NCBI GenBank assembly: GCA_947500295.1
Contig: CANMRM010000001.1
Coordinates: 62,001 to 126,000 of the forward strand
Origin: an uncultured Kordiimonas sp.
GTDB lineage: Bacteria > Pseudomonadota > Alphaproteobacteria > Sphingomonadales > Kordiimonadaceae
Direction: 5' to 3'
Length of the DNA: 64,000 nucleotides
Position 1 is the first letter of the stretch; each line of letters starts with the position of its first letter. The position numbers and the translations under genes were made by a program. Below, piece after piece: positions 1 to 64,000 of the stretch. The notes beneath the pieces are model-generated. The model saw nothing but the letters and a program-made list of their open reading frames with translations. It was not told the origin of the DNA and did no database searches.

Positions 1-303
1 CGGTACCCAAGTGGTTTTTTCCGCACGGAACAAATCAGACTCTTCATAGTATTTTACACTGGAACCTGCCCCTTTCGACCGGTCATCAAGGCAAAAATAG
101 ACATGATGCTCGGAGAGGTTGGAAAAGAAAATAGTTGAACGTCCGCAGCCGGTCTCCGCAGTGAGTCTGGCATCCGGGTCCAAATGTCGCTCAATGGCTT
201 CCAGAACATCATAGTGCAAACCACCTGCGGCATGAATCTCCCGGTCTGCTTCGTGTTTTTCCATGACACGGGCAAATGGCCTGCCATCTTTTCCTGAAGA
301 CAT
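1..303 (-). CDS. Probable class I SAM-dependent methyltransferase, partial (C-terminus beyond window)
   Basis: An open frame of 101 codons starts at an ATG at 303 and runs off the left edge without a stop. The visible part has a glycine-rich loop, ETGCGRSTIFF, after a helix (LHYDVLEAIERHL). This resembles motif I of Rossmann-fold methyltransferases that begin 'ETG.G.ST'. The substrate cannot be told from 101 residues. The identification rests on one motif, so another nucleotide-binding fold remains possible. The gene points away from the NUDIX gene's promoter side and shares its direction. Confidence 0.5.
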   Translation of the reverse strand, partial: MSSGKDGRPFARVMEKHEADREIHAAGGLHYDVLEAIERHLDPDARLTAETGCGRSTIFFSNLSEHHVYFCLDDRSKGAGSSVKYYEESDLFRAEKTTWVP

Positions 304-356
304 CAAATCCCCCAATCAATTTAGTTTTCAGCCGGAAAATCGACAAATAGTTTCGT

Positions 357-896
357 TCAGATATGTTCCCATCCTGATGGATTTGTAAAAGGCGCAAACC
401 CGGATTGGCCCTTCACCTCATGGAAATGGTTCAGGACCCAATGCACACTGGGAAAAGCAAGCTCATCCCATGGAATGTCTTCCCAATTGAACAATTGAAC
501 CTCCAGGCTTTCATACCCGGGCTTGAAGTCCGGGCTGGAAAGCTCCGCCCGGTACATCATATGCACCTGACTGATGCGCCGCACGGAATAAACACCCAAG
601 AGATCAATAATCTCGATGGCGGCACAGGCTTCTTCCTGCGCCTCCCGTATCGCCCCTTCATGGGGTGCTTCACCCATTTCCAAAAAACCGGCCGGGATGG
701 TCCATTTGCCTTTTTGCGGAAAAATTGCGCGCTTGCACAACATCACCTGATCCCCGTGCGTCACAACGGCACCGGCAATGATCTTCGGGTTTTCATACGC
801 GACATATCCGCAGTCACGACACACCAGCCGTTCGTGATCGTCACCTTCCGGCACTGCACGGTGAAAATGATCAGGTGTAAAAGGCGGGTTTGACAT
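357..896 (-). CDS. NUDIX hydrolase with N-terminal zinc-ribbon-like segment
   Basis: Predicted to hydrolyse a nucleoside diphosphate linked to another group, possibly ADP-ribose- or NADH-like; the substrate is not readable. The 179-residue protein has a CRDCG knuckle near residue 27 followed by the sequence VAYENPK, as in NudC and COG1051 relatives, but only one Cys pair. The Nudix box starts GFLEMGE and continues to REAQEEACA. It keeps the metal-binding REx2EE glutamates but has Cys where the consensus Gly stands. I chose ATG 896; a GTG at 920 is a longer alternative, and neither has a strong ribosome binding site. Confidence 0.88.
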
Positions 897-953
897 GACC
901 CTAATGTGGCGCGCCAGCACCCCGTCGTCCAGTCACCATTGTGAAATTATCAG

Positions 954-1313
954 CTAGACGAGAATATTGACGATCTGACCCAGAGGCTGCCCGCGTTCGC
1001 CGTCCGGCGCATTTGAAAGCCTGCCCGCGGGCGCTTCCCGCCGGTTGCCCTCAAAGTCAGCAGCACGCCTGCCAGCGTCTTCAATCTCCGCCGACGTCGA
1101 CAGCTGGTTGCTGCTCGCTGATTGTCGTACAGGAGCACGGCGATCCGGTGTCGGCAAATCCTGGCGTGCGTCAACGCGTCCGCTGATGACGTTTTGCGGT
1201 GTCGTATTGCTGTTGTTGCTAACGCCCGCAGGTGCCCTGCCGGAAACCCGGCTCTGCTGGCTCGCTTGCAACTGTGCCTGCAACGCAGACGCACTGGTAT
1301 TAATATCGACCAT
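954..1313 (-). CDS. Hypothetical protein, low-complexity, 119 aa
   Basis: I do not recognise a family. The protein is rich in Ala, Ser, Gln, Asn and Arg and has no membrane segment or signal peptide, so it is probably soluble and largely disordered. The first 20 residues could form a helix (ALQAQLQASQQ), and the last ten (GQPLGQIVNILV region) look hydrophobic and ordered, so the ends may be the functional parts. GAGG lies about ten bases before the ATG. It follows ccmI in the same direction after a 119-base gap and could be a separate transcript. Coding is supported by the ribosome site and the lack of a better frame. Confidence 0.6.
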   Translation of the reverse strand: MVDINTSASALQAQLQASQQSRVSGRAPAGVSNNSNTTPQNVISGRVDARQDLPTPDRRAPVRQSASSNQLSTSAEIEDAGRRAADFEGNRREAPAGRLSNAPDGERGQPLGQIVNILV

Positions 1314-1432
1314 GGTCTTCGGACCTCAATGATATCAGGTCGCCACTTCAGCTGGGGGAGGGCAGCCGCCTTCTTCGCGCCCGGATTAGATCTTTCCGAC
1401 TTTTAACCTAGGCTCAAGTCGTAAAAGCTTTG

Positions 1433-2536
1433 TTAAAGATCAGGATTCTCTTGGAGATTGTCAAGAAACGCCTGCAGTTCCACCGATTTTTCACCCGGAT
1501 TGGCTGCAATTCCACTCTCTAGCGCTGTAATTGCGGCCTCGCGGTCACCAAGAGCGAGCTTTGAGCGCGCCAGCATGAGCCAGCCGCGCGTATCCGAAGG
1601 GTCCGAGTCGAGCCTGTCCTCAAGGCGCGCCAGCATGGAGGCCATGAAAGCTTCGCGCTCTTCCTCGCTCATGGCATCCACAACCGCGATGTCCCGGTCA
1701 CTCAATGCAGGCGGTGCCACACCAAGCGCGGAAAGCTGTTGTCGAAGTTGCGGCATCCAGGGCGCATCAGCCGACGACCTGTCAGCCAGCGCCGTCCATG
1801 TTGCACGGGCGGCAGCTTCATTGCCGGACTGCACTTGGGCCAGCCCCAGATAATATTGACCGGCAGGATGATCAGGCGCCTTGTCGATTAGCGCCGCCAG
1901 CACCAAACGCGCGGCCGGTGTCAGCTGTCCGCCCGCATGAGCGATATAGGCCTCCAGCTCGTTTGCCCGCCAGTTGGGCTCATCCGGGTTCATCTGCGCC
2001 AGCTCGCCGTAAGCTTGCGCAGCGGTTACATAGTCCGCGACAGACCGCGCTGTGCTCGCAAGAACACGCCAGCCTTCCATATCTCGCGGATTGTCTTCAA
2101 GGTGCGTACGCACCTGCTCCAGAGCCTGACCGAGCGTCATGCCGGTATTGTCAACTTGCTGGTTTGCCGCTTCCTGGCGCGGGCTTGAGGTAACTGCGGG
2201 TGTCCCCGGCGACCCCATCAAGGCATACAGACCAGCAGCGAACGCCAGAAAGATCGCGGCAGCCACTCCAACTTTTTTCGGCCCGAGGGGCGAGCTGTGT
2301 GGTGCAATGACCACGTCCTGTTGGCCAGCCCGCAAGAGCCTGCGCTGAAGCTCAATCCGCGCCGCTTTGGCGCTGTCGGTGTCGATGGCACCACGCGCCT
2401 CATCTGCATCTATTTCATCCAGCTGCGCCCGGTAATGTGCAACAGGGTCAACGGTGCCGCCGGTTACGGGGCGACTGCCAGCAAACAGAACTGTCAGCCC
2501 GGCAATGGCCAAAAGAGCAAGCAGCAACCAGATCAT
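1433..2536 (-). CDS. ccmI: Cytochrome c biogenesis protein CcmI (CycH)
   Basis: CcmI is the apocytochrome c chaperone of system I: it binds the C-terminus of unfolded c-type cytochromes in the periplasm and passes them to CcmF/CcmH for heme ligation. The 367-residue protein starts with a membrane helix (IWLLLALLAIAGLTVLFAG). The cytoplasmic segment with HYRAQLDEIDADEARG and a coiled-coil-like stretch follows, as typical of the family. A second helix lies near residue 95, and TPR-like repeats fill residues 130-360. Its ATG overlaps the ccmH stop by 4 bases. It is the last gene of the ccm cluster. Confidence 0.93.
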   Translation of the reverse strand: MIWLLLALLAIAGLTVLFAGSRPVTGGTVDPVAHYRAQLDEIDADEARGAIDTDSAKAARIELQRRLLRAGQQDVVIAPHSSPLGPKKVGVAAAIFLAFAAGLYALMGSPGTPAVTSSPRQEAANQQVDNTGMTLGQALEQVRTHLEDNPRDMEGWRVLASTARSVADYVTAAQAYGELAQMNPDEPNWRANELEAYIAHAGGQLTPAARLVLAALIDKAPDHPAGQYYLGLAQVQSGNEAAARATWTALADRSSADAPWMPQLRQQLSALGVAPPALSDRDIAVVDAMSEEEREAFMASMLARLEDRLDSDPSDTRGWLMLARSKLALGDREAAITALESGIAANPGEKSVELQAFLDNLQENPDL

Positions 2537-2988
2537 GGCTCACGCTCCAGAAGCGCTTTCAGCTGCTCCTTTTCAGCATCACTCAGAGGCGCTGGCGCGG
2601 CAGCCTGCCGATTTCTGTTGATCAACAGCAGCGCAATGATAAGCACAACCAGAAACGGCGATGCCCACAAAAAGTATGTGGAGGTCTTCACTGGTGGCCT
2701 CAAAAGAACCCAGTCACCGTATCGGTCAACAAGATAGGCCCGCACATTGTCAGGGCTGTCACCAAGCGCAATCCGCTCGCGCACAATCGCGCGCAGGTCG
2801 CGCGCAAGCTCGGCGTTCGAATCTTCAATCGACTGGTTCTGGCAAACCAGACAGCGGATTTCCTTCATCAACTCCCGGGCCTGGGCTTCTTTTACCGGGT
2901 CAGCAAGGGGCTTCTCGTCTACTGCAACAGATAGCGCACCCAAGGACATGGTCAGGATCAGGCAAAAGGCAGACAGGTACTTCATCAT
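2533..2988 (-). CDS. ccmH: Cytochrome c-type biogenesis protein CcmH (thiol-disulfide reductase)
   Basis: CcmH (CcmL/CycL type, 151 residues) keeps the apocytochrome CXXCH cysteines reduced for heme attachment. It has a signal peptide, then the family motif RCLVCQNQSI near residue 45, whose two cysteines (CxxC) are the redox pair. A three-helix bundle and a C-terminal membrane anchor (FLWASPFLVVLIIALLLIN) follow. It is the short form without the TPR part, which here is the separate ccmI. It overlaps ccmG and ccmI by 4 bases each, suggesting translational coupling. Confidence 0.95.
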   Translation of the reverse strand: MMKYLSAFCLILTMSLGALSVAVDEKPLADPVKEAQARELMKEIRCLVCQNQSIEDSNAELARDLRAIVRERIALGDSPDNVRAYLVDRYGDWVLLRPPVKTSTYFLWASPFLVVLIIALLLINRNRQAAAPAPLSDAEKEQLKALLEREP

Positions 2989-3512
2989 CTCAGTGCCTCC
3001 AGCTCGGGCAGCAATCGGGCCTCAAGGCTGTCGCCAACGATGGGGCCCCAGTGGCGATAACGGATCACGCCGTCCCCATCGAGCAGAAAGGTTTCCGGCA
3101 CGCCCGACACACCCCAGTCGATGCCAACCCGGCCATCAAGGTCGAGGCCGGTTTTCGAGAAAGGGTTACCCAGTTCGTTCAGGAAGCCGATTGCTTTGTC
3201 GCGCTCATTTTTATAGGCGATGCCAATCACCGGCACACGGTAGCGACCGGCCAGCTCCATCAGGCTCTCGTGCTCTGCGCGGCAAGGCACACACCAGCTC
3301 GCAAAGAAGTTTACCAGAAGCGGTTCACCTGTTTTCAGGTCGGCTTCCGTAAGAGCCGGCGCGCCGTCCGCCAGGCTCGAAAGTGAAAAGGCCGGCGCTG
3401 GCCGCCCGATTAGAACACTGTCAATTTCCTGTGGGTTACGATCCGACAACATCATGCCGAGGAAAAGCACCACAAGCAGCCCGGCAATAGCAAGGGGCAG
3501 GAAACGGTTCAT
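2985..3512 (-). CDS. ccmG: Thiol:disulfide interchange protein CcmG/DsbE
   Basis: This membrane-tethered periplasmic thioredoxin passes electrons to CcmH and apocytochrome c. The 175-residue protein has one N-terminal helix (residues 5-23), then a thioredoxin fold with active site WCVPC near residues 73-77. The cis-proline region GVPET and the segment GIAYKN are characteristic of the CcmG/ResA group. It starts inside the end of ccmF (4-base overlap). Confidence 0.95.
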   Translation of the reverse strand: MNRFLPLAIAGLLVVLFLGMMLSDRNPQEIDSVLIGRPAPAFSLSSLADGAPALTEADLKTGEPLLVNFFASWCVPCRAEHESLMELAGRYRVPVIGIAYKNERDKAIGFLNELGNPFSKTGLDLDGRVGIDWGVSGVPETFLLDGDGVIRYRHWGPIVGDSLEARLLPELEALR

Positions 3513-5494
3513 GCGCTTGCTCCTTCACCCGCCTGGGCGGCGGTTTTTTTGCCCGTCGGCGAGCCAACCCTCAGCCGGCGATCCGACAGGGAGAGAATGC
3601 CGCCAATCATCATCATGAGCGCCCCAAGCCACAGAGCGGATATCATCGGCTTGAAGTAAAGCCGCACCGACCAGCGGCCAGCCCCTGTCGCTTCACCAAC
3701 AACGGCATAGAGATCCCCCGAAAACAGCGGGTGGATTGCCGCTTCTGTCGTATTCATAGCCGGGTTGGAATAAACCCGGTCCTCCGGGGTCAGCGATGTT
3801 ATGACGCGCTCACCTTCCCGGACAGTGAAAAACCCTCTTACTGCGGTGAAATTCGGGCCTGCCACCGGCGCAACACCCTCAAACGTAAAGCTGTACCCTG
3901 CCACGTCCACCGTGTCGCCGGGCGCCATCACCACAAGCTCTTCCGATGTGAAGGCTTCGCTGATCGTGATGCCAAGCAGAATAACCCCAACCCCCGCGTG
4001 CGCGAGGCTCATACCCCATTGGGCGCGGGTGATTTTCCCGAGACCGGTCAGCGCTTTTGCAGGCGCTCGAAAGAGTTTGATACGGGCCGCAATTTCGAGG
4101 AAAACACTGGTGATCAACCAGACAGCAAGTCCGAGCCCGAATGCTGTCATAACCACACCGCCGGCGTTTTGCCAAACCAGCACCAATCCCGCAACGGCAG
4201 CAACAACAAGAGCAGGGAACGCAACCTGCATGGCACGACTGATGTTGCCACGCTTCCAGGCGAGTACGGGACCAAGCCCCAGTGCCACGATCAGCGGGCT
4301 CATCAAAACAGCAGCAGCATACTCAAAAAAGGGCGGACCGACCGTTATCTGCCCGGCACCAAATGCCTCGACAAACAACGGATAGAGAGTGCCAACAAGC
4401 ACAACGGCAGCAAACGTCGACAGGAAGATGTTGTTTACAACCAGTGCGCTTTCACGGCTAACGATCCCGAACAGGCCACTTGGTGCAAGCTTTGGCGCGC
4501 GCCAGGCATAAAGCACAAGCGATCCGCCAACCACGACGGCAAGGAACGCCAGAATGAAGATGCCGCGCGCCGGGTCGGTCGCAAAGGCATGCACGCTGGT
4601 GATCACCCCCGACCGCACAAGAAACGTACCGAGCAGGGACAGCGAGAAGGCGACAATTGCCAACAAGATAGTCCAGCTTTTCAGCGCGTCGCGTTTTTCA
4701 ACGACAATCGCCGAATGCAAAAGCGCCGCAGCCGCAAGCCAGGGCATGAAGCTGGCGTTTTCAACCGGATCCCAGAACCACCAGCCTCCCCAGCCAAGCT
4801 CATAGTAGGCCCACCAGGAACCAAGCGCGATACCACCCGTCAGGAAAACCCAGGCAAGCAAGGCCCAAGGCCGCACCCAGCGTGCCCAGAGCGGCGTTAC
4901 CTCACCTTCAATAAGCGCAGCAACTGCGAAGGAAAAAGCAACCGAAAGACCGACATACCCCAGATAGAGCATCGGCGGATGAAACGCGAGGCCGGGGTCC
5001 TGAAGCAGGGGGTTAAGCCCGTTGCCCTCAAGGGGGGCGGGGTCGAGCCGCAGGAACGGGTTGCTGGTGAACAGGATAAACATCAAAAACCCAAGCACCA
5101 GAAGGCTCTGCACCGCAAGTACCCGGCTGCGAAACCGAAGCGGCAGCTTGCGACCGCGCCATGAAACCAGGGCGCCAAACAGCGTCAGGATCAGGACCCA
5201 GAACAACAGGCTGCCCTCATGGTTGCCCCAAACGCCGGAGATCTTATAGAGCATCGGTTTCAATGTATGCGAATTGGTCGCCACATTGACGACCGAGAAA
5301 TCTGATGTGACAAAAGCGTATGTCAGGGCAGCAAACGCCGTGACTGCCATCAGGAACTGAGCCAAAACCGAACGATCCGCGAACGCCATCAGGGTGGCAT
5401 CATTGCGGACAGCGCCTATATGGGGTGCAACAGCGCCAGCTAGGGCAAAAAGGAGCGCCAGAATGAGCGCAAAATGACCCAGTTCGCCCGCCAT
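3509..5494 (-). CDS. ccmF: Heme lyase subunit CcmF
   Basis: CcmF is the polytopic subunit of the heme lyase that takes heme from holo-CcmE and attaches it to apocytochrome c. The 661 residues hold many membrane helices and the tryptophan-rich WWD motif, GGWWFWDPVENASFMPW. A conserved loop, 'GVWGNHEGSLLFWVL', and the periplasmic beta domain (residues about 540-620) are present. The start is ATG 5494, one base after the ccmE stop; a longer open frame upstream overlaps ccmE and lacks CcmF character. Confidence 0.96.
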   Translation of the reverse strand: MAGELGHFALILALLFALAGAVAPHIGAVRNDATLMAFADRSVLAQFLMAVTAFAALTYAFVTSDFSVVNVATNSHTLKPMLYKISGVWGNHEGSLLFWVLILTLFGALVSWRGRKLPLRFRSRVLAVQSLLVLGFLMFILFTSNPFLRLDPAPLEGNGLNPLLQDPGLAFHPPMLYLGYVGLSVAFSFAVAALIEGEVTPLWARWVRPWALLAWVFLTGGIALGSWWAYYELGWGGWWFWDPVENASFMPWLAAAALLHSAIVVEKRDALKSWTILLAIVAFSLSLLGTFLVRSGVITSVHAFATDPARGIFILAFLAVVVGGSLVLYAWRAPKLAPSGLFGIVSRESALVVNNIFLSTFAAVVLVGTLYPLFVEAFGAGQITVGPPFFEYAAAVLMSPLIVALGLGPVLAWKRGNISRAMQVAFPALVVAAVAGLVLVWQNAGGVVMTAFGLGLAVWLITSVFLEIAARIKLFRAPAKALTGLGKITRAQWGMSLAHAGVGVILLGITISEAFTSEELVVMAPGDTVDVAGYSFTFEGVAPVAGPNFTAVRGFFTVREGERVITSLTPEDRVYSNPAMNTTEAAIHPLFSGDLYAVVGEATGAGRWSVRLYFKPMISALWLGALMMMIGGILSLSDRRLRVGSPTGKKTAAQAGEGASA

Positions 5495-5495
5495 A

Positions 5496-5978
5496 TCAGC
5501 CCTCTGAGTAGGCTGCAGCCGCGGCCTGATCATCTGGGTGACTGCACTGGCCTTCAGACTTCGGCATTGTGCCGGGCGGGCGGTAGTTTTCGTCGTGTTT
5601 GGCAAGCACGGTGCTGGCAACAAATACGCCGTCCGCGTTCAATTCACCTTCGGTGACCACGCCCTGCCCTTCGCGGAACAGGTCAGGCAGGAGCCCTGTG
5701 AACTCGACAGGCTGGTTTGCAAGGCAATCCGTCACCGTAAAGCGGAACGTCAATCCGTCATCCAATCGGCTGAAGGATCCGGTTTCCACCAGGCCGCCAA
5801 GCCGGAAGTGCTGCCCCGCTTCGACCTGGCGTTCCTTCACATCGGAAGGCTGGAGAAACAAGCTCAGGCTGTCCCCGCCAAGCGCGAACAGGATCAACAG
5901 CGTTGCTCCAACGAGGCTCGTGAGCGCAACGGAAACGACAACAAGCCGCTGCTTTTTACGGGTCTTCAGGCCAGCCAT
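5496..5978 (-). CDS. ccmE: Heme chaperone CcmE
   Basis: CcmE binds heme covalently in the periplasm and carries it from CcmC to CcmF. The 160-residue protein has a basic N-terminus (KTRKKQR), one membrane helix (residues 12-33) and the OB-fold domain. The heme-binding histidine is H128 within LAKHDENYRP, including the tyrosine (Y132) that serves as a heme ligand in characterised CcmE. The ATG overlaps the ccmD stop (TGATG). Confidence 0.96.
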   Translation of the reverse strand: MAGLKTRKKQRLVVVSVALTSLVGATLLILFALGGDSLSLFLQPSDVKERQVEAGQHFRLGGLVETGSFSRLDDGLTFRFTVTDCLANQPVEFTGLLPDLFREGQGVVTEGELNADGVFVASTVLAKHDENYRPPGTMPKSEGQCSHPDDQAAAAAYSEG

Positions 5979-6142
5979 CAGCTACCTCCTTTGCGGCGCG
6001 CACGCGCTGCCTCAACGTCTTCGGCACTCTTTTTTAGCTGTTTCCGCGAGCTGAGCGCCAGCCCGACAAGCGCAACCGCCGACAGACCGTAGGCAGCCCA
6101 GACAAACGCCGCGTATCCGCCCATGTCAAAAAAATCAGCCAT
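5978..6142 (-). CDS. ccmD: Heme exporter protein CcmD, 54 aa
   Basis: This small membrane protein releases holo-CcmE from the CcmABC complex. I found it by reading the gap between ccmC and ccmE. It starts at ATG 6142, which overlaps the ccmC stop as TAATG, and ends in a TGA sharing its A with the ccmE ATG. The peptide begins MADFFDMGGYAAFVWAAYGL, continues through one hydrophobic helix and ends in a charged tail rich in Lys and Arg. The GGYAxFVWxAY signature, the length and the position match CcmD. Confidence 0.93.
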   Translation of the reverse strand: MADFFDMGGYAAFVWAAYGLSAVALVGLALSSRKQLKKSAEDVEAARARRKGGS

Positions 6143-6876
6143 TATTCTGCTCCCACCGGGGCATGCATCATGGCCTGCCGTGCCACCGCAAGCTTGCGCC
6201 GATTAATCTCGAGCTTCATCCGCCACAGAAACACAACGATGAAATAGGCCTGATAGGCCGCTGCCATCAGCAGAAGCGGCAGGAGCATGCTGCCATCGAT
6301 TGTCGGGCCATCCAGCCGGATGACTGACGCAGGCTGGTGAAGCGTGCTCCACCAGTCGACGGAAAACTTGATAATCGGAATATTAACAACACCGACAAGC
6401 GCCAGAATGGATGCAGCGCGGCCCGCCTTTTCCTCGTCTTCAACCGATTGCCAAAGCGCCATGTAACCGAGATACAGGAAAAACAGGATCAGCACGGAAG
6501 TGAGCCTGCCGTCCCACACCCAGTAGGTACCCCACATGGGCTTGCCCCACAGCATACCGGTCAGCAAGGCAAGGGCGGTGAACATGGCACCAAGCGGGGC
6601 CGTTGCCCGACCGGCAAGCAGTGCAAGCGGGTGCCGCCAGACAAGGGCGGTGAAGCTCGCAACCGCCATCACCATATAGATGAACATGGCCATCCATGCG
6701 GCGGGCGCATGGATATACATGACCCGCACGCTTTCACCTTGCTGGTAATCAGGTGGGCTTGCGAAGAAAGCGGTGTACAGCCCTGCTGCAAACAACAAAA
6801 CCATCGCGCCAATCGCCCACGGCAGAATTGCGTCGGCAAGGCGGTTAAACTGGGCTGGATTGGCGAATCTGTGCAT
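6142..6876 (-). CDS. ccmC: Heme exporter protein CcmC
   Basis: CcmC loads heme onto CcmE at the periplasmic face. The 244 residues form six membrane helices and carry the short WWD-type motif 'WGTYWVWDGRLTS' (near residues 117-129). Histidines in the flanking loops, VMYIHAPAAW and STLHQPASV, are the usual axial heme ligands of the family. The gap of 75 bases to ccmB is the only sizeable break in the cluster. Confidence 0.96.
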   Translation of the reverse strand: MHRFANPAQFNRLADAILPWAIGAMVLLFAAGLYTAFFASPPDYQQGESVRVMYIHAPAAWMAMFIYMVMAVASFTALVWRHPLALLAGRATAPLGAMFTALALLTGMLWGKPMWGTYWVWDGRLTSVLILFFLYLGYMALWQSVEDEEKAGRAASILALVGVVNIPIIKFSVDWWSTLHQPASVIRLDGPTIDGSMLLPLLLMAAAYQAYFIVVFLWRMKLEINRRKLAVARQAMMHAPVGAE

Positions 6877-6951
6877 GGCCTTTATCTAAAGCAAGCCTTC
6901 GCAGCCTACAAGTGCGACCCGCTGTCTCACACTCTATTTTATGAACATACT

Positions 6952-7644
6952 TCATTCCATCGCGAGCTTGAGTGCGGCCGTGGAAGCAAAAAGACCAACA
7001 ACAGCGGCGATCAGGGTTGTTGCACCGAGGAGCGCCAGGTGCGGCAACGGATCGGTCAGTGATACAGCGGCATCCACCGCCCCAACCCCGAATATCAGCG
7101 TGGGCACATAAAGAGGCAGGATCAGCAATAACATCAAGACACCGCCCCGCCTCACTGCAACAGTCAGCGCCGCACCCACGCTGCCGATGAGCGACAGGGC
7201 AGGTGTGCCAATAAGAAGAGACGCGATCAAGGTAGCATATGCCCCGTCAGGCAGGTTCATCAGCACCCCCAGCGCCGGTGCCATTATCGCCAGCGGCAGG
7301 GTCGTCGAAAGCCAGTGCGCCAGCACCTTCGCTGTCACCATTCCGAACGTGCCAAGCGGCGCGAGCATCAGATCATCAAGCGAACCATCTTCGAAATCCG
7401 CCTGAAAAAGACGGTCAATACTGATAACGGCGGCCATCAGGGCAACCACCCAGATGACGCCGGGCGCGATACGGGCAAGCACCTGGGGTGCCGGGCCGAC
7501 ACCAAACGGAAACAGGCTCACTGCAATCAGGAAAAAGCCGAGTGCTAATAGACTGCCACCGCCCTGGCTCCAGGCAAGCCGGACATCACGCCGGACTATT
7601 GCTGTAAAAACTGAAACCATCGATGTTTGTTGCCCGGCGCTCAT
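6952..7644 (-). CDS. ccmB: Heme exporter membrane subunit CcmB
   Basis: CcmB is the membrane subunit of the CcmAB ABC module, whose ATP hydrolysis frees holo-CcmE. The 230-residue protein has six hydrophobic segments. Family sequence is visible at DRLFQADFEDGSLDDLMLAP and in the second half, SLLIGTPALSLIGSVGAALT. Its ATG lies in the last bases of ccmA (4-base overlap), so the two are probably translationally coupled. Confidence 0.95.
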   Translation of the reverse strand: MSAGQQTSMVSVFTAIVRRDVRLAWSQGGGSLLALGFFLIAVSLFPFGVGPAPQVLARIAPGVIWVVALMAAVISIDRLFQADFEDGSLDDLMLAPLGTFGMVTAKVLAHWLSTTLPLAIMAPALGVLMNLPDGAYATLIASLLIGTPALSLIGSVGAALTVAVRRGGVLMLLLILPLYVPTLIFGVGAVDAAVSLTDPLPHLALLGATTLIAAVVGLFASTAALKLAME

Positions 7645-8324
7645 AGCCAGGCCTCCTCAAGGGCCAGTCCTGCCGGCTGAAAGGCATCCATGTCCAGCGT
7701 GACGCCCGGCACCCCCAAGGGGTCGTGCGTTGCTGCAACAACAATGCCGCCACGCGCCGTATGACCAGTGATCAAACTGGCAAGGGCAGCCCGATTGTCG
7801 GCATCAAGCCCGACGGTGGGTTCATCCATCAGCCAAATCTGTCGATCCACAAGGGCAAAGCGCATCAGGGCTGCGCGGTGTCGTTGGCCACTGGAGAAAT
7901 ATTGCACGGGTTCATCCAGGAGCGCTGCCATGGAAAAAATCTCGGTCGCATTTTCCAGGATAGAGCTTGAGGCGGGCGTTCCGGTCATGAGCCGGACAAA
8001 AAAGTCAGCATTTTCTCGCAGGGTCATTCCGGGCTTCAGGCCGTTTTGGTGACCGCTGAGCAAAAAGTCGTCTGGCACAATTTCCGAAAACATGTCATCC
8101 GCGCGCCGATAGGCCAGCTCACCCTGCTCGGGATGTATAAATCCTGCCAAAAACCGTAAAAAAGTGGACTTTCCGCTACCATTTTTTCCGGTCAGGCACA
8201 CAAAATCACCCGCCTGAAACGAGAAATCCAGCCGGTCAAACACCAGCCGGCCTCCGCGCCTGCACGCGAGGTTGCTGCCTGAAAGGCTGGTGCCGCTGTC
8301 ATAATGGGGAGCCGCAATCGTCAT
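7641..8324 (-). CDS. ccmA: Cytochrome c biogenesis ATP-binding protein CcmA
   Basis: CcmA is the ATPase of the CcmABCD complex. The 227-residue protein shows Walker A TGKNGSGKSTFL (about residues 45-56), an ABC signature of the form YFSSGQRHRAALMR, Walker B IWLMDEP and a switch histidine at AATHDPLG. It is the first gene of the cluster, and a 139-base divergent intergenic region separates it from the cardiolipin synthase gene. The ccm promoter probably sits there. Confidence 0.95.
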   Translation of the reverse strand: MTIAAPHYDSGTSLSGSNLACRRGGRLVFDRLDFSFQAGDFVCLTGKNGSGKSTFLRFLAGFIHPEQGELAYRRADDMFSEIVPDDFLLSGHQNGLKPGMTLRENADFFVRLMTGTPASSSILENATEIFSMAALLDEPVQYFSSGQRHRAALMRFALVDRQIWLMDEPTVGLDADNRAALASLITGHTARGGIVVAATHDPLGVPGVTLDMDAFQPAGLALEEAWL

Positions 8325-8463
8325 GCTCGCACGCTAGCGAATGCGCCCGGGCATCACAAGCGGCGACTGCATTTGTCGCACCCACTTCTCAATCCGGGGC
8401 TTTCAGACATAGTATTTTCGCTTATATAGGGTATGGGTATCGGGCACAGGGCCCGCGGAGAAA

Positions 8464-9924
8464 ATGATGGATCTGGAAGCACTTGTCTGGCCTGACGGTG
8501 TGGTGATCGCGTTCAGCGTGCTCATCATCCAGGTTCTGACGACCGTTCATATCCTCTATACCAAAGACGAAGTACGCTCAGCGATTGCCTGGGGCGCGAT
8601 TGTGTGGCTTGCGCCTGTATTCGGGCTGTTGTTCTACATGCTGTTTGGCATCAGCCGGATCCAGCGCCGGGCTGTCGCGGCCCGGCAACGGCGGGGGCTG
8701 AAGCCTCGCGAAGGCGGCATGGCTGACCCTGATGGTCCCCGCCTCGCCGATGTGCAGCAATCAACACCGCAGCGCTGGCGCGCCCATGACCGGCTGGCGG
8801 GTCGCGTGGCGGCAACGCCGCTTACCGTTGGCAACAGCATCACGCCTTTTGACGGCGGACGAGCGGCCTATGAGGCGATGGTCGCTGCTATCGACAAAGC
8901 AGAAAAAACAGTTGCGCTAACGACGTATATTTTCCAGGCAGACCAAGCGGGCCGCAAAATCATGTCCGCGCTTGTCCGCGCCAAGGAACGCGGCGTCGAC
9001 GTCAAAGTGCTGGTGGATGCAGTGGGCAACATGTACGGCCTGAGGCCAGTGTCCAATATCCTGCGAAGACGTGACATTGATGTAGCCACCTTCAATCCCG
9101 CACGATTGTCCTGGCGGCTTGCCTTCTTTAACCTGCGCACCCACCGCAAGCTACTGATCATTGATGGAAAAACCGCCTTCGCGGGCGGCATGAACATCCG
9201 CAAGCATCATCTGGAAGACCCGGAAAAAGGGCAGAGAGTTCGGGATCTGCATTTTGGCCTTTCGGGACCGGTCGTTCGACAAATGGCCGAAGCTTTCGCC
9301 GACGACTGGCTTTTTTCAAACCAACCGGAGCTCGACCCGGAAATCTGGATGCCCGAGATCAGCAGCCAGCCTGGCAAGATTGCGGTACGCTCTATTCCGG
9401 ACGGCCCGGATGAACCGCTGCAAAAAACCGCCATGATTATGGAAAGCGCGCTCGCTTCCGCCCGCAAGCGGGTACAAATCCTCACGCCTTATTTCCTGCC
9501 TGAGCAAGCCTTGTTGTCTGCGCTGAAGCAAGCTGCCCTCAGGGGCGTTCAGGTTGACATCCTGTTGCCGGAAAAAAGCAATCTTCCGCTGTTCTCCCTT
9601 ACTGCGATGGCTGGCATCCGACAGTTGATCGAAGCCGGATGCCGCGTGCTCGTGTCGTCGCCCCCGTTTGACCACAGTAAACTCATGATCGTGGACGAAA
9701 CATGGACGCTCTTTGGCTCATCCAACTGGGACGCCCGATCACTCAAGTTGAATTTCGAGTTCAATGTGGAATGCTACGATGAGGGTTTTGGCCACCAGAT
9801 GGCACAATGGGTCGCGCCGCGGTTTAAAGCTGCAAAGCAGGTGACACTCGACTCCCTGAAAAAGCGGCCCCGACACCACCGGATTGCCGGCCGGCTGATG
9901 TGGCTCCTCAGTCCCTATCTGTAG
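8464..9924 (+). CDS. cls: Cardiolipin synthase (phospholipase D family)
   Basis: Condenses two phosphatidylglycerols, or PG and PE depending on the subtype, to cardiolipin at the inner membrane. The 486 residues have two N-terminal membrane helices (about 12-32 and 38-60, the second with WLAPVFGLLFYMLFG). Two phospholipase D motifs follow: HRKLLIIDGKTAFAGGMN (about 221-238) and HSKLMIVDETWTLFGSSNWD (about 404-423). Two ATGs adjoin (8464 and 8467); GCGGAG is better spaced for the second. Confidence 0.93.
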   Translation: MMDLEALVWPDGVVIAFSVLIIQVLTTVHILYTKDEVRSAIAWGAIVWLAPVFGLLFYMLFGISRIQRRAVAARQRRGLKPREGGMADPDGPRLADVQQSTPQRWRAHDRLAGRVAATPLTVGNSITPFDGGRAAYEAMVAAIDKAEKTVALTTYIFQADQAGRKIMSALVRAKERGVDVKVLVDAVGNMYGLRPVSNILRRRDIDVATFNPARLSWRLAFFNLRTHRKLLIIDGKTAFAGGMNIRKHHLEDPEKGQRVRDLHFGLSGPVVRQMAEAFADDWLFSNQPELDPEIWMPEISSQPGKIAVRSIPDGPDEPLQKTAMIMESALASARKRVQILTPYFLPEQALLSALKQAALRGVQVDILLPEKSNLPLFSLTAMAGIRQLIEAGCRVLVSSPPFDHSKLMIVDETWTLFGSSNWDARSLKLNFEFNVECYDEGFGHQMAQWVAPRFKAAKQVTLDSLKKRPRHHRIAGRLMWLLSPYL

Positions 9925-9976
9925 CGAGCTTAATGTCTGTTGCCTTTTCTTAACTGGTATTAAGCCTCCCTTCTTG

Positions 9977-10002
9977 CTCCCCTTTTAGTCAAGAAAGGGG
10001 AG
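9977..10002 (+). promoter_or_regulatory. Hairpin enclosing the ribosome binding site of the MBL-fold gene
   Basis: Bases 9977-9985 (CTCCCCTTT) pair perfectly with 9994-10002 (AAAGGGGAG) around an 8-base loop. The 3' arm is the purine-rich ribosome binding site for the ATG at 10007. No T-run follows, so this is not a normal terminator of cls. Upstream, CCTCCCTT at 9965-9972 could also pair with the same arm. Folded, it would hide the site; a function in translation control is inference. Confidence 0.5.
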
Positions 10003-10006
10003 GAAC

Positions 10007-11113
10007 ATGAAATCCTTAAAAACACTTCGCGACAGCACATTCATTTTGTTGATTTTCGGCTTGGTCAATGCGGCAGCAAAAGCAGACCCCTATATTCCTT
10101 CATTTGAAGAACTCAGCTCTGGTGTCTGGGCTGGCGTACGGGAGGACAACCCCCGCTTTCCCGTAATGGGAACGGCCACCTTCGTGATAACGGAAGAGGG
10201 CGTTGTGGTGTTCGACGGCGGCGGTTCTGCCAAGATGGCAGAACGCATTATCCAAAAAATCAGAACGTTGACAGACAAACCGGTAACGCACGTCATCGTC
10301 AGCCACTGGCACGGTGACCACAACTTCGGCATATATCGGTATCTGGAGGAATTCGAAAACGTGCAGGTGATAGCCCACAGCTTTACGCAGGCCGTTTTTA
10401 ATGGCACCCGAATCAATTATATTGATGGTTACCCAGACCAGATTCCAACCTTCAAGGCGCAGATTGAAAAAGGATTGGAAGAAGGCAAAATGCTGAACGG
10501 CGAACCGATGCCGGATTTTATGCGCGACGTATATGAGCGCATTCTTGCTGACGCAGATATTATTCACGAGGACAACAACAAGGTCCGGGTCACAAAAGCA
10601 ACGATAACTTTTGATGACAGGCTGACCATCCGTTCCGGCAGCAGACTGATAGAACTCATGTACCTTGGCGACGGCAACACCGCAGGGGATATCGTGATGT
10701 GGTTGCCGGACGAGAAAATCATCGCAACAGGTGATATCGTTGTTCACCCTGTGCCCTACGCTTTCAATATGCCGCCCAAAAAATGGGGCGAAACCCTTCG
10801 CCGCATTCAGTCGCTCGACTACCATATTCTGGTACCGGGTCACGGCGATATCCAGCGTGACCCAAAGTATGTCGATCTATTGATCGAAGCCGCCGACTCG
10901 GTCGTGACACAACGTGACCGGCTGGTCGCAGAGGGTGTGCCGGAGGAAGACGCCGTAGAGCAGATCGACTTTTCCGCGTTTGAGCAACGGTTCACGAGCG
11001 GCAGCGAATATCTTGCGCTTTATTATGATGCCTGGTTCAAAAAGCCCTTTGCAGCAGCTGCCTTCAAAGAGCTGAAAGGTATTCCCATGGTCACACCCAA
11101 CCGTGCGGAATAA
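10007..11113 (+). CDS. Exported MBL-fold metallo-hydrolase
   Basis: A hydrolase of the metallo-beta-lactamase superfamily, probably periplasmic. The 368-residue protein begins with a signal peptide (hydrophobic FILLIFGLVNAAAKA). The zinc motif HWHGDH is at residues 100-105, later ligand regions are DGNTAGDIVMW and PGHGDIQRD, and a C-terminal helical part follows. This pattern fits the group of exported MBL proteins near alkylsulfatases or quinoprotein-associated hydrolases rather than a true beta-lactamase; the substrate is not readable. A strong GGGGAGG precedes the ATG but lies in a hairpin. Confidence 0.85.
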   Translation: MKSLKTLRDSTFILLIFGLVNAAAKADPYIPSFEELSSGVWAGVREDNPRFPVMGTATFVITEEGVVVFDGGGSAKMAERIIQKIRTLTDKPVTHVIVSHWHGDHNFGIYRYLEEFENVQVIAHSFTQAVFNGTRINYIDGYPDQIPTFKAQIEKGLEEGKMLNGEPMPDFMRDVYERILADADIIHEDNNKVRVTKATITFDDRLTIRSGSRLIELMYLGDGNTAGDIVMWLPDEKIIATGDIVVHPVPYAFNMPPKKWGETLRRIQSLDYHILVPGHGDIQRDPKYVDLLIEAADSVVTQRDRLVAEGVPEEDAVEQIDFSAFEQRFTSGSEYLALYYDAWFKKPFAAAAFKELKGIPMVTPNRAE

Positions 11114-11115
11114 AA

Positions 11116-11142
11116 GGGGGCGCGAGCTCCGTCGCGCCCCCC
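11116..11142 (+). terminator. Rho-independent terminator after the MBL-fold gene
   Basis: A ten-base GC-rich stem (GGGGGCGCGA with TCGCGCCCCC) around GCTCCG starts three bases after the stop codon. A short run CACTTTT follows, so the U-tract is weak but present. Confidence 0.75.
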
Positions 11143-11185
11143 ACTTTTACTGCTTGAAGCCACCGTTCAAGACCGGCGGAAAATC

Positions 11186-11710
11186 TCAAGCGCTATGCCC
11201 TGAGGGCAGATATTTGGGCATGCGAGCCTCAATTTCTTGCTTCAGATCTTTCTGAAGCCCCAGCGCAAACAGGATTTCGGCGATCAGGAACGATGGGGCC
11301 ATAAAAATCTGCAGCAGGTTGTCAAAGAGGGCAGGCTTGCGGCCCTCATAGGCATGTCCCCAGAACTGGATTATCCAGCCGGCCACGAACAGCACACCAA
11401 AAGCCGAGAAAGCGGTCGTTGACCCCATGGCCGCGATCTGTTCCGCGTAATAAAGCAGTACGCTGTATATGATCAGCGCGACAAGACCGACCAGGGGCAC
11501 CGAAATAATATACATAAGGAGCAGCAGCGCGATTAGTGCACCGGCGAGCGTGACCACGCCTCCATCGAATGTATAGAGCGTGACCTGGGCAAACAGCACC
11601 ATCACGGAAAAGACAATCATTGGCACACCTACATGGTGGGTCATCTGGTTCCTTTTGTCGCGGTGGTACGCTGAGTACATTGCCATTTGTTCAAAGAACC
11701 AGGTGCGCAT
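11186..11710 (-). CDS. Mpo1-like (DUF962) membrane protein
   Basis: The protein belongs to the DUF962/YGL010w family. Its yeast member Mpo1 is an iron-dependent dioxygenase that shortens 2-hydroxy fatty acids; the bacterial role is unproven. The 174 residues hold the family motif AYHRDKRNQMTHHVGVP near the start, with the conserved histidines, four or five membrane helices and a conserved WGHAYEGRKPAL segment. I chose ATG 11710 because GGAG lies seven bases before it; the open frame extends to 11764 without a ribosome site. Confidence 0.85.
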   Translation of the reverse strand: MRTWFFEQMAMYSAYHRDKRNQMTHHVGVPMIVFSVMVLFAQVTLYTFDGGVVTLAGALIALLLLMYIISVPLVGLVALIIYSVLLYYAEQIAAMGSTTAFSAFGVLFVAGWIIQFWGHAYEGRKPALFDNLLQIFMAPSFLIAEILFALGLQKDLKQEIEARMPKYLPSGHSA

Positions 11711-11824
11711 GGGTCGTCTCCGTTGATTTGGCGCTAATGTGCCGCGAAATACGAATTGAGGCAAGTTATCGACACACGGGAATAGCGCCCTATCATCAAG
11801 ATCATGCCTGTAAGGGAGGGACTC

Positions 11825-12688
11825 TTGGCCTACACAACAATCGACACATCCACTGAAGACGGAATTTTCACCATTCGGCTCAATCGCCCCGAACGCATGA
11901 ATGCCTTCACTGTTGAAATGGGTAACGAGCTTGTTGCCGCGCTGGATGCAGCCGACAACAATGATGCGGTCCGAAGCGTTATTTTAACCGGCAACGGCCG
12001 GGCCTTTTGTGCCGGCATGGACCTGTCCGCCAGCGGCAACGTGTTTGGTCTGGATGAAACAGTAGATGCCACCGGCCCTGAAATGGAGCGAAACCGCGAC
12101 GAAGGCGGCAAGGTTGTCTTGCGCATGTTTCGCATGAAAAAACCTCTGATCGGTGCCATTAACGGCGCATCGGTTGGGGTGGGCAGTACCATGCAGCTAC
12201 CGCTGGATGTCCGGATTGGGTCACCATTCGCCAAGTTCGGTTTTGTTTTTTCGCAGCGGGGCATCACGCTGGAGAGCTGCGCAAGCTGGTTTCTGCCTCG
12301 TCTTGTCGGCGTTTCAAAAGCCCTGGAATGGTCTTTCAGGGGCAATGTATTTGGCGCGGAGGAAGCACTGGAAGCCGGACTTATTTCGGAAATTGTTGAG
12401 GCCGAGCACCTGATGGACCGGGCGCGCGAAATCGCCAGCGGGTTTGCCGACAGCACCAGCCCCATGTCCGTTGCGATCAACCGGCAGCTGATCTGGCGCA
12501 TGATGGGCGCAGGCCACCCCATGGAAGCGCACGCGGCCGAAAGCCGGACCATGTATCACACCAGCACGCGCGACGGGAAAGAAGGCGTGCAGTCGTTCCT
12601 CGAAAAGCGAGACCCTGAATTTAGAGACACTGTCAGCAACGGTGCACCGGTTGGGTTCGACTGGGACGCCGAACCCCCGTTTAAGTAA
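11825..12688 (+). CDS. Enoyl-CoA hydratase/crotonase family protein
   Basis: Likely acts on an acyl-CoA, as hydratase or isomerase, in fatty-acid or related breakdown. The crotonase fold is clear: NRPERMNAFT, oxyanion-hole GRAFCAGMDLS, INGASVGVGSTMQLPLD and RGITLESCASWFLPRLVG. In the last segment the Glu matches the usual second catalytic acid; the first is replaced in GASVGVG, as in a known subgroup. The start is probably TTG 11825, which follows AAGGGAGGG at good spacing; ATG 11804, in frame, lacks a ribosome site. Confidence 0.88.
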   Translation: MAYTTIDTSTEDGIFTIRLNRPERMNAFTVEMGNELVAALDAADNNDAVRSVILTGNGRAFCAGMDLSASGNVFGLDETVDATGPEMERNRDEGGKVVLRMFRMKKPLIGAINGASVGVGSTMQLPLDVRIGSPFAKFGFVFSQRGITLESCASWFLPRLVGVSKALEWSFRGNVFGAEEALEAGLISEIVEAEHLMDRAREIASGFADSTSPMSVAINRQLIWRMMGAGHPMEAHAAESRTMYHTSTRDGKEGVQSFLEKRDPEFRDTVSNGAPVGFDWDAEPPFK

Positions 12689-12833
12689 TCCCAATGCTGG
12701 AGCAGCGTTTGTGCTGACCTGCCTCATGTCTTTGGTTTCTGCGGCCCCCTATTGAATGCAACCGCGAAAAAAGCTAGTGTCCGCGCCGTTGAACCCGGCA
12801 AGTGGGGGGCACTGGCCAGCATTCAGCGGGACT

Positions 12834-13439
12834 ATGGGGCGAACATTGGCTGACATCCTTCGAGTATTCGTCGAGAACGAGCGAGCGCTGCGCCGGTATC
12901 TGGCACGATTTCTGAGCCGCCCTCAAGATATTGAAGACGTTGCTCAGGAAGCCTTCCTCAAAACCTTTGCCGCAGACGCCAAGCAGGACATTCAGGCGCC
13001 CAAGTCCTTTCTGTTTACGGTTGCAAAGCATACTGCCCTCAATGAAACAGCACGGAAAGCAACCACAACAACAGACTATATTGAGGATTCCGAAACCTCA
13101 TCTGTCTTAGAAGATAAGGGTCAGGTGAGCGCAGAAAGCGAGCTTGATAGCAAACGCAAGCTTTTGGTGTTTTCACAGGCGGTGGCAAACCTGCCGCCAA
13201 ATTGCCGTCGCGCCTTCCTGCTGCGCAAGCTGGAAGGCCTGAAAGTCAAGGAAATAGCACGGGAAATGAATATCTCGGTGAGCGGCGTGGAAAAACACAT
13301 TGCCACCGGATTGGTAAAATGTAGTCAATATTTCAAAGAGCACGGATATGATCCGTCCGAATTTGGCGCGTCGTCCACACCAAAAGGCTGTACAGCGCAG
13401 GAAACCATATCTGCGCTGGTGAAAGTTCGAGATGAGTAA
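12834..13439 (+). CDS. ECF-family RNA polymerase sigma factor (FecI-like)
   Basis: A sigma-70 family regulator of the extracytoplasmic type, controlled by the FecR-like protein that overlaps it. The 201 residues have region 2 (YLARFLSRPQDIEDVAQEAF) and region 4 (LPPNCRRAFLLRKLEGLKVKEIA, then the helix-turn-helix MNISVSGVEKHIATGL). The sequence between 12756 and 12834 is open but not sigma-like, so I chose ATG 12834. The stop overlaps the fecR ATG by 8 bases. The target is expected to be the receptor gene at 14707. Confidence 0.9.
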   Translation: MGRTLADILRVFVENERALRRYLARFLSRPQDIEDVAQEAFLKTFAADAKQDIQAPKSFLFTVAKHTALNETARKATTTTDYIEDSETSSVLEDKGQVSAESELDSKRKLLVFSQAVANLPPNCRRAFLLRKLEGLKVKEIAREMNISVSGVEKHIATGLVKCSQYFKEHGYDPSEFGASSTPKGCTAQETISALVKVRDE

Positions 13440-14478
13440 GTCTGAGAATATCGTTGAGTTTCCCGACCTCAAGGCCATTGAGGAAGAGGCCGCCGTATGG
13501 GTGGCCCAGCTCGACTCGCGCGGTGTATCGGGCATCAACCAAAAAGAACTGGACGACTGGCTCAATGTCAGTGTGCATCACCTGGAGGCCTTTGAGCGCA
13601 TGGCTGCGCTCTGGGTCGGTGCTGATATCCTGGACGCGCTCAACTATAAAGAGGGTGTGGAAGAGGCCAGGAAACTATCGCGGCGGAACCTGAACGCCAC
13701 CCGGTGGATCAAGGGTATTGCCGCCACATTCGTCGTCGCTGCATCAGTGATGCTGGCGCAGTACGTCAACAACGCGCCTACAACGCAAACGGCGGAGTTT
13801 GCCACCATTATCGGTGAGCAAAAGACCATTCGACTGGCCGACGGATCAGACGTCATTTTGAACACCAACAGCGAAATCTCGATCAACCTGACTGACACCA
13901 GGCGGGAGGTGGTTTTACTGAGGGGTGAAGCGCATTTTGATGTGGCTCATGAACCGGAGCGCCCATTTGTTGTGTACGCCCGGGACGGCATCGTCAAAGC
14001 CGTTGGCACGGCCTTCACAGTCCACCTGAGGCGCGAGAAAGTGGAAGTAACGGTTTCAGAAGGGGTTGTGGCTATTCTCTCAAGACCGCCCGACACCGTC
14101 AATGTGGCCATCAGGGATGTTGAGGTCGATGAACTACTGCCCATAGCGGCTCTTACAGTGGGTGAAAGCGCTGTTATCGAGGAAGAAGCGGTCGAGAGTG
14201 TTGTGCGCATGAGTGAAGATGCGCTGGACCGCAAGCTTTTGTGGCGCGGCGGCTTCATTGCCTTCGCGGGAGAACCGCTTTCCACTGTGGTGGCAGATGT
14301 CAGTCGCTACACAGATATCCTGATTGAGATCGATGACCCTTCACTCGAAACACTTCCTATTGGGGGCTATTTCAAAGTCGGCGAAGTGGAAGATATGTTT
14401 GAGTCGCTTGAAGCATCTTTTGGTATCACGGTCACCCGGATCAGCCCTTCCAGGGTCCTCCTCTCTCGAACATCGTAA
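13432..14478 (+). CDS. FecR family anti-sigma factor/signal transducer
   Basis: An inner-membrane protein that relays the signal from the outer-membrane receptor to the sigma factor. The 348 residues include an N-terminal cytoplasmic DUF4880-type sigma-binding helix set (AAVWVAQLDSRG, HLEAFERMAALW) and one membrane helix near residues 88-106. A periplasmic FecR domain follows (about 118-215, with EQKTIRLADGSDVILN and RGEAHFDVAHE) and then a C-terminal STN-like domain (FKVGEVEDMFESLEASFGI). A run of acidic residues lies between the last two. Confidence 0.92.
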   Translation: MSKSENIVEFPDLKAIEEEAAVWVAQLDSRGVSGINQKELDDWLNVSVHHLEAFERMAALWVGADILDALNYKEGVEEARKLSRRNLNATRWIKGIAATFVVAASVMLAQYVNNAPTTQTAEFATIIGEQKTIRLADGSDVILNTNSEISINLTDTRREVVLLRGEAHFDVAHEPERPFVVYARDGIVKAVGTAFTVHLRREKVEVTVSEGVVAILSRPPDTVNVAIRDVEVDELLPIAALTVGESAVIEEEAVESVVRMSEDALDRKLLWRGGFIAFAGEPLSTVVADVSRYTDILIEIDDPSLETLPIGGYFKVGEVEDMFESLEASFGITVTRISPSRVLLSRTS

Positions 14479-14706
14479 GCCTAATAACAAGTTCGCTCTG
14501 GTCTTTGATGCTGTTGTCAGAATACAACGCTGAGCGTGTTTGGTGGTTCCCGGCTGCAGTCTGCGGTTGTTTATGTGTGCGTGCCCGGTTCGCTCAAGAA
14601 TAATATCAAACTCACTGAGGATTTTGGATTCCCATCTGTCTTAGCAAATAAGGCCGGTGGAAAAGAACGGGAATACTGACTGATCACTGGGCCGACACAT
14701 AAGGGG

Positions 14707-17454
14707 GTGCCATTCTGGATCGTAGTTTTTGTGACTGCGTTCCTGATGGCAATATCAGGTTCTTACCGCACCGCATCCGCCCAAGGGGATGCAACCGTTG
14801 AGCGGTTCGAGTTTGATATATCGGAGGAGACGCTTGGCGATGCGCTTGCCGCATTTACGCGTCAAGCACGTGTGCAGCTTCTGTACCCCTATGAGTTGGC
14901 TGATACAAAGGGCATGAAACCTGTATCTGGTCAGTACTCCATTCTGGAAGCCCTGGAGATCATGTTCCAGGGCACGGACTTTTCCGGCGGCCTTACCCGG
15001 CGCGGCGTCGTGACGATCTCGCGCAATGAGGGAAAAACAAGGCAAGTTGGGGAGGACCAAATGCTTACGAAAAGACGTAAACGATCGCTATTGGCGACAA
15101 TATCAGCGCTCGTATTCGGCGCAACCGGCGCCGGTGCGCAGGATGGCGCGAACGCTGATGCCGAGATTGATGAAATCATTGTAACGGCAACAAAGCGCGC
15201 GACCACTTTGCAGGAAGTGCCGTTTTCCATTAATGCACAAACCGCCCAGGACATAAGGCGGAGTGGGGCAACCAACCTTGAAGAGCTTTCTCAAAACGTT
15301 GCAGGCTTGACGATCCAGAATCTGGGCCCGGGCCAGAGCCAGGTGGCTATTCGTGGTGTGTCAGCAGGCCAGATTGTCCGTGACCAGCCGGGCGTGAAAG
15401 AGCAGGTTGGCGTCTATCTGGACGAATCGGTAATTTCTCTCTCGCTTTTTACACCAGACCTTGATCTTTTTGACCTCAATCGCGTTGAGACACTTCGCGG
15501 GCCACAGGGCACATTGTTTGGGTCAGGCTCCGTCGGCGGCACCATCCGCTATATCACCAACCAACCTGTGTTGGGTGAGCAAACTCTGGACCTGGAAGGC
15601 AGCCTGAACGCCATTGATGGCGGCAGCATCGGCGGCCACATCAAGGGCGCGGCAAATGTGCCGCTGGGTGACACCGCTGCTATTCGAGTTGTTGGCTATC
15701 ACACCGAATATGGTGGTTTCATTGATGCCCTGCGTGAAAACGGCAACATTAATGAAAATGTCAACACGGGCTATCGCACGGGCGGGCGTATTGCGCTGCG
15801 CTTTGAACCAAGCGAAAACCTGACGATCACACCGCGGGTTATCTATCAGGAAATCGATACCGACGGTTTCAACCGGCAGGAAGTATTCAACCTGTTCGCC
15901 AACCCGTTCACGACAACCAGAACCCCGGTTCAGCTTGGCGAACGACAACAGTACCTGAGGCTCCGTGAAGGTTTCTCTGATGAGACATTGATCATTGACG
16001 GTACCATCGAATACAGCACCGAAACCTTCGATATCACCTCGGTTACAAGCTTCACAGACCGTGACATTCTGGTCAGCCGGGACGCAAGCGCACTTACGGG
16101 TAGTGTATCGGTAGACCTTGGATATCCGGATTCAGCAGTACTTATCCCTTCTAACCTCTTGGACTCGACAGCGGTTGAGCAATTCACACAGGAGTTCCGC
16201 CTCAGTTCAAACGGTGATGGTCCGTTCCAGTGGCTGATTGGTGGCTTCTATTCAGACACCGAACGGGTCTATCAGCAGGAATTGCCCACACCCGGTTATG
16301 ATGCAGTAACCGATGCTGTTCTGGGGGCAGGTACATCCGAAGCTGTTGGCTTTGGCCGCGCACCGGTCGATTCGCCGTTTTTCTCGCAGTTGCCCTATGA
16401 CCTCGAGCAAACTGCCATCTTTGGTGAGTTCACTTATGACGTGACCGAACGGCTGCATCTGACGGCAGGGGGTCGTTATTATGACTATAACGAAACCCGG
16501 ACCGTAACCCAGGTTGGCTTGTTTGGTAACGGCGTTGTGGACCAGGTGGACGACACATCCGCCGACGGCTTCACGCCTCGTGTTATCGTCAGCTATGACG
16601 TCAGTGAAGAAGTCACCGTAAATGCGCAGGCATCTCAAGGCTTCCGGCTCGGCGGCGTGAACGACCCCTTGAACACAGCCCTGTGTAACGAACAGGACCT
16701 CGTGATCTTTGGCGGCTTCCAGGACTATGACGACGAGACCATGTGGAACTATGAAGCCGGCGTCAAAGTTCAGCGCGGTGCCTTCACGTTCAATGCGGCC
16801 GCATTCTACAACGACATCTCAAACCTGCAGGTAACACTGGATGCCGGGTCATGCTCTTCCCGGATATCCTTTAACGTACCTGAAGCCCACACCATGGGGG
16901 TTGAGTTCGAACTGAAAGCCCAGCCAGCGGAAGGTCTTGACCTGTCGCTTGCAGGCAGCATCCTCGAAGCGGAGTTTGATTCAACCGTTATCGACAGCAA
17001 CGGCGCCGTGTTGGGTGGTGTTGAAGACGGCAATCGCCTGCCTTCGGTGCCTGAATTCCAGTTCGCCGGTACAGCAACCTACACGTTCCCGTTCGATACG
17101 GTCATCAACGATGCTGAAGCCTACGTCTCGACAACTTTCCAGCATGTCGGAACGCGCTTCACGCAACCCAGTGATCAGGTGGCGGGTGCTGGCGATTTTG
17201 TTTCAGGACTGCCGTTTGGCGGTGCATCCGGTAATGATGTCACAAGCCTTGATCTGGAGCTCGACAGCTATCAGATCTTGAACTTCAGCGCGGGCATCAT
17301 CACGCCCCGGTGGGAGTTCGTGGCTTATATCAACAACCTCACGGACGAGAATGCAAACCTGTCGTTTGACCGTGAACGTGGTGGGCGGGCTCGCCTCGGG
17401 TTCCGTACAAACCAGCCGCGGACATTCGGCATTATTGCGCGGACAAGCTTCTAA
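14707..17454 (+). CDS. TonB-dependent receptor with STN domain and a second internal signal peptide
   Basis: An outer-membrane transporter of the surface-signalling type. The 915-codon frame starts at GTG 14707 with a signal peptide, then an STN domain (residues about 32-106, FDISEETLGDALAAFTRQA) that would touch FecR. At M119 (base 15061), preceded by GGGGAGG, a second complete signal peptide follows (KRRKR, then a hydrophobic core to AGA). TonB box and plug (DEIIVTATKR, VAIRGVSAGQIVRD) and a 22-strand-type barrel ending in Phe come next. The inner start alone would make an STN-free receptor. The ligand is unknown. The start at 14707 has no well-spaced ribosome site. Confidence 0.9.
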   Translation: MPFWIVVFVTAFLMAISGSYRTASAQGDATVERFEFDISEETLGDALAAFTRQARVQLLYPYELADTKGMKPVSGQYSILEALEIMFQGTDFSGGLTRRGVVTISRNEGKTRQVGEDQMLTKRRKRSLLATISALVFGATGAGAQDGANADAEIDEIIVTATKRATTLQEVPFSINAQTAQDIRRSGATNLEELSQNVAGLTIQNLGPGQSQVAIRGVSAGQIVRDQPGVKEQVGVYLDESVISLSLFTPDLDLFDLNRVETLRGPQGTLFGSGSVGGTIRYITNQPVLGEQTLDLEGSLNAIDGGSIGGHIKGAANVPLGDTAAIRVVGYHTEYGGFIDALRENGNINENVNTGYRTGGRIALRFEPSENLTITPRVIYQEIDTDGFNRQEVFNLFANPFTTTRTPVQLGERQQYLRLREGFSDETLIIDGTIEYSTETFDITSVTSFTDRDILVSRDASALTGSVSVDLGYPDSAVLIPSNLLDSTAVEQFTQEFRLSSNGDGPFQWLIGGFYSDTERVYQQELPTPGYDAVTDAVLGAGTSEAVGFGRAPVDSPFFSQLPYDLEQTAIFGEFTYDVTERLHLTAGGRYYDYNETRTVTQVGLFGNGVVDQVDDTSADGFTPRVIVSYDVSEEVTVNAQASQGFRLGGVNDPLNTALCNEQDLVIFGGFQDYDDETMWNYEAGVKVQRGAFTFNAAAFYNDISNLQVTLDAGSCSSRISFNVPEAHTMGVEFELKAQPAEGLDLSLAGSILEAEFDSTVIDSNGAVLGGVEDGNRLPSVPEFQFAGTATYTFPFDTVINDAEAYVSTTFQHVGTRFTQPSDQVAGAGDFVSGLPFGGASGNDVTSLDLELDSYQILNFSAGIITPRWEFVAYINNLTDENANLSFDRERGGRARLGFRTNQPRTFGIIARTSF

Positions 17455-17464
17455 ACAAGAAAGG

Positions 17465-17485
17465 CTGCGGGTACCTGACCCGCAG
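17465..17485 (+). terminator. Hairpin after the TonB receptor gene
   Basis: A perfect eight-base stem, CTGCGGGT with ACCCGCAG, lies eleven bases after the receptor stop codon. It lacks a T-run and precedes a second, stronger terminator at 17510. Confidence 0.5.
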
Positions 17486-17509
17486 CCCGAACACTATGGT
17501 ATTTCGGAA

Positions 17510-17541
17510 GGCGTCACCTTGGTTGGTGGCGCCTTTTTTTT
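17510..17541 (+). terminator. Rho-independent terminator
   Basis: A nine-base stem (GGCGTCACC with GGTGGCGCC, one G-T pair) is followed by eight T residues. It ends the receptor transcript just before the convergent SDR gene. Confidence 0.88.
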
Positions 17542-17553
17542 GATGCCGTCGCC

Positions 17554-18357
17554 CTATGAGTGGTGCATACCGCTCATGCCCATACCTGCTGACCCTGCCG
17601 CAACAGCACCCCCGTCCGCTGGTAAAATTACGCCCGTCACGTAACGGGCCGCATCCGATGACAGGAACAAACATACGTCGGCAACGTCATCGACCGTACC
17701 CATGCGCTGCAACGGCACAGCCTTCTCAACGGCCTCGCGCATTTTCTCGGTGGGGGCAAGGCGCGCCATCCCTTCCGTGCCATCGATCGGGCCGGGGATA
17801 ACCGAATTGACGCGGACCCCCATTGGGCCCCACTCAATTGCCAGGGTGCGCGTGACCATATCGACGCCCGCCTTTGCAGCGCACACATGGCTCTGGAGCG
17901 GCATGGCAATTTCAGCCTGTGGTGCAGAAATATTGATGATACTCGCGCCTGGTTGGTTGAGGTGTTCAAAGCCAGCCCGCAGAACATGGAAGGTGCCGAG
18001 AAGATCAATTTCGACGACAGATTTAAATCCGTTCGGACTCATGCCCAGGGCCGGTGCCGGGAAGTTGCCGGCAGCGCCGGAAATCAGAATATCAATCTTG
18101 CCGCCAGCATCGCGCACAAAGGATTTATAGACACTGCTCACCGCCTCAAAATCACGCACGTCAGCGCTATAGCAAAAAGCGTCCCCGCCGTGTGCCGCCA
18201 CTGCTGTACGAGCTGCTTCAGCTTTTTCTTCATTGCGGCCTACAACACCAACCGTTGCGCCTGCGCGGGCAAAAGCCTCGGCAATTCCCAAATTGATGCC
18301 GCTTGTGCCGCCAAACACCAGGACATTGCGTTTCTTGAAATCAAATTCTGCGTTCAT
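17554..18357 (-). CDS. SDR-family oxidoreductase, 2,4-dienoyl-CoA reductase-like
   Basis: An NAD(P)H-dependent reductase, probably acting on an enoyl- or dienoyl-CoA. The Rossmann motif is FGGTSGINLGIA (about 15-26), then SGAAGNFPAPA and the catalytic Lys in CAAKAGVDM. The usual tyrosine of YxxxK is replaced (QSHVCAAK), as in peroxisomal 2,4-dienoyl-CoA reductases. The ending IEWGPMGVRVNSVIPGPI then DGTEGM is also typical of that group. The tail is Gly/Met rich. It is convergent with the receptor gene and unlikely to be cotranscribed. Confidence 0.88.
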   Translation of the reverse strand: MNAEFDFKKRNVLVFGGTSGINLGIAEAFARAGATVGVVGRNEEKAEAARTAVAAHGGDAFCYSADVRDFEAVSSVYKSFVRDAGGKIDILISGAAGNFPAPALGMSPNGFKSVVEIDLLGTFHVLRAGFEHLNQPGASIINISAPQAEIAMPLQSHVCAAKAGVDMVTRTLAIEWGPMGVRVNSVIPGPIDGTEGMARLAPTEKMREAVEKAVPLQRMGTVDDVADVCLFLSSDAARYVTGVILPADGGAVAAGSAGMGMSGMHHS

Positions 18358-18459
18358 GCCTCTGCTCCCACATGGAATTCACTATTTGCCCCTTGGGGCC
18401 TTGGTAGTGAAAGTAAGCCGCTGACACGCGCAAGCAAACGAAATCTTGCCTCAAAGGCC

Positions 18460-19389
18460 TTATGAGCGAGCCAGAATGCTTGGCAGGTTGGCCGCCCAGT
18501 CGGGCCGGTTCTTGAGCATGAAATCAATAAAAACGCGGATGCGTTTCGACACAAGGCGTCGATCCAGATAGAGAATATGATAAGGTTGGGGGATGGGCCA
18601 CAAGCGGCGCATCAAAGGCACCAGGCGTCCCGACTCAAGGTCGTCTATCACCATATAGCTTGGCAACTGTGCGACACCGGCGCCGGCAACGGCTGCATTT
18701 TTGATCGCTTCACCTTCGTTTGCGATCAGCCCGCCGCCCATCACTTTGCTTATGCTGTGACCCTTAAGGGTAAATCGGTAGGGGTAGAGCCGCCCGTGCG
18801 CAGGGTTCCTGAATTGAAGGCAACAATGGTTGTCGAGGTCTTCAACCGTCATGGGAACACCGGCACGGGCAAGGTAATCCGGACTGGCACACAGAACGGT
18901 TTGGTCTTCGAAAAACTTGCGGGCCACAAGATTGGCATTGTCTTCGAGGTCGCCTGCGCGAATAACGATATCCAGTCCGTCTGCGGCAAGGTCGGATGCG
19001 CGATCATCAAGGACAAGTTCTATTTCGACATCCGGGTACAGACGCCGAAATTGGACAGCACAATCCATCAGCCACAAGCGGCCAAAAACCACAGTCGACC
19101 CTACAACCAAACGTCCTTTTGGCACTTCGCGCGTGTCTGTCACCTCACGCACAAGGCTATCCATGTCGTCAAGTACGCGGGAAGCCCCCTCAAGAAACCG
19201 CGTGCCTTCGGGTGTTAACCCAACGCTGCGTGTGGTCCGATGCAACAGTTTGACACCCAGATCCTCTTCAAGTCTGGCAACTGCCTTGCTGGTGGCGGAG
19301 GTTGATAACCCCAGCCTAGAAGCAGCAGCGGCAAAACTCCGGCATTTTGCCACCTCGATGAATGTGGTGATGTTGCTGTAACTCTGCAT
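18460..19389 (-). CDS. LysR-family transcriptional regulator
   Basis: A DNA-binding regulator of 309 residues. The N-terminal winged helix-turn-helix is clear (FAAAASRLGLSTSATSKAVA, LEEDLGVKLLHRTTRSVGLT), and residues 92-300 form the periplasmic-binding-protein-like effector domain. The ligand is unknown. It lies between the SDR gene (same strand, 102 bases downstream) and a divergent small exported protein at 19513. Either may be its target. Confidence 0.93.
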   Translation of the reverse strand: MQSYSNITTFIEVAKCRSFAAAASRLGLSTSATSKAVARLEEDLGVKLLHRTTRSVGLTPEGTRFLEGASRVLDDMDSLVREVTDTREVPKGRLVVGSTVVFGRLWLMDCAVQFRRLYPDVEIELVLDDRASDLAADGLDIVIRAGDLEDNANLVARKFFEDQTVLCASPDYLARAGVPMTVEDLDNHCCLQFRNPAHGRLYPYRFTLKGHSISKVMGGGLIANEGEAIKNAAVAGAGVAQLPSYMVIDDLESGRLVPLMRRLWPIPQPYHILYLDRRLVSKRIRVFIDFMLKNRPDWAANLPSILARS

Positions 19390-19512
19390 TCTTTATTCAT
19401 GACATAAAGTGGACAAAGAAACGATTAAATTCCACTTATTGTTTTCAATTGCAGGCCCATATGATGTTCATGAGCAAAACACAAAGCCGCCCGCGGCGGC
19501 AGGAGCCTGACA

Positions 19513-19899
19513 ATGACACAGAACACAATGAAACTGGTTCGCACTTCAATCTTCACGGTGACAGCAACTCTGGCAGCACTGATCGTCTCACTGCCGAGCG
19601 GCGCAATGGAAACTTCCACCCAACAGAAGCTCGGTGCGTTTGCAGGCTTGATGAACGCTGAAACTTATAACCCTGAGATTACTGTTGCTGGCGAGAGAGG
19701 TGATCGATACCGGTTAAATCCGGCATTCCGCCCGCAGCCAGAATTGCAGCCCCGTACGATTTTGTCGGTGTCGTTTGATCAGAAAAACCTGCTGCCTGTT
19801 ACGGCAGGACTGAGCCACGGCCTTAAAAAGCGCAAAGACATAGCGTTTGACCGCAACCGTTCGCTGCTCGCTGATTTTCGGCTCGGCAACCCAAAGTAA
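19513..19899 (+). CDS. Hypothetical small exported protein, 128 aa
   Basis: I do not recognise a family. A signal peptide is plain: KLVRTS followed by a hydrophobic stretch (IFTVTATLAALIVSL) and a probable cleavage after PSGAM. The mature part of about 95 residues has no cysteine and no second membrane helix, and is rich in Arg, Leu and Pro. AGGAG stands eight bases before the ATG, which supports coding. It is divergent from the LysR gene across 123 bases, so it may be regulated by it. Nearby outer-membrane genes suggest a role at the envelope, without proof. Confidence 0.62.
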   Translation: MTQNTMKLVRTSIFTVTATLAALIVSLPSGAMETSTQQKLGAFAGLMNAETYNPEITVAGERGDRYRLNPAFRPQPELQPRTILSVSFDQKNLLPVTAGLSHGLKKRKDIAFDRNRSLLADFRLGNPK

Positions 19900-19968
19900 T
19901 CAAAGGCTGAATTGAAACCTCCAACCTCAATACCCTCTGTTCCCTTCGTTCCCCAGAAGGCACCTATT

Positions 19969-20030
19969 GTGGCCGGCGAGTTAACCAAATGATTTCCTCA
20001 ACCTCGCGCTCGCTGGCCACTTTTCTTTTT
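19969..20030 (+). terminator. Terminator with a very long loop
   Basis: GTGGCCGGCGAG at 19969-19980 pairs, 11 of 12 bases, with CTCGCTGGCCAC at 20009-20020. A T-rich run (TTTTCTTTTT) follows at 20021-20030. The 28-base loop is longer than usual. It would end the small exported gene just before the convergent autotransporter gene. Confidence 0.6.
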
Positions 20031-20036
20031 CCAAAG

Positions 20037-23000
20037 TCAGAAACTTAGCCTGAAGTTCAGCGACGCTTCATGGGACTCCAGAAAATCCTTTTCCCTGTAT
20101 GTATAGCGGACCGCAGCGTCCGTGCCCGAACCGAAGATTCTCAAGGCCAGACCGGCCGCTTTCACATTCTCACCAATTTCATCAATTGCAAAGTCCACGG
20201 TCGTGTCGGTTGCGGCAAAGCCGATGTCGACAGTACCAGAATCACCGCCGAGAAGGGCCGTTTGATATTGCGCAAACAATTCAGGCCGCACAAAGGTTGG
20301 GTTGGCACCTTCTCTCCAGGTAAAATCAAAACCTGCGGAAATACTCGCAAATCCATCCAGTTGTGACAAAGACCGGGAACCGACCCTCAGGTTGGCTGAC
20401 GCTGCACCCTCTTCCAGATAACTGCTTTCGCGGAAGTAGGTGCCGGTCACGCCGATTTCAGGGCGGAGTGAGAATTTGCCCGCCTGAAGCTGATACCCAA
20501 CCGACAAAGTTCCGAGAAACTGAATGGCGTTCGTTGCACTTTCGGCCTCAAGGGTCGTATTGCCGATAGCAATCGTGCGCTCGCGGTCAATGTCATGGAA
20601 TGCAGCGGTCGCAGACAGACCGGCATACAAATTGCCCGAGCGAACCATTGAGTACGCCCCCAGAAACGGCGTGAATACAGACAATTCATCGCCAACGTCC
20701 TGGTCTCTGGAGATGCCAGAGAGCAAAAAGCCGCCGGTCAGTCCCCAAGCGAAATTTTCACTTGCGTGCAGGTCTGCTCCAACCGCGACACCAACGCTCA
20801 GCAGGCTTGATTCCCAGTCTGACTCGTTTGATGACGTGCCGTTGGCGTATGTTGCCACCTGCTGCGCCCAAAAAACCTGATCCCGTCTGTCCTGGCGAAT
20901 AAAACCGGCCAGCGCGTCGCGCTGACGTGTCTGCTGAACATCACCCAGAACAAGGGCAAGGTCCATCGATGCGGAAGACGCATCACCTAAGAGCGCTGTA
21001 AACGCATCATTGGTGCCTTCCTGTGTTGTCAGGCTTGTGAGCGCGTTTTCAAGCTGGTCGTTGGGGTCGAGCGCGGTATCCAGAAAGTGCTCGTAAAGAA
21101 TCGTTGGATTGCGGTCCAGACCAAGTTCATCAGACGTTTTTGGCCGCACCGTGAGTTCCAGGTTATTTGGATCTGCCTCCGACAGCGCCAACGTGGTGTC
21201 GTAAAGAAACGGCGTTTCCGACAGTAGGGATGACAGGTCTTCCGTATCAACCGTCAAATCACCGGCTTCTAGAAAGCTGTATGTGGTTTCTGTGAATACA
21301 AAAGAGTTCAGGTCTGGGTCGATGCTTGTATCACCCGCGACAAAAACTGCGCCACTGGCAACCAGTCGCCCTTGCGTATCGCTTTGCGGGTCAAGCAAAA
21401 CACTCAGCGTGGAGGCATCTTCAAAACGTGCGCTCGTCACATTCACTGTTTCATCGAGTCCAAGCTCCAGGTCTGCGCCCGATACTGTCAGGTCAAGCGT
21501 GCCATCATGCAAGAGAGACCCTGTAAATTCAGACGTGCCGCTCAGCGAAAAGCTGTTGGCGCCAGCACCAAAATCAATATCACCCTCGAGAGTGCCCGAT
21601 TCAAACGTAACCGTATCGTCACCGGTGCCGAGCAATACATCACCCACCATGGTTCCGGAGTTAAAAAGCGACAGGCCTGACGTGTTGGTACGGGCGTCCA
21701 GCGCAATAGCGCCTCCGGTAAACGTATCCCCTGAAGGGTTTGACGTCAGAGCCCGCCACACACCTTCGTTGCGCACGTTTGTTAAAGTACCCGAACGGTC
21801 CACAACAACTGTCGCGGTGCCATCAGGACCGCCAGCAAGCGCCTGGATGGTTTCTTCGTTGACAATTGACGTCAGCACGCCGTTTTCAGCGACAGAGATA
21901 GCAGTCGCATCTCCGCCGGGGCCGTATGTGATGGTGCCATCGTCTGCTGTTGTGGTGGTTATTAACGCTTCAGCAATGATGGTGCCTCGGTTATAAATCT
22001 CTGGAACTTCGGCAAAGTCACCGACGATGATACCTGTTGCATCTGCGTCAATCACCGAAACGTCGAGTACGCCTGTGTCGAAATGAATGCCGCCTTCAAT
22101 CAGGGTACGTGCGGACGCGTCCCGGCCATTTATTTCAAAGCCAATACCCGGTAATCCGGGACTGGTTCCATTCACGTTAATGCGGCCGCGCGAGACAAGC
22201 CCATAATCAAGGCCCTCGATCAGGCCAATTGTCAGGTCACCGTCCGCATTTTCATTGTTAATGAGCGCAGCGGTAGTGCCACCATTTGTAGCGATAACGG
22301 AATCAGTGAGCGTCGTACTGTCGTCGCCATCCCCATCTTCAGTGAATTCGACACCTACACCCTGAAACAGGATACCCTGGCTGATTGAATTAGTGACCTC
22401 AAGCGCCGCAACGCCGGGTATTGCGTCAATGGTATTGCCGTCATCGTCCACGGTTGGTGTTTCACCAACCTGCATGGTGCCCGAAAAGACAAACGCACCA
22501 TCAATCGGGCCATTGATAGAAGCACCAATGCTGTCAGGGTTGGTGGCGATCACATCACCGGATATTGTCAGGTCGCCAGCGAGCGGCGCATTTAAGGCAA
22601 CGCCAACACCTCTATTTCCAAGAACCGTCAGGGTACCGTCAACCAGGATGTTCCCACTGAAAGCACTGTTGATCCGCACTGCAGCACTGTCTGCACCCCA
22701 AACGGAGATGGCGCTGTTGCTCGACAAAGTCAGGCTGCCGGTATAGGTGTTTGCACCCTCAATCAGCAGGCCGCTGTTTGTCGTTTCCAGACCCAGGTCC
22801 AGCTCGAAACCATCCGGGCCGTTCAATATGATGCCGCCATCCAGGATGAGGTCGCCTTCCAGAGCAAAGTCCGTATCAACAAACACACCGGTACCTGAGG
22901 TCGAATCGAAGCTCTGAACCGTTCCTGACAACGTGAGCGAATGCGGCCCGTTAACTGTAATGACAGGGCCCGTCGGCGCCGTGAGGGTAACCCCATCCAG

Positions 23001-23183
23001 CAACGAGAGTATGCCCGGCGATGCCCCGAGAAATTCACTAGTGGTGACGGCCGTATCGCGGTCTTCGGAAATTTCAGCATCCTGTGCGACAGCCGGCAAT
23101 GTTAAGGCAATTGCAGCAGAGCTGCATAAACTCAGTCTGGACAAGCGGTTGGTCCGCCCAGTTTGAGACGGGAAAGATAACAT
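20037..23183 (-). CDS. Autotransporter-domain outer-membrane protein (type Va)
   Basis: A secreted passenger on its own outer-membrane barrel. From ATG 23183 the 1048 residues have an atypical basic N-terminus then a signal core (LCSSAAIALTLPAVAQ). Residues 30 to about 700 are Asp/Ser/Thr/Gly-rich with short beta-repeat patterns (NGPHSLTLSGTV, GTGDDTVTFESGTLEGDI). A roughly 280-residue autotransporter beta domain follows and ends in Phe (SLNFRLSF). Adhesion is a guess. The open frame extends to 23291, but that part is not signal-like. Confidence 0.88.
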   Translation of the reverse strand: MLSFPSQTGRTNRLSRLSLCSSAAIALTLPAVAQDAEISEDRDTAVTTSEFLGASPGILSLLDGVTLTAPTGPVITVNGPHSLTLSGTVQSFDSTSGTGVFVDTDFALEGDLILDGGIILNGPDGFELDLGLETTNSGLLIEGANTYTGSLTLSSNSAISVWGADSAAVRINSAFSGNILVDGTLTVLGNRGVGVALNAPLAGDLTISGDVIATNPDSIGASINGPIDGAFVFSGTMQVGETPTVDDDGNTIDAIPGVAALEVTNSISQGILFQGVGVEFTEDGDGDDSTTLTDSVIATNGGTTAALINNENADGDLTIGLIEGLDYGLVSRGRINVNGTSPGLPGIGFEINGRDASARTLIEGGIHFDTGVLDVSVIDADATGIIVGDFAEVPEIYNRGTIIAEALITTTTADDGTITYGPGGDATAISVAENGVLTSIVNEETIQALAGGPDGTATVVVDRSGTLTNVRNEGVWRALTSNPSGDTFTGGAIALDARTNTSGLSLFNSGTMVGDVLLGTGDDTVTFESGTLEGDIDFGAGANSFSLSGTSEFTGSLLHDGTLDLTVSGADLELGLDETVNVTSARFEDASTLSVLLDPQSDTQGRLVASGAVFVAGDTSIDPDLNSFVFTETTYSFLEAGDLTVDTEDLSSLLSETPFLYDTTLALSEADPNNLELTVRPKTSDELGLDRNPTILYEHFLDTALDPNDQLENALTSLTTQEGTNDAFTALLGDASSASMDLALVLGDVQQTRQRDALAGFIRQDRRDQVFWAQQVATYANGTSSNESDWESSLLSVGVAVGADLHASENFAWGLTGGFLLSGISRDQDVGDELSVFTPFLGAYSMVRSGNLYAGLSATAAFHDIDRERTIAIGNTTLEAESATNAIQFLGTLSVGYQLQAGKFSLRPEIGVTGTYFRESSYLEEGAASANLRVGSRSLSQLDGFASISAGFDFTWREGANPTFVRPELFAQYQTALLGGDSGTVDIGFAATDTTVDFAIDEIGENVKAAGLALRIFGSGTDAAVRYTYREKDFLESHEASLNFRLSF

Positions 23184-23384
23184 AGAGTGTTGACCCCAAT
23201 TCGTGGCGATACGGATGGTACGCGAAACTGCGCTCGATCCTTTGGAGAGACCATGACATTTTTCCGGCCTCAATAAGGCGAAATGTGTCATGAGCAGCGT
23301 GCCAGCGCAAGTGCTTGATGATGTACGTCAATGAAGGTCCGACCCGGGCGACGCAAACTGACGACGTCATGCGGGAGGATAGAC

Positions 23385-24530
23385 ATGAAAGTTTTGAAAA
23401 CAGCTTCAGTGGGCGCACTTGTGGGGAGCATACTATTAGCGGGTCAGGTCAGTGGCCTTACCGGAAATCAGGTGCAAAGATCAGATGTCCCGCAGCTGGT
23501 TCAGCCCGATGGGTCATACCCAACGATACCGCTTGAAAAAGACGTGGTGGTTTTGAAGGTAATCCAGACCGGCGTGAATTCGCTGAAGTCTTTTCCTTCC
23601 ATCCAAGAGGGCTTGGATTTTAATCTTTCTCATATGGAAAAGATGGCAAACGAAGCCTGCAGCACAGGAAAAAAGCCGGACATCCTGCTGTATCACGAGT
23701 TCCCTTTAACCGGCTATTCTTCCGGCTCCCGAACGGAAAAGCTGCCCTACACAGTGCAAATCCCCGGGCCGGAAACTGACCGGCTGGGAGAAATTGCCAG
23801 CGCTTGCGACACCTATCTGATATTCGGCAGTTACGCCACAGACCCCGACTGGCCAGGCCATATCCTCAGCATCAACACCGTGATTAACCGCGAAGGTGTT
23901 GTCGTTAAAAAATTCTGGAAATCGCGGAACATAAAGCGCCTCTATGCGGACCGGGAAATCACCACGACCACAATTGAAGCGGTGCGCGATAAATATCGCG
24001 CTATGTATGGCGCGGAAGAGGAATTTCCCGTGCTGCAAACGGAGTTTGGCAATATTGCGGTCAGTACGGTCCAGTTCGACCCGTTTATTTTTGCCGCTTT
24101 TGCCATGCGCGGAACCGAAATCATGCTGCGGACCGCAACGCTGTTTGATGAGGCCGACGTAACCTACACGGCCTTCACCAACAACTTTTATTCCGCAATG
24201 TCGAACTTCGCATTGCCGATTAATCCCAATTACAGCGCGGGCGAGTCGATTATTGTCGACAACAGGGGCAAGATACTGGCCAAGGAGCCGACAAAGGACA
24301 AAGACGGTATCATCGAAGCCGAAATACCTATTGCCGCCTTCCGGCAGGGCCGCAAGATTCCGAACTTTGCCTTGGAGCTCGCCAAGCCTGTCTTTGAGCA
24401 ATACCGGCAGGAAATCCCGATAAACCACCTGGACGTTCCGAGGGAGCAGCTGCCAGAAACAGGACAGGCCATGAAAGCCCTCTTTGATCGCATCAGCCGT
24501 TTCATCGGTGAAGGCGTCAACACGGAGTGA
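23385..24530 (+). CDS. Exported nitrilase/carbon-nitrogen hydrolase homologue lacking the catalytic Cys
   Basis: A member of the nitrilase superfamily with a signal peptide (KTASVGALVGSILLAGQVSG), so probably periplasmic. The triad glutamate is E105 (LLYHEFPLTGY) and the triad lysine is likely K179 (KKFWKSRN). Where the family has 'CYD', this protein reads VSTVQF (residues 226-231), so the nucleophilic cysteine is missing. GGGAGGA precedes ATG 23385; the open frame from 23331 has no better start. It may be inactive, or act as a binding protein. Confidence 0.85.
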   Translation: MKVLKTASVGALVGSILLAGQVSGLTGNQVQRSDVPQLVQPDGSYPTIPLEKDVVVLKVIQTGVNSLKSFPSIQEGLDFNLSHMEKMANEACSTGKKPDILLYHEFPLTGYSSGSRTEKLPYTVQIPGPETDRLGEIASACDTYLIFGSYATDPDWPGHILSINTVINREGVVVKKFWKSRNIKRLYADREITTTTIEAVRDKYRAMYGAEEEFPVLQTEFGNIAVSTVQFDPFIFAAFAMRGTEIMLRTATLFDEADVTYTAFTNNFYSAMSNFALPINPNYSAGESIIVDNRGKILAKEPTKDKDGIIEAEIPIAAFRQGRKIPNFALELAKPVFEQYRQEIPINHLDVPREQLPETGQAMKALFDRISRFIGEGVNTE

Positions 24531-24569
24531 CGTCTGGCCTGCAGGTGTTAGTCAATGACTTTGAGAAGG

Positions 24570-24646
24570 TGGTGATCCCGGCTGGATTCGAACCAGCGGC
24601 CCCCAGATTAGGAATCTGGTGCTCTATCCAACTGAGCTACGGGACC
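24570..24646 (-). tRNA. tRNA-Arg (anticodon CCT)
   Basis: A 77-base cloverleaf including encoded CCA. The 5' end GGTCCCG pairs with CGGGATC (one G-T pair). The D-arm is AGCTCAGTTGGATAGAGC. The anticodon stem CCAGA/TCTGG encloses loop TTCCTAA, anticodon CCT, reading AGG. The T-arm is CTGGTTCGAATCCAG. No integrase lies beside it. Confidence 0.95.
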
Positions 24647-24856
24647 ATCTGTTTGGACAGCTAGCGATGTAGCGACATTTTCCCTGGAGGTCAACCAAGC
24701 CCAGGTCTCTCATTGCGTGTTCTTTACACGCAAACATGGTAGTTCCATCGTTTTCGGCGGTTTTTAGGGCGATGCAGCCACTATCTTCTAGTCGAATCTT
24801 TGGATTTATTTTACGGTTTTCAGGCACATTGGGGCGGTCAAAGCAAGGAATCATGC

Positions 24857-26440
24857 TTGCCGCTACTGAGACTTATATCGCCGGTTATCGGAGCCATAGT
24901 GGCCAGCCTTGTTGCGCTGTCCGCGATAGCCATATTGTTCGCCAATCAGATGGATATGAATGCGGTCAACTCCGAACGCAGATTGCTTTCCGATATGGTT
25001 GCAAAAATCCCTCACAGCCTTCGGGTCGTTGCCGAAGACAACAGCTGGTGGGATGAGGCTGTCGACAATTTGCACTTGACCGAAAATCAGAACTGGATGC
25101 GGGCAACACTTGGTGACACATCCAACGCCATCGCAGGTATTGACGGAGTTGTCATCCTTCGCGGCGACAACAGCATCATGTATTCCAACAGCAATAACAC
25201 CCCAGAGCCAAACCTGGACAGGCTGATGAGGAATGGTCTGGAAAAAACCCTTTCAGAGCTCGTGCCCGTCGACGCAAACGTAGGCGTTGCAGCAGCGGGG
25301 TTTCTGTCTGGCGGAGACCGCGTGTTTGCTGTCGGTTTAAGTATGGTGCAACCATCCGGATTTAAGGCGTATTCGCCGCCACTGGGCAACCAGCGCCGAC
25401 CCGTCGTCATGTTTTACCGCGAGATAGGCGAAGCCGAGTCACGTGAACTCTCCAATTCGCTAGATTTGTCCAATCTTGAATTCCTGCACCTGGATCAAAA
25501 CGATGTTGCAGCATCCACTGAGCTTAATCATACATTGTTCGGTCTGAACGGCCTGCCAACAGGGCGGTTTGTTTGGAGCCCTGCCACACCGGGCGCCAAC
25601 CTGCTCGCCACAATTTTCTGGCCCGCTATCTTTTTTCTGATCGTTATTTTTCTCGCCGTCTGGAGCTTTGTGCACCGCGCGCGCAGTCTGGTCGACGGGC
25701 TGGAGCAGGCAGACCGTGTCAAAACTGCCTTTCTGGCCTCCATGAGCCATGAGGTGCGCACACCCCTCAACGCCATAATCGGCTTTGCGGAGATTGTGCG
25801 TCTGGAACTTTACGGCGAAATCAAAGGTGAGAAAAACAAGGAATATCTGGACATCATTCGCTCGAGCGGGGAGCACCTGCTCACGGTGATCAATGATATC
25901 CTCAATATTTCCAAGCTGGACGCAGGCAAAATGGAGGTATTTGCCGAAGCGATGGATCCGGTCGAGATCATCACGGAATCCATCAAGCTCATGGAGCCAA
26001 ATGCCCGCGACCGCTCCATCCGGCTTGTTCAGGAACTGGAATCGTCAATGATCATCAACGACGAACGGATAATCCGGCAGATACTGATCAACCTGCTGTC
26101 AAACGCCATCAAGTTCACCGCTCCAGGCGGCCAGGTTGCCGTCCACTCGGAAATCATCCCAACAGGATACAAGTTCATCGTGTCGGATACCGGCATCGGC
26201 ATGAGCAAAGAAGAAATTGATGTTGCACTGGCCCCCTTTGGTCAGGTCGGCGAAGCAAAAAAACAAGTTGGCGGAACAGGCCTCGGTTTGCCTCTGGTCA
26301 ACCGGTTCGTGGCATTGATCGGAGGAAAAATGACCATTCGATCGGCACCCGGGCACGGTACCAGTGTGACGATCGAACTGCCACAGGCGGCTCCAGCGAC
26401 AAGTGAAGACCTTCCCGCTAAATCAGCCATCATGAGCTGA
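24857..26440 (+). CDS. Sensor histidine kinase with periplasmic domain
   Basis: A membrane sensor that autophosphorylates and passes phosphate to an unknown response regulator; none is adjacent. From TTG 24857, which follows AAGGA at good spacing, the 527-residue protein begins with a membrane helix. A periplasmic domain of about 215 residues follows (CHASE4-like by position), then a second helix (FWPAIFFLIVIFLAVWSF). HisKA has FLASMSHEVRTPLNAIIGF. The ATPase part has N-box NLLSNAIKFT, VSDTGIGM and GGTGLGLPLVNR. The earlier TTG at 24800 lacks a ribosome site. Confidence 0.9.
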   Translation: MPLLRLISPVIGAIVASLVALSAIAILFANQMDMNAVNSERRLLSDMVAKIPHSLRVVAEDNSWWDEAVDNLHLTENQNWMRATLGDTSNAIAGIDGVVILRGDNSIMYSNSNNTPEPNLDRLMRNGLEKTLSELVPVDANVGVAAAGFLSGGDRVFAVGLSMVQPSGFKAYSPPLGNQRRPVVMFYREIGEAESRELSNSLDLSNLEFLHLDQNDVAASTELNHTLFGLNGLPTGRFVWSPATPGANLLATIFWPAIFFLIVIFLAVWSFVHRARSLVDGLEQADRVKTAFLASMSHEVRTPLNAIIGFAEIVRLELYGEIKGEKNKEYLDIIRSSGEHLLTVINDILNISKLDAGKMEVFAEAMDPVEIITESIKLMEPNARDRSIRLVQELESSMIINDERIIRQILINLLSNAIKFTAPGGQVAVHSEIIPTGYKFIVSDTGIGMSKEEIDVALAPFGQVGEAKKQVGGTGLGLPLVNRFVALIGGKMTIRSAPGHGTSVTIELPQAAPATSEDLPAKSAIMS

Positions 26441-26457
26441 AATACTGGACAAATGCT

Positions 26458-27216
26458 TTAAGAGAGCTGGTCCTCGGCATTAATTTTGTACACAGCCATT
26501 TTTTCCTGCAATTCGACCGCCTGCTCAGCGATGACCTCCAGCTCAGCCGGCAGCGTTCCGTCAAAAGCTGGCCTGGGCTCGAACCCTGTGGACCGTTCGA
26601 CATTCTTGTACCACCATGGTGCCCACGCGCCGTCACTGTCTCGCGGGCCTTCAGGCCAACTGAGCATTTCAGGATAAAACCTGATATCCAATCTGTGACA
26701 CAGCGCTCGCAACATCCGCTCAGGGTCTCGCAGCAGATCGTCGCTGTCCATAACAACCGGCGGTTTGCCCTGCTCTTCCGCCACCTGGAAAAACAAACCG
26801 CTTAGCTGCGCTATCCCGATGTCCGAGAGGGTTATCTCCGGACGCGTCCTGACATAGCTGGCAATCATGGCGCGGGGGTCGCGAAGGAGGAAACAGTGCG
26901 TCACCTGTTTCATCCAGTCTCTCGGAACGGAAGGTAGCAAGTGATGGCTCATCTGTTTCTGATACTGGAGAGGTCGATCTTGTGGAAGCGGCGCCAACAA
27001 CTGCTGCGCCACAGCCTTTGCGGATATCGGCTGGCTCCTGAGCACCGCCTCGCGCCCGGGGTGCTCGATGCCCGTCTCCTTCAGATAATGGGCATAAAAG
27101 GGTTCATCAACCACGGTGCAGTCCGGCCGGTTTTCAAAAGCACGCATCAGAGCTGTTGAGATGTTACGTGGCCCGGACCACATGGCGATACGCGCCTGAG
27201 TTAGTGGAGTGCTCAT
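26458..27216 (-). CDS. Sulfotransferase-like P-loop protein coupled to an aminotransferase
   Basis: A protein of the sulfotransferase family; donor and acceptor are unknown. The 252 residues start with a PAPS-loop-like motif MWSGPRNISTALMRAF, then DEPFYAHYL, LLRDPRAMIASY (3'-phosphate-binding-like) and a C-terminal helix. It overlaps the upstream aminotransferase gene by 4 bases (ATGA), so the two are almost certainly one transcript and translationally coupled. As I recall it, some bacterial and plant proteins carry these two domains in one chain; that supports a shared pathway but is from memory. Confidence 0.75.
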   Translation of the reverse strand: MSTPLTQARIAMWSGPRNISTALMRAFENRPDCTVVDEPFYAHYLKETGIEHPGREAVLRSQPISAKAVAQQLLAPLPQDRPLQYQKQMSHHLLPSVPRDWMKQVTHCFLLRDPRAMIASYVRTRPEITLSDIGIAQLSGLFFQVAEEQGKPPVVMDSDDLLRDPERMLRALCHRLDIRFYPEMLSWPEGPRDSDGAWAPWWYKNVERSTGFEPRPAFDGTLPAELEVIAEQAVELQEKMAVYKINAEDQLS

Positions 27217-28154
27217 AGGCCGCGGCCACCGGCGATTGCTTGTTTGATACGATTTTTGTAGGCCGTCCGCAGCCGTTGCACCATCGGGCCGGGCAACGAC
27301 GGCGATCCTTCATCAACACCAATTGTGCGACCATCTATGGAGTGGACAGGTACAAGCCCCGCATATGTGCCGGTCACAAAGGCTTCGTCTGCGCTATAGA
27401 CGTCGGTGAGACTGAAGTTTTTCTGACGCGCCTGTACGCCGATCTCCCTGGCAGCCTCAATAACGAGCCCTCGGGTCACCCCCCCCAGACAAAACTGACC
27501 TGTAGAAGTCCAGATTTCTTCACCTTTCACGATGAAAAAATGGGTTGAATTGCAGGTGGCAACAAAACCATGCGGATCAAGCATGAGGGCCTCATCAGCC
27601 CCCGCTTTGGTTGCCTGGATGCACGCCAGAATACAGTTGAGCTTCGAATGAGAATTAATTTTCTGGTCCTGCACGTCAGGATAACCCCGACGCACATGTA
27701 CAGTAAAAAGACTGATGCCCTCATCCAGGGTTTCCTTCAGTGGAGACTTGAACTCGGGCACAATGACAATCGTTGGTTCACCGATCGTCACCCGCGGGTC
27801 CTGATAGGGCGTAGATTTTTCGCCGCGTGTAACCATTAACCGAATATGTCCACCTTCGGTCATGCCGTTCGCGTCAATCGTTTCGTAAAGGCGCTCCGCC
27901 ATTTTTTCGCGCGTAATCGGCATCGTGATATCGAGTGCTTTGGCACCCTCATACAGGCGCCGCAAATGCCGACCGAGGAACACAATAACCCCTCCATGGA
28001 CCCGCAGGCCTTCCCACACACCGTCACCAAGGACAAAACCGCTGTCAAAAACCGACACCACCGCTTCCTGCCGCGGTACAAGTGCACCATTTAGGTTGAT
28101 CTTGACGTTCGCATTACGCGGATCCGCGTCATAATCATGTGTGCCGTGCGCCAT
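27213..28154 (-). CDS. Class IV PLP-dependent aminotransferase (branched-chain/D-amino-acid type)
   Basis: Transfers amino groups with pyridoxal phosphate. The 313 residues show class IV features: GDGVWEGLRVHGG, FLGRHLRRL, the PLP-lysine segment 'DQKINSHSKLNCI', EALMLDPHGFVATCNSTHFF and GGVTRG. The arginine-rich RRGYP and the C-terminal GTYAGLVPVH fit branched-chain or D-alanine aminotransferases; the two cannot be told apart here. The start is ATG 28154 with GGGAGACGG upstream. The following gene is sulfotransferase-like. Confidence 0.88.
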   Translation of the reverse strand: MAHGTHDYDADPRNANVKINLNGALVPRQEAVVSVFDSGFVLGDGVWEGLRVHGGVIVFLGRHLRRLYEGAKALDITMPITREKMAERLYETIDANGMTEGGHIRLMVTRGEKSTPYQDPRVTIGEPTIVIVPEFKSPLKETLDEGISLFTVHVRRGYPDVQDQKINSHSKLNCILACIQATKAGADEALMLDPHGFVATCNSTHFFIVKGEEIWTSTGQFCLGGVTRGLVIEAAREIGVQARQKNFSLTDVYSADEAFVTGTYAGLVPVHSIDGRTIGVDEGSPSLPGPMVQRLRTAYKNRIKQAIAGGRGL

Positions 28155-28217
28155 ATCCGTCTCCCTCACCGTTGCAGCTGCATGCTCCCGCTTGTAAGCT
28201 GGCAACGGAGGAGAAGT

Positions 28218-29009
28218 ATGGTCAAGTATTTCCGCTTCTTTTTTTTATTATTTGTTACCGGGCCATTGAGTTTTGGCGTGACGGCAACACCGGTTCCACT
28301 TTCCATGGAGCGGTGTGGCCGGTTTGTCGTCGAGCGTGCCGTGACCGGGGACACATTGTTGTCTACTGACGGCAAAACCCTGGCGTTGGCTGCCGTCAAG
28401 GCACCTGAGTTATGGCGACCTGGTGACGCCTACCGAAGCTGGCCCCATGCCGAACGGTCGCGCTCCGAGCTTGCGGCCGTGACCGATGGCCGGTCCCTTG
28501 AGCTATTCTGCGATGGCGAAAAAAGAACTTTTGACAACCAGCTTATTGCCCACGTGCTATTGCCAAACGGCCATTGGTTACAGCACCAGCTGGTCGAAAA
28601 GGGCATGGTGTTCGTTTTTCCGCGCGCAACCCAGGCGCTCGGGTTAAATGCGCTGTACGCAGCCGAGCTTGTAGCCCGGTCCGGGCGAGATGGACTATGG
28701 AACGAGCTTGATCTGTTGGCAGAAGCAGGCGAACAGGTACAAACGGGTCGTTTTAAAATCGTGACAGGAGAGGTGGTAGCCGCTGCACGGGTTGGAAACA
28801 GGCTGTTTCTCAATTTTGGTGAGAACTGGCGAACCGACTTTACAGTTGAAATTCCGTCACACGCGCTGCGTCGTTTCAAGCAGCAGGGGATCGACCCACT
28901 TGATTGGCAGACATTCCGGGTAGAGGCCCGAGGGTGGGTAACCTGGAAGGGCGGACCGCATATTCTCCTCGAAGGGCCAAGTCAGATTCGAACGCTGAAT
29001 ATCAGATAA
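28218..29009 (+). CDS. Exported thermonuclease (SNase)-like protein
   Basis: A secreted or periplasmic protein with a staphylococcal-nuclease-like fold. The 263 residues begin with a signal peptide (FRFFFLLFVTGPLSFGVTA). The SNase-like part has RAVTGDTLLSTDGKTLALAAVKAPE and LIAHVLLPNG then LQHQLVEKGMVFVFP. The catalytic Arg/Glu set is not clearly kept (WRPGDAYRSWP), so nuclease activity is doubtful. A second OB-like domain fills residues about 165-260. GGAGGAG precedes ATG 28218. Confidence 0.78.
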   Translation: MVKYFRFFFLLFVTGPLSFGVTATPVPLSMERCGRFVVERAVTGDTLLSTDGKTLALAAVKAPELWRPGDAYRSWPHAERSRSELAAVTDGRSLELFCDGEKRTFDNQLIAHVLLPNGHWLQHQLVEKGMVFVFPRATQALGLNALYAAELVARSGRDGLWNELDLLAEAGEQVQTGRFKIVTGEVVAAARVGNRLFLNFGENWRTDFTVEIPSHALRRFKQQGIDPLDWQTFRVEARGWVTWKGGPHILLEGPSQIRTLNIR

Positions 29010-29068
29010 ACCTGTTTCTCGCCGGCAATACCGGCGAACAACAGACTGGGTTGCCAACCAGGCTGCGG

Positions 29069-29950
29069 TTAGGCGCCAATGAGACCGGCAGCAACCGGAT
29101 CACCTATCTTGCGGACAAGCGAGTCGCGCAATTTTCCAAGCGCCTGCGCCTCCAGCTGACGAACACGCTCTTTTGAAATGCCAAGCTCAGCGCCCAGGAC
29201 AGCAAGGGTAACACCGTTTTCCTTCAGTTGGCGCTGGCGAATGATGAAACTTTCGCGCTCGGTCAGGTCAGCCATGGCATCTTCCAGAAGGACGGATTTT
29301 TTGGAGCGATCATGTGTGGCGATATACTCTTGATCCGGTTGCGGTGTTTCAGCAACCAGCAGGTCCTGCCACTCTTGCGCGCTCTCGTCGGCAACCGGCG
29401 CATTGAGCGACCGATCCACGCCCGACAAACGACCTTCCATTGCTTCCACGTCGCGAAGGCGAACGCCCATTTCGTCAGCGATCTGGTTTCGTGCCTGAAA
29501 TGACAACGGCCTGTCAGCATCAACGCCCATTTTGGCCTTAAGGCGCTTAAGGTTGAAGAAAAGAGCCTTGTGAGCGGATGTTGTGCCGGTCCGCACAATG
29601 GACCAGTTTCTAAGCACATAGTCTTGAACAGCAGCACGCACCCACCAGGAAGCGTAGGTCGAAAACCGGACCTCGCGGGAAGACTCAAACCGATAGGCGG
29701 CTTCCATAAGACCAACGGTGCCTTCCTGGATCAGGTCAGCAACAGGCAGGCCATAGTGTCGATACCGGCTTGCGGCAGCCACGGCGAGCCGGAGGTGTGC
29801 TTCGGTGAGCTTCTTGAGAGCGTGTTCATCGCGTTCGGTTTGCCAGGCAATAGCCAGATCGGTTTCTTCATCACGATCCAGCATAGGTGCTTTCATCGCG
29901 TGCCGGATTACCCGCCTGTCATCGCCAGTTGCCCAGTTACCTATCGCCAC
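29069..29950 (-). CDS. rpoH: RNA polymerase sigma-32 factor, RpoH2-type
   Basis: A heat-shock or oxidative-stress sigma factor. The 293 residues show region 2 (LTEAHLRLAVAAASRYRHYG, DLIQEGTVGLMEAAYRFE, FSTYASWWVRAAVQDYVL) and the RpoH box variant HKALFFNLKRLK. Region 4 reads LTERESFIIRQRQL and ELGISKERVRQLEAQAL. It is more divergent than housekeeping RpoH1, so RpoH2 fits best. I chose GTG 29950, which has GGAGAGA just upstream; TTG 29965 has none. Confidence 0.88.
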   Translation of the reverse strand: MAIGNWATGDDRRVIRHAMKAPMLDRDEETDLAIAWQTERDEHALKKLTEAHLRLAVAAASRYRHYGLPVADLIQEGTVGLMEAAYRFESSREVRFSTYASWWVRAAVQDYVLRNWSIVRTGTTSAHKALFFNLKRLKAKMGVDADRPLSFQARNQIADEMGVRLRDVEAMEGRLSGVDRSLNAPVADESAQEWQDLLVAETPQPDQEYIATHDRSKKSVLLEDAMADLTERESFIIRQRQLKENGVTLAVLGAELGISKERVRQLEAQALGKLRDSLVRKIGDPVAAGLIGA

Positions 29951-30060
29951 GTCTCTCTCCGCCAATAGATTTAATGCATCTGATTAATGGCGAGCATTAT
30001 GACTATTTTAACCAAGATTAATAGCGTTTTTTTTTCGCAGGGAGTCACAGGGTCGTGAAA

Positions 30061-30085
30061 TAAAAAACCCGCCACAAGGGCGGGT
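30061..30085 (-). terminator. Rho-independent terminator of carD
   Basis: On the minus strand the stem ACCCGCC with GGCGGGT around CTTGT is followed by TTTTTTA. It lies 26 bases after the carD stop and separates it from rpoH. Confidence 0.85.
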
Positions 30086-30110
30086 CTTAAAATGGTTATG
30101 AAACAGCGAA

Positions 30111-30611
30111 TTAGGCTGCGAGTTCTTTTTCAAGCTTAACCATGGCTGCTGCTTCGTCGATGTCTTCGACGGCGGCAAGTTCACGGGCGAGGCGGCCAAG
30201 CGCCGATTCGTAAATCTGGCGTTCACTGTATGATTGCTCTGGCTGATCTTCTCCGCGATGCAGGTCACGCACAACTTCAGCAATCGACACCAGATCACCG
30301 GAATTGATCTTTGCCTCATACTCCTGTGCCCGACGGCTCCACATGGTGCGCTTGATCCGGGCTTTGCCTTTCAGTGTGGTGAAAGCTTCTTGCAGTGTTG
30401 CGTCTGAAGACAGACGGCGCATGCCACTAGCTTCCGCTTTGTTGGTTGGCACGCGCAAGGTCATCCGCTCTTTTTCAAAGCGGATCACGTAAAGCTCCAG
30501 TGCCAGACCGGCAATTTCCTGGGTTTCCAGCTCGACAACACGACCAACGCCGTGCTTTGGGTAAACAATATAATCACCAACTGAATAAGGATGGTTTTTA
30601 GATTTCGCCAT
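30111..30611 (-). CDS. carD: CarD/CdnL-family transcriptional regulator
   Basis: Binds RNA polymerase beta and stabilises open promoter complexes, supporting rRNA and growth genes. The 166 residues have the RNA-polymerase-interaction domain (VGDYIVYPKHGVGRVVELE, ELYVIRFEKERMTLRVP) followed by the helical DNA-binding part (MWSRRAQEYEAKINSGD, IAEVVRDLHRG, then EQSYSERQIYESALGRLA). Two hairpins that compete for pairing lie in its leader (30664-30702). It is transcribed alone, with its own terminator at 30061. Confidence 0.94.
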   Translation of the reverse strand: MAKSKNHPYSVGDYIVYPKHGVGRVVELETQEIAGLALELYVIRFEKERMTLRVPTNKAEASGMRRLSSDATLQEAFTTLKGKARIKRTMWSRRAQEYEAKINSGDLVSIAEVVRDLHRGEDQPEQSYSERQIYESALGRLARELAAVEDIDEAAAMVKLEKELAA

Positions 30612-30663
30612 TGCTGTTTATATCCTTTTTTCATCCGGAATGCCTGTGACACATCAACCTAGA

Positions 30664-30702
30664 CCGTCAGCGGAACAAATCCCCGGCCGTCATACCTGAC
30701 GG
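30664..30702 (-). promoter_or_regulatory. carD leader with competing hairpins
   Basis: Read on the minus strand, CCGTCAG (30702-30696) can pair with TGACGG (30692-30687), giving a tight hairpin with a 4-base loop. It can instead pair with CTGACGG (30670-30664). Only one pairing can form at a time. The element ends about 53 bases before the carD ATG. A regulatory role is inferred, not shown. Confidence 0.4.
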
Positions 30703-31089
30703 CTGCTCCCCAACAAAGGTCAATTGTGCGTGATAAATTCGGCCCTTGATCTCTCAATCACGTTCAATTTGGTACTTTTCCAATCGAATCGGCACACCCG
30801 GAACTTAAAAACTAAATACGGGTTGCACAAAACCACCGCCCCAAACGGAAATGCGGCGCTTTTATTGAACACGCTGGATACCTCTTGCAAATCAAGGAAT
30901 TAGCTGCTGCTCTATACGAGCATGCTTTCAGCCCTTGCTGACAAGAAACCGGCCCAAACGTTCATTTCGTGCAACAATCAAGGCATTGTAACATAAAATA
31001 CATGAAAAATGTAGCTTTATAGCGGCTTCGCACCGCGCGAACCGGCTGGCCGCTGCGGGTCCGGCTATAAATCAGACCCCTATGCCCAC

Positions 31090-31113
31090 AAAAAAGCCGG
31101 ACCTGAGCCCGGC
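31090..31113 (-). terminator. Rho-independent terminator of fdxA
   Basis: On the minus strand, GCCGGG and TCCGGC pair (one G-T) around CTCAGG, followed by TTTTTTGTGG. It lies 26 bases after the ferredoxin stop. Confidence 0.82.
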
Positions 31114-31138
31114 TGGTTCGTCTCATTTAGTCTGAACG

Positions 31139-31474
31139 TTAACTGCCCGAGCCAGGGTTAGGCGAAAATTGCTCCATTTTGCCGTCTTTGCCCTTCCAGT
31201 CGTCAGCGTCGGCAGGCTGTTCACCCTTAACTGTGATGTTGGGCCACTCCTCGGAGTATTTTGTGTTGAGCTCAAGCATGGCTTCCAGGCCATCTTCGGT
31301 GTCGGGAAGGATCGCCTCTGCCGGGCACTCAGGTTCACAGACACCGCAGTCAATGCACTCGTTCGGGTTGATCACCAGCATGTTCTCGCCCTCGTAGAAG
31401 CAGTCAACCGGACAGACTTCAACGCAGTCCATATATTTACATTTGATGCATGCTTCCGTGACGATATAGGTCAT
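31139..31474 (-). CDS. fdxA: 7Fe ferredoxin FdxA
   Basis: A soluble electron carrier with a [3Fe-4S] and a [4Fe-4S] cluster. The 111 residues have the FdxA pattern: C9, C12 and C17 in [17 protein letters not shown]21, C25 in VDCFYEG, and the second set in [15 protein letters not shown] long C-terminal tail is typical of alphaproteobacterial FdxA. AAAGGAG precedes the ATG. A possible operator lies at 31500. The electron partner is unknown. Confidence 0.95.
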
Positions 31475-31499
31475 GGGTGTCTCCTTTGATTCCTGTAAC

Positions 31500-31528
31500 G
31501 TTCCATCATGGTCCCTAGACTATGGAAC
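31500..31528. promoter_or_regulatory. Inverted repeat upstream of fdxA
   Basis: GTTCCAT and ATGGAAC, seven bases each, are separated by 15 bases. The repeat lies 26-54 bases upstream of the fdxA ATG, beyond its ribosome binding site. It could be a regulator site or a 5' leader hairpin. No known consensus is claimed. Confidence 0.35.
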
Positions 31529-31710
31529 GCGGCCCTTTGTTTGGATTTATGCCGAAAAGAATTGCGCTGAGCAACGTCTTTATGTGCAAGTGATTCTTAA
31601 CACCCGGGAATGTTTGGCTAACCTGAAAGTGTGACACCGTTCATCGGCGGTGGAGGCAGACTCGCATTCTGCCTAACGGACGTGGTTAATCGCCCGGTCG
31701 AGGCATACGT

Positions 31711-32109
31711 TCAGTCCCTCTCCATAAGCCTGTCCAGCGCGCGCCGGTCGGTTTTTGTGGGTCTGCCAGCGCCCTTTTCCCTTGACGGGTTCATCAATTT
31801 GTCCTGCTCCACAGGAGACGGCGGCTTCTTTGGCGTGAGGTCTTTATATAGCAATTGGGCTTCGCTGGCCGGGCCCCGGCGGGTGCCCAATGCGACAACC
31901 TCAACCACTTTCACGTCTCCGGCTTTTGGAAAAGTCAGAACATCACCAACCTCAACGGTTGCGCTCGCTTTTTTGCAGTGTTCGCCGTTGACGCGAATCT
32001 TCCTGGCACGGCACTGGGCTGCAGCAAGCGACCTCGATTTGAAGAAGCGGGCATACCACAACCATTTGTCCAGGCGGGCACGAGAGGTATGCTCATCCGT
32101 CTGCCGCAA
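31711..32109 (-). CDS. S4-domain RNA-binding protein (Hsp15-like)
   Basis: A small RNA-binding protein of the Hsp15/HslR group, which in E. coli rescues stalled 50S subunits. The 132 residues start with the S4 fold: RLDKWLWYARFFKSR, then RARKIRVNGEHC and VEVGDVLTF. A basic tail follows. The gene lies in the same reading frame as the upstream helicase and starts at TTG 32109, two codons after the helicase TAG stop; no good ribosome site is seen. Confidence 0.88.
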   Translation of the reverse strand: MRQTDEHTSRARLDKWLWYARFFKSRSLAAAQCRARKIRVNGEHCKKASATVEVGDVLTFPKAGDVKVVEVVALGTRRGPASEAQLLYKDLTPKKPPSPVEQDKLMNPSREKGAGRPTKTDRRALDRLMERD

Positions 32110-32115
32110 CGCCGT

Positions 32116-35055
32116 CTATTTCTTTTTGGCCAGTGCGTCTTTGAGGCCTGCAAGGGCAGCAAATGGCGAGTCCGGGTCAATTTTACCGGTCTTCTTGGCC
32201 GGACCACTTGAGTGGGTGCGCGGTCCTTTTGCCGGGCCTTTTCCTCCCGGGCGCCGTGGTCCTTTGCCTTTGGCCGCTTTGCCATCTGGCCCGGGCCTGG
32301 AGCCACGCTGGCCGCGCTTGGCCTGCGGACGCGATGGGCGTTTTGGTGCCCACATGAAAAAGAAACGATCAACATGTGTCGGTGTATCCCCAGCGTCCGG
32401 CTCCGCTTCCTTCTTCGCTTCGGGCGCTGGTTCCGTCTCGGCCAATTCGCTTTCTTTGGCAGGTGCCGCATCCGCGTCTTTTTTTGCAGATGCGTCCTCA
32501 ACCGGCTGCTCTGGCATAGTATCCGGGGTGGCTTCGGGGCCAGCTTCTGGGCCAGCGTCCGGGGCCGCTTCTTGCGTCCCGTCCGCACCAGCCGTCGCGG
32601 GCGTATCCTCGGCTTCCGCAGCCGCCACTGCCACACTGCGCACTTCGTGTTTGTAGCCAATGCCCCGCATAACCTCGGCGAAGTCCTCACCGGACAGACC
32701 AACCAGCCCCATTATCTCTGGTGTCACTTCAAACCAGTCACGGTCCTGACCAAGAGGGCGAACAGCGTCAGCAAGGCGTTCCAGCATGTCCATCCTGACA
32801 GCCTTCTTGCCAACAACATGAAAGCCGCACAACTCATAAAACTCGCGCGGCGCGGTGCCCTCGGTATCCACCCAGACCATGCCAGGTGTCGGCAGGCCCG
32901 GCAGGGCAGAATGTTTCCCGGCCATTGCCCACATCAACAGCCGCAGCTCTATCGCATGCGGTTTCAATACGAGCGGCATGTAGAGACTGGTTGCGCCAAT
33001 GCGAATACCAAACCGGCGAAGCCCCTTTCGAGAATCCTGATCAATTTGCCGGAGTTCACCATCAACTTCCCGGCGCGGCAATACGCCGAAATTTTCCATC
33101 AGCCGGAAAGCCACACCGCGCACCAGCCCTGAGAGCGCCTCAGCACCTTCGGGAGGTTCTGTTTCGCCGTTTAGCTCCTGTGCAAGTTTGACGAGAGGCT
33201 CCAGCTTTTCGGCGATTCGAGCGTCCAGCCAGTCTTGGGCTCGCCCGCGAACCAGCTCGGCCATATCATCATTCAGAAGGGTGGTTGACAGCATCTTCAC
33301 ACGTGGTGCCATAAAGGCGCCCGCGTCTTCAAGCGTCGCGATCGGGGCTTCTTCCCACAGCAGTTTCGGGAAACCCAGACCTTCTGAAAAATCCAGCGTC
33401 AGTGTTTTATAGCCAACATTGGCAAACAGCTTTGCCTTACGCGTCAGCTCCGCCTGCAAACCGCTTTCAGCCGCCGCTTTCAGCGTTTTCTGATCATCCC
33501 GCGCAGCGCCCGGTTCAACACGGAACGAAAATCCATGAAGCTCGCCTATCTCATGTCCTTCGACAGAGACTTTGTTTGTATCGTCATCAATGCTCACGCT
33601 GAGTTCACCCCTTTGCCTGAGCGAGCGCATGAGAACCGCGGTGCGGCGGTCAACAAAACGCTGGGTTAATTTTTTATGCAGCGCATCAGACAAACGGTCT
33701 TCAATACTGCGGGTCACATGGGCCCAATGGGCAGCGTCCTTAAGCCAGTTTTTCCGGTGAGAAACATAGGTCCAGACCCGGATACTGGCGATTCGACCGG
33801 CCAAGGTATCTATGTCACCGTGCATATTGTCAAGGCGCTTCACCTGCCGGGCAATCCAGTCACCGGGGATTACGCTGGCAGGACTCATAAGATCGACAAA
33901 TATCTTCCTCAAAGTGCCATAGTGATCATCGGGCGAAAGTTTCCTGAAATCAGGAATTTGGCAAACATTCCAAAGCGTTTCGACCGACGCCTTGTCCACC
34001 GCAGGTCCAGAGACTGCCTCATCTTTCGCCAGAGCCTTGAGGGCCAGCATGTCGACGGCATCTCGCACACGGGTCAGCCCATCTGTCTGCGCGTGCTGGT
34101 CCAGCGAGCGTAAAAGTCTCGGAATCGTCGCAAAATCCAGCCGGTGATTCCGCCAGTAGATGTTTTTGATTGGCTCAAACTGGTGCTCTTCGATCTGGGC
34201 GATCATCATTGGATCCATGGTCTCCGCCTCGCCACCACCAAGCGTTGAAAAACTGCCATCCCGCTTGTAGCGGCCGGCACGCCCTGCGATTTGGGCTGCC
34301 TCCGCCGGCATCAGGTCCCGAAATCGCCTGCCATCGAATTTGCCCAATCCCGCAAAAGACACGTGATCAATGTCCATGTTGAGGCCCATACCAATCGCAT
34401 CTGTAGCCACCAGATGTTCCACCTCGCCTGATTGGTACATCTCCACCTGGGCATTCCGGGTGCGCGGCGAAAGAGCACCCATGACGATCGCGACGCCCCC
34501 TTTCTGCCTGCGCATCAGTTCGGCCATCGCATACACATCGCTGGCGGAAAACCCGACAACTGCGCTGCGACGCGGCATGCGCGACAGTTTGGCAGGCTTG
34601 ATATGGCGGAGGGTCGAAAAACGCTCTCGCCGAACGATTTCTGCTTCCGGTACAAGTCTGCGGATAAGCGGCCCCATTGTGTCTGCGCCCAGCAGCAAAG
34701 TCTCAAAGCGGCCACGGGTATGAAGCAAATGTTCGGTAAACACATGACCGCGCTGCGGGTCGGCGGCCATCTGGATTTCATCAACAGCGACAAAATCCAC
34801 TGGCTTCAGACGCGGCATGGCTTCCGCGGTGCACAGAAAATACCGCGCCTGTTCAGGCACAATCCGCTCTTCCCCGGTCAACAACGCGACCTGGTTCTTG
34901 CCCTTGACCGCAACCACTTTGTCATAAACTTCGCGCGCCAGTAGGCGAAGCGGAAACCCCATCACGCCAGACGCATAGCCAAGCATGCGCTCAACCGCAT
35001 AGTGGGTTTTGCCCGTGTTGGTGGGCCCCAATACTGCCTTGATAATTCCTGTCAT
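32116..35055 (-). CDS. SUV3-like DEAD/DExH-family RNA helicase with low-complexity C-terminus
   Basis: A superfamily 2 helicase like mitochondrial SUV3, probably in RNA processing. Of 979 residues, the N-terminal half has Walker A GPTNTGKTHYA, motif II VDEIQMAADPQRGH and motif VI QIAGRAGRYKRDG. The region 640-850 is the helical C-domain. Residues about 850-979 are an acidic then Lys/Pro/Gly-rich tail. The start is uncertain; I chose ATG 35055, before MTGIIKAVLGP, though ATG 35079 also fits. The gene is followed in the same frame by the S4 gene. Confidence 0.92.
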   Translation of the reverse strand: MTGIIKAVLGPTNTGKTHYAVERMLGYASGVMGFPLRLLAREVYDKVVAVKGKNQVALLTGEERIVPEQARYFLCTAEAMPRLKPVDFVAVDEIQMAADPQRGHVFTEHLLHTRGRFETLLLGADTMGPLIRRLVPEAEIVRRERFSTLRHIKPAKLSRMPRRSAVVGFSASDVYAMAELMRRQKGGVAIVMGALSPRTRNAQVEMYQSGEVEHLVATDAIGMGLNMDIDHVSFAGLGKFDGRRFRDLMPAEAAQIAGRAGRYKRDGSFSTLGGGEAETMDPMMIAQIEEHQFEPIKNIYWRNHRLDFATIPRLLRSLDQHAQTDGLTRVRDAVDMLALKALAKDEAVSGPAVDKASVETLWNVCQIPDFRKLSPDDHYGTLRKIFVDLMSPASVIPGDWIARQVKRLDNMHGDIDTLAGRIASIRVWTYVSHRKNWLKDAAHWAHVTRSIEDRLSDALHKKLTQRFVDRRTAVLMRSLRQRGELSVSIDDDTNKVSVEGHEIGELHGFSFRVEPGAARDDQKTLKAAAESGLQAELTRKAKLFANVGYKTLTLDFSEGLGFPKLLWEEAPIATLEDAGAFMAPRVKMLSTTLLNDDMAELVRGRAQDWLDARIAEKLEPLVKLAQELNGETEPPEGAEALSGLVRGVAFRLMENFGVLPRREVDGELRQIDQDSRKGLRRFGIRIGATSLYMPLVLKPHAIELRLLMWAMAGKHSALPGLPTPGMVWVDTEGTAPREFYELCGFHVVGKKAVRMDMLERLADAVRPLGQDRDWFEVTPEIMGLVGLSGEDFAEVMRGIGYKHEVRSVAVAAAEAEDTPATAGADGTQEAAPDAGPEAGPEATPDTMPEQPVEDASAKKDADAAPAKESELAETEPAPEAKKEAEPDAGDTPTHVDRFFFMWAPKRPSRPQAKRGQRGSRPGPDGKAAKGKGPRRPGGKGPAKGPRTHSSGPAKKTGKIDPDSPFAALAGLKDALAKKK

Positions 35056-35219
35056 GGGGTGCTCGAACTTTGGGTGCATATTCGCAGGAAGCCTCACCTC
35101 TAGATAGTGTGCGAATGCCGGATTCACAAACGCTTTATCAGCAAACAAGCATGGTTGCTAAATGTTACCGTCGGGAGATAGTCTCGGATGTGGGCTTTGA
35201 AATTTAATGGGAGGGTATC

Positions 35220-36941
35220 ATGACAAAAAAGCTGGATAGAAGGCAATTCCTGAAAGCATCGGGCGCTGTTGGCGGGCTTGCCGCCGGAGCGGGCGTACTG
35301 GCTCAGGAGCAAAACCCTCTTGGAGCACCGTCTGACCTTGCTATTGCGGAAAAACTGGTGGGCGCAAACTATACAGAAGAAGAGCGTGCCGCCATATATG
35401 ATGGCCTTGAGGGCATGGTGGAACGCACTCGCCAGCGACGCGCAGAAGTGACCATCAACAATGAAGATGCGCCTGCCCTGACATTCGACCCCCGGCTGCC
35501 TGGGGCAACATACAAGGCGCAGCAAAATTACGTTGCTTTAACCGGGGAACCCGCCCGGGCGCTGCCGTCAGATGAAGACATTGCGTTTGCCTCAATTGCT
35601 GAACAGGGCGCGTGGCTGCGGTCTGGAGCGATCACGGCCAACAGGTTACTGGATATCTATCTGAGTAGAATTCGCGAACATGGCCCCAGACTCGAGTGTT
35701 TTGTCACCGTGATGGAAGCCAGTGCACGAGAAGAAGCTTTCCGAGCCGATAGTGAACTGAGGTCCGGGCGAGATCGCGGCCCGCTGCATGGCATCCCCTA
35801 CGGTATGAAAGATCTGGCCGATACGGCGGGTGTAAAGACAAGCTGGGGCGCCGCCCCCTATCAAAACAGAGTACCTTCCGAGGACGCAGTGATCGTAAAG
35901 CGCCTGCGGGACGCAGGAGCCGTTCTTGTCGGCAAAACCACGCTGGGAGCGCTTGCCTATGGCGACAAATGGTTTGGGGGCATCACCCGCAACCCCTGGA
36001 ATACGGACGAAGGCTCTTCAGGCTCCAGCGCAGGGTCCGCATCTGCCACAGCAGCAGGATTGGTTGGCTTCTCTATCGGGACGGAAACACTCGGCTCAAT
36101 TGTGTCACCGTCAATGCGATGCGGTACCACGGGGCTGCGGCCCACGTTTGGCAGGGTGCCCCGAACAGGGGCGATGGCTCTGTGCTGGTCACTCGACAAG
36201 TTCGGGCCGATTTGCCGTTATGTTGATGACACAGCACTTGTGCTTGCCGCCATAAACGGCGTGGATGCGGGCGACCCATCGTCGCTTGACTGGGGCTTTG
36301 AGTATGACGCCGCGGCGCTTGCTGCGAGCGAGATCAAGATCGGCTATGATCCGGCGTGGTTTGACGGCGACAACGCCAACCCGCTCGACAAAGCCATGCT
36401 TGAGCAGGTGCAAGAATTAGGTTTCCCCATGCAGGAAATCAGATTGCCTGACCTGCCATATGGCACATTGATCACGTTGCTGGAAGTCGAGGCGGCGGCC
36501 GCTTTTGAGGAACTCACACTCTCGAACCGGGACGACGAGATGGGCTGGCAGGAAGCCCGCGCCTGGCCCAATACCTTTCGGGCTGCGCACTTTTACTCTG
36601 CCGTTGAAGCCATGCAGCTGGATCGTTTCCGCCGACAGGTCATGCAGGCAATGCATGATATTTACCGACAGGTGGATGTCATCGCCTGCCCCAGCTTCAC
36701 AGGTGGCATGCTGACCATCACCAACTATACAGGTCACCCGTGCCTTGTGTTGCCGACGGGCATGGAAAGCCGCGAGTCGGTCCCTTTAACCGGTGAGCCT
36801 GTGCCAGCCGAGCGGCCAACACACAGTGTGCCGCGGGGATTTACATTGTGGGGTAATATGTTCCGGGAAGATCAGATCCTTGCGCTGGGCAGTTTGCTGG
36901 AGCGTCAAATCGACTTTAAAGCCAACAGGCCCGGGCTTTAG
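35220..36941 (+). CDS. Amidase-signature family protein, Tat-exported
   Basis: An amidase of the GatA/AS family. The N-terminus DRRQFLKASG then a Gly/Ala-rich core is a twin-arginine signal, so the protein should be folded before export. The Ser-cisSer-Lys triad is present: Lys in GMKDLADTAG, Ser in GSSAGSASA and Ser in TETLGSIVSPSMRCG. The 573 residues are full length for the family. The substrate is unknown. The gene is divergent from the helicase gene. Confidence 0.93.
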   Translation: MTKKLDRRQFLKASGAVGGLAAGAGVLAQEQNPLGAPSDLAIAEKLVGANYTEEERAAIYDGLEGMVERTRQRRAEVTINNEDAPALTFDPRLPGATYKAQQNYVALTGEPARALPSDEDIAFASIAEQGAWLRSGAITANRLLDIYLSRIREHGPRLECFVTVMEASAREEAFRADSELRSGRDRGPLHGIPYGMKDLADTAGVKTSWGAAPYQNRVPSEDAVIVKRLRDAGAVLVGKTTLGALAYGDKWFGGITRNPWNTDEGSSGSSAGSASATAAGLVGFSIGTETLGSIVSPSMRCGTTGLRPTFGRVPRTGAMALCWSLDKFGPICRYVDDTALVLAAINGVDAGDPSSLDWGFEYDAAALAASEIKIGYDPAWFDGDNANPLDKAMLEQVQELGFPMQEIRLPDLPYGTLITLLEVEAAAAFEELTLSNRDDEMGWQEARAWPNTFRAAHFYSAVEAMQLDRFRRQVMQAMHDIYRQVDVIACPSFTGGMLTITNYTGHPCLVLPTGMESRESVPLTGEPVPAERPTHSVPRGFTLWGNMFREDQILALGSLLERQIDFKANRPGL

Positions 36942-36957
36942 GGCGCGACGATAAAGC

Positions 36958-36986
36958 TTGACCAGATGCCTCGAATCGCATAGAGA
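36958..36986 (+). promoter_or_regulatory. Possible sigma-70 promoter of rpmB
   Basis: TTGACC at 36958 and TAGAGA at 36981 are separated by 17 bases, about 90 bases before the rpmB ATG. The -10 is only a partial match, so the call is tentative. Confidence 0.35.
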
Positions 36987-37078
36987 CGCGCGGTGCTGGC
37001 GGTTTTTGGCCGCCGGACACATAAACGATCATTAAAGATTCCCGGGGAAAACTCCGGTAGAAAAAGAAGGATAAGATC

Positions 37079-37366
37079 ATGGCTCGTGTATGCGAACTCA
37101 CTGGTAAGCGCGTGATGGCAGGTAACAATGTCTCACACGCCAACAACAAAACCCGCCGTCGTTTCCTGCCAAACCTGACAAAAGCCACGCTGATGTCAGA
37201 TACACTTGGCCGCTCCGTATCATTGCGCATTTCTGCTCACGCGTTGCGCTCTGTGGAACACAACAACGGCCTCGACAACTTTCTCCTCAAAGCCCGCGAC
37301 GGTGATCTGTCTGCCGCCGCTTTGAAGTTGAAGAAAGAAATCAAAAAGAAGCAGGCTGCTGCCTAA
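37079..37366 (+). CDS. rpmB: 50S ribosomal protein L28
   Basis: A protein of the large ribosomal subunit. The 95 residues begin [20 protein letters not shown] and continue with [12 protein letters not shown] and a basic, Lys-rich end, all typical of bacterial L28. It carries one Cys near the start and no zinc knuckle. A rho-independent terminator follows, so it is a single-gene transcript. Position next to the cobST cluster is common in alphaproteobacteria as far as I know. Confidence 0.97.
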
Positions 37367-37421
37367 GCTTTTTTGAGTGCCCGGCTGGTTGACCGGCAAG
37401 GCACCAAGCCAGGAATTCGAA

Positions 37422-37450
37422 CGCTGCACCCCAAGAGTGCGGCGTTTTTT
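37422..37450 (+). terminator. Rho-independent terminator of rpmB
   Basis: An eight-base stem, CGCTGCAC with GTGCGGCG (one T-G pair), around CCCAAGA is followed by TTTTTT. Confidence 0.88.
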
Positions 37451-37465
37451 CTTATATGCCGGCGG

Positions 37466-38497
37466 TTAGCGCCTGATGTTTGAGGCATTGCCTGCCATCA
37501 TCCAGCGGCCCTCTATCTTGCGCGCCATCATCACCCAGGCCCAGTGTTCATCAAATGTCTGGCCATCCGCTGGCGTAACACCCTGCGCATTCACCTGAAC
37601 AGCGGCCCAGCCGATATCCCCAGATGCCGCTACTGCAATCTCCGGCAAGCGAGTGTCGATGTAGGCTGAATATTTGCGGCGCTCGAATGTGTTTTCAAAA
37701 ACCTGACCGGTTTGTGTAGGACCGGAAGTAAAAACAGAACCGCTGTTTACAATCACTGCCCCCGGAGCCGTCAGAGATTCCATGATGGCAGGGTCCCCCA
37801 AACAGTGCGCGATCAGAATTTGCCGATGCAGCCTCTCTAAACCAACCGCATCCAGGTCTGGTGCCGGGATTTCATCATAAAACCAGGACAGTGGCCGGTC
37901 GGAGAAATCCACCGACTGGTAGCGGTATTCAAATATTCGGTCGCCGTCATCGATAGACAGGGCAAACGGAACATCGGTGCCATCGACCACTCGCCAATCA
38001 TCAGATGTAATTTCAATTTTGAGGTCTCCGACATCGTAGCGCAGACCTGCGGGGCGCTCGGGAGACGAACCGTCAATCAGATAAACAAGGCCCCCCGTTT
38101 CACGGGTACCGACAAGGCCATCATGTTTACCGCCTGCGAATTCGATATCGGAGACGCTTTTGACATTGTCCACCACATCAGTGAAGCGTAGAAAAAACGC
38201 GTGAAACTGATGACCCAGGGCATAGTCGCGCTGGAAGGCTCCGGCAAGCTCCTCGCCGTTCGCGGTTTGCACCCATGTGTTGGGGCCTTCAACCACATGC
38301 AGCGACCCTCCTTCCCGGATAAATCGCGCTGCCGCCCTGTGGCGGGATTTGAACAATCCTTCCACCTGATAAGTAAGCCCGTCAGATACGCTGACATCGG
38401 CAAGTGTGTGGATGGCATCAGGCGAACAGGCGTCATCGGCAAGGAGGGGTACTGTGATCAGTCCAAAAATAAACGCGCTACATGCAATGCGTCTCAT
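37466..38497 (-). CDS. Exported protein with LolA-like and SnoaL/NTF2-like halves
   Basis: No precise function is recognised. From ATG 38497 (GGAG upstream) the 343 residues begin with a signal peptide (RIACSAFIFGLITVPLLA). The first part, about 30-215, is beta-rich with patterns resembling DUF2092/LolA-like lipid-binding folds (VEGLFKSRHRAAARFI). The second, 225-340, ends in a SnoaL/DUF4440-like stretch (HEHWAWVMMARKIEGRWM-type). It is a lone gene convergent with rpmB. Assignments are by pattern only. Confidence 0.6.
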   Translation of the reverse strand: MRRIACSAFIFGLITVPLLADDACSPDAIHTLADVSVSDGLTYQVEGLFKSRHRAAARFIREGGSLHVVEGPNTWVQTANGEELAGAFQRDYALGHQFHAFFLRFTDVVDNVKSVSDIEFAGGKHDGLVGTRETGGLVYLIDGSSPERPAGLRYDVGDLKIEITSDDWRVVDGTDVPFALSIDDGDRIFEYRYQSVDFSDRPLSWFYDEIPAPDLDAVGLERLHRQILIAHCLGDPAIMESLTAPGAVIVNSGSVFTSGPTQTGQVFENTFERRKYSAYIDTRLPEIAVAASGDIGWAAVQVNAQGVTPADGQTFDEHWAWVMMARKIEGRWMMAGNASNIRR

Positions 38498-38643
38498 CGC
38501 CTGCTCCCACTTGTGTTGGTCAGCCAGTGAACCACACACGACAACAGATACTCAACTAAACATAAGTTGCGATGAAGCTTCCGAAGTCTGCTAAAAGTGA
38601 TATTACCAACCAAACGTTCGGTTATTAATTTTTATCAAAAGAT

Positions 38644-39639
38644 TTACTGATACTTATAGTCAAACATCATCAACAGAGTGCGTTGTAGCGGATTGAAGTT
38701 ATCATCCGAGATCATGACGAGGCGCACTTTATCGCCCCCCAGGGCCACGATGTCCAAACCCTCCATATTGTCTACAGGGTCCTCGGGCGTCAGGTGCAGG
38801 ATTTCTCTGCCCGCCAGAACCGCGCCGGGCAAAATCCCTGCCGCCTCAACATGCATTACCTTTACTGCCACACCTTCTACCGCTGAATATTTTCTCAGAA
38901 GCACAAGCACGTCTCCGTTCGGCAGCACAGCTGCATCGGTCGGCGCAAAATTAGCCGGTGGTGCGAAATAAAGATCCGCGACCCTGTCACCCGAGACCAG
39001 CCAGGCTTTCAACCGGCCACCGGTGTCCTGTCCTCTTTCGGTAAAGGCAAGCAGTCTTCCCGATGGCAGAAGCGCGATGGCTTCCATACCGCTGTTATTT
39101 GATACACCTGAGAAGTCGATGCTCGCGAGCCCTGATGGCGGAGAGGGCCTGCCACCAACTTCGGCCAGGAACTCCAGCCGATGGTTTTGTTCAAAGGCCA
39201 CAAGATATCCACCCTGGAAACGAATGAGGCTTTCTGCGTCCAGATCTTCCTTGTCGGCAAGAGCACCCAATGTGTAGCTGCGCATGGAGCCCGTTCCGGG
39301 TGGTTGTCCTGTGAGTGCATCAAAGGGGGCCTGCCACCAGTCCCCTTTATCGCTGATGGCCACCAGCGAGCCAGCGTCCCCATCAACGATCAGCCCCGAA
39401 AAGCCGCCAAACCCTTTGTGGTCCGAGTTCAGAACCCATCCACCGGCATACCTTATGTCTTGCCTGGCCGCTTCTTCACCATGTGGCCGCTCAAGCTGGT
39501 TTGCTGTAATGGTTACTTCTACAGGCAGCCCTGCGCTCTCGGCTATAGAGGGTCTGTTACCGCCGGCAAACGGCAGAAAAATCAGCCCGGCCAGCAAGAA
39601 GCCAACGAGAGCGAGACCATACTTCACCGATTGTTTCAT
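38644..39639 (-). CDS. Esterase-like activity of phytase family protein (exported)
   Basis: A secreted protein of the PF13449-type family named for phytase-like esterases; actual activity is unproven. The 331 residues start with a helix (LALVGFLLAGLIFLPFAG), then a beta-propeller with GGFSGLIVDGDAGSLVAISD and GMEAIALLPSGRLLAFTE, and NMEGLDIVALGGDKVRLVMI near the end. ATG 39639 follows AGGA, ten bases downstream of the cobT stop. The pair is probably cotranscribed. Confidence 0.85.
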   Translation of the reverse strand: MKQSVKYGLALVGFLLAGLIFLPFAGGNRPSIAESAGLPVEVTITANQLERPHGEEAARQDIRYAGGWVLNSDHKGFGGFSGLIVDGDAGSLVAISDKGDWWQAPFDALTGQPPGTGSMRSYTLGALADKEDLDAESLIRFQGGYLVAFEQNHRLEFLAEVGGRPSPPSGLASIDFSGVSNNSGMEAIALLPSGRLLAFTERGQDTGGRLKAWLVSGDRVADLYFAPPANFAPTDAAVLPNGDVLVLLRKYSAVEGVAVKVMHVEAAGILPGAVLAGREILHLTPEDPVDNMEGLDIVALGGDKVRLVMISDDNFNPLQRTLLMMFDYKYQ

Positions 39640-39649
39640 GGCACAATTC

Positions 39650-41509
39650 CTAGAGTTTACGTGGCTTTGGCAGCGTGTCCTCAAACAGTGCGGCAAGTTG
39701 CTCTGTCATGGCACCCCCGAGCTGTTCCGCATCCAGAATGGTTACCGCCCGTTGATAATACCGCGTGACGTCGTGCCCAATACCAATCGCGATCAGTTCG
39801 ACCGGTGATTTGTCTTCGATCCAGTGGATAATCTGGCGAAGATGGTTTTCAAGGTAAGTGCCGCTGTTGACCGACAAGGTACTATCGTCGACCGGCGCCC
39901 CATCTGAAATTACCATCAGGATACGGCGCTCGTCCGGTTTTGCCATCAACCGGTTGTGGGCCCACATCAGGGCCTCGCCGTCGATGTTTTCTTTCAGCAG
40001 CCCTTCGCGCATCATCAGGCCCAGGTTGCGGCGCGACCGGCGCCATGGGCTGTCCGCGGTTTTGTAAACAATATGCCGCAGGTCATTCAGCCGCCCCGGT
40101 TTTCCGGGTCGCCCTGCTTCCAGCCATTTTTCGCGCGACTTGCCGCCTTTCCAGGCTTTGGTTGTGAAACCCAGTATTTCCACCTTCACACCGCAGCGCT
40201 CCAGCGTACGCGCCAGAATATCTGCGGAAATGGCCGCTATGGAAATCGGGCGCCCACGCATGGAACCCGAGTTGTCGAGCAGAAGGGTAACCACGGTGTC
40301 CTTGAATTCCGTGTCGGACTCGAGCTTGTAGGAGAGAGGGTGCGCCGGGTTTGTCACGACCCGTGACAACCGACCTGCATCCAGAAGGCCTTCCTCAAGA
40401 TCAAATTGCCAATGGCGCCTTTGCTGCGCAAGCAGTCGGCGCTGTAAGCGGTTGGCAAGCTTCGAGACCACACCTGTCAGGTGCGCCATCTGCTGGTCCA
40501 GATACTTTCTCAGCCGGTCAAGCTCTTCCGTGTCGCACAGTTCTTCAGCCTTGATGACTTCATCGAATTCTTCAGTGAATACTTTGTAGAAGCCAACATC
40601 CGGCATTTGGTCAAGTGGTCGGTTGGGACGCCAGGGAATGGTGCCTTCGTGCGTTCCTTCTGCAGAGTCGCTGTCCGCGTCATCATCATCTTCGAGGGCG
40701 GCTTCCGACGAGCTTTCGTCCTCCCCGGTTTCTCCGTCGCTGTCCTCGGCGCCTTCAGCGCCTTCTGCGTCGCCTGTTTCTTCCTCCACGCCGTCACCGT
40801 CAGGAGTTGACGGCGCATCCGCTTCGGAATTTTCATCCGTTTCCTGATCGTCACTGTCTTCCTGCGAAGACTGCCCGTCACCGTCACCAACCAGTTCCGC
40901 AATGATGCTACGGGTCAAAACCGACAAGCCGCGCTGGTCGTCAATCTTGTTTTCAAGGTCGTCCAATAAATGCCCGACAGATTCTTCAAGCCACTTTCTC
41001 TGCCCTTCTACAGCAAGGGTTGCGCACTCCGGCGGCTTTTCTCCGGTCAGCCGCTCCCTTGCCAGAAGACCCAGCACATCGGCGAGCCGTCCTGTTTCGT
41101 CGTCGCTCGGCCGGGCTATGCCGCTTTCCTGAGCCCGGCGAGATATATGAGAAGCCAGATTGGCATTCACGCCTGCCATCTGGCGCGCACCAATCGATTC
41201 GTACCGGGCCGTTTCCACGGCATCAAAAATAGCGCGCGAAACCGCGCCGGCAGGCGCAAGTTTCACATGAAGGTTAGGGTCGTGGTGGCGCCTCTTGAGC
41301 GCAATGGCATCAGCGCAGCCGCGCGCTTCCGCAACATCCCGTGCCGTCACCTTGTGTGGCAAATGCAGAATGCGCGCTTCGTTGCCGATAACTGTAGGGT
41401 GGTCTGCGGTAAAGGTTACCTCAAGATCTTTTTCTTCAGCAATCGCACGTGTAGTGGCTGCGAGCGCCTGCTCGAAGGTTTCTTTCCGTTTTGAACCACC
41501 GTCCGCCAT
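39650..41509 (-). CDS. cobT: Aerobic cobaltochelatase subunit CobT
   Basis: CobT and CobS form the AAA+ partner of the CobN chelatase that inserts cobalt into hydrogenobyrinic diamide during aerobic cobalamin synthesis. The 619 residues have a helical N-terminus, a long acidic linker (about 205-310, rich in Asp, Glu, Ser) and a C-terminal von Willebrand A domain with the metal-binding motif [11 protein letters not shown]. The order cobS then cobT on one strand, 15 bases apart, is typical. CobN is not in this window. Confidence 0.95.
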
Positions 41510-41524
41510 TTTTCAGCTTTTCTG

Positions 41525-42523
41525 TTAGCCGCCAATAACCAGATTGGCTGCGGAGTCTTTCAGGTCTTCACCAAAACAACGCTGATAATATTCAGCAACG
41601 ATAGCTCGCTCCGCCTCATCACACTTGTTGAGGAAACTGGTTTTGAACGCAAAACCAACATCGCCAAAGATGCGCGCGTTCTGGGCCCAGGTCAGCACTG
41701 TGCGAGGGCTCATAACGGTTGAAATGTCCCCGGCCATAAAGCCAGTACGTGTGAGATCCGCAACCCGAACCATCGCTGAAATGGTTTTCTGGCCTTCGTC
41801 GGTTTGATATCCGGGCTCTTTCGCCAGCATGATGGTGGTTTCCACGTCATGCGGCAAATAGTTGAGTGTCGCAACGATGTTCCAGCGGTCCATCTGGCCC
41901 TGGTTGATTTGCTGCGTACCGTGATAGAGGCCTGTGGTGTCCCCGAGGCCAATCGTGTTGGCGGTGGCAAAAATCCGGAAGGCAGGGTGCGGACGAATAA
42001 CCCGATTCTGGTCAAGCAACGTCAGTTTGCCCTCAACCTCCAGCACCCTCTGGATAACAAACATCACGTCAGGGCGGCCTGCGTCATATTCGTCAAAAAC
42101 GATGGCGGTCGGGCTTTGCAACGCCCACGGCAACAAACCTTCCTGGAACTGGGTAACCTGCTTGCCGTCCTTCAGCACAATGGCGTCCTTGCCAACAAGG
42201 TCAATCCGGCTGATATGACTATCCAGGTTCACCCGAATGGTTGGCCAGTTCAGGCGTGCAGCCACCTGCTCGATATGCGTTGATTTACCAGTACCGTGAT
42301 AGCCCTGGATCATCACCCGCCTGTTGTGGGCAAAGCCCGCCAGCACAGCGAGTGTGGTGTCGTGGTCAAATACGTAGGCACTGTCTATGTCTGGCACATG
42401 CTCCGTGCGTTCGGCAAAAGCAGGCACTTCCATGTCAATATCGATGCCAAAGACATCGCGCACGGAAACCTTGTTTTCAGGCAGATCAATACTCGGCAGT
42501 TTTTCGGCCGCTACGGCACTCAT
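41525..42523 (-). CDS. cobS: Aerobic cobaltochelatase subunit CobS
   Basis: The AAA+ ATPase of the cobaltochelatase. The 332 residues start at ATG 42523, with GAGGA eight bases upstream. Walker A is [15 protein letters not shown], Walker [12 protein letters not shown], sensor 1 is FATANTIG, and the [20 protein letters not shown] segment is characteristic of CobS. It precedes cobT. The longer frame upstream is not CobS-like. Confidence 0.95.
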
Positions 42524-42661
42524 GACAAATCCTCTTGTCTTGGTAATTATGATACCCATTCTAAAGGCATCACGGTCAGCGTGGCCAAAAGAAAATGCTG
42601 GGGCACTTGGCCGCATATATCAGCATTTCTGGCCGCACACTCAAGAGAAAGTAAGGCGAAA

Positions 42662-42937
42662 ATGGGTAAAGTCAGTGAAACAATCGAAAAAAAGCTAACG
42701 GACGCACTGGCGCCCACACATCTGGAGGTGATTGACGACTCGGCAAGCCACGCCGGGCACGCAGGCAATCCACACGGACTCGGCGAGAGCCACTTCCATG
42801 TCAATGTCACCAGCGAAGCTTTTGCCGGCAAAAACAGAGTGGCGCGTCAGCGACTGGTTAATGCGGCGCTGGCGCAGGAACTGACCGGACCTATCCACGC
42901 CCTGTCGATGAAATGCACGGCGCCGGACGAAACTTGA
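42662..42937 (+). CDS. BolA-family protein
   Basis: A small protein of the BolA/IbaG type that usually pairs with a monothiol glutaredoxin in Fe-S trafficking. The 91 residues have the BolA fold: LTDALAPTHLEVIDDSASHAG, ESHFHVNVTSEAFAGKN, VARQRLVNAAL and IHALSMKCTAP. The invariant His (HVNV) and the FxGKxRVxRQ motif are present. It is divergent from cobS across 138 bases. In other alphaproteobacteria bolA and cobS lie together, so the context is usual. Confidence 0.92.
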   Translation: MGKVSETIEKKLTDALAPTHLEVIDDSASHAGHAGNPHGLGESHFHVNVTSEAFAGKNRVARQRLVNAALAQELTGPIHALSMKCTAPDET

Positions 42938-42998
42938 TGTGAGTCATTGGTCTCGTCTTCTGCCTTGCGCAAGAGTGTTGCGGTGAAGGAGAAGCACC

Positions 42999-43547
42999 AT
43001 GCGCATGAAGCCTGCAGACCGGAAAAACCTGCCGGAAGACTTATCCTCAATCATGGAGGGTGCCGAGGCCATGATGGGATTCACAGCCAATGATGGGCTG
43101 TTGATGGCACGCAAGCCTGCCATGATGAAAGCACTGTCTGCGCTTACGGTGTCCATCTATGGCGATACCTCACTTGACCAGGGGCTCATTCGGCTCATCG
43201 CTTACGTCGCCAGCACAGCAGCAGGGTGCCGATACTGCAAGGGGCACACTGCTTTTGGCGCCATGAACCACGGGGTTTCCAGGGAAAAACTCGAGGACGC
43301 GTGGGCCTATGAAACGTCCTCGCATTACACGGACGCCGAGAGGGCAGCACTCCGGCTGGCCCATCACTCGGCTGTCGCCCCGCACGAAGTATCGGATGAC
43401 GTGTTTGACGCGCTGAGGCCGCACTGGAACGAAGAACAAATCATCGACATTGTCGCCGTGATTTCCCTGTTCGGCTTTCTCAACCGCTGGAACTCGGTGC
43501 TTGGCACCGACCTTGAGGAACTGGTCGCAGACGCTGTATCTGGATAG
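42999..43547 (+). CDS. Carboxymuconolactone decarboxylase family protein (AhpD-like)
   Basis: A protein of the AhpD/CMD fold. The 182 residues contain the motif CRYCKGHT, the CxxC with following His that AhpD uses as its peroxidase redox site, in AAGCRYCKGH (about residue 72). Residues 105-165 give the second helical half. Its substrate is not readable; an alkylhydroperoxidase-like or unknown redox role is likely. GGAG precedes the ATG. Confidence 0.87.
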   Translation: MRMKPADRKNLPEDLSSIMEGAEAMMGFTANDGLLMARKPAMMKALSALTVSIYGDTSLDQGLIRLIAYVASTAAGCRYCKGHTAFGAMNHGVSREKLEDAWAYETSSHYTDAERAALRLAHHSAVAPHEVSDDVFDALRPHWNEEQIIDIVAVISLFGFLNRWNSVLGTDLEELVADAVSG

Positions 43548-43600
43548 TAAATATGAAAGCCCTGTACGGCGACCCGATACCGGATGTGGTGACTGTGTGC

Positions 43601-43699
43601 CTAACGCATCATCTGGCGGCGGCTATGCATCAGGCCAGCAGCCGCGATGATCGGCAACAATAGCGCCATCAGCGCTTCAATACTCAAAAACTCAGCCAT
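43601..43699 (-). CDS. Small hydrophobic membrane peptide candidate, 32 aa
   Basis: A frame of 33 codons, too short for normal gene tracks. It starts MAEFLSIEALMALLLPIIAA, continues through one hydrophobic helix and ends in a short basic tail (HSRRQMM then Arg) and TAG. AGAAGGAA lies a few bases before the ATG. The shape, one membrane helix with a positive cytoplasmic end, resembles small membrane proteins that tune larger complexes. No relative is recognised. Coding is likely but unproven. Confidence 0.55.
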   Translation of the reverse strand: MAEFLSIEALMALLLPIIAAAGLMHSRRQMMR

Positions 43700-43840
43700 A
43701 GTCTGTTCCTTCTGTCGTCCTGATCCGGTTTGCTCTGTCTTGTCTCGGGAGCTCCGGCGCAGTGATTCTTTTTAACAAGGCCAAGGTCGCGTCGCTTTAA
43801 GGCGGAAACATGATCAAATCTGGGTAACATTGAAGCATGC

Positions 43841-43878
43841 TCAAAAACAAAGCAGCGCGCCGATGGCACGCTGCTTTG
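43841..43878 (-). terminator. Rho-independent terminator of acnB
   Basis: On the minus strand a stem of about fourteen bases (CAAAGCAGCGTGCC with GGCGCGCTGCTTTG, one G-T pair) has a three-base loop and is followed by a T-rich run (TTTTTG). It sits 41 bases after the acnB stop. Confidence 0.85.
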
Positions 43879-43918
43879 TTGGTTGGCTTCATGGCAATCA
43901 ATCGATTGCCGGGATCCA

Positions 43919-46699
43919 TTACAACTGGTGTGTTACCGGCGGTTTGCTGAGAGGCGGGGCAAACTTGGTGAGGCTGATGCCATCTACCGCAGCCTTGTAC
44001 TCGTCAATGCTGGGGGTCCGACCAAGGATGGTGGACAGCACCACCACCGGCGTTGACGCCAGCAGCGACTCGCCCTTCTTGTCGTCCGCGTCCTCGACGA
44101 CGCGGCCCTTGAACAAGCGTGTTGACGTGGCCATCACGGTATCGCCTTTACCGGCCTTTTCCTGGTTGCCCATGCAAAGGTTACACCCGGGCCTTTCAAG
44201 ATACAGGATGTTCTCATAGTCGGTGCGCGCATCGTTTTTCGGTGCATCATCGTCGAACTCAAAGCCTGCGTACTTTTGCAGAACGGCCCAGTCGCCTTCT
44301 TCCTTCAGCTCGTCCACGATGTTGTAGGTCGGCGGCGCGATTACCAGCGGCGCATTGAACTTCACTTCGCCTTTCTTCTCCAGGTTCTTGAGCATGTGCG
44401 CGACAATTTTCATATCACCCTTGTGCACCATGCAGGACCCGACAAAGCCCAGATCCACTTTCTTGTCACCGCCATAGTAGGAAACCGGGCGAATGGTATC
44501 GTGGGTATAGCGCTTGGAGACGTCGGCGTTGTTTACATCCGGGTCTGCGATCATGGGCTCCGCGATCTGATCCAGGTCCACGACAAACTCTGCAAAATAT
44601 TTCGCGTTGTCGTCTGGCGTGAGAGCAGGGCGCTCGCCGGACTTAATCTCTGCGATACGGTTGTTTGCGATGTCGATCAGGCCCTGAAGTGTTCCTGTCG
44701 CATTCTCCATGCCTTTATCAATCATGATCTGAATTCTGCTTTTGGCAATTTCAAGCGATTCGATCAGGGTCTCGTCCTCGGAAATACAGATTGAAGCTTT
44801 TGCCTTCATTTCGGCCGTCCAGTCGGTGAAGGTAAAAGCCTGGTCCGCAAGGAGTGTTCCAATGTGCACTTCAATCACACGGCCCTGGAAGACATTGTCG
44901 CCAAATTTCTTCAGCATCTGCGCCTGGGTTGCATGAACCACATCACGGAAATCCATATGATCCTTGAGGCTACCTTTGAAGGTTACCTTCACAGATTCTG
45001 GGATCGGCATGGTTGCTTCCCCTGTCGCGAGTGCGAGAGCCACTGTTCCTGAGTCGGCGCCAAAGGCCACGCCCTTGGACATCCTGGTGTGACTGTCACC
45101 GCCGATAATCACGGACCAGTCATCAACCGTAATGTCATTCAGCACCTTGTGGATCACATCTGTCATCGCGTGATACTGACCCTTCGGGTCCCTTGCCGTG
45201 ATAAGGCCAAACTTATTCATAAAGCTCATGAGCTTCGGGATGTTTTGCTGTGCCTTCTTATCCCACACAGACGCCGTGTGGCATCCGGACTGGTACGCAC
45301 CATCCACTGTCGGCGAAATAATGGTCGCCGCCATCGCTTCCAGTTCCTGGGATGTCATCAGGCCTGTCGTATCTTGTGATCCAACAATGTTCACTTTTAC
45401 GCGCACATCAGAGCCAGCATGCAACGCTGCGTCAGAGGACACACCAACGGCATTTCTGTTGAAGATTTTTTCAACGGCGGTCAGGCCCTGGCCAGCGTGC
45501 GAAATTTCACTTGATGCCGCGAAAACAGTTGGCATGTCCGTGCCCAGTGTTTCCGCAGCAAAACTTTGCAGTTTTTTGCCAAACACAATGGCGTAGGAAC
45601 CACCTGCCTTGATGAACTCGACCTTTTGCGGGGTCAACGCGGAGGAAATATCGACAAGCTCCTCGCCTGCTGCGCTGTAGAGCTTTTTCGTTTTTGTGTT
45701 GATGGTAAGCACTGTTCCATTGTCGATGGAGTAGGTTTGCTCCAGTACCGGATCATCATTTTCATCCAGGACAGGCTGTCCACTTGCATCCAGCTTTTTA
45801 ACCCAGTTCTTGAGGTCAATACCAATGCCGCCTGTTACCCCAACCGTTGTCAGAAAGATCGGAGAAATGCCGTTTGTACCGCCAACAATCGGTGCAATGT
45901 TCACAAAAGGAACGTAGGGGCTGGCTTTTTTGCCAGTCCAAAGTGCCACATTATTCACGCCGGACATCCGGCTCGAGCCCACACCCATGGTGCCTTTTTC
46001 AGCAACAAGCATAACGCGTGCGTCAGGATGCTGTTGTTGCAGCGCCTGAATTTCAGCCTGTGCCTCTTCAGAGATCATGCATTTGCCGTGCAGTTCGCGG
46101 TCTGATCGCGAATGCGCCTGATTGCCTGGAGAGAGGAGGTCGGTTGAAACATCGCCTTCCGCAGCGATGTAGGTCACTACTTTGACCTCTTCTTCAATGT
46201 CAGGGAGTTTTGTAAAGAACTCGGCCCTGGCATAGCTTTCCAGAAGGTCTTTGGCGACCGCATTCCCGGCCTTGTAGGCGGCGGCAAGACGGTCCGTGTC
46301 TGCCTCATAGAGGAAAACCTGTGTTTTCAGAACATCAGCAGCGCTCTTGGCGACAGCTGCATCATCACCCAGCGCCAAATCAAGCAGGACCTCAACGGAC
46401 GGGCCGCCCTTCATATGGGACAGGAGCTCAAAGGCGAATTCTGTCGAGATCTCCTCAACTATTGCACTTCCCAAGATGATTGCTTTCAGGAATTTGGCTT
46501 TTTCGCCGGCTGCGCTGGTTGTACCGGGAAGGGTGTTATAGATGAAAAACCCAAGTGACTCTTTTCTGTGCTCGTTGTCGAGATCTTTAATCTGGGAGAT
46601 GAGCTCTTTTACGAGCGCGCCATCTTCAATGGGTTTTGGATTCAAACCCTGGTGTTTTCTGGTTTCGATCTCATCGAGATATTCGGTGTACAAACTCAT
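43919..46699 (-). CDS. acnB: Aconitate hydratase B (also 2-methylisocitrate dehydratase-capable)
   Basis: Interconverts citrate and isocitrate in the TCA cycle. The 926 residues include the N-terminal HEAT-like domain (MSLYTEYLDEIETRKHQG) found only in AcnB and the swivel domain (GKCMISEEAQAEI). The [4Fe-4S] cysteines are in GFVGSCMVHKGDM and the pair GCNLCMGNQ. TADH-like loops read GVAFGADSGTVALAL. Its own terminator follows; AGGA precedes the ATG. It is divergent from acnA. Confidence 0.97.
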   Translation of the reverse strand: MSLYTEYLDEIETRKHQGLNPKPIEDGALVKELISQIKDLDNEHRKESLGFFIYNTLPGTTSAAGEKAKFLKAIILGSAIVEEISTEFAFELLSHMKGGPSVEVLLDLALGDDAAVAKSAADVLKTQVFLYEADTDRLAAAYKAGNAVAKDLLESYARAEFFTKLPDIEEEVKVVTYIAAEGDVSTDLLSPGNQAHSRSDRELHGKCMISEEAQAEIQALQQQHPDARVMLVAEKGTMGVGSSRMSGVNNVALWTGKKASPYVPFVNIAPIVGGTNGISPIFLTTVGVTGGIGIDLKNWVKKLDASGQPVLDENDDPVLEQTYSIDNGTVLTINTKTKKLYSAAGEELVDISSALTPQKVEFIKAGGSYAIVFGKKLQSFAAETLGTDMPTVFAASSEISHAGQGLTAVEKIFNRNAVGVSSDAALHAGSDVRVKVNIVGSQDTTGLMTSQELEAMAATIISPTVDGAYQSGCHTASVWDKKAQQNIPKLMSFMNKFGLITARDPKGQYHAMTDVIHKVLNDITVDDWSVIIGGDSHTRMSKGVAFGADSGTVALALATGEATMPIPESVKVTFKGSLKDHMDFRDVVHATQAQMLKKFGDNVFQGRVIEVHIGTLLADQAFTFTDWTAEMKAKASICISEDETLIESLEIAKSRIQIMIDKGMENATGTLQGLIDIANNRIAEIKSGERPALTPDDNAKYFAEFVVDLDQIAEPMIADPDVNNADVSKRYTHDTIRPVSYYGGDKKVDLGFVGSCMVHKGDMKIVAHMLKNLEKKGEVKFNAPLVIAPPTYNIVDELKEEGDWAVLQKYAGFEFDDDAPKNDARTDYENILYLERPGCNLCMGNQEKAGKGDTVMATSTRLFKGRVVEDADDKKGESLLASTPVVVLSTILGRTPSIDEYKAAVDGISLTKFAPPLSKPPVTHQL

Positions 46700-46921
46700 G
46701 ACTTTCCTGACAAAAAAGTGTTATATGAAGCTTGAAACCCGGGCTGCAGAAGACTCTGTCAAGCAAGGGAAAAGCGGGCCGGCGCGGATACTATTTCAAC
46801 ACGCTCCTGCTTGCAAGGAAGTTTGGGCTGGAAAACGTCAGGTTTCGGCCAATTTTCACGTCTTTAAGCACGCCAACATGTGCGTGCAGTTTTAAACCCC
46901 CGCAATGGAGGCCTCGATCGT

Positions 46922-49603
46922 ATGTCAAATGTCGGACAAGACTCCCTGAACACACGCCGCACCCTAAATGTAGACGGCAAAGAGTATGACTATTTCAGCT
47001 TGAAAGCTGCTGCCGAGAAAATCGGCGACGTCTCTCGTCTGCCCTACACCCTGAAAGTGCTTCTGGAGAACCTCTTGCGGTTCGAAGATGGTGTCAGCGT
47101 CAAAACCGGCGACATTGAGGCGCTGGTAGCCTGGCTCAAGCAAGGCAAAATCAATCACGAGATTGACTATCGCCCGGCTCGGGTTTTGATGCAGGATTTT
47201 ACCGGTGTTCCCGCGGTTGTTGATCTGGCCGCCATGCGGGCTGCCATGGTGGAAATGGGCGGCGACCCGGAGCTGATTAACCCCCTGGCGCAAGTTGACC
47301 TTGTGATCGACCATTCGGTCATGGTTGACAAGTTCGGTACCGCTCAGGCTTTCAAACAGAATGTTGACCTTGAAATGGAGCGCAACGCTGAGCGCTATGA
47401 ATTCCTCAAATGGGGCCAAAACAGTTTGAACAACTTTAACGCCGTCCCTCCGGGAACAGGCATCTGTCATCAGGTGAACCTGGAGTATATCGCCGATACC
47501 GTCTGGACGACGGAGGGCGCCGACGGCAAAACAATTGCCTATCCTGACACATGCGTTGGCACCGACAGCCACACTACAATGATCAACGGCCTCGCTGTCC
47601 TCGGCTGGGGCGTGGGCGGCATCGAAGCCGAGGCAGCCATGCTGGGCCAGCCAGTGTCGATGCTCATACCTGAAGTTGTGGGCTTCAAACTGACCGGCAA
47701 ACTGCAGGAAGGCATCACAGCAACAGACCTGGTCCTCACCGTGGTTCAGATGCTGCGCGAAAAAGGCGTGGTTGGCAAATTCGTCGAGTTCTATGGGTCC
47801 GGCCTGGATGAAATGACGATCGCGGACCAAGCCACCATCGCCAACATGGGGCCCGAGTATGGCGCCACGTGCGGCTTTTTCCCGATCTCGCAGCAGACGC
47901 TGGATTATCTGGAGTTCACCGGGCGAGACGAAGACACCATCAAGCTTGTTGAAGCCTATGCCAAAGAGCAGGGCATGTGGCGTGATGCAGCCTCGCCCGA
48001 TCCCGTGTTCACCGACACGCTTGAGCTGGACATTTCAACGGTCAAGCCCTCACTGGCTGGTCCCAAACGTCCTCAGGACCGCGTCGAGCTTGCTGTTGCT
48101 GACACAGCGTTCAACGATGTGCTGGGAACTTTTGGCAAGCTGGGTGACGATAATGGCTACAGCGTCGATGGTGAAGACTACAAACTGAACCACGGGGATG
48201 TCTGCATCGCAGCCATTACCAGCTGCACCAACACCTCCAATCCGGGCGTGCTTGTCGCGGCAGGCCTTGTCGCAAAAAAAGCAAATGAGCTTGGCATGCA
48301 GCGCAAACCTTGGGTGAAAACGTCGCTCGCACCCGGGTCGCAGGTTGTCACCGACTATCTGGACAAAGCAGGTCTGACCGAGCACCTGGACGCGCTTGGC
48401 TTCAATCTTGTCGGCTATGGCTGTACGACTTGTATCGGCAATTCCGGCCCGCTCGCGCGGCCGATCTCCAAAACCATCAACGAAAACGATATGGTTTGCA
48501 CCAGTGTCTCGTCAGGCAATCGCAACTTTGAAGGCCGCATCAGTCAGGACATCAAGGCCAACTATCTGGCCTCGCCCCCCCTTGTTGTTGCCTACGCGCT
48601 TGCCGGTTCGATGAAAATCAACATCACCAAGGACCCTATCGGGCAGGACAAAGATGGTAACGATGTGTACCTGAAAGATTTGTGGCCATCGAACGCTGAA
48701 GTGAATGCATCGGTGAATGCATCGCTGACGCGTGAAATGTTTATCGAGCGTTACGCTGACGTGTTTACCGGTGAGCCTGAATGGCAGGCCATCAAAGTGG
48801 CAGAAGGTCAGACCTACAACTGGAACGAAAAATCCACCTATATCCAGCACCCACCGTTCTTCCAGGGCATGGGGACAGACGTCGCCGACACCGCAGATAT
48901 CGTTGGTGCCCGTCCCTTGGCGCTTTTGGGGGACAGCATCACCACAGACCACATCAGCCCGGCTGGCGCTATCAAGCCCGACAGCCCGGCTGGCGAGTAT
49001 CTGCAGAACCACGGCGTCGAGCGCAAAGACTTCAACAGCTATGGTTCCCGGCGCGGTAACCATGAGGTGATGATGCGCGGCACTTTTGCCAACATCCGCT
49101 TACGCAACCTGATGGCGCCGGGCACTGAAGGCGGCTGGACCACACACCAGCCTTCAGGCGAAGTGATGAGCATCTATGATGCCTCGATGAAGTATCAGGA
49201 AGCGGGAGCGCCCCTCGTGGTTGTCGGCGGCAAGGAATATGGCACCGGCTCAAGTCGTGACTGGGCCGCAAAAGGCACCATTCTTTTGGGCGTTAAGGCT
49301 GTTTTGGTTGAGAGTTTTGAGCGCATCCATCGCTCCAACCTGGTTGGCATGGGAGTATTACCGCTGCAGTTCAAAGACGGCGACAGCCGCGAAAGCCTGG
49401 GCCTCGACGGCACCGAAACCTTTGACGTTACGGACATCGCGGGCACCATTGAGCCGAGACAGGATGTAACCGTGACGGTGCATTACGCCGATGGCAGGAG
49501 CCGGGAAATTACCGTTCTTTGCCGGATTGATACCGAAAACGAGGTTGAATACTACAGGAACGGCGGCATTCTGCATTATGTGCTGCGCCGCCTCGCGACC
49601 TAG
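46922..49603 (+). CDS. acnA: Aconitate hydratase A
   Basis: The stress-tolerant, iron-responsive-type aconitase of the TCA cycle. The 893 residues from ATG 46922 (GGAGG upstream) show [40 protein letters not shown] and the cluster cysteines in [11 protein letters not shown] and [12 protein letters not shown]. The swivel domain is in [16 protein letters not shown]. It stands head to head with acnB across 222 bases, so the two may share control. Confidence 0.97.
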
Positions 49604-49617
49604 CTGACGCCCATGGT

Positions 49618-50253
49618 TTAATCAGGAAGGCGGGCTTCGCCCCGCCTTTTCTTTTGGGTTTTTGATATGTTTGACCAAGTAGCAAGAATCAAAACAGCTA
49701 GTAGATGTAAGGGAACATGCGGCACAAAGGTGATTAGGATGCTTTCCAAGCCAGCCGCATAACTCAATGCCCAAGATACCAAACCAATCAATAAAAGGAG
49801 CGTTACAAGAAATGGAATTTGGCGTCCTTTTAAAGCCATGAAGATTGGAACTGCCGTAAAAAGACAAAACGCAAGAGTGACCATAATGTCTAAAAATTCT
49901 ACTGCACCAGTAAAACTCTGCAACGCAGCACACCCTAGCCAGAACACCGCAGCACCCAAAGTCAACTGCAACCACGCTGCGTAGACACCACTACCTGGAT
50001 TAGGCGGCTCTATAGACCCTTTAGTCACCGCAAGGCACGCACCCGCCACGGATAGAAGCGGCGATATCAAAAAGAACCCCAAATACCAAAAAAAGAAGAT
50101 CGTACCGCCAAGACCGCTGAACTTCGAAACTGGGATGCCTATCGCCCCAGCCACCGCGGTACAGAACACGAGAACCGATACTAAATTCTCCATAGAATTT
50201 GCTGTGTTGACTGGTATCAAGAGTTTTGGGGTTGGATAGTCTCTCTCGTTCAT
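49618..50253 (-). CDS. Hypothetical multi-pass membrane protein
   Basis: Not recognised. The roughly 211-residue protein has five or six hydrophobic segments and a charged C-terminus (SKTQKKRRGEARL). Base composition is visibly A/T-richer than its neighbours, which suggests a recent arrival or relaxed selection. The C-terminal codons overlap the acnA terminator on the other strand. No ribosome site is seen before ATG 50253; ATG 50193 is a shorter alternative. Confidence 0.5.
   Translation of the reverse strand: MNERDYPTPKLLIPVNTANSMENLVSVLVFCTAVAGAIGIPVSKFSGLGGTIFFFWYLGFFLISPLLSVAGACLAVTKGSIEPPNPGSGVYAAWLQLTLGAAVFWLGCAALQSFTGAVEFLDIMVTLAFCLFTAVPIFMALKGRQIPFLVTLLLLIGLVSWALSYAAGLESILITFVPHVPLHLLAVLILATWSNISKTQKKRRGEARLPD
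49627..49655 (+). terminator. Rho-independent terminator of acnA
   Basis: An eight-base stem (AAGGCGGG with CCCGCCTT) around CTTCGC is followed by TTCTTTT. It lies within the end of the convergent membrane-protein gene. Confidence 0.82.
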
Positions 50254-50562
50254 AATCAAAACATAGTTTGCTGTCTGACGATTGTCAGTCTGGCAATTTG
50301 TCGCGACTGGATCTGACTATACGCAAAGCCCTATGGGGCTTTGCTCTTTACCAAACACCCTGCAACTACGCTTTTTCCGATCTCAGCGGTTTTGTCACCT
50401 TGTGTCCAAAACCTCACGTTGGCGTGACAAAATACGATAAAGGCTTCACAGGCTGCTTCCTTTTTGATTAAAAAGTTTCGGAAACAGGGGGGATCATACC
50501 AGCTACAGCCTGTCACACACAGGTGATTGGTACGTGACGCCCACGTCTCTTACGTTAAGGGC
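50254..50562. other. 309-base intergenic stretch
   Basis: No gene is convincing. It holds a perfect nine-base hairpin, GCAAAGCCC with GGGCTTTGC around TATG, at 50323-50344. The stretch is A/T-richer than the window average. Its right end carries the promoter region of the DUF1223 gene. Confidence 0.5.
50323..50344. repeat. Perfect nine-base inverted repeat
   Basis: GCAAAGCCC, TATG, GGGCTTTGC. TCTTTA follows on the plus strand, so a weak terminator is possible in that sense. No gene ends just upstream on the plus strand, so its role is open. Confidence 0.5.
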
Positions 50563-51300
50563 ATGATGAAAAACGTTCTTAGTATTGTTGCCGGTTTCTT
50601 CCTAACCGCGTCCGTCTCCGCTCAGGATATGGAGCGCCCAACAGTTATTGAACTATTTACCAGCCAGGGTTGCTCCAGCTGCCCTCCGGCAGATACAGCG
50701 CTTAAGGCGTTGCGCGATCGTCCGGGTACGCTCACTCTTTCCTGGCCTGTCGACTATTGGGACCGCCTTGGTTGGGAAGACACCTTTGCCCACCCCCACA
50801 ACGCAATGAGACAAGCCGCCTACAACAAACGTTTTGGTCGGGGCGGCGTGTTCACACCGCAAATGGTTTTTGACGGCCGATTCCAGAGCGTTGGTTCTGA
50901 TCAGGGCGCTATTCGCTCTGCGATGACCGAAGCACGTGATGAAGCCCGGCTTACAGTGTACCCGCAGATGACACTGCAAGGCGACACCATCCGGCTTGAC
51001 CTGCCACAAACCGATGTTCCCGGCGACGTCGCTTTGGTAACGGCCTGGTACCTGAGCGACGCAACAGTTGAAATCGGCGACGGCGAAAACCGGGGGCGCA
51101 CGTTGCATTATACAAACGTGGTGCGCCTGTCGGATATGTTGCCGGATTGGGACGGGAGCGCAACCAGCATCACCATTGATGCCAACATTGGTCGGAACGC
51201 CGGTGCGAACCATCTCGCCGTCCTGATGCATCAGGACTATTATCACGGCCCAATTGTTGGAGCCGCCACAGTCTCGCTCGATGAGACAACCGGCCGATAA
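50563..51300 (+). CDS. DUF1223-family exported thioredoxin-like protein
   Basis: A periplasmic protein of unknown role. After a signal peptide (NVLSIVAGFFLTASVSAQ), the conserved block is VIELFTSQGCSSCPPADTAL, with a CSSC redox-type motif, followed by VDYWDRLGWEDTFA and GVFTPQMVFDGR. The CxxC pair and its position in a thioredoxin-like fold suggest thiol chemistry; this is inference. Two adjacent ATGs (50563, 50566) follow TTAAGGGC. Confidence 0.85.
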   Translation: MMKNVLSIVAGFFLTASVSAQDMERPTVIELFTSQGCSSCPPADTALKALRDRPGTLTLSWPVDYWDRLGWEDTFAHPHNAMRQAAYNKRFGRGGVFTPQMVFDGRFQSVGSDQGAIRSAMTEARDEARLTVYPQMTLQGDTIRLDLPQTDVPGDVALVTAWYLSDATVEIGDGENRGRTLHYTNVVRLSDMLPDWDGSATSITIDANIGRNAGANHLAVLMHQDYYHGPIVGAATVSLDETTGR

Positions 51301-51472
51301 TCATCTTTCATTGACATCATCCCGCAAAAGGCGCACAGACACGCCTTCAGTTTCCGCGCGACGTCGTGCAAACCCCGGACTTGTCCAAGGTTAAGGAAAT
51401 TGAACCAGGGCGAAAACAGGTTTCGCCCATGTGCCAGGACCAGTTGCCCGGCCTTAACCCGATGGAAGTTCA

Positions 51473-52987
51473 ATGTCTGATTTTTCGACACTCGGCCTTA
51501 GCGCCGACATGCAACGCGCGCTTGCACATGCAAAATTTACCGAAGCAACCCCGATCCAGCAGCAGGCAACCCCGCTGATTCTGGCGGGCCGCGATGTGAT
51601 AGGCGTTGCTCAAACCGGTAGTGGCAAAACCGCTGCGTTTGTTATCCCCCTCCTTGAAAAGCTCGCTTTGTTTGAAGGCAGGGCCGAGCCTCACCTGCCG
51701 CGTGCGCTCATCCTTGCGCCAACGCGCGAACTGGCCATCCAGACCACGGACCGGATCAAGGAGCTTTCCGTAGGCATGCGTGCAAGTTGCTGCACCATCT
51801 ATGGCGGAGCGCCCTACCGCACACAAACACACATTCTGCGCCGCGGTGTCGATATCCTTGTATCCACCCCTGGCCGCCTGCTCGACCATATCAAACGCGG
51901 CAACATATTTCTGGATGCAGTCGAGTATTTTGTCCTCGATGAAGCTGATCGCATGCTTGATCTTGGCTTTGTTGACGACGTGCGAAAAATCAGCGGCAAG
52001 ATAAACGGACCGCACCAATCGGTCATGTTCTCCGCCACCCTGAGCGATGCCATACGGGGGCTCAAGTCCACGCTCCTGAATGACGCGGCGCAGGTTGAAG
52101 TCAGCGTCAGCGCAACCGTGGCCGACAATCTGGAGCACTATGTGCTCCATGTCCCGGGACACCAGAAAAGAGACCTGCTCGCCTTTCTGATCGAGGAAGA
52201 AGAACCCAACAAGTCGATCGTGTTTGTAAGAACACGCCGGGACGCCGAAGAAATTTCAGATTACCTCAAAAGCCTCGGCCTGAAAGCAGACGCCATCCAC
52301 GGCGACAAGCCCCAGAAACTGCGGCAACGAACGATCAACGGGTTCCGAAAAAGCGATTTCGATTTTCTGGTGGCTACTGATGTTGCTGCCCGCGGCATTG
52401 ACGTGAAAGACGTCAGCCATGTGTTCAATTTTGACGTGCCCGTAGAAGCAGAAAGCTATGTCCACCGGATCGGGCGCACCGCGCGCGGCGGCGCCAGCGG
52501 CCGGGCTTTTACCCTGTGCGGCAAAAACGAGCCCCGCCTCCTGAAAGCCATTGAGGATTTACTCGGCGAAGAACTGGACGTCATTCATGATCACCCATTT
52601 CGTCTGATCACAAAGAAGAAAGCCTCTATCTCCGCCAAAAAACGCCCAGCCGTTGCCGCCCGCAAAAAGACCGACAAAGTGAAACCCAAAAAAGCCAAAG
52701 GCAAGCGTGCTGAGTTTTATGGTGAGGCGCAGAAGAAAAAAGGCGCAAAAAAACCAAGTAAAAACAAAGGTAAACCAAGGAAAGCGGGCGATGGTGAGCG
52801 CCCTGCCAAAACGGCAAGTCGCGCTGATGGTGCTGCCGGCCGGCCAAGCGGCAAGCCACAGCGCTCATCCAAGCCCGGTCGCACAACAGGGCGCCCAACA
52901 AACCCTGGCCGTCCAGCAAAGGCCGGGCGACCCGGGCAAAAACCACGTCGCGGCGGCGGCGGAAACCAGCCGCTCAAACGCAGATAG
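51473..52987 (+). CDS. DEAD-box RNA helicase (RhlE-like)
   Basis: An ATP-dependent RNA helicase, probably in ribosome or RNA maturation. The 504 residues show the Q motif (GLSADMQRALAHAKFTEATP), AQTGSGKTAAF, PTRELAIQ, TPGRLLDH, LDEADRMLD, SATLSD, VATDVAARGIDVKDV and HRIGRTARGG. Residues 380-504 are a Lys/Arg/Pro/Gly-rich tail. An eight-base hairpin, GCGACGAA with TTCGTCGC at 52992-53011, follows the stop without a T-run. Confidence 0.95.
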   Translation: MSDFSTLGLSADMQRALAHAKFTEATPIQQQATPLILAGRDVIGVAQTGSGKTAAFVIPLLEKLALFEGRAEPHLPRALILAPTRELAIQTTDRIKELSVGMRASCCTIYGGAPYRTQTHILRRGVDILVSTPGRLLDHIKRGNIFLDAVEYFVLDEADRMLDLGFVDDVRKISGKINGPHQSVMFSATLSDAIRGLKSTLLNDAAQVEVSVSATVADNLEHYVLHVPGHQKRDLLAFLIEEEEPNKSIVFVRTRRDAEEISDYLKSLGLKADAIHGDKPQKLRQRTINGFRKSDFDFLVATDVAARGIDVKDVSHVFNFDVPVEAESYVHRIGRTARGGASGRAFTLCGKNEPRLLKAIEDLLGEELDVIHDHPFRLITKKKASISAKKRPAVAARKKTDKVKPKKAKGKRAEFYGEAQKKKGAKKPSKNKGKPRKAGDGERPAKTASRADGAAGRPSGKPQRSSKPGRTTGRPTNPGRPAKAGRPGQKPRRGGGGNQPLKRR

Positions 52988-53054
52988 AATTGCGACGAAC
53001 CGTTTCGTCGCGACCGGGTTGGCATACCAAATTGTCGGCCGTAAACTTTGGCGC

Positions 53055-54341
53055 ATGAAACAGATTTTATGCGCCGTTCTTTCCATGGGCTTTGCCGTCA
53101 CAGCAACCGCTCAACCCTATGTCACCGAGACCGAAGAGCAGTATACCCGCTCACAGGCTGCCCGCGGCGAAGCCATTCAGGCGTTTCGGGCCGGAAACCT
53201 TGACGAGGCGCTCGCTGGCATGATGCAGGCCCTCAAAGACCGGCCAACCAACACGGCCATATTGGGTAATGCCATTTTTCTTGCCGCTGAAACGGGCGCC
53301 ATTGACGAAACAATCGCCCTGATCGGGCGCTATTTTGCGCTCGGCGTTGTACCGCCGGATGCGATCCGCGCCAAAATGCAGGAAAAATTGCCGCCTGAAA
53401 CCTGGGCCGAACTGGAACAGGAAATGAACGTGCTGATGGCTGCCTCAGGGTCGGCAGACACGATGTTTCAGATACCGCAGACTCACCGTTTGGTCGAAGG
53501 TGTTGCTGCTGATGGCACTGGGGGATACTTCCTGAGCACAGTTGTGTCAGGCACCGTCCTTAAAGTAAACCGCACTGGCGACATCTCTGTTTTATTGGAA
53601 GGCAAAGACCATGAAGCGCACAGTTTTTTTGGGCTGGCGTTTGACGTGTCCAACAACAGCCTCTATGCGACCTATGGGCGGGTTGACCAAACGCCGGATA
53701 TTCCGGCGGGCGGCGGCAAAACGGGCGTATTGAAGATCAATGGAACCACTGGTGCCGTAAGCGGCAACTGGTCACTTGACGGCGGAACGGAACGTCAACA
53801 AATCGCTGATATCGCCATTGATGGCACCGGCAGGGTTTTTGTCTCAGAAGCGCAAAGTGGTGCTTTGTACGAAGTCGCCGAAAACGGGCTAAGGCCCCTT
53901 GAAACCAACGCCTCCTTTCGCAGCCCGCAAGGTCTGGCCTTTCTTGGTGATGGCACGCTGATGATGGCTGATTATGGCCGTGGCCTTTGGGCAATCAACA
54001 TCGATACAGGTGACGCCCGTTTGTTGGATACCCCGAATACCCTGTCGCTGATTGGCATTGATGGCCTGTTATCACACAAGGGACGGCTTATTGCCGTGCA
54101 GAACGGCGTTTCTCCTCACAGAATTATTGAGATCAACACCAACCTTGAAGCAGGTCATGTAACAGGGGTAGAGGTGCTGGCCCAAAATCTGGCTGGATTT
54201 GACGAACCCACGCTCGGCACCAGTACGTCTGATGGCGTGCTGTTTGTCGCCTCCAGCCAATGGCCAAAGTTTGGCGAAAACGGGAACGTTCGCGATGGGC
54301 AAACCTATAACCCGACAAACATTATGCTGATCAGGGATTGA
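53055..54341 (+). CDS. Exported TPR/beta-propeller protein (NHL/SMP-30-like)
   Basis: No function is recognised. From ATG 53055 the 428 residues begin with a signal peptide (ILCAVLSMGFAVTATAQ), then a TPR-like helix pair (ARGEAIQAFRAGNLDEALAG). A six-bladed propeller pattern follows in residues 145-425 (GGYFLSTVVSGTVLKV, IADIAIDGTGRVFVSE, SPQGLAFLGDGTLMMAD). The upstream frame to 52707 belongs to the helicase tail in another phase, so it is not part of this gene. A binding or sensor role is possible. Confidence 0.75.
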   Translation: MKQILCAVLSMGFAVTATAQPYVTETEEQYTRSQAARGEAIQAFRAGNLDEALAGMMQALKDRPTNTAILGNAIFLAAETGAIDETIALIGRYFALGVVPPDAIRAKMQEKLPPETWAELEQEMNVLMAASGSADTMFQIPQTHRLVEGVAADGTGGYFLSTVVSGTVLKVNRTGDISVLLEGKDHEAHSFFGLAFDVSNNSLYATYGRVDQTPDIPAGGGKTGVLKINGTTGAVSGNWSLDGGTERQQIADIAIDGTGRVFVSEAQSGALYEVAENGLRPLETNASFRSPQGLAFLGDGTLMMADYGRGLWAINIDTGDARLLDTPNTLSLIGIDGLLSHKGRLIAVQNGVSPHRIIEINTNLEAGHVTGVEVLAQNLAGFDEPTLGTSTSDGVLFVASSQWPKFGENGNVRDGQTYNPTNIMLIRD

Positions 54342-54651
54342 TCGCGCCGGTTGCACCGTCTGGCGGTGCCACCAAATCCATGATGTCCGGAAAAATACGG
54401 CGCTCGAAAACACCCACATGGGCACGGTAGCCCACCCGGTAGAAAAACGGCACCAGCGTTTTGACCGCGACTTCTTCGCCGTCAGGAAGCCTTAACAACA
54501 GCACACGCCAGCCATTCCCCTCTGGTGCATCTTCCACGGAAAGGACCTCAGCTTCCAGTATTGTGCCGGGAGTGTCAGGGCGCGGATAGTCCAACGCCAA
54601 TAACGCAAGCCCGATCAAAACGACAAAGACCAGTTCACGTTTCAATGTCAC
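54331..54651 (-). CDS. Hypothetical membrane-anchored protein, 106 aa
   Basis: Not recognised. One N-terminal helix ([14 protein letters not shown]) leads into a small beta-rich domain of about 80 residues, with [15 protein letters not shown] and an aromatic patch, [16 protein letters not shown]. Both ends overlap neighbours: 11 bases with the propeller gene (convergent) and 17 bases with queG (same strand). It may be translated with queG. Confidence 0.55.
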
Positions 54652-55696
54652 TTCCTTCCTGTGTCAGTTCAGCCAAAGCCCATTCTGCAGCTTCCGCGAC
54701 AAGGGCAACGGGGTCGCTGGTCAACTGTTTGACCTTGCCGAGCAGAGTGCCGTTCCCGGAGTTGCCTGCGGCAATAAGAACGTTCCGCACAAATCGGTCT
54801 CTACCTATCCGTTTGATTGGGCTGCCGGAAAACACCTGGCGAAAATCCGCATCTGACAAATCCAGTAAATCAGCAAGCGGAGGCGCATCGAGCTCTACGC
54901 GAGCATGGAACGCCGCCTCGCTGGCTGTCTGGGCAAATTTATTCCAGGGGCACGCCGCCAGACAATCGTCACAGCCATAAATCCGGTTACCCATCGCACG
55001 TCGAAACTCAAGCGGTATCGGACCTTTGTGCTCGATCGTCAGGTAGGAGATACAGCGACGCGCATCAATTTTATATGGCTCAGGGAAAGCATCTGTTGGA
55101 CAGGCATCCAGACAGGCACGGCAACTCCCACACTGGTCCGTATGCGGTTCGTCGCACGGCAGGTCCATGTCGGTGTATACGGCGCCAAGAAAAAGCCAGC
55201 TTCCAAATTCCCGGGACACCATATTGGTATGTTTGCCCTGCCAGCCCAGCCCAGCCGCCATGGCAAGCGGCTTTTCAGGAACCGGCGCTGTATCTACAAA
55301 CACCTTGAGTTCGCAGCCAAATGTCTCGACCATCCAGCGTGCCATGGTCTTCAGGCGTTTTTTGACAACGTCATGATAGTCTTTGCCGCGCGCATAGACA
55401 GAAATATTGCCCAGCCTTTTTTCTTCCAAAAGAAGACGTGGGTCGTCATCTGGTCCGTAGTTGAGCGCCAGCATGATCACCGAACGGGCACCCGGCCACA
55501 GGTTTTTGGGGCTGCTGCGCTGATGCACACGGTCGGCAAGCCATTCCATGGTGCCATGGTGGTTCTTGGAAACAAATTCCTGAAGACCCTGCCCGATCTT
55601 GTCGCTTGCCTCGGCCGGCGTTATGCCAAACTGGTCAAAGCCCAGTTCGCGTGCCTTGGCTTGCAGCTGCGCCCTGATATCTGCGGCGCCTGTCAT
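54635..55696 (-). CDS. queG: Epoxyqueuosine reductase QueG
   Basis: Performs the last step of queuosine synthesis in tRNA, reducing epoxyqueuosine with cobalamin and two [4Fe-4S] clusters. The 353 residues have the N-terminal DUF1730 part ([30 protein letters not shown]) and the cluster motifs [16 protein letters not shown] and [13 protein letters not shown], plus [11 protein letters not shown]. The C-terminal HEAT-like part is short. It sits before a 106-residue gene that overlaps its end. Confidence 0.95.
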
Positions 55697-55699
55697 TTC

Positions 55700-56368
55700 C
55701 TAAAAGTCCAGGTCCTGGTAGTGCGCAGGGGGTCGGAGGCCTGAGATACGGTCTTCGAGAAGCGGGCGAATGGACCGCCGCGATTTCACACGCATGTACC
55801 ATTCTTTAACGAGTGGCCATTCCTCAAAATGAATGTCGCCAAAATAATCGATCACTGAAATATGGGCAGCGGCGGCGGCGTCAGCCATGGTGAATTGCGG
55901 ACCCGCCAGATAATGCCGGCGTTCAGCGAGAAAAGAGATATATTTAAGATGCGTCTTCAGGTTATGGGCAGCACAGCGAACAGCCTCTGAATCAGGCTCG
56001 CCGATGCCAAGGAAACGTTTAAACAGCTTTTCCGAAACCACATGACGCGAAACCTCACTGCCAAGTTTTGTGTGGAACCAGCCGACCAGACGGCGGGCTT
56101 CATAGCGCTCGTCTGCGCTTCCAAGCAACAGCGGCGGTTCCGGCACCACTTCTTCCAGATACTCGGCAATCGCCATCACGCCTGAGTAGGCGTGGCCATC
56201 ATCCATAACCAGTACAGGCACTTCTCCTGCAGGGTTAAGTGCCAGAAACGCCGGGCGACGTTCCCACTCTTTTTCAAGCCGCAAGGTAAAGTCGATACGC
56301 TTCTCGGCGAGAAGCACACGAACAAAGCGGGCGGCAGGACTGAGCCAGTGATGATACAGGATGGGCAT
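55700..56368 (-). CDS. Glutathione S-transferase family protein
   Basis: A GST-like protein of 222 residues. The N-terminal thioredoxin fold reads ILYHHWLSPAARFVRVLLAEK, with the conserved cis-Pro region NPAGEVPVL and the glutathione-binding DGHAYSGVMAIAEYL. The C-terminal helical domain follows (YLAGPQFTMADAAAAAHISVID, the Asp N-cap motif). Stringent starvation and detoxification types cannot be separated here. It lies just upstream of queG, three bases apart, and may be cotranscribed. Confidence 0.9.
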   Translation of the reverse strand: MPILYHHWLSPAARFVRVLLAEKRIDFTLRLEKEWERRPAFLALNPAGEVPVLVMDDGHAYSGVMAIAEYLEEVVPEPPLLLGSADERYEARRLVGWFHTKLGSEVSRHVVSEKLFKRFLGIGEPDSEAVRCAAHNLKTHLKYISFLAERRHYLAGPQFTMADAAAAAHISVIDYFGDIHFEEWPLVKEWYMRVKSRRSIRPLLEDRISGLRPPAHYQDLDF

Positions 56369-56434
56369 AACCCCTTTCTCTTAACGCAAGAGCAAGGGAC
56401 CGCCAATCGCCAATCAGCGGCGGGCTGATATTTT

Positions 56435-59400
56435 TTAGGCTGTCAGCGCCTCAACATCATCCGGAGACTTGTCAGACACCGGGTGTTCGAGGCGATCAAG
56501 CATTTCTTTCGGCACAACATGCCAGAATCCATCACGCTTGCTGTCCCAGTTCGCGAGCAGGGTCGCAGCCCACCGTGAGTGAGTGGCATCAAAATGTTCT
56601 TCAACCATCGATTTCAACACGGATTCCCAATGCGCGCTTGCAATCCGGTCAAACACAACAGTTTCATCATTGACATATTCAGCGAAAGTACCCGCTTCAT
56701 CATAGACAAAAGCCATGCCGCCGGTCATGCCAGCGGCAAAGTTGTCACCAATGGTGCCAAGAATAACGGCGGTTCCACCCGTCATATACTCACAACCGTT
56801 CGCACCGCAGCCTTCAATCACAACATTGGCGCCGGAGTTTCTAACGGCAAACCGCTCGCCCGCCTGACCGGCAGCAAACAGCTTGCCTGATGTCGCACCA
56901 TAAAGAACCGTGTTGCCGATGATGGTATTGTCCCGCGAATTGAAGGATGCCCGGTTGGACGGACGCACAACAATGGTCCCGCCCGAAAGGCCCTTGCCGA
57001 CATAGTCGTTGGCGTCGCCCGCCACTTCGATTTTCAGCCCCTGTACGGCAAAAGCCCCCAGGGACTGTCCTGCCGAGCCCCGCAAGCGAACCGTGACATG
57101 GTCGGGCTTAAGGCCGGTCATGCCAAATGTGCGAGTGATCTCACTTGAGAAACGCGTGCCAATGGCGCGCAAGGTATTTTGCACAGAATAGGTCAGCTGC
57201 ATTTTCTCACCGCGGGTGAACACAGCCTGTGCATCCTTCAGCATCTGCGCATCAAGCGTATCGGGTACGGGGTTGCGGCCATCAATGGTGCAAACGGACT
57301 TGTTGCCCCGACCGCCCACCTGCACAAGAAGCGGATTCAAATCAAGGTCGTCCAGATGGTCGGCACCGCGGCTGACCTGATGCAACAGGTCGGTACGGCC
57401 AATGATATCATCGAGTTTTGACACGCCGAGTTCCGCCAGTATTTCACGCGTCTCCTCTGCGATGAAGCTGAACAGGTTCACAACCTTGTCTGCCGTTCCA
57501 TCGAACTTGGCACGCAGCTTTTCGTCTTGCGTGCAGATGCCCACCGGGCAGGTGTTTGAATGGCACTGGCGCACCATAATGCACCCCATAGCAACCAGCG
57601 AGGCGGTGCCAACACCATATTCTTCAGCACCCAGCATAGCCGCAATCACCACATCGCGCCCCGTTTTGATGCCGCCATCCGTCCTGAGCACCACCCGGTG
57701 CCTGAGATTGTTCAGGGTCAAAACCTGATTAACTTCCGCAAGCCCGATTTCCCACGGCGTGCCCGCGTATTTGATGCTTGTTTGCGGACTGGCTCCTGTG
57801 CCACCTGAATGGCCTGAAATAAGGATCACATCCGCATGGGCCTTGGCGACACCGGCCGCAATCGTCCCGATGCCGGCAGACGACACCAGCTTGACGCACA
57901 CTTTGGCGCGCGGGTTGATCTGCTTCAGGTCGTAAATGAGCTGCGCAAGGTCTTCGATCGAATAGATATCATGGTGCGGCGGCGGCGAAATCAGCATCAC
58001 ACCAGGTGTGGAATGCCGCAGTTTTGCAATCATTTCCGTAACCTTGAAGCCCGGCAACTGGCCGCCTTCGCCGGGCTTGGCGCCCTGTGCGACCTTGATC
58101 TCCAGCTCTTCGCAGGCATTCAGATATTCTGCCGTCACACCAAACCGGCCAGAGGCGATTTGTTTGATCGGACTGTTGGCATTGTCGCCGTTTTCGAACG
58201 GTGTAAAACGCCGCTTGTCCTCACCACCTTCACCGGAAACCGACTTGGCGCCGATCCGGTTCATGGCGATTGCCAGTGTCTCGTGCGCCTCCTTGGACAG
58301 CGCCCCCAATGACATCCCCGGCGTAATGAAGCGCTTTCGGATCTCCGTGATCGATTCGACCTCATCAAGCGCGAGCGTTTCGTCAGGCCTGCGGAAGTCC
58401 ATCAGGTCGCGCAGGTTCACCGGGGGCAGGTTGGAAATACCGCGCGAGTAGGTGAGATACTTGGCGTAATTGTCGTTGGTAACAGCGGACTGCAACAAGT
58501 GAATGAGCTGACCATCATGGCCATGCACCTCACCGTCCCGGCGATAGCGATACAGACCACCCACGGGCAGTGTTGTCGCACCCTCAAGGAAGGCGCGGCT
58601 GTGTTGCTCCAGCACTTTTTGCTGCACACCAGCGAGGCCGATGCCCGAGATCTTGGTCGGCATGCCCGGGAAAAACTCGGCGACAAGCGCGCGGGAGAGA
58701 CCCAGAGCTTCGAAGTTATTGCCGCCGCGATAACTGGAGATAACCGAGATGCCCATCTTGGACATGATCTTCAACAGGCCTTGATCAATCGCTTCAATCG
58801 CCCGGTTTACACATGTTGTCAGGTCATAGTCGCCAAACAGGCCTTTTCCCTGCCGTTCTGCAATTGTTTCCTGCACCAGATACGCATTGACCGTCGTTGC
58901 GCCTGCGCCGATGAGCACCGCGAAATAATGTGGGTCCAGGCATTCCGCCGAGCGCACGTTTAGGCTGGTGAACGTCCTCAGGCCCTGGTCTACCAGATGT
59001 GTGTGCAGCCCACCGGTTGCCAGGATCATGGGCACGGGCGCGCGGCTGGCGCTGACATTTTCGTCGGTCAGGAAAATATGGCCGCGCCCTTCGCGCACCG
59101 CGTCTTCCGCCTCGCGCTTGATCCGGCGAATGGCGTTTCGAAGCGCCTGCTGACCTTCGTTGATATCAAACGTACAGTCTATCACTTCAGCCGAGTCACC
59201 AAAATGGCTGACAAGCGTTGTCCACTCCCGGTTCGAAACCACGGGGCTCTCAAGCACAATCGCCCCGATCTGGGTGTGCCCCTCATCAAGCACGTTGGCA
59301 AAGTTGCCAAACCGCGTTTTGAGGCTCATGACCCGGTGCTCGCGCAAACTGTCGATCGGTGGGTTGGTAACCTGGCTGAAATTCTGCCGGAAGTAGTGCG

Positions 59401-60952
59401 ACAGGTTGCGATACTGGCTCGACAAAACCGCGAGCGGCGTATCATCCCCCATGGAGCCTATGGCTTCCTTGGCTGCCATCACCTGCGGCTGCAGGATAAG
59501 CTCAAGGTCTTCATGGGTCAGGCCCGCCATGATCTGGCGTGTGCGCAGGTCCGAACCAGAGAGGGTTGCTGTCTCCGGCCCCTTGTAGCCCGGCAAGTCC
59601 TCAATTGACTGAATGTCCTCAATCCATTGCTCAAATGGCTGGCTTGCCGACAGCCGGTCCTTGATATCCCGGTCGTGGTAAAAACGGCCTTCCTTCAGGT
59701 CCAGAGCAATCATCTGCCCGGGGCCAAGGCGACCCTTTTCCCTCACGGTATCCTCATCAACAACAACCATACCGGTTTCAGAGCCGACAATGAGAAAGCC
59801 GTCATTTGTCACGGTGTAGCGCATTGGCCGCAAGCCGTTGCGGTCAAGCCCGGCTATGACCCAGCGGCCATCACAGGCGGCAAGAGCGGCAGGGCCGTCC
59901 CACGGTTCCATCACTGAATTGGTGTAACCATACATGTGTCGATGCGCTTCGGGCATCATGGTCTTTTTCGACCAGGCTTCAGGAACCAGCATGGTTTTCA
60001 CCATAGGGGCAGACCGCCCCGCCCGGACCATGACCTCGAACACAGCGTCGAGCGCTGCCGAATCCGATGCCCCTTTCGGCACCACAGGTTTGATATCTTC
60101 GGAGTTTTCACCAAACGCAATGGAGGCCATGCGGATCTGGTGGCTTTTCATCCAGTTTACGTTGCCGCGTATGGTGTTGATCTCGCCGTTATGCGCGATC
60201 ATGCGGAACGGCTGCGCGAGCCACCATTGGGGGAAGGTGTTGGTTGAATAGCGCTGGTGATAAACGGCAAACGAGGAGATAAACCCCTCATCCTGCAGGT
60301 CAGGGTAAAATGTCGCCAGCTGCTCGGCAAGAAACAGACCCTTGTAAATCACAGAGCGGCACGAAAGCGAACAGATGTAAAAGTCCGGCACCTGCGCATT
60401 GATCGCGGCCCGTTCGATCCGGCGTCGGATCAGGTAGAGGTGACGCTCAAATGTTTCCTCATCAACACCCTTTGAGTTTTCGATCATGATCTGCTCGATT
60501 TCGGGGCGGGTTGCTTCGGCTTTGTCGCCGATCACCGAGACATCCACGGGCACCTGGCGCCAGCCATAAATCGTATAGCCAAACGTCAGGATCTCGGTCT
60601 CGACAATGGTGCGGCAGGTTTCCTGCGCAGCCAGATCAAGGCGAGGCAGAAACACCATGCCGATTGCAAGCCGGCTATCCGAAGGTTCATGACCCGTGGC
60701 TTTGACATGTTCTTTGAAAAACTCTTGCGGGATTTCAAGGTTGATGCCGGCTCCGTCGCCGGTTTTACCGTCAGCGTCTACGGCACCCCGATGCCAGATT
60801 GCCTTCAGGGCTTCGATGCCGCGCAGCACAACCTCCCGGCTCGCCCGACCATCTAGCGCCGCCACAAGGCCGACACCACACGCGTCGCGTTCTTCAGAGG
60901 GATCATAAAGCCCAATGGGGCCGGGAACCGGGTTCTTGTCCATGTGTTTCAT
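56435..60952 (-). CDS. gltB: Glutamate synthase (NADPH) large subunit
   Basis: Makes glutamate from glutamine and 2-oxoglutarate. The 1505 residues have a 24-residue propeptide before Cys25 (ERDACGVGL), the amidotransferase nucleophile. The central and FMN domains follow, with HDIYSIEDLAQLIYDL. The [3Fe-4S] motif is MVRQCHSNTCPVGICTQ. The C-terminal GXGXG-type beta-helix reads NVVIEGCGANGCEYMTGG. It follows gltD by 5 bases, the reverse of the E. coli gene order. Confidence 0.97.
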   Translation of the reverse strand: MKHMDKNPVPGPIGLYDPSEERDACGVGLVAALDGRASREVVLRGIEALKAIWHRGAVDADGKTGDGAGINLEIPQEFFKEHVKATGHEPSDSRLAIGMVFLPRLDLAAQETCRTIVETEILTFGYTIYGWRQVPVDVSVIGDKAEATRPEIEQIMIENSKGVDEETFERHLYLIRRRIERAAINAQVPDFYICSLSCRSVIYKGLFLAEQLATFYPDLQDEGFISSFAVYHQRYSTNTFPQWWLAQPFRMIAHNGEINTIRGNVNWMKSHQIRMASIAFGENSEDIKPVVPKGASDSAALDAVFEVMVRAGRSAPMVKTMLVPEAWSKKTMMPEAHRHMYGYTNSVMEPWDGPAALAACDGRWVIAGLDRNGLRPMRYTVTNDGFLIVGSETGMVVVDEDTVREKGRLGPGQMIALDLKEGRFYHDRDIKDRLSASQPFEQWIEDIQSIEDLPGYKGPETATLSGSDLRTRQIMAGLTHEDLELILQPQVMAAKEAIGSMGDDTPLAVLSSQYRNLSHYFRQNFSQVTNPPIDSLREHRVMSLKTRFGNFANVLDEGHTQIGAIVLESPVVSNREWTTLVSHFGDSAEVIDCTFDINEGQQALRNAIRRIKREAEDAVREGRGHIFLTDENVSASRAPVPMILATGGLHTHLVDQGLRTFTSLNVRSAECLDPHYFAVLIGAGATTVNAYLVQETIAERQGKGLFGDYDLTTCVNRAIEAIDQGLLKIMSKMGISVISSYRGGNNFEALGLSRALVAEFFPGMPTKISGIGLAGVQQKVLEQHSRAFLEGATTLPVGGLYRYRRDGEVHGHDGQLIHLLQSAVTNDNYAKYLTYSRGISNLPPVNLRDLMDFRRPDETLALDEVESITEIRKRFITPGMSLGALSKEAHETLAIAMNRIGAKSVSGEGGEDKRRFTPFENGDNANSPIKQIASGRFGVTAEYLNACEELEIKVAQGAKPGEGGQLPGFKVTEMIAKLRHSTPGVMLISPPPHHDIYSIEDLAQLIYDLKQINPRAKVCVKLVSSAGIGTIAAGVAKAHADVILISGHSGGTGASPQTSIKYAGTPWEIGLAEVNQVLTLNNLRHRVVLRTDGGIKTGRDVVIAAMLGAEEYGVGTASLVAMGCIMVRQCHSNTCPVGICTQDEKLRAKFDGTADKVVNLFSFIAEETREILAELGVSKLDDIIGRTDLLHQVSRGADHLDDLDLNPLLVQVGGRGNKSVCTIDGRNPVPDTLDAQMLKDAQAVFTRGEKMQLTYSVQNTLRAIGTRFSSEITRTFGMTGLKPDHVTVRLRGSAGQSLGAFAVQGLKIEVAGDANDYVGKGLSGGTIVVRPSNRASFNSRDNTIIGNTVLYGATSGKLFAAGQAGERFAVRNSGANVVIEGCGANGCEYMTGGTAVILGTIGDNFAAGMTGGMAFVYDEAGTFAEYVNDETVVFDRIASAHWESVLKSMVEEHFDATHSRWAATLLANWDSKRDGFWHVVPKEMLDRLEHPVSDKSPDDVEALTA

Positions 60953-60957
60953 ACAGA

Positions 60958-62397
60958 TTACTCCGCTGCCTGCACGGCAGCCCGTGACTGTGTGTTCAGA
61001 TGTTTGATGATGGACGTGGCAGCATCACGGCCATCCCGAATGGCCCATACAACCAGCGAGGCACCGCGAACGATGTCGCCTGCCGCAAATACGCCGTCCA
61101 GGTTGGTCATCAGTGATTGGTGATCAACCGTTACGGTGCCCCAGCGGCTGACCCTGAGTTCAGGAGCGCCAAACAGGGCAGGCAGGTCTTCCGGCTCAAA
61201 ACCCAGCGCCAGAATGGCGAGGTCGCAGTCAAGCGTGAAGGTGCTCTCGGGCACAGGTTCGGGCGCCTGCCTGCCGGTCGCATCAGAGGCGCCGAGCCGC
61301 ATGCGGTAGGCGCGCACGCCCGCAACGTCATCGTCGCCGGTGAAGGCTTCGGGACCGGCGAGCCAGACAAACTCCACACCTTCTTCTTCAGCATTTTTTA
61401 CCTCGCGCGCAGAACCCGGCATGTTTTCGCGGTCGCGGCGATAAAGGCATTTGACAGATTTAGCACCCTGACGCACGGCCGTGCGAACACAGTCCATGGC
61501 TGTGTCTCCGCCGCCGATAACCACCACGTTTTTGCCCTTGGCATCCAGCTGGCCATCTTCAAACTCAGGAACTGTATCGCCAAACCCTTTCCGGTTTGAG
61601 GCAATCAGATAATCAAGTGCTTCCCGGATATTACCGAGGCCAACACCGGGCACTTTCAGGCTGCGCGCCCTGTATACGCCGGTGGCAATCAGCAGCGCGT
61701 CATGTTTGTCCCGCAGGTCGGCCAGGGTAGCTTCGCGCCCCACTTCAAAATCCATATGAAAGGTGATGCCCGACTGCTCAAGCCGGCCGGTACGGCGGCC
61801 AACCACATCTTTTTCGAGCTTGAAACCCGGGATTCCATATACGAGCAATCCGCCCGCCCGGTCATAGCGGTCATAGATATGGACCTGAAACCCGGCTAGC
61901 CGAAGCTGTTCGGCAGCAGCGAGCCCGGCGGGTCCCGCTCCGATGATGCCGATTGTTTCTTCCCGCTCCAGTTCGGGTGTAATCGGTTTGATCCAACCCT
62001 GTTCCCATGCGGTATCAGCGATATATTTTTCAACGCTGCCGATGGTGACCGATTCAAAATCCTTTTCGATCACGCAGTTGCCTTCGCAAAGACGGTCCTG
62101 CGGGCAAATGCGGCCACAGATTTCAGGCATATTGTTGGTAGACGACGCCATTTCATACGCGTCCTCCAGTCGCCCCTCAGCGGTCAGTTTCAGCCAATCG
62201 GGAATATTGTTCCCGAGCGGGCAGTGGATATGACAAAAAGGCACGCCGCACTGGCTGCACCGGCTCGCCTGCTCTTCAGCTGCGACCGGGTCATATTCAG
62301 CATAGATCTCACTGAAATCCAATCGACGGTCGTCGGCTTCGCGCTTTGCAGGCAATTTTTGGTCGATGGAGACAAATTTCAACAAGTCATCGGCCAT
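60958..62397 (-). CDS. gltD: Glutamate synthase (NADPH) small subunit
   Basis: The FAD-containing electron-input subunit. From ATG 62397 (GAGGA upstream) the 479 residues have two [4Fe-4S] ligand sets, CSQCGVPFCHIHCPLGNN and ICPQDRLCEGNC, then GIIGAGPAGLAAAEQLR (FAD) and VVIGGGDTAMDCVRTA (NADPH). GVFAAGDIVRGASLVVWAI ends the FAD domain. It precedes gltB in one operon. Confidence 0.96.
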   Translation of the reverse strand: MADDLLKFVSIDQKLPAKREADDRRLDFSEIYAEYDPVAAEEQASRCSQCGVPFCHIHCPLGNNIPDWLKLTAEGRLEDAYEMASSTNNMPEICGRICPQDRLCEGNCVIEKDFESVTIGSVEKYIADTAWEQGWIKPITPELEREETIGIIGAGPAGLAAAEQLRLAGFQVHIYDRYDRAGGLLVYGIPGFKLEKDVVGRRTGRLEQSGITFHMDFEVGREATLADLRDKHDALLIATGVYRARSLKVPGVGLGNIREALDYLIASNRKGFGDTVPEFEDGQLDAKGKNVVVIGGGDTAMDCVRTAVRQGAKSVKCLYRRDRENMPGSAREVKNAEEEGVEFVWLAGPEAFTGDDDVAGVRAYRMRLGASDATGRQAPEPVPESTFTLDCDLAILALGFEPEDLPALFGAPELRVSRWGTVTVDHQSLMTNLDGVFAAGDIVRGASLVVWAIRDGRDAATSIIKHLNTQSRAAVQAAE

Positions 62398-62750
62398 GAT
62401 GTGTCCTCTGGAGTGTGAAGTGACCTGTCCGGCGATCCATCGGTTGACATTCAACCGGGCTCGCCGCCGAGCCATCCTCGAATTCTTGTAATTTTCATGC
62501 GCAATATTGCGTTCGGCGCGCAGTATATGTTCAAAGTTTTGAAAAATTAAGCAAAAAATTCCATATATGGCAGTATTTCTGTCCTAATTATCAGAATTCT
62601 TCGAGAATCCCACCGTCTAGGCGCTCGAAAATAGAGATTTATAGTACCATTTCGGTATTATCAAGAGGCTCGCCACGACCAAACCCTACTGGTATTGTGC
62701 CTATCCAGGGGCGAATCGGGGGCGGCCCTTCAACCACCGAGGAGGGGCGG
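62398..62750. other. 353-base divergent region between gltD and uppP
   Basis: No gene is seen in this A/T-rich stretch. It contains three short perfect palindromes: CGCAATATTGCG at 62500, TTCAAAGTTTTGAA at 62530 and CCATATATGG at 62561. Promoters of both flanking operons are expected here; none was pinned down. Nitrogen-control NtrC-type sites were looked for and not found. Confidence 0.5.
62500..62511. promoter_or_regulatory. Palindrome CGCAATATTGCG upstream of gltD
   Basis: A perfect 12-base palindrome, 103 bases upstream of the gltD start. It could bind a dimeric regulator; no known consensus is claimed. Two further palindromes follow at 62530-62543 and 62561-62570. Confidence 0.35.
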
Positions 62751-63581
62751 GTGACCATTATCCAACTTTTTGTGCTGGCACTTGTGCAGGGCATCACCGA
62801 GTTTCTACCCATCAGCTCTTCCGGGCATCTTGTGCTTGTTCCCGTGCTCAGCGGTTGGCCGGACCAGGGCTTGTTGATGGATGTCGCCGTTCATGTCGGC
62901 ACGCTTCTCGCCGTGCTTCTCTATTTCTGGCGCGACGCCAAAGGGCTGGCGCTGGCCGGTCTTGGCAGCATCGGCGTCAAAGCGGCGCGGCAACAGGTGG
63001 AGGGCACCGTTTACCTGAAGCTTTTCTGGGCACTGGTTATCGGGACCATCCCGATGGTGATTGTTGGCGGCCTGATGGTGGCCACCGACGCCAACGACGC
63101 GCTTAGAAACGCAGAGGTTATTGCAACGACCTCTATTGTTTTTGGTCTTTTGCTTTATTGGGCTGACAAACGCGGCGACACAAAAAAAACGACAGACGAC
63201 ATGGCCATAAAACCGGCGCTCCTTATTGGCCTCGCCCAGGTGTTGGCGCTCATCCCAGGCACCAGCCGCGCGGGCGTCACCATGACCGCCGCGCGCATGC
63301 TTGGTTTTTCCCGCACCGAATCCGCGCGTTTTTCCATGTTATTGTCGATCCCGGCAATCATCGCCTCCGGCACGGCTACCGGACTGAAGGCTATGGAGCA
63401 GGCGAGTGCCGCCCAAATGAACGATGCGCTCATCGGGGCGCTGCTGTCGTGCCTTGCAGCACTCGGCGCCATCCACTTCCTGATGCGCTGGCTGACACAC
63501 GCCAGCATGACGGTGTTTGTGATCTACCGTGTTGCCCTCGGCCTCTTTTTATTCGCGCTTATTTTCACCGGGACACTTTAG
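62751..63581 (+). CDS. uppP: Undecaprenyl-diphosphatase UppP (BacA)
   Basis: Removes a phosphate from undecaprenyl pyrophosphate at the periplasmic face, recycling the lipid carrier of cell-wall synthesis. From GTG 62751, which follows GAGGAGGGG, the 276 residues have FLPISSSGHLVLVP, the catalytic PGTSRAGVTMTAARMLGFSR and LLSIPAIIASG, with several membrane helices. The frame extends upstream to 62697, but that part is not protein-like. Confidence 0.96.
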   Translation: MTIIQLFVLALVQGITEFLPISSSGHLVLVPVLSGWPDQGLLMDVAVHVGTLLAVLLYFWRDAKGLALAGLGSIGVKAARQQVEGTVYLKLFWALVIGTIPMVIVGGLMVATDANDALRNAEVIATTSIVFGLLLYWADKRGDTKKTTDDMAIKPALLIGLAQVLALIPGTSRAGVTMTAARMLGFSRTESARFSMLLSIPAIIASGTATGLKAMEQASAAQMNDALIGALLSCLAALGAIHFLMRWLTHASMTVFVIYRVALGLFLFALIFTGTL

Positions 63582-63664
63582 GGCAAGAATCTTCACACCC
63601 CCGGCGGATGCCTCTTGACAGGGTAGCGTGCGCAGGCTAAATCCCGCGCACCATTCTTTGAGCT

Positions 63665-63752
63665 GCCCAGATGGCGGAATTGGTAGACGCGCTAGCTTCA
63701 GGTGCTAGTGTCCTTTATGGACGTGGAGGTTCGAGTCCTCTTCTGGGCACCA
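63665..63752 (+). tRNA. tRNA-Leu (anticodon CAG)
   Basis: An 88-base class II tRNA with encoded CCA. GCCCAGA pairs with TCTGGGC. The D-loop is GGCGGAATTGGTAGACGC. The anticodon stem CTAGC/GCTAG encloses TTCAGGT, anticodon CAG, reading CTG. A variable arm (TGTCCTTTATGGACG) and T-arm (GAGGTTCGAGTCCTC) are present. Confidence 0.96.
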
Positions 63753-63813
63753 TTCATTTCTAGAGATCTGCTCCCCATTGCAGACCAAGCCATTTTTCTA
63801 GTACGATAAAGCG

Positions 63814-64000
63814 ATGATTGACCACATTGCCCTCCAGGTTAGCGACCTTGAAAAAAGCTGGCGTTTTTACGACAGTGCTCTGACCGCTCTTGGGTACAAG
63901 AGGTTTATGGAAGCACCGCAAGAAAATGAACAAGGCGTTCTGATTTTTGGATGGGGCGACTCCCTCGAAACCGATTTCTGGATTAGCGAGGGGGTATGCA
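63814..64000 (+). CDS. VOC-family (glyoxalase-like) protein, partial
   Basis: The gene runs off the right edge, so only the first 62 codons are seen. The start MIDHIALQVSDLEKSWRFYD is the classic first strand and helix of the vicinal oxygen chelate fold, with the metal-ligand His at residue 4. A lone domain of this type can be a glyoxalase, dioxygenase or resistance protein, and the visible part cannot decide. It starts 62 bases after tRNA-Leu. Confidence 0.82.
   Translation, partial: MIDHIALQVSDLEKSWRFYDSALTALGYKRFMEAPQENEQGVLIFGWGDSLETDFWISEGVC

Follow-up and report, generated by a model that had tools for sequence, protein, structure and literature searches.

A Kordiimonas TonB-dependent transducer gene with two putative nested translation starts, the second followed by its own signal peptide

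A receptor gene of the cell-surface-signalling type was analyzed in a 64,000-nucleotide stretch of DNA from an uncultured Kordiimonas sp. (the window), where it occupies 14707-17454 of the forward strand. The gene probably has two nested in-frame translation starts, giving a transducer and a plain transporter. Translation from a start near 14707 would produce a long form, composed of a first signal peptide (SP1), an STN signalling domain, a second signal peptide (SP2) and the receptor, that would be a transducer able to contact FecR. Translation from 15061 would produce a short form, exported via SP2 and matured to a receptor beginning just before the TonB box. We infer that both products are made, and that one mRNA would supply transporters and transducers in a ratio set by the two ribosome sites. 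The long product is predicted because the frame is open and the STN domain is selected, the short product because the internal ribosome site is selected and is followed by a signal peptide. In the long form SP2 would enter the periplasm as a hydrophobic segment lying between the STN domain and the TonB box. The two products, one signalling-capable and one STN-free, had been proposed in the initial annotation, and a comparison across 44 loci supported them.

The frame from GTG 14707 to 17454 is single and open and encodes 915 residues, with SP1, STN, internal ATG, SP2, TonB box, plug and barrel in that order. The features of the locus are listed below.

12756-13439, forward strand: FecI-like ECF sigma factor gene (Pfam Sigma70_r2 and r4_2)
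13432-14478, forward strand: FecR-type anti-sigma factor gene (Pfam FecR 1.9e-19, DUF4880)
14616-14643, forward strand: conserved non-coding block TGAGGATTTT...GTCTTA, similar across four aligned orthologues
14707-14784, forward strand: SP1, GTG start uncertain; hydrophobic N-terminus up to ASAQ (~14784)
14797-15024, forward strand: STN signalling domain, from profile matches to solved signalling domains
15049-15055, forward strand: internal Shine-Dalgarno GGGGAGG, 5 nt before the ATG; predicted duplex -11.4 kcal/mol
15061-15063, forward strand: internal start codon ATG (M119); ATG, GTG or TTG at this site in 44/44 loci
15061-15138, forward strand: SP2, MLTKRRKRSLLATISALVFGATGAGA, cut expected before Q; positive n-region in 44/44 loci
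15172-15189, forward strand: TonB box EIIVTA, read from the translation
15208-15543, forward strand: plug domain (Pfam Plug 1.2e-17, residues 168-279)
15859-17340, forward strand: TonB-dependent beta-barrel (Pfam TonB_dep_Rec 1.4e-40, residues 385-878)

The frame with its STN domain, internal ATG, GGGGAGG, SP2 and TonB box was found at the positions first annotated. For the first start, the frame at 14707 stood and the exact codon did not: the ribosome site of GTG 14707 is poor and crowded, and other codons appear, on our reading, to be preferred in three other aligned orthologues, leaving the first start uncertain. The block at 14616-14643 could be an ECF promoter of the receptor gene; the strict TGAGGATTTT...GTCTTA pattern was present in 3 of 14 loci (L001, L069 and L121, in another form in L121). 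A second non-coding block between fecR and the receptor gene (blocks within 14510-14645) resembles an inverted repeat, TTGTTGT...AATGCAACG. No sigma-70-like promoter was found in 14400-17700, which leaves a separate short-form transcript unsupported. An autotransporter gene (20037-23291, reverse strand, 1084 residues, Pfam Autotransporter beta-domain) lies near the receptor locus.

The gene has the TonB box, plug and TonB-dependent barrel of a transducer, and the ECF sigma factor and FecR-type anti-sigma factor genes adjoin it at 12756-13439 and 13432-14478; NCBIfam FecI-type matches of the sigma factor were below their cut-offs. The N-terminal STN domain was assigned by profile, the single sequence being below the Pfam cut-off (17.9 bits vs 28.4). 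A 12-row profile of the module matched the solved signalling domains of PupA (2a02, 1.2e-10) and FpvA (5odw, 8e-9), and also those of PupB, HasR and FecA. The locus gave the sole Pfam STN match of this genome, itself weak, and the sole module-profile match at E 1e-12 among the candidates scored. Transducers of this type usually have one signal peptide, located before the STN domain, a trait that is not needed for signalling. FecA, FpvA, PupA/PupB, HasR and FoxA resemble the window gene in having an STN domain before the TonB box, plug and barrel, and FecI/FecR-type genes alongside; it differs from them in that a further start and signal peptide follow STN and precede the TonB box (SP2 at 15061-15138). 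Since the defining domains and neighbours are present, the gene was treated as a variant despite SP2, and is classed by sequence as a putative cell-surface-signalling TonB-dependent transducer. The signalling domain of such transducers is described as an N-terminal extension in an extract of one review (PMC9249621).

A search of 29 genomes of the family with STN + SP2 returned further receptors with the same N-terminal module, whose receptor parts were 27-34% identical to that of the window where measured. The order was searched with an alignment of the module (A1) in 396 genomes, giving at least 56 places in 37 genomes, and all 56 were read. A hydrophobic signal-like segment followed the STN domain in 36 and was absent from 20, of which 19 are receptors and one (L106) is not. 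In 385 genomes of the class at least three further places were found, and two of them have the layout. Across 398 genomes of the phylum, 67 had matches, at no fewer than 141 places; of the 29 loci read from these, six were new and had the layout (one belonging to the class, the other five not), 21 lacked it, one was ambiguous and one was a repeat. The final set contained 44 distinct STN-receptor loci with the SP1-STN-start-SP2 layout, 39 from the same class and five from outside. L148 (n-region long, ambiguous) and repeat fetches were left out, and L147 and L073, which are one gene, were counted once; L080, L082 and L088 are receptors left incomplete by a stop or a contig end. The 44 loci are related, forming 16 clusters at 45% identity, and were chosen by eye for a hydrophobic segment, so their hydrophobicity is not independent evidence.

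A later sample from an order outside the class (247 genomes, 16 with matches) gave 12 new loci, six with the segment and six without, and all six segment-bearing loci had a single in-frame ATG directly before it. The layout was therefore seen in 50 loci, 44 plus the six later ones. Plasmid searches gave no named public example of the layout, returning receptor-part matches, nothing, or six weak matches, and the Catenovulum match that was read had no second signal peptide. A scan of genome contigs gave five loci, and the four read had no STN in frame. As judged from these sequences, the layout recurs beyond this genome and is not a local accident.

The internal start was examined across the 44 loci. 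The junction codon is ATG in 24; the other 20 encode Val or Leu and are spelled GTG or TTG in every case (product of expected codon frequencies 3.8e-12, the loci not being independent). In the 29 loci of the strict subset, defined by a Glu at the third residue before the junction, all 17 non-Met sites are start codons. Junction sites were placed by hand on a protein alignment, with 15 of 44 outside the strict motif or spacing. Two other ways of choosing the site were less accurate: an automatic choice misplaced L099, and a 'last Met' rule misplaced L072, L083, L094, L099, L100, L102 and others, still giving a joint z of -5.5 (31 loci) and p 0.0014 (one per cluster, 11).

Duplex energies with the anti-Shine-Dalgarno were calculated over the seven codons before the junction. 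The mean was -8.05 kcal/mol in the 44 loci vs -4.40 kcal/mol after synonymous shuffling (z -10.7), and the median z was -6.1 with one locus per cluster (16 clusters). A chance Shine-Dalgarno was rejected by this joint test over 44 loci, which alone is strong, single-locus p values running from 0.015 to 0.77. The Arg of the motif is CGG or AGG in 19 of 20 cases (6.6 expected) and the Glu is GAG in 18 of 20 (7.5 expected). The window site reaches -11.4 kcal/mol, where -6.6 is expected from its amino acids. For comparison, the starts presumed for 16 unfused orthologues, out of 23, gave -8.56, near the internal-site energies. The 20 STN frames without a segment gave -2.8 vs -3.7 expected, one reaching p 0.044. 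Plain STN receptors were rejected as an explanation, as these 20 of the 56 order frames have neither the second segment nor such a ribosome site.

The strength of the internal site varied. It was weak in the five loci of the SEGxxM clade (p 0.38-0.49) and in the five outside the class (-2.9 to -6.6 kcal/mol), no better than shuffles in L082 and L150, and moderate in the six later loci (-3.3 to -5.9 kcal/mol). It was stronger than the best upstream site in 32 of 44 loci and not in 12. In the window it scores -11.4 vs -2.4 for the best upstream site, so the short form would probably be the more abundant. The RNA fold around the internal start was unremarkable (z -0.93). A predicted hairpin, UUGG/CCAA at 15046-15060, places the internal Shine-Dalgarno in the loop; the overall fold is not significant. 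The gene has both a conserved internal start codon and a conserved ribosome site, the latter weaker in the later sample.

Selection was measured in five orthologues. dN/dS was 0.83 for SP1, 0.08 for STN, 0.11 for SP2 and 0.07 for the start of the plug; STN and SP2 are under purifying selection and SP1 barely. The codons bearing the Shine-Dalgarno had a pS of 0.30, compared with 0.62-0.66 in STN, SP2 and plug and 0.48 in SP1, a low value obtained from 13 codons with three of the five orthologues near relatives. Sequence comparison thus supports the internal start, SP2, the open frame and selection on STN and SP2. The stretch from start to core of SP2 is net positive in 44/44 loci and is followed by A-x-A in 31/44.

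These measurements bear on an alternative in which the long form alone is made, with SP2 serving as a conserved linker in the periplasm and the R-E-E residues producing the ribosome site incidentally. The conservation of SP2 and the recurrence of a core like LLASISALLFG in distant receptors speak for such a linker. It would leave aside that synonymous codons are chosen to suit a ribosome site more than the amino acids require, that the Val/Leu sites are GTG or TTG in 20/20, and that the n-region is positive throughout; this alternative is considered unlikely. The core LLASISALLFG is more similar across distant receptors than we would expect of a signal peptide, which hints at a second role. 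SP2 is better conserved than SP1. This suggests that, in addition to directing export of a short form, SP2 acts as a peptide within the long form; the same conservation would also fit a linker role alone.

Orthologues were compared within the genus. A close receptor was present in 28 of 59 genomes, at 30 places or more. Four orthologues (L001, L031, L032 and L034) are fusions that have both STN and a second signal peptide. L037 is truncated at the end of its contig, and L067 of the same draft genome, also cut and fused, looks like its other half. L058 and L059 have STN and no second signal peptide. The remaining 23 of the 30 places had no STN by frame or tblastn, from which it follows that the module came or went within the genus. 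Fused rows did not form one clade in a tree of the orthologous barrels; its count of changes is inflated because L037, labelled unfused, is the cut-off half of a fused gene. SP2 of the four fused orthologues was scored against SP2 of nine distant receptors bearing the module (BLOSUM score 60.9 on average, lowest 42) and against the signal peptides of 16 unfused orthologues whose receptors are 48-76% identical (mean 15.8, highest 43.5), the two ranges touching at 42-43.5. SP2 therefore goes with STN and not with the receptor, and SP1-STN-start-SP2 behaves as one inherited cassette.

The initial annotation had read the gene as a separate STN protein and receptor newly joined, with CAA at 15058, one base from TAA, as the trace. 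The codon was given no weight: it differs in most relatives, and no stop occurs there in the 44 loci. The search it had called for, for a stop before 15061 in relatives, found none in the stretch separating STN from the internal start in any of the 44 loci, and the frame is likewise uninterrupted in the six later ones. Had two genes fused recently and locally when a stop codon was lost, the 23 of 30 orthologous places without STN would be accommodated, with the module coming or going within the genus. The same layout, however, precedes receptors only 27-34% identical and recurs outside the class, SP2 goes with STN, and the join is without a stop in all 50 loci read; such a fusion is scarcely credible. 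No STN gene ending before a receptor was found among eight short STN frames (L106 and seven from the phylum search), of which seven look, on our reading, like STN with a TonB-like C-terminus and one is a broken receptor. An STN gene in another frame would escape the in-frame profile only where its own match was below threshold. L106 and L190-L195 are short proteins that apparently combine STN with a TonB-like C-terminal domain, which is a use of STN distinct from that in receptors.

Were the internal start alone of importance, the STN part would be a relic or hardly translated. The poor ribosome site at GTG 14707 and the drift of the first start among orthologues would agree with this, as would L084, which keeps the internal start despite a TGA inside its STN domain. 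That TGA is the sole stop in the STN part among the 44 loci; in the other 43 the frame stays open from STN until past the internal start. L084 and L080 are STN receptors of one draft genome (G014), each with an in-frame stop, that of L080 being a TAA in the plug, and the two stops may be decay or sequence error. STN is also held at a dN/dS of 0.08 in the five orthologues, and of the 36 order loci, 35 have a tblastn match to the window FecR upstream (a weak one in L103), L097 being the exception. A relic STN is accordingly regarded as very improbable.

As no stop follows STN, translation alone cannot yield a free STN protein and proteolysis would be needed. In FbcH-type cytochrome b/c1 polyproteins, an internal signal peptide lies within one reading frame and a single product is cut; the window gene differs in its conserved internal ribosome site, which points to a second start. 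A polyprotein reading would have signal peptidase or another periplasmic protease cut the long product at SP2 into separate STN and receptor. The A-x-A-type sites after SP2 in 31 of 44 loci favour it, and an extract of one study (PMC11637429) reports FoxA of Pseudomonas aeruginosa as full-length and STN-free-size bands in a prc mutant, the STN-free form being attributed to periplasmic processing. In FoxA, going by that extract, the STN-free form arises by processing in the periplasm; in the window gene it is proposed to arise by translation. Topology weighs against a polyprotein: STN would be exported first, so the positive n-region of SP2 would have to return inside for signal peptidase. The conserved ribosome site would be left unexplained, and the window SP2 scores as a poor membrane anchor (+1.2 on a rough home-made scale). 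A polyprotein is thus held to be improbable, and two nested starts are preferred.

Alternative in-frame starts are exemplified by CheA and ClpB. OmpX and PagC proteoforms from such starts differ in the signal peptide, according to an extract of a further study (PMC11005335); as described there, their short form is without a signal peptide, whereas in the window gene the short form carries one of its own, and export is expected of both forms. Among the matches listed from the open-access journal articles searched, none described nested starts in TonB receptors. Beyond the window gene, we put at even chances a wider reading of a widespread, unrecognised receptor class in which nested translation would fix the ratio of signalling to non-signalling receptors. 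In that class SP2 would be cut off the short form as a signal peptide, and in the long form would be a conserved segment that couples STN to the plug in the periplasm, the cassette having been passed between unrelated barrels.

Accounts of surface signalling usually involve a single receptor species that performs both transport and signalling. If the proposal is correct, a gene encoding a transducer as well as a transporter that is signal-blind would uncouple uptake capacity from signalling gain. This could explain how many transporters are accommodated without over-engaging a scarce anti-sigma factor. A gene caller that settles on a single start would miss either the STN domain or the genuine short product.
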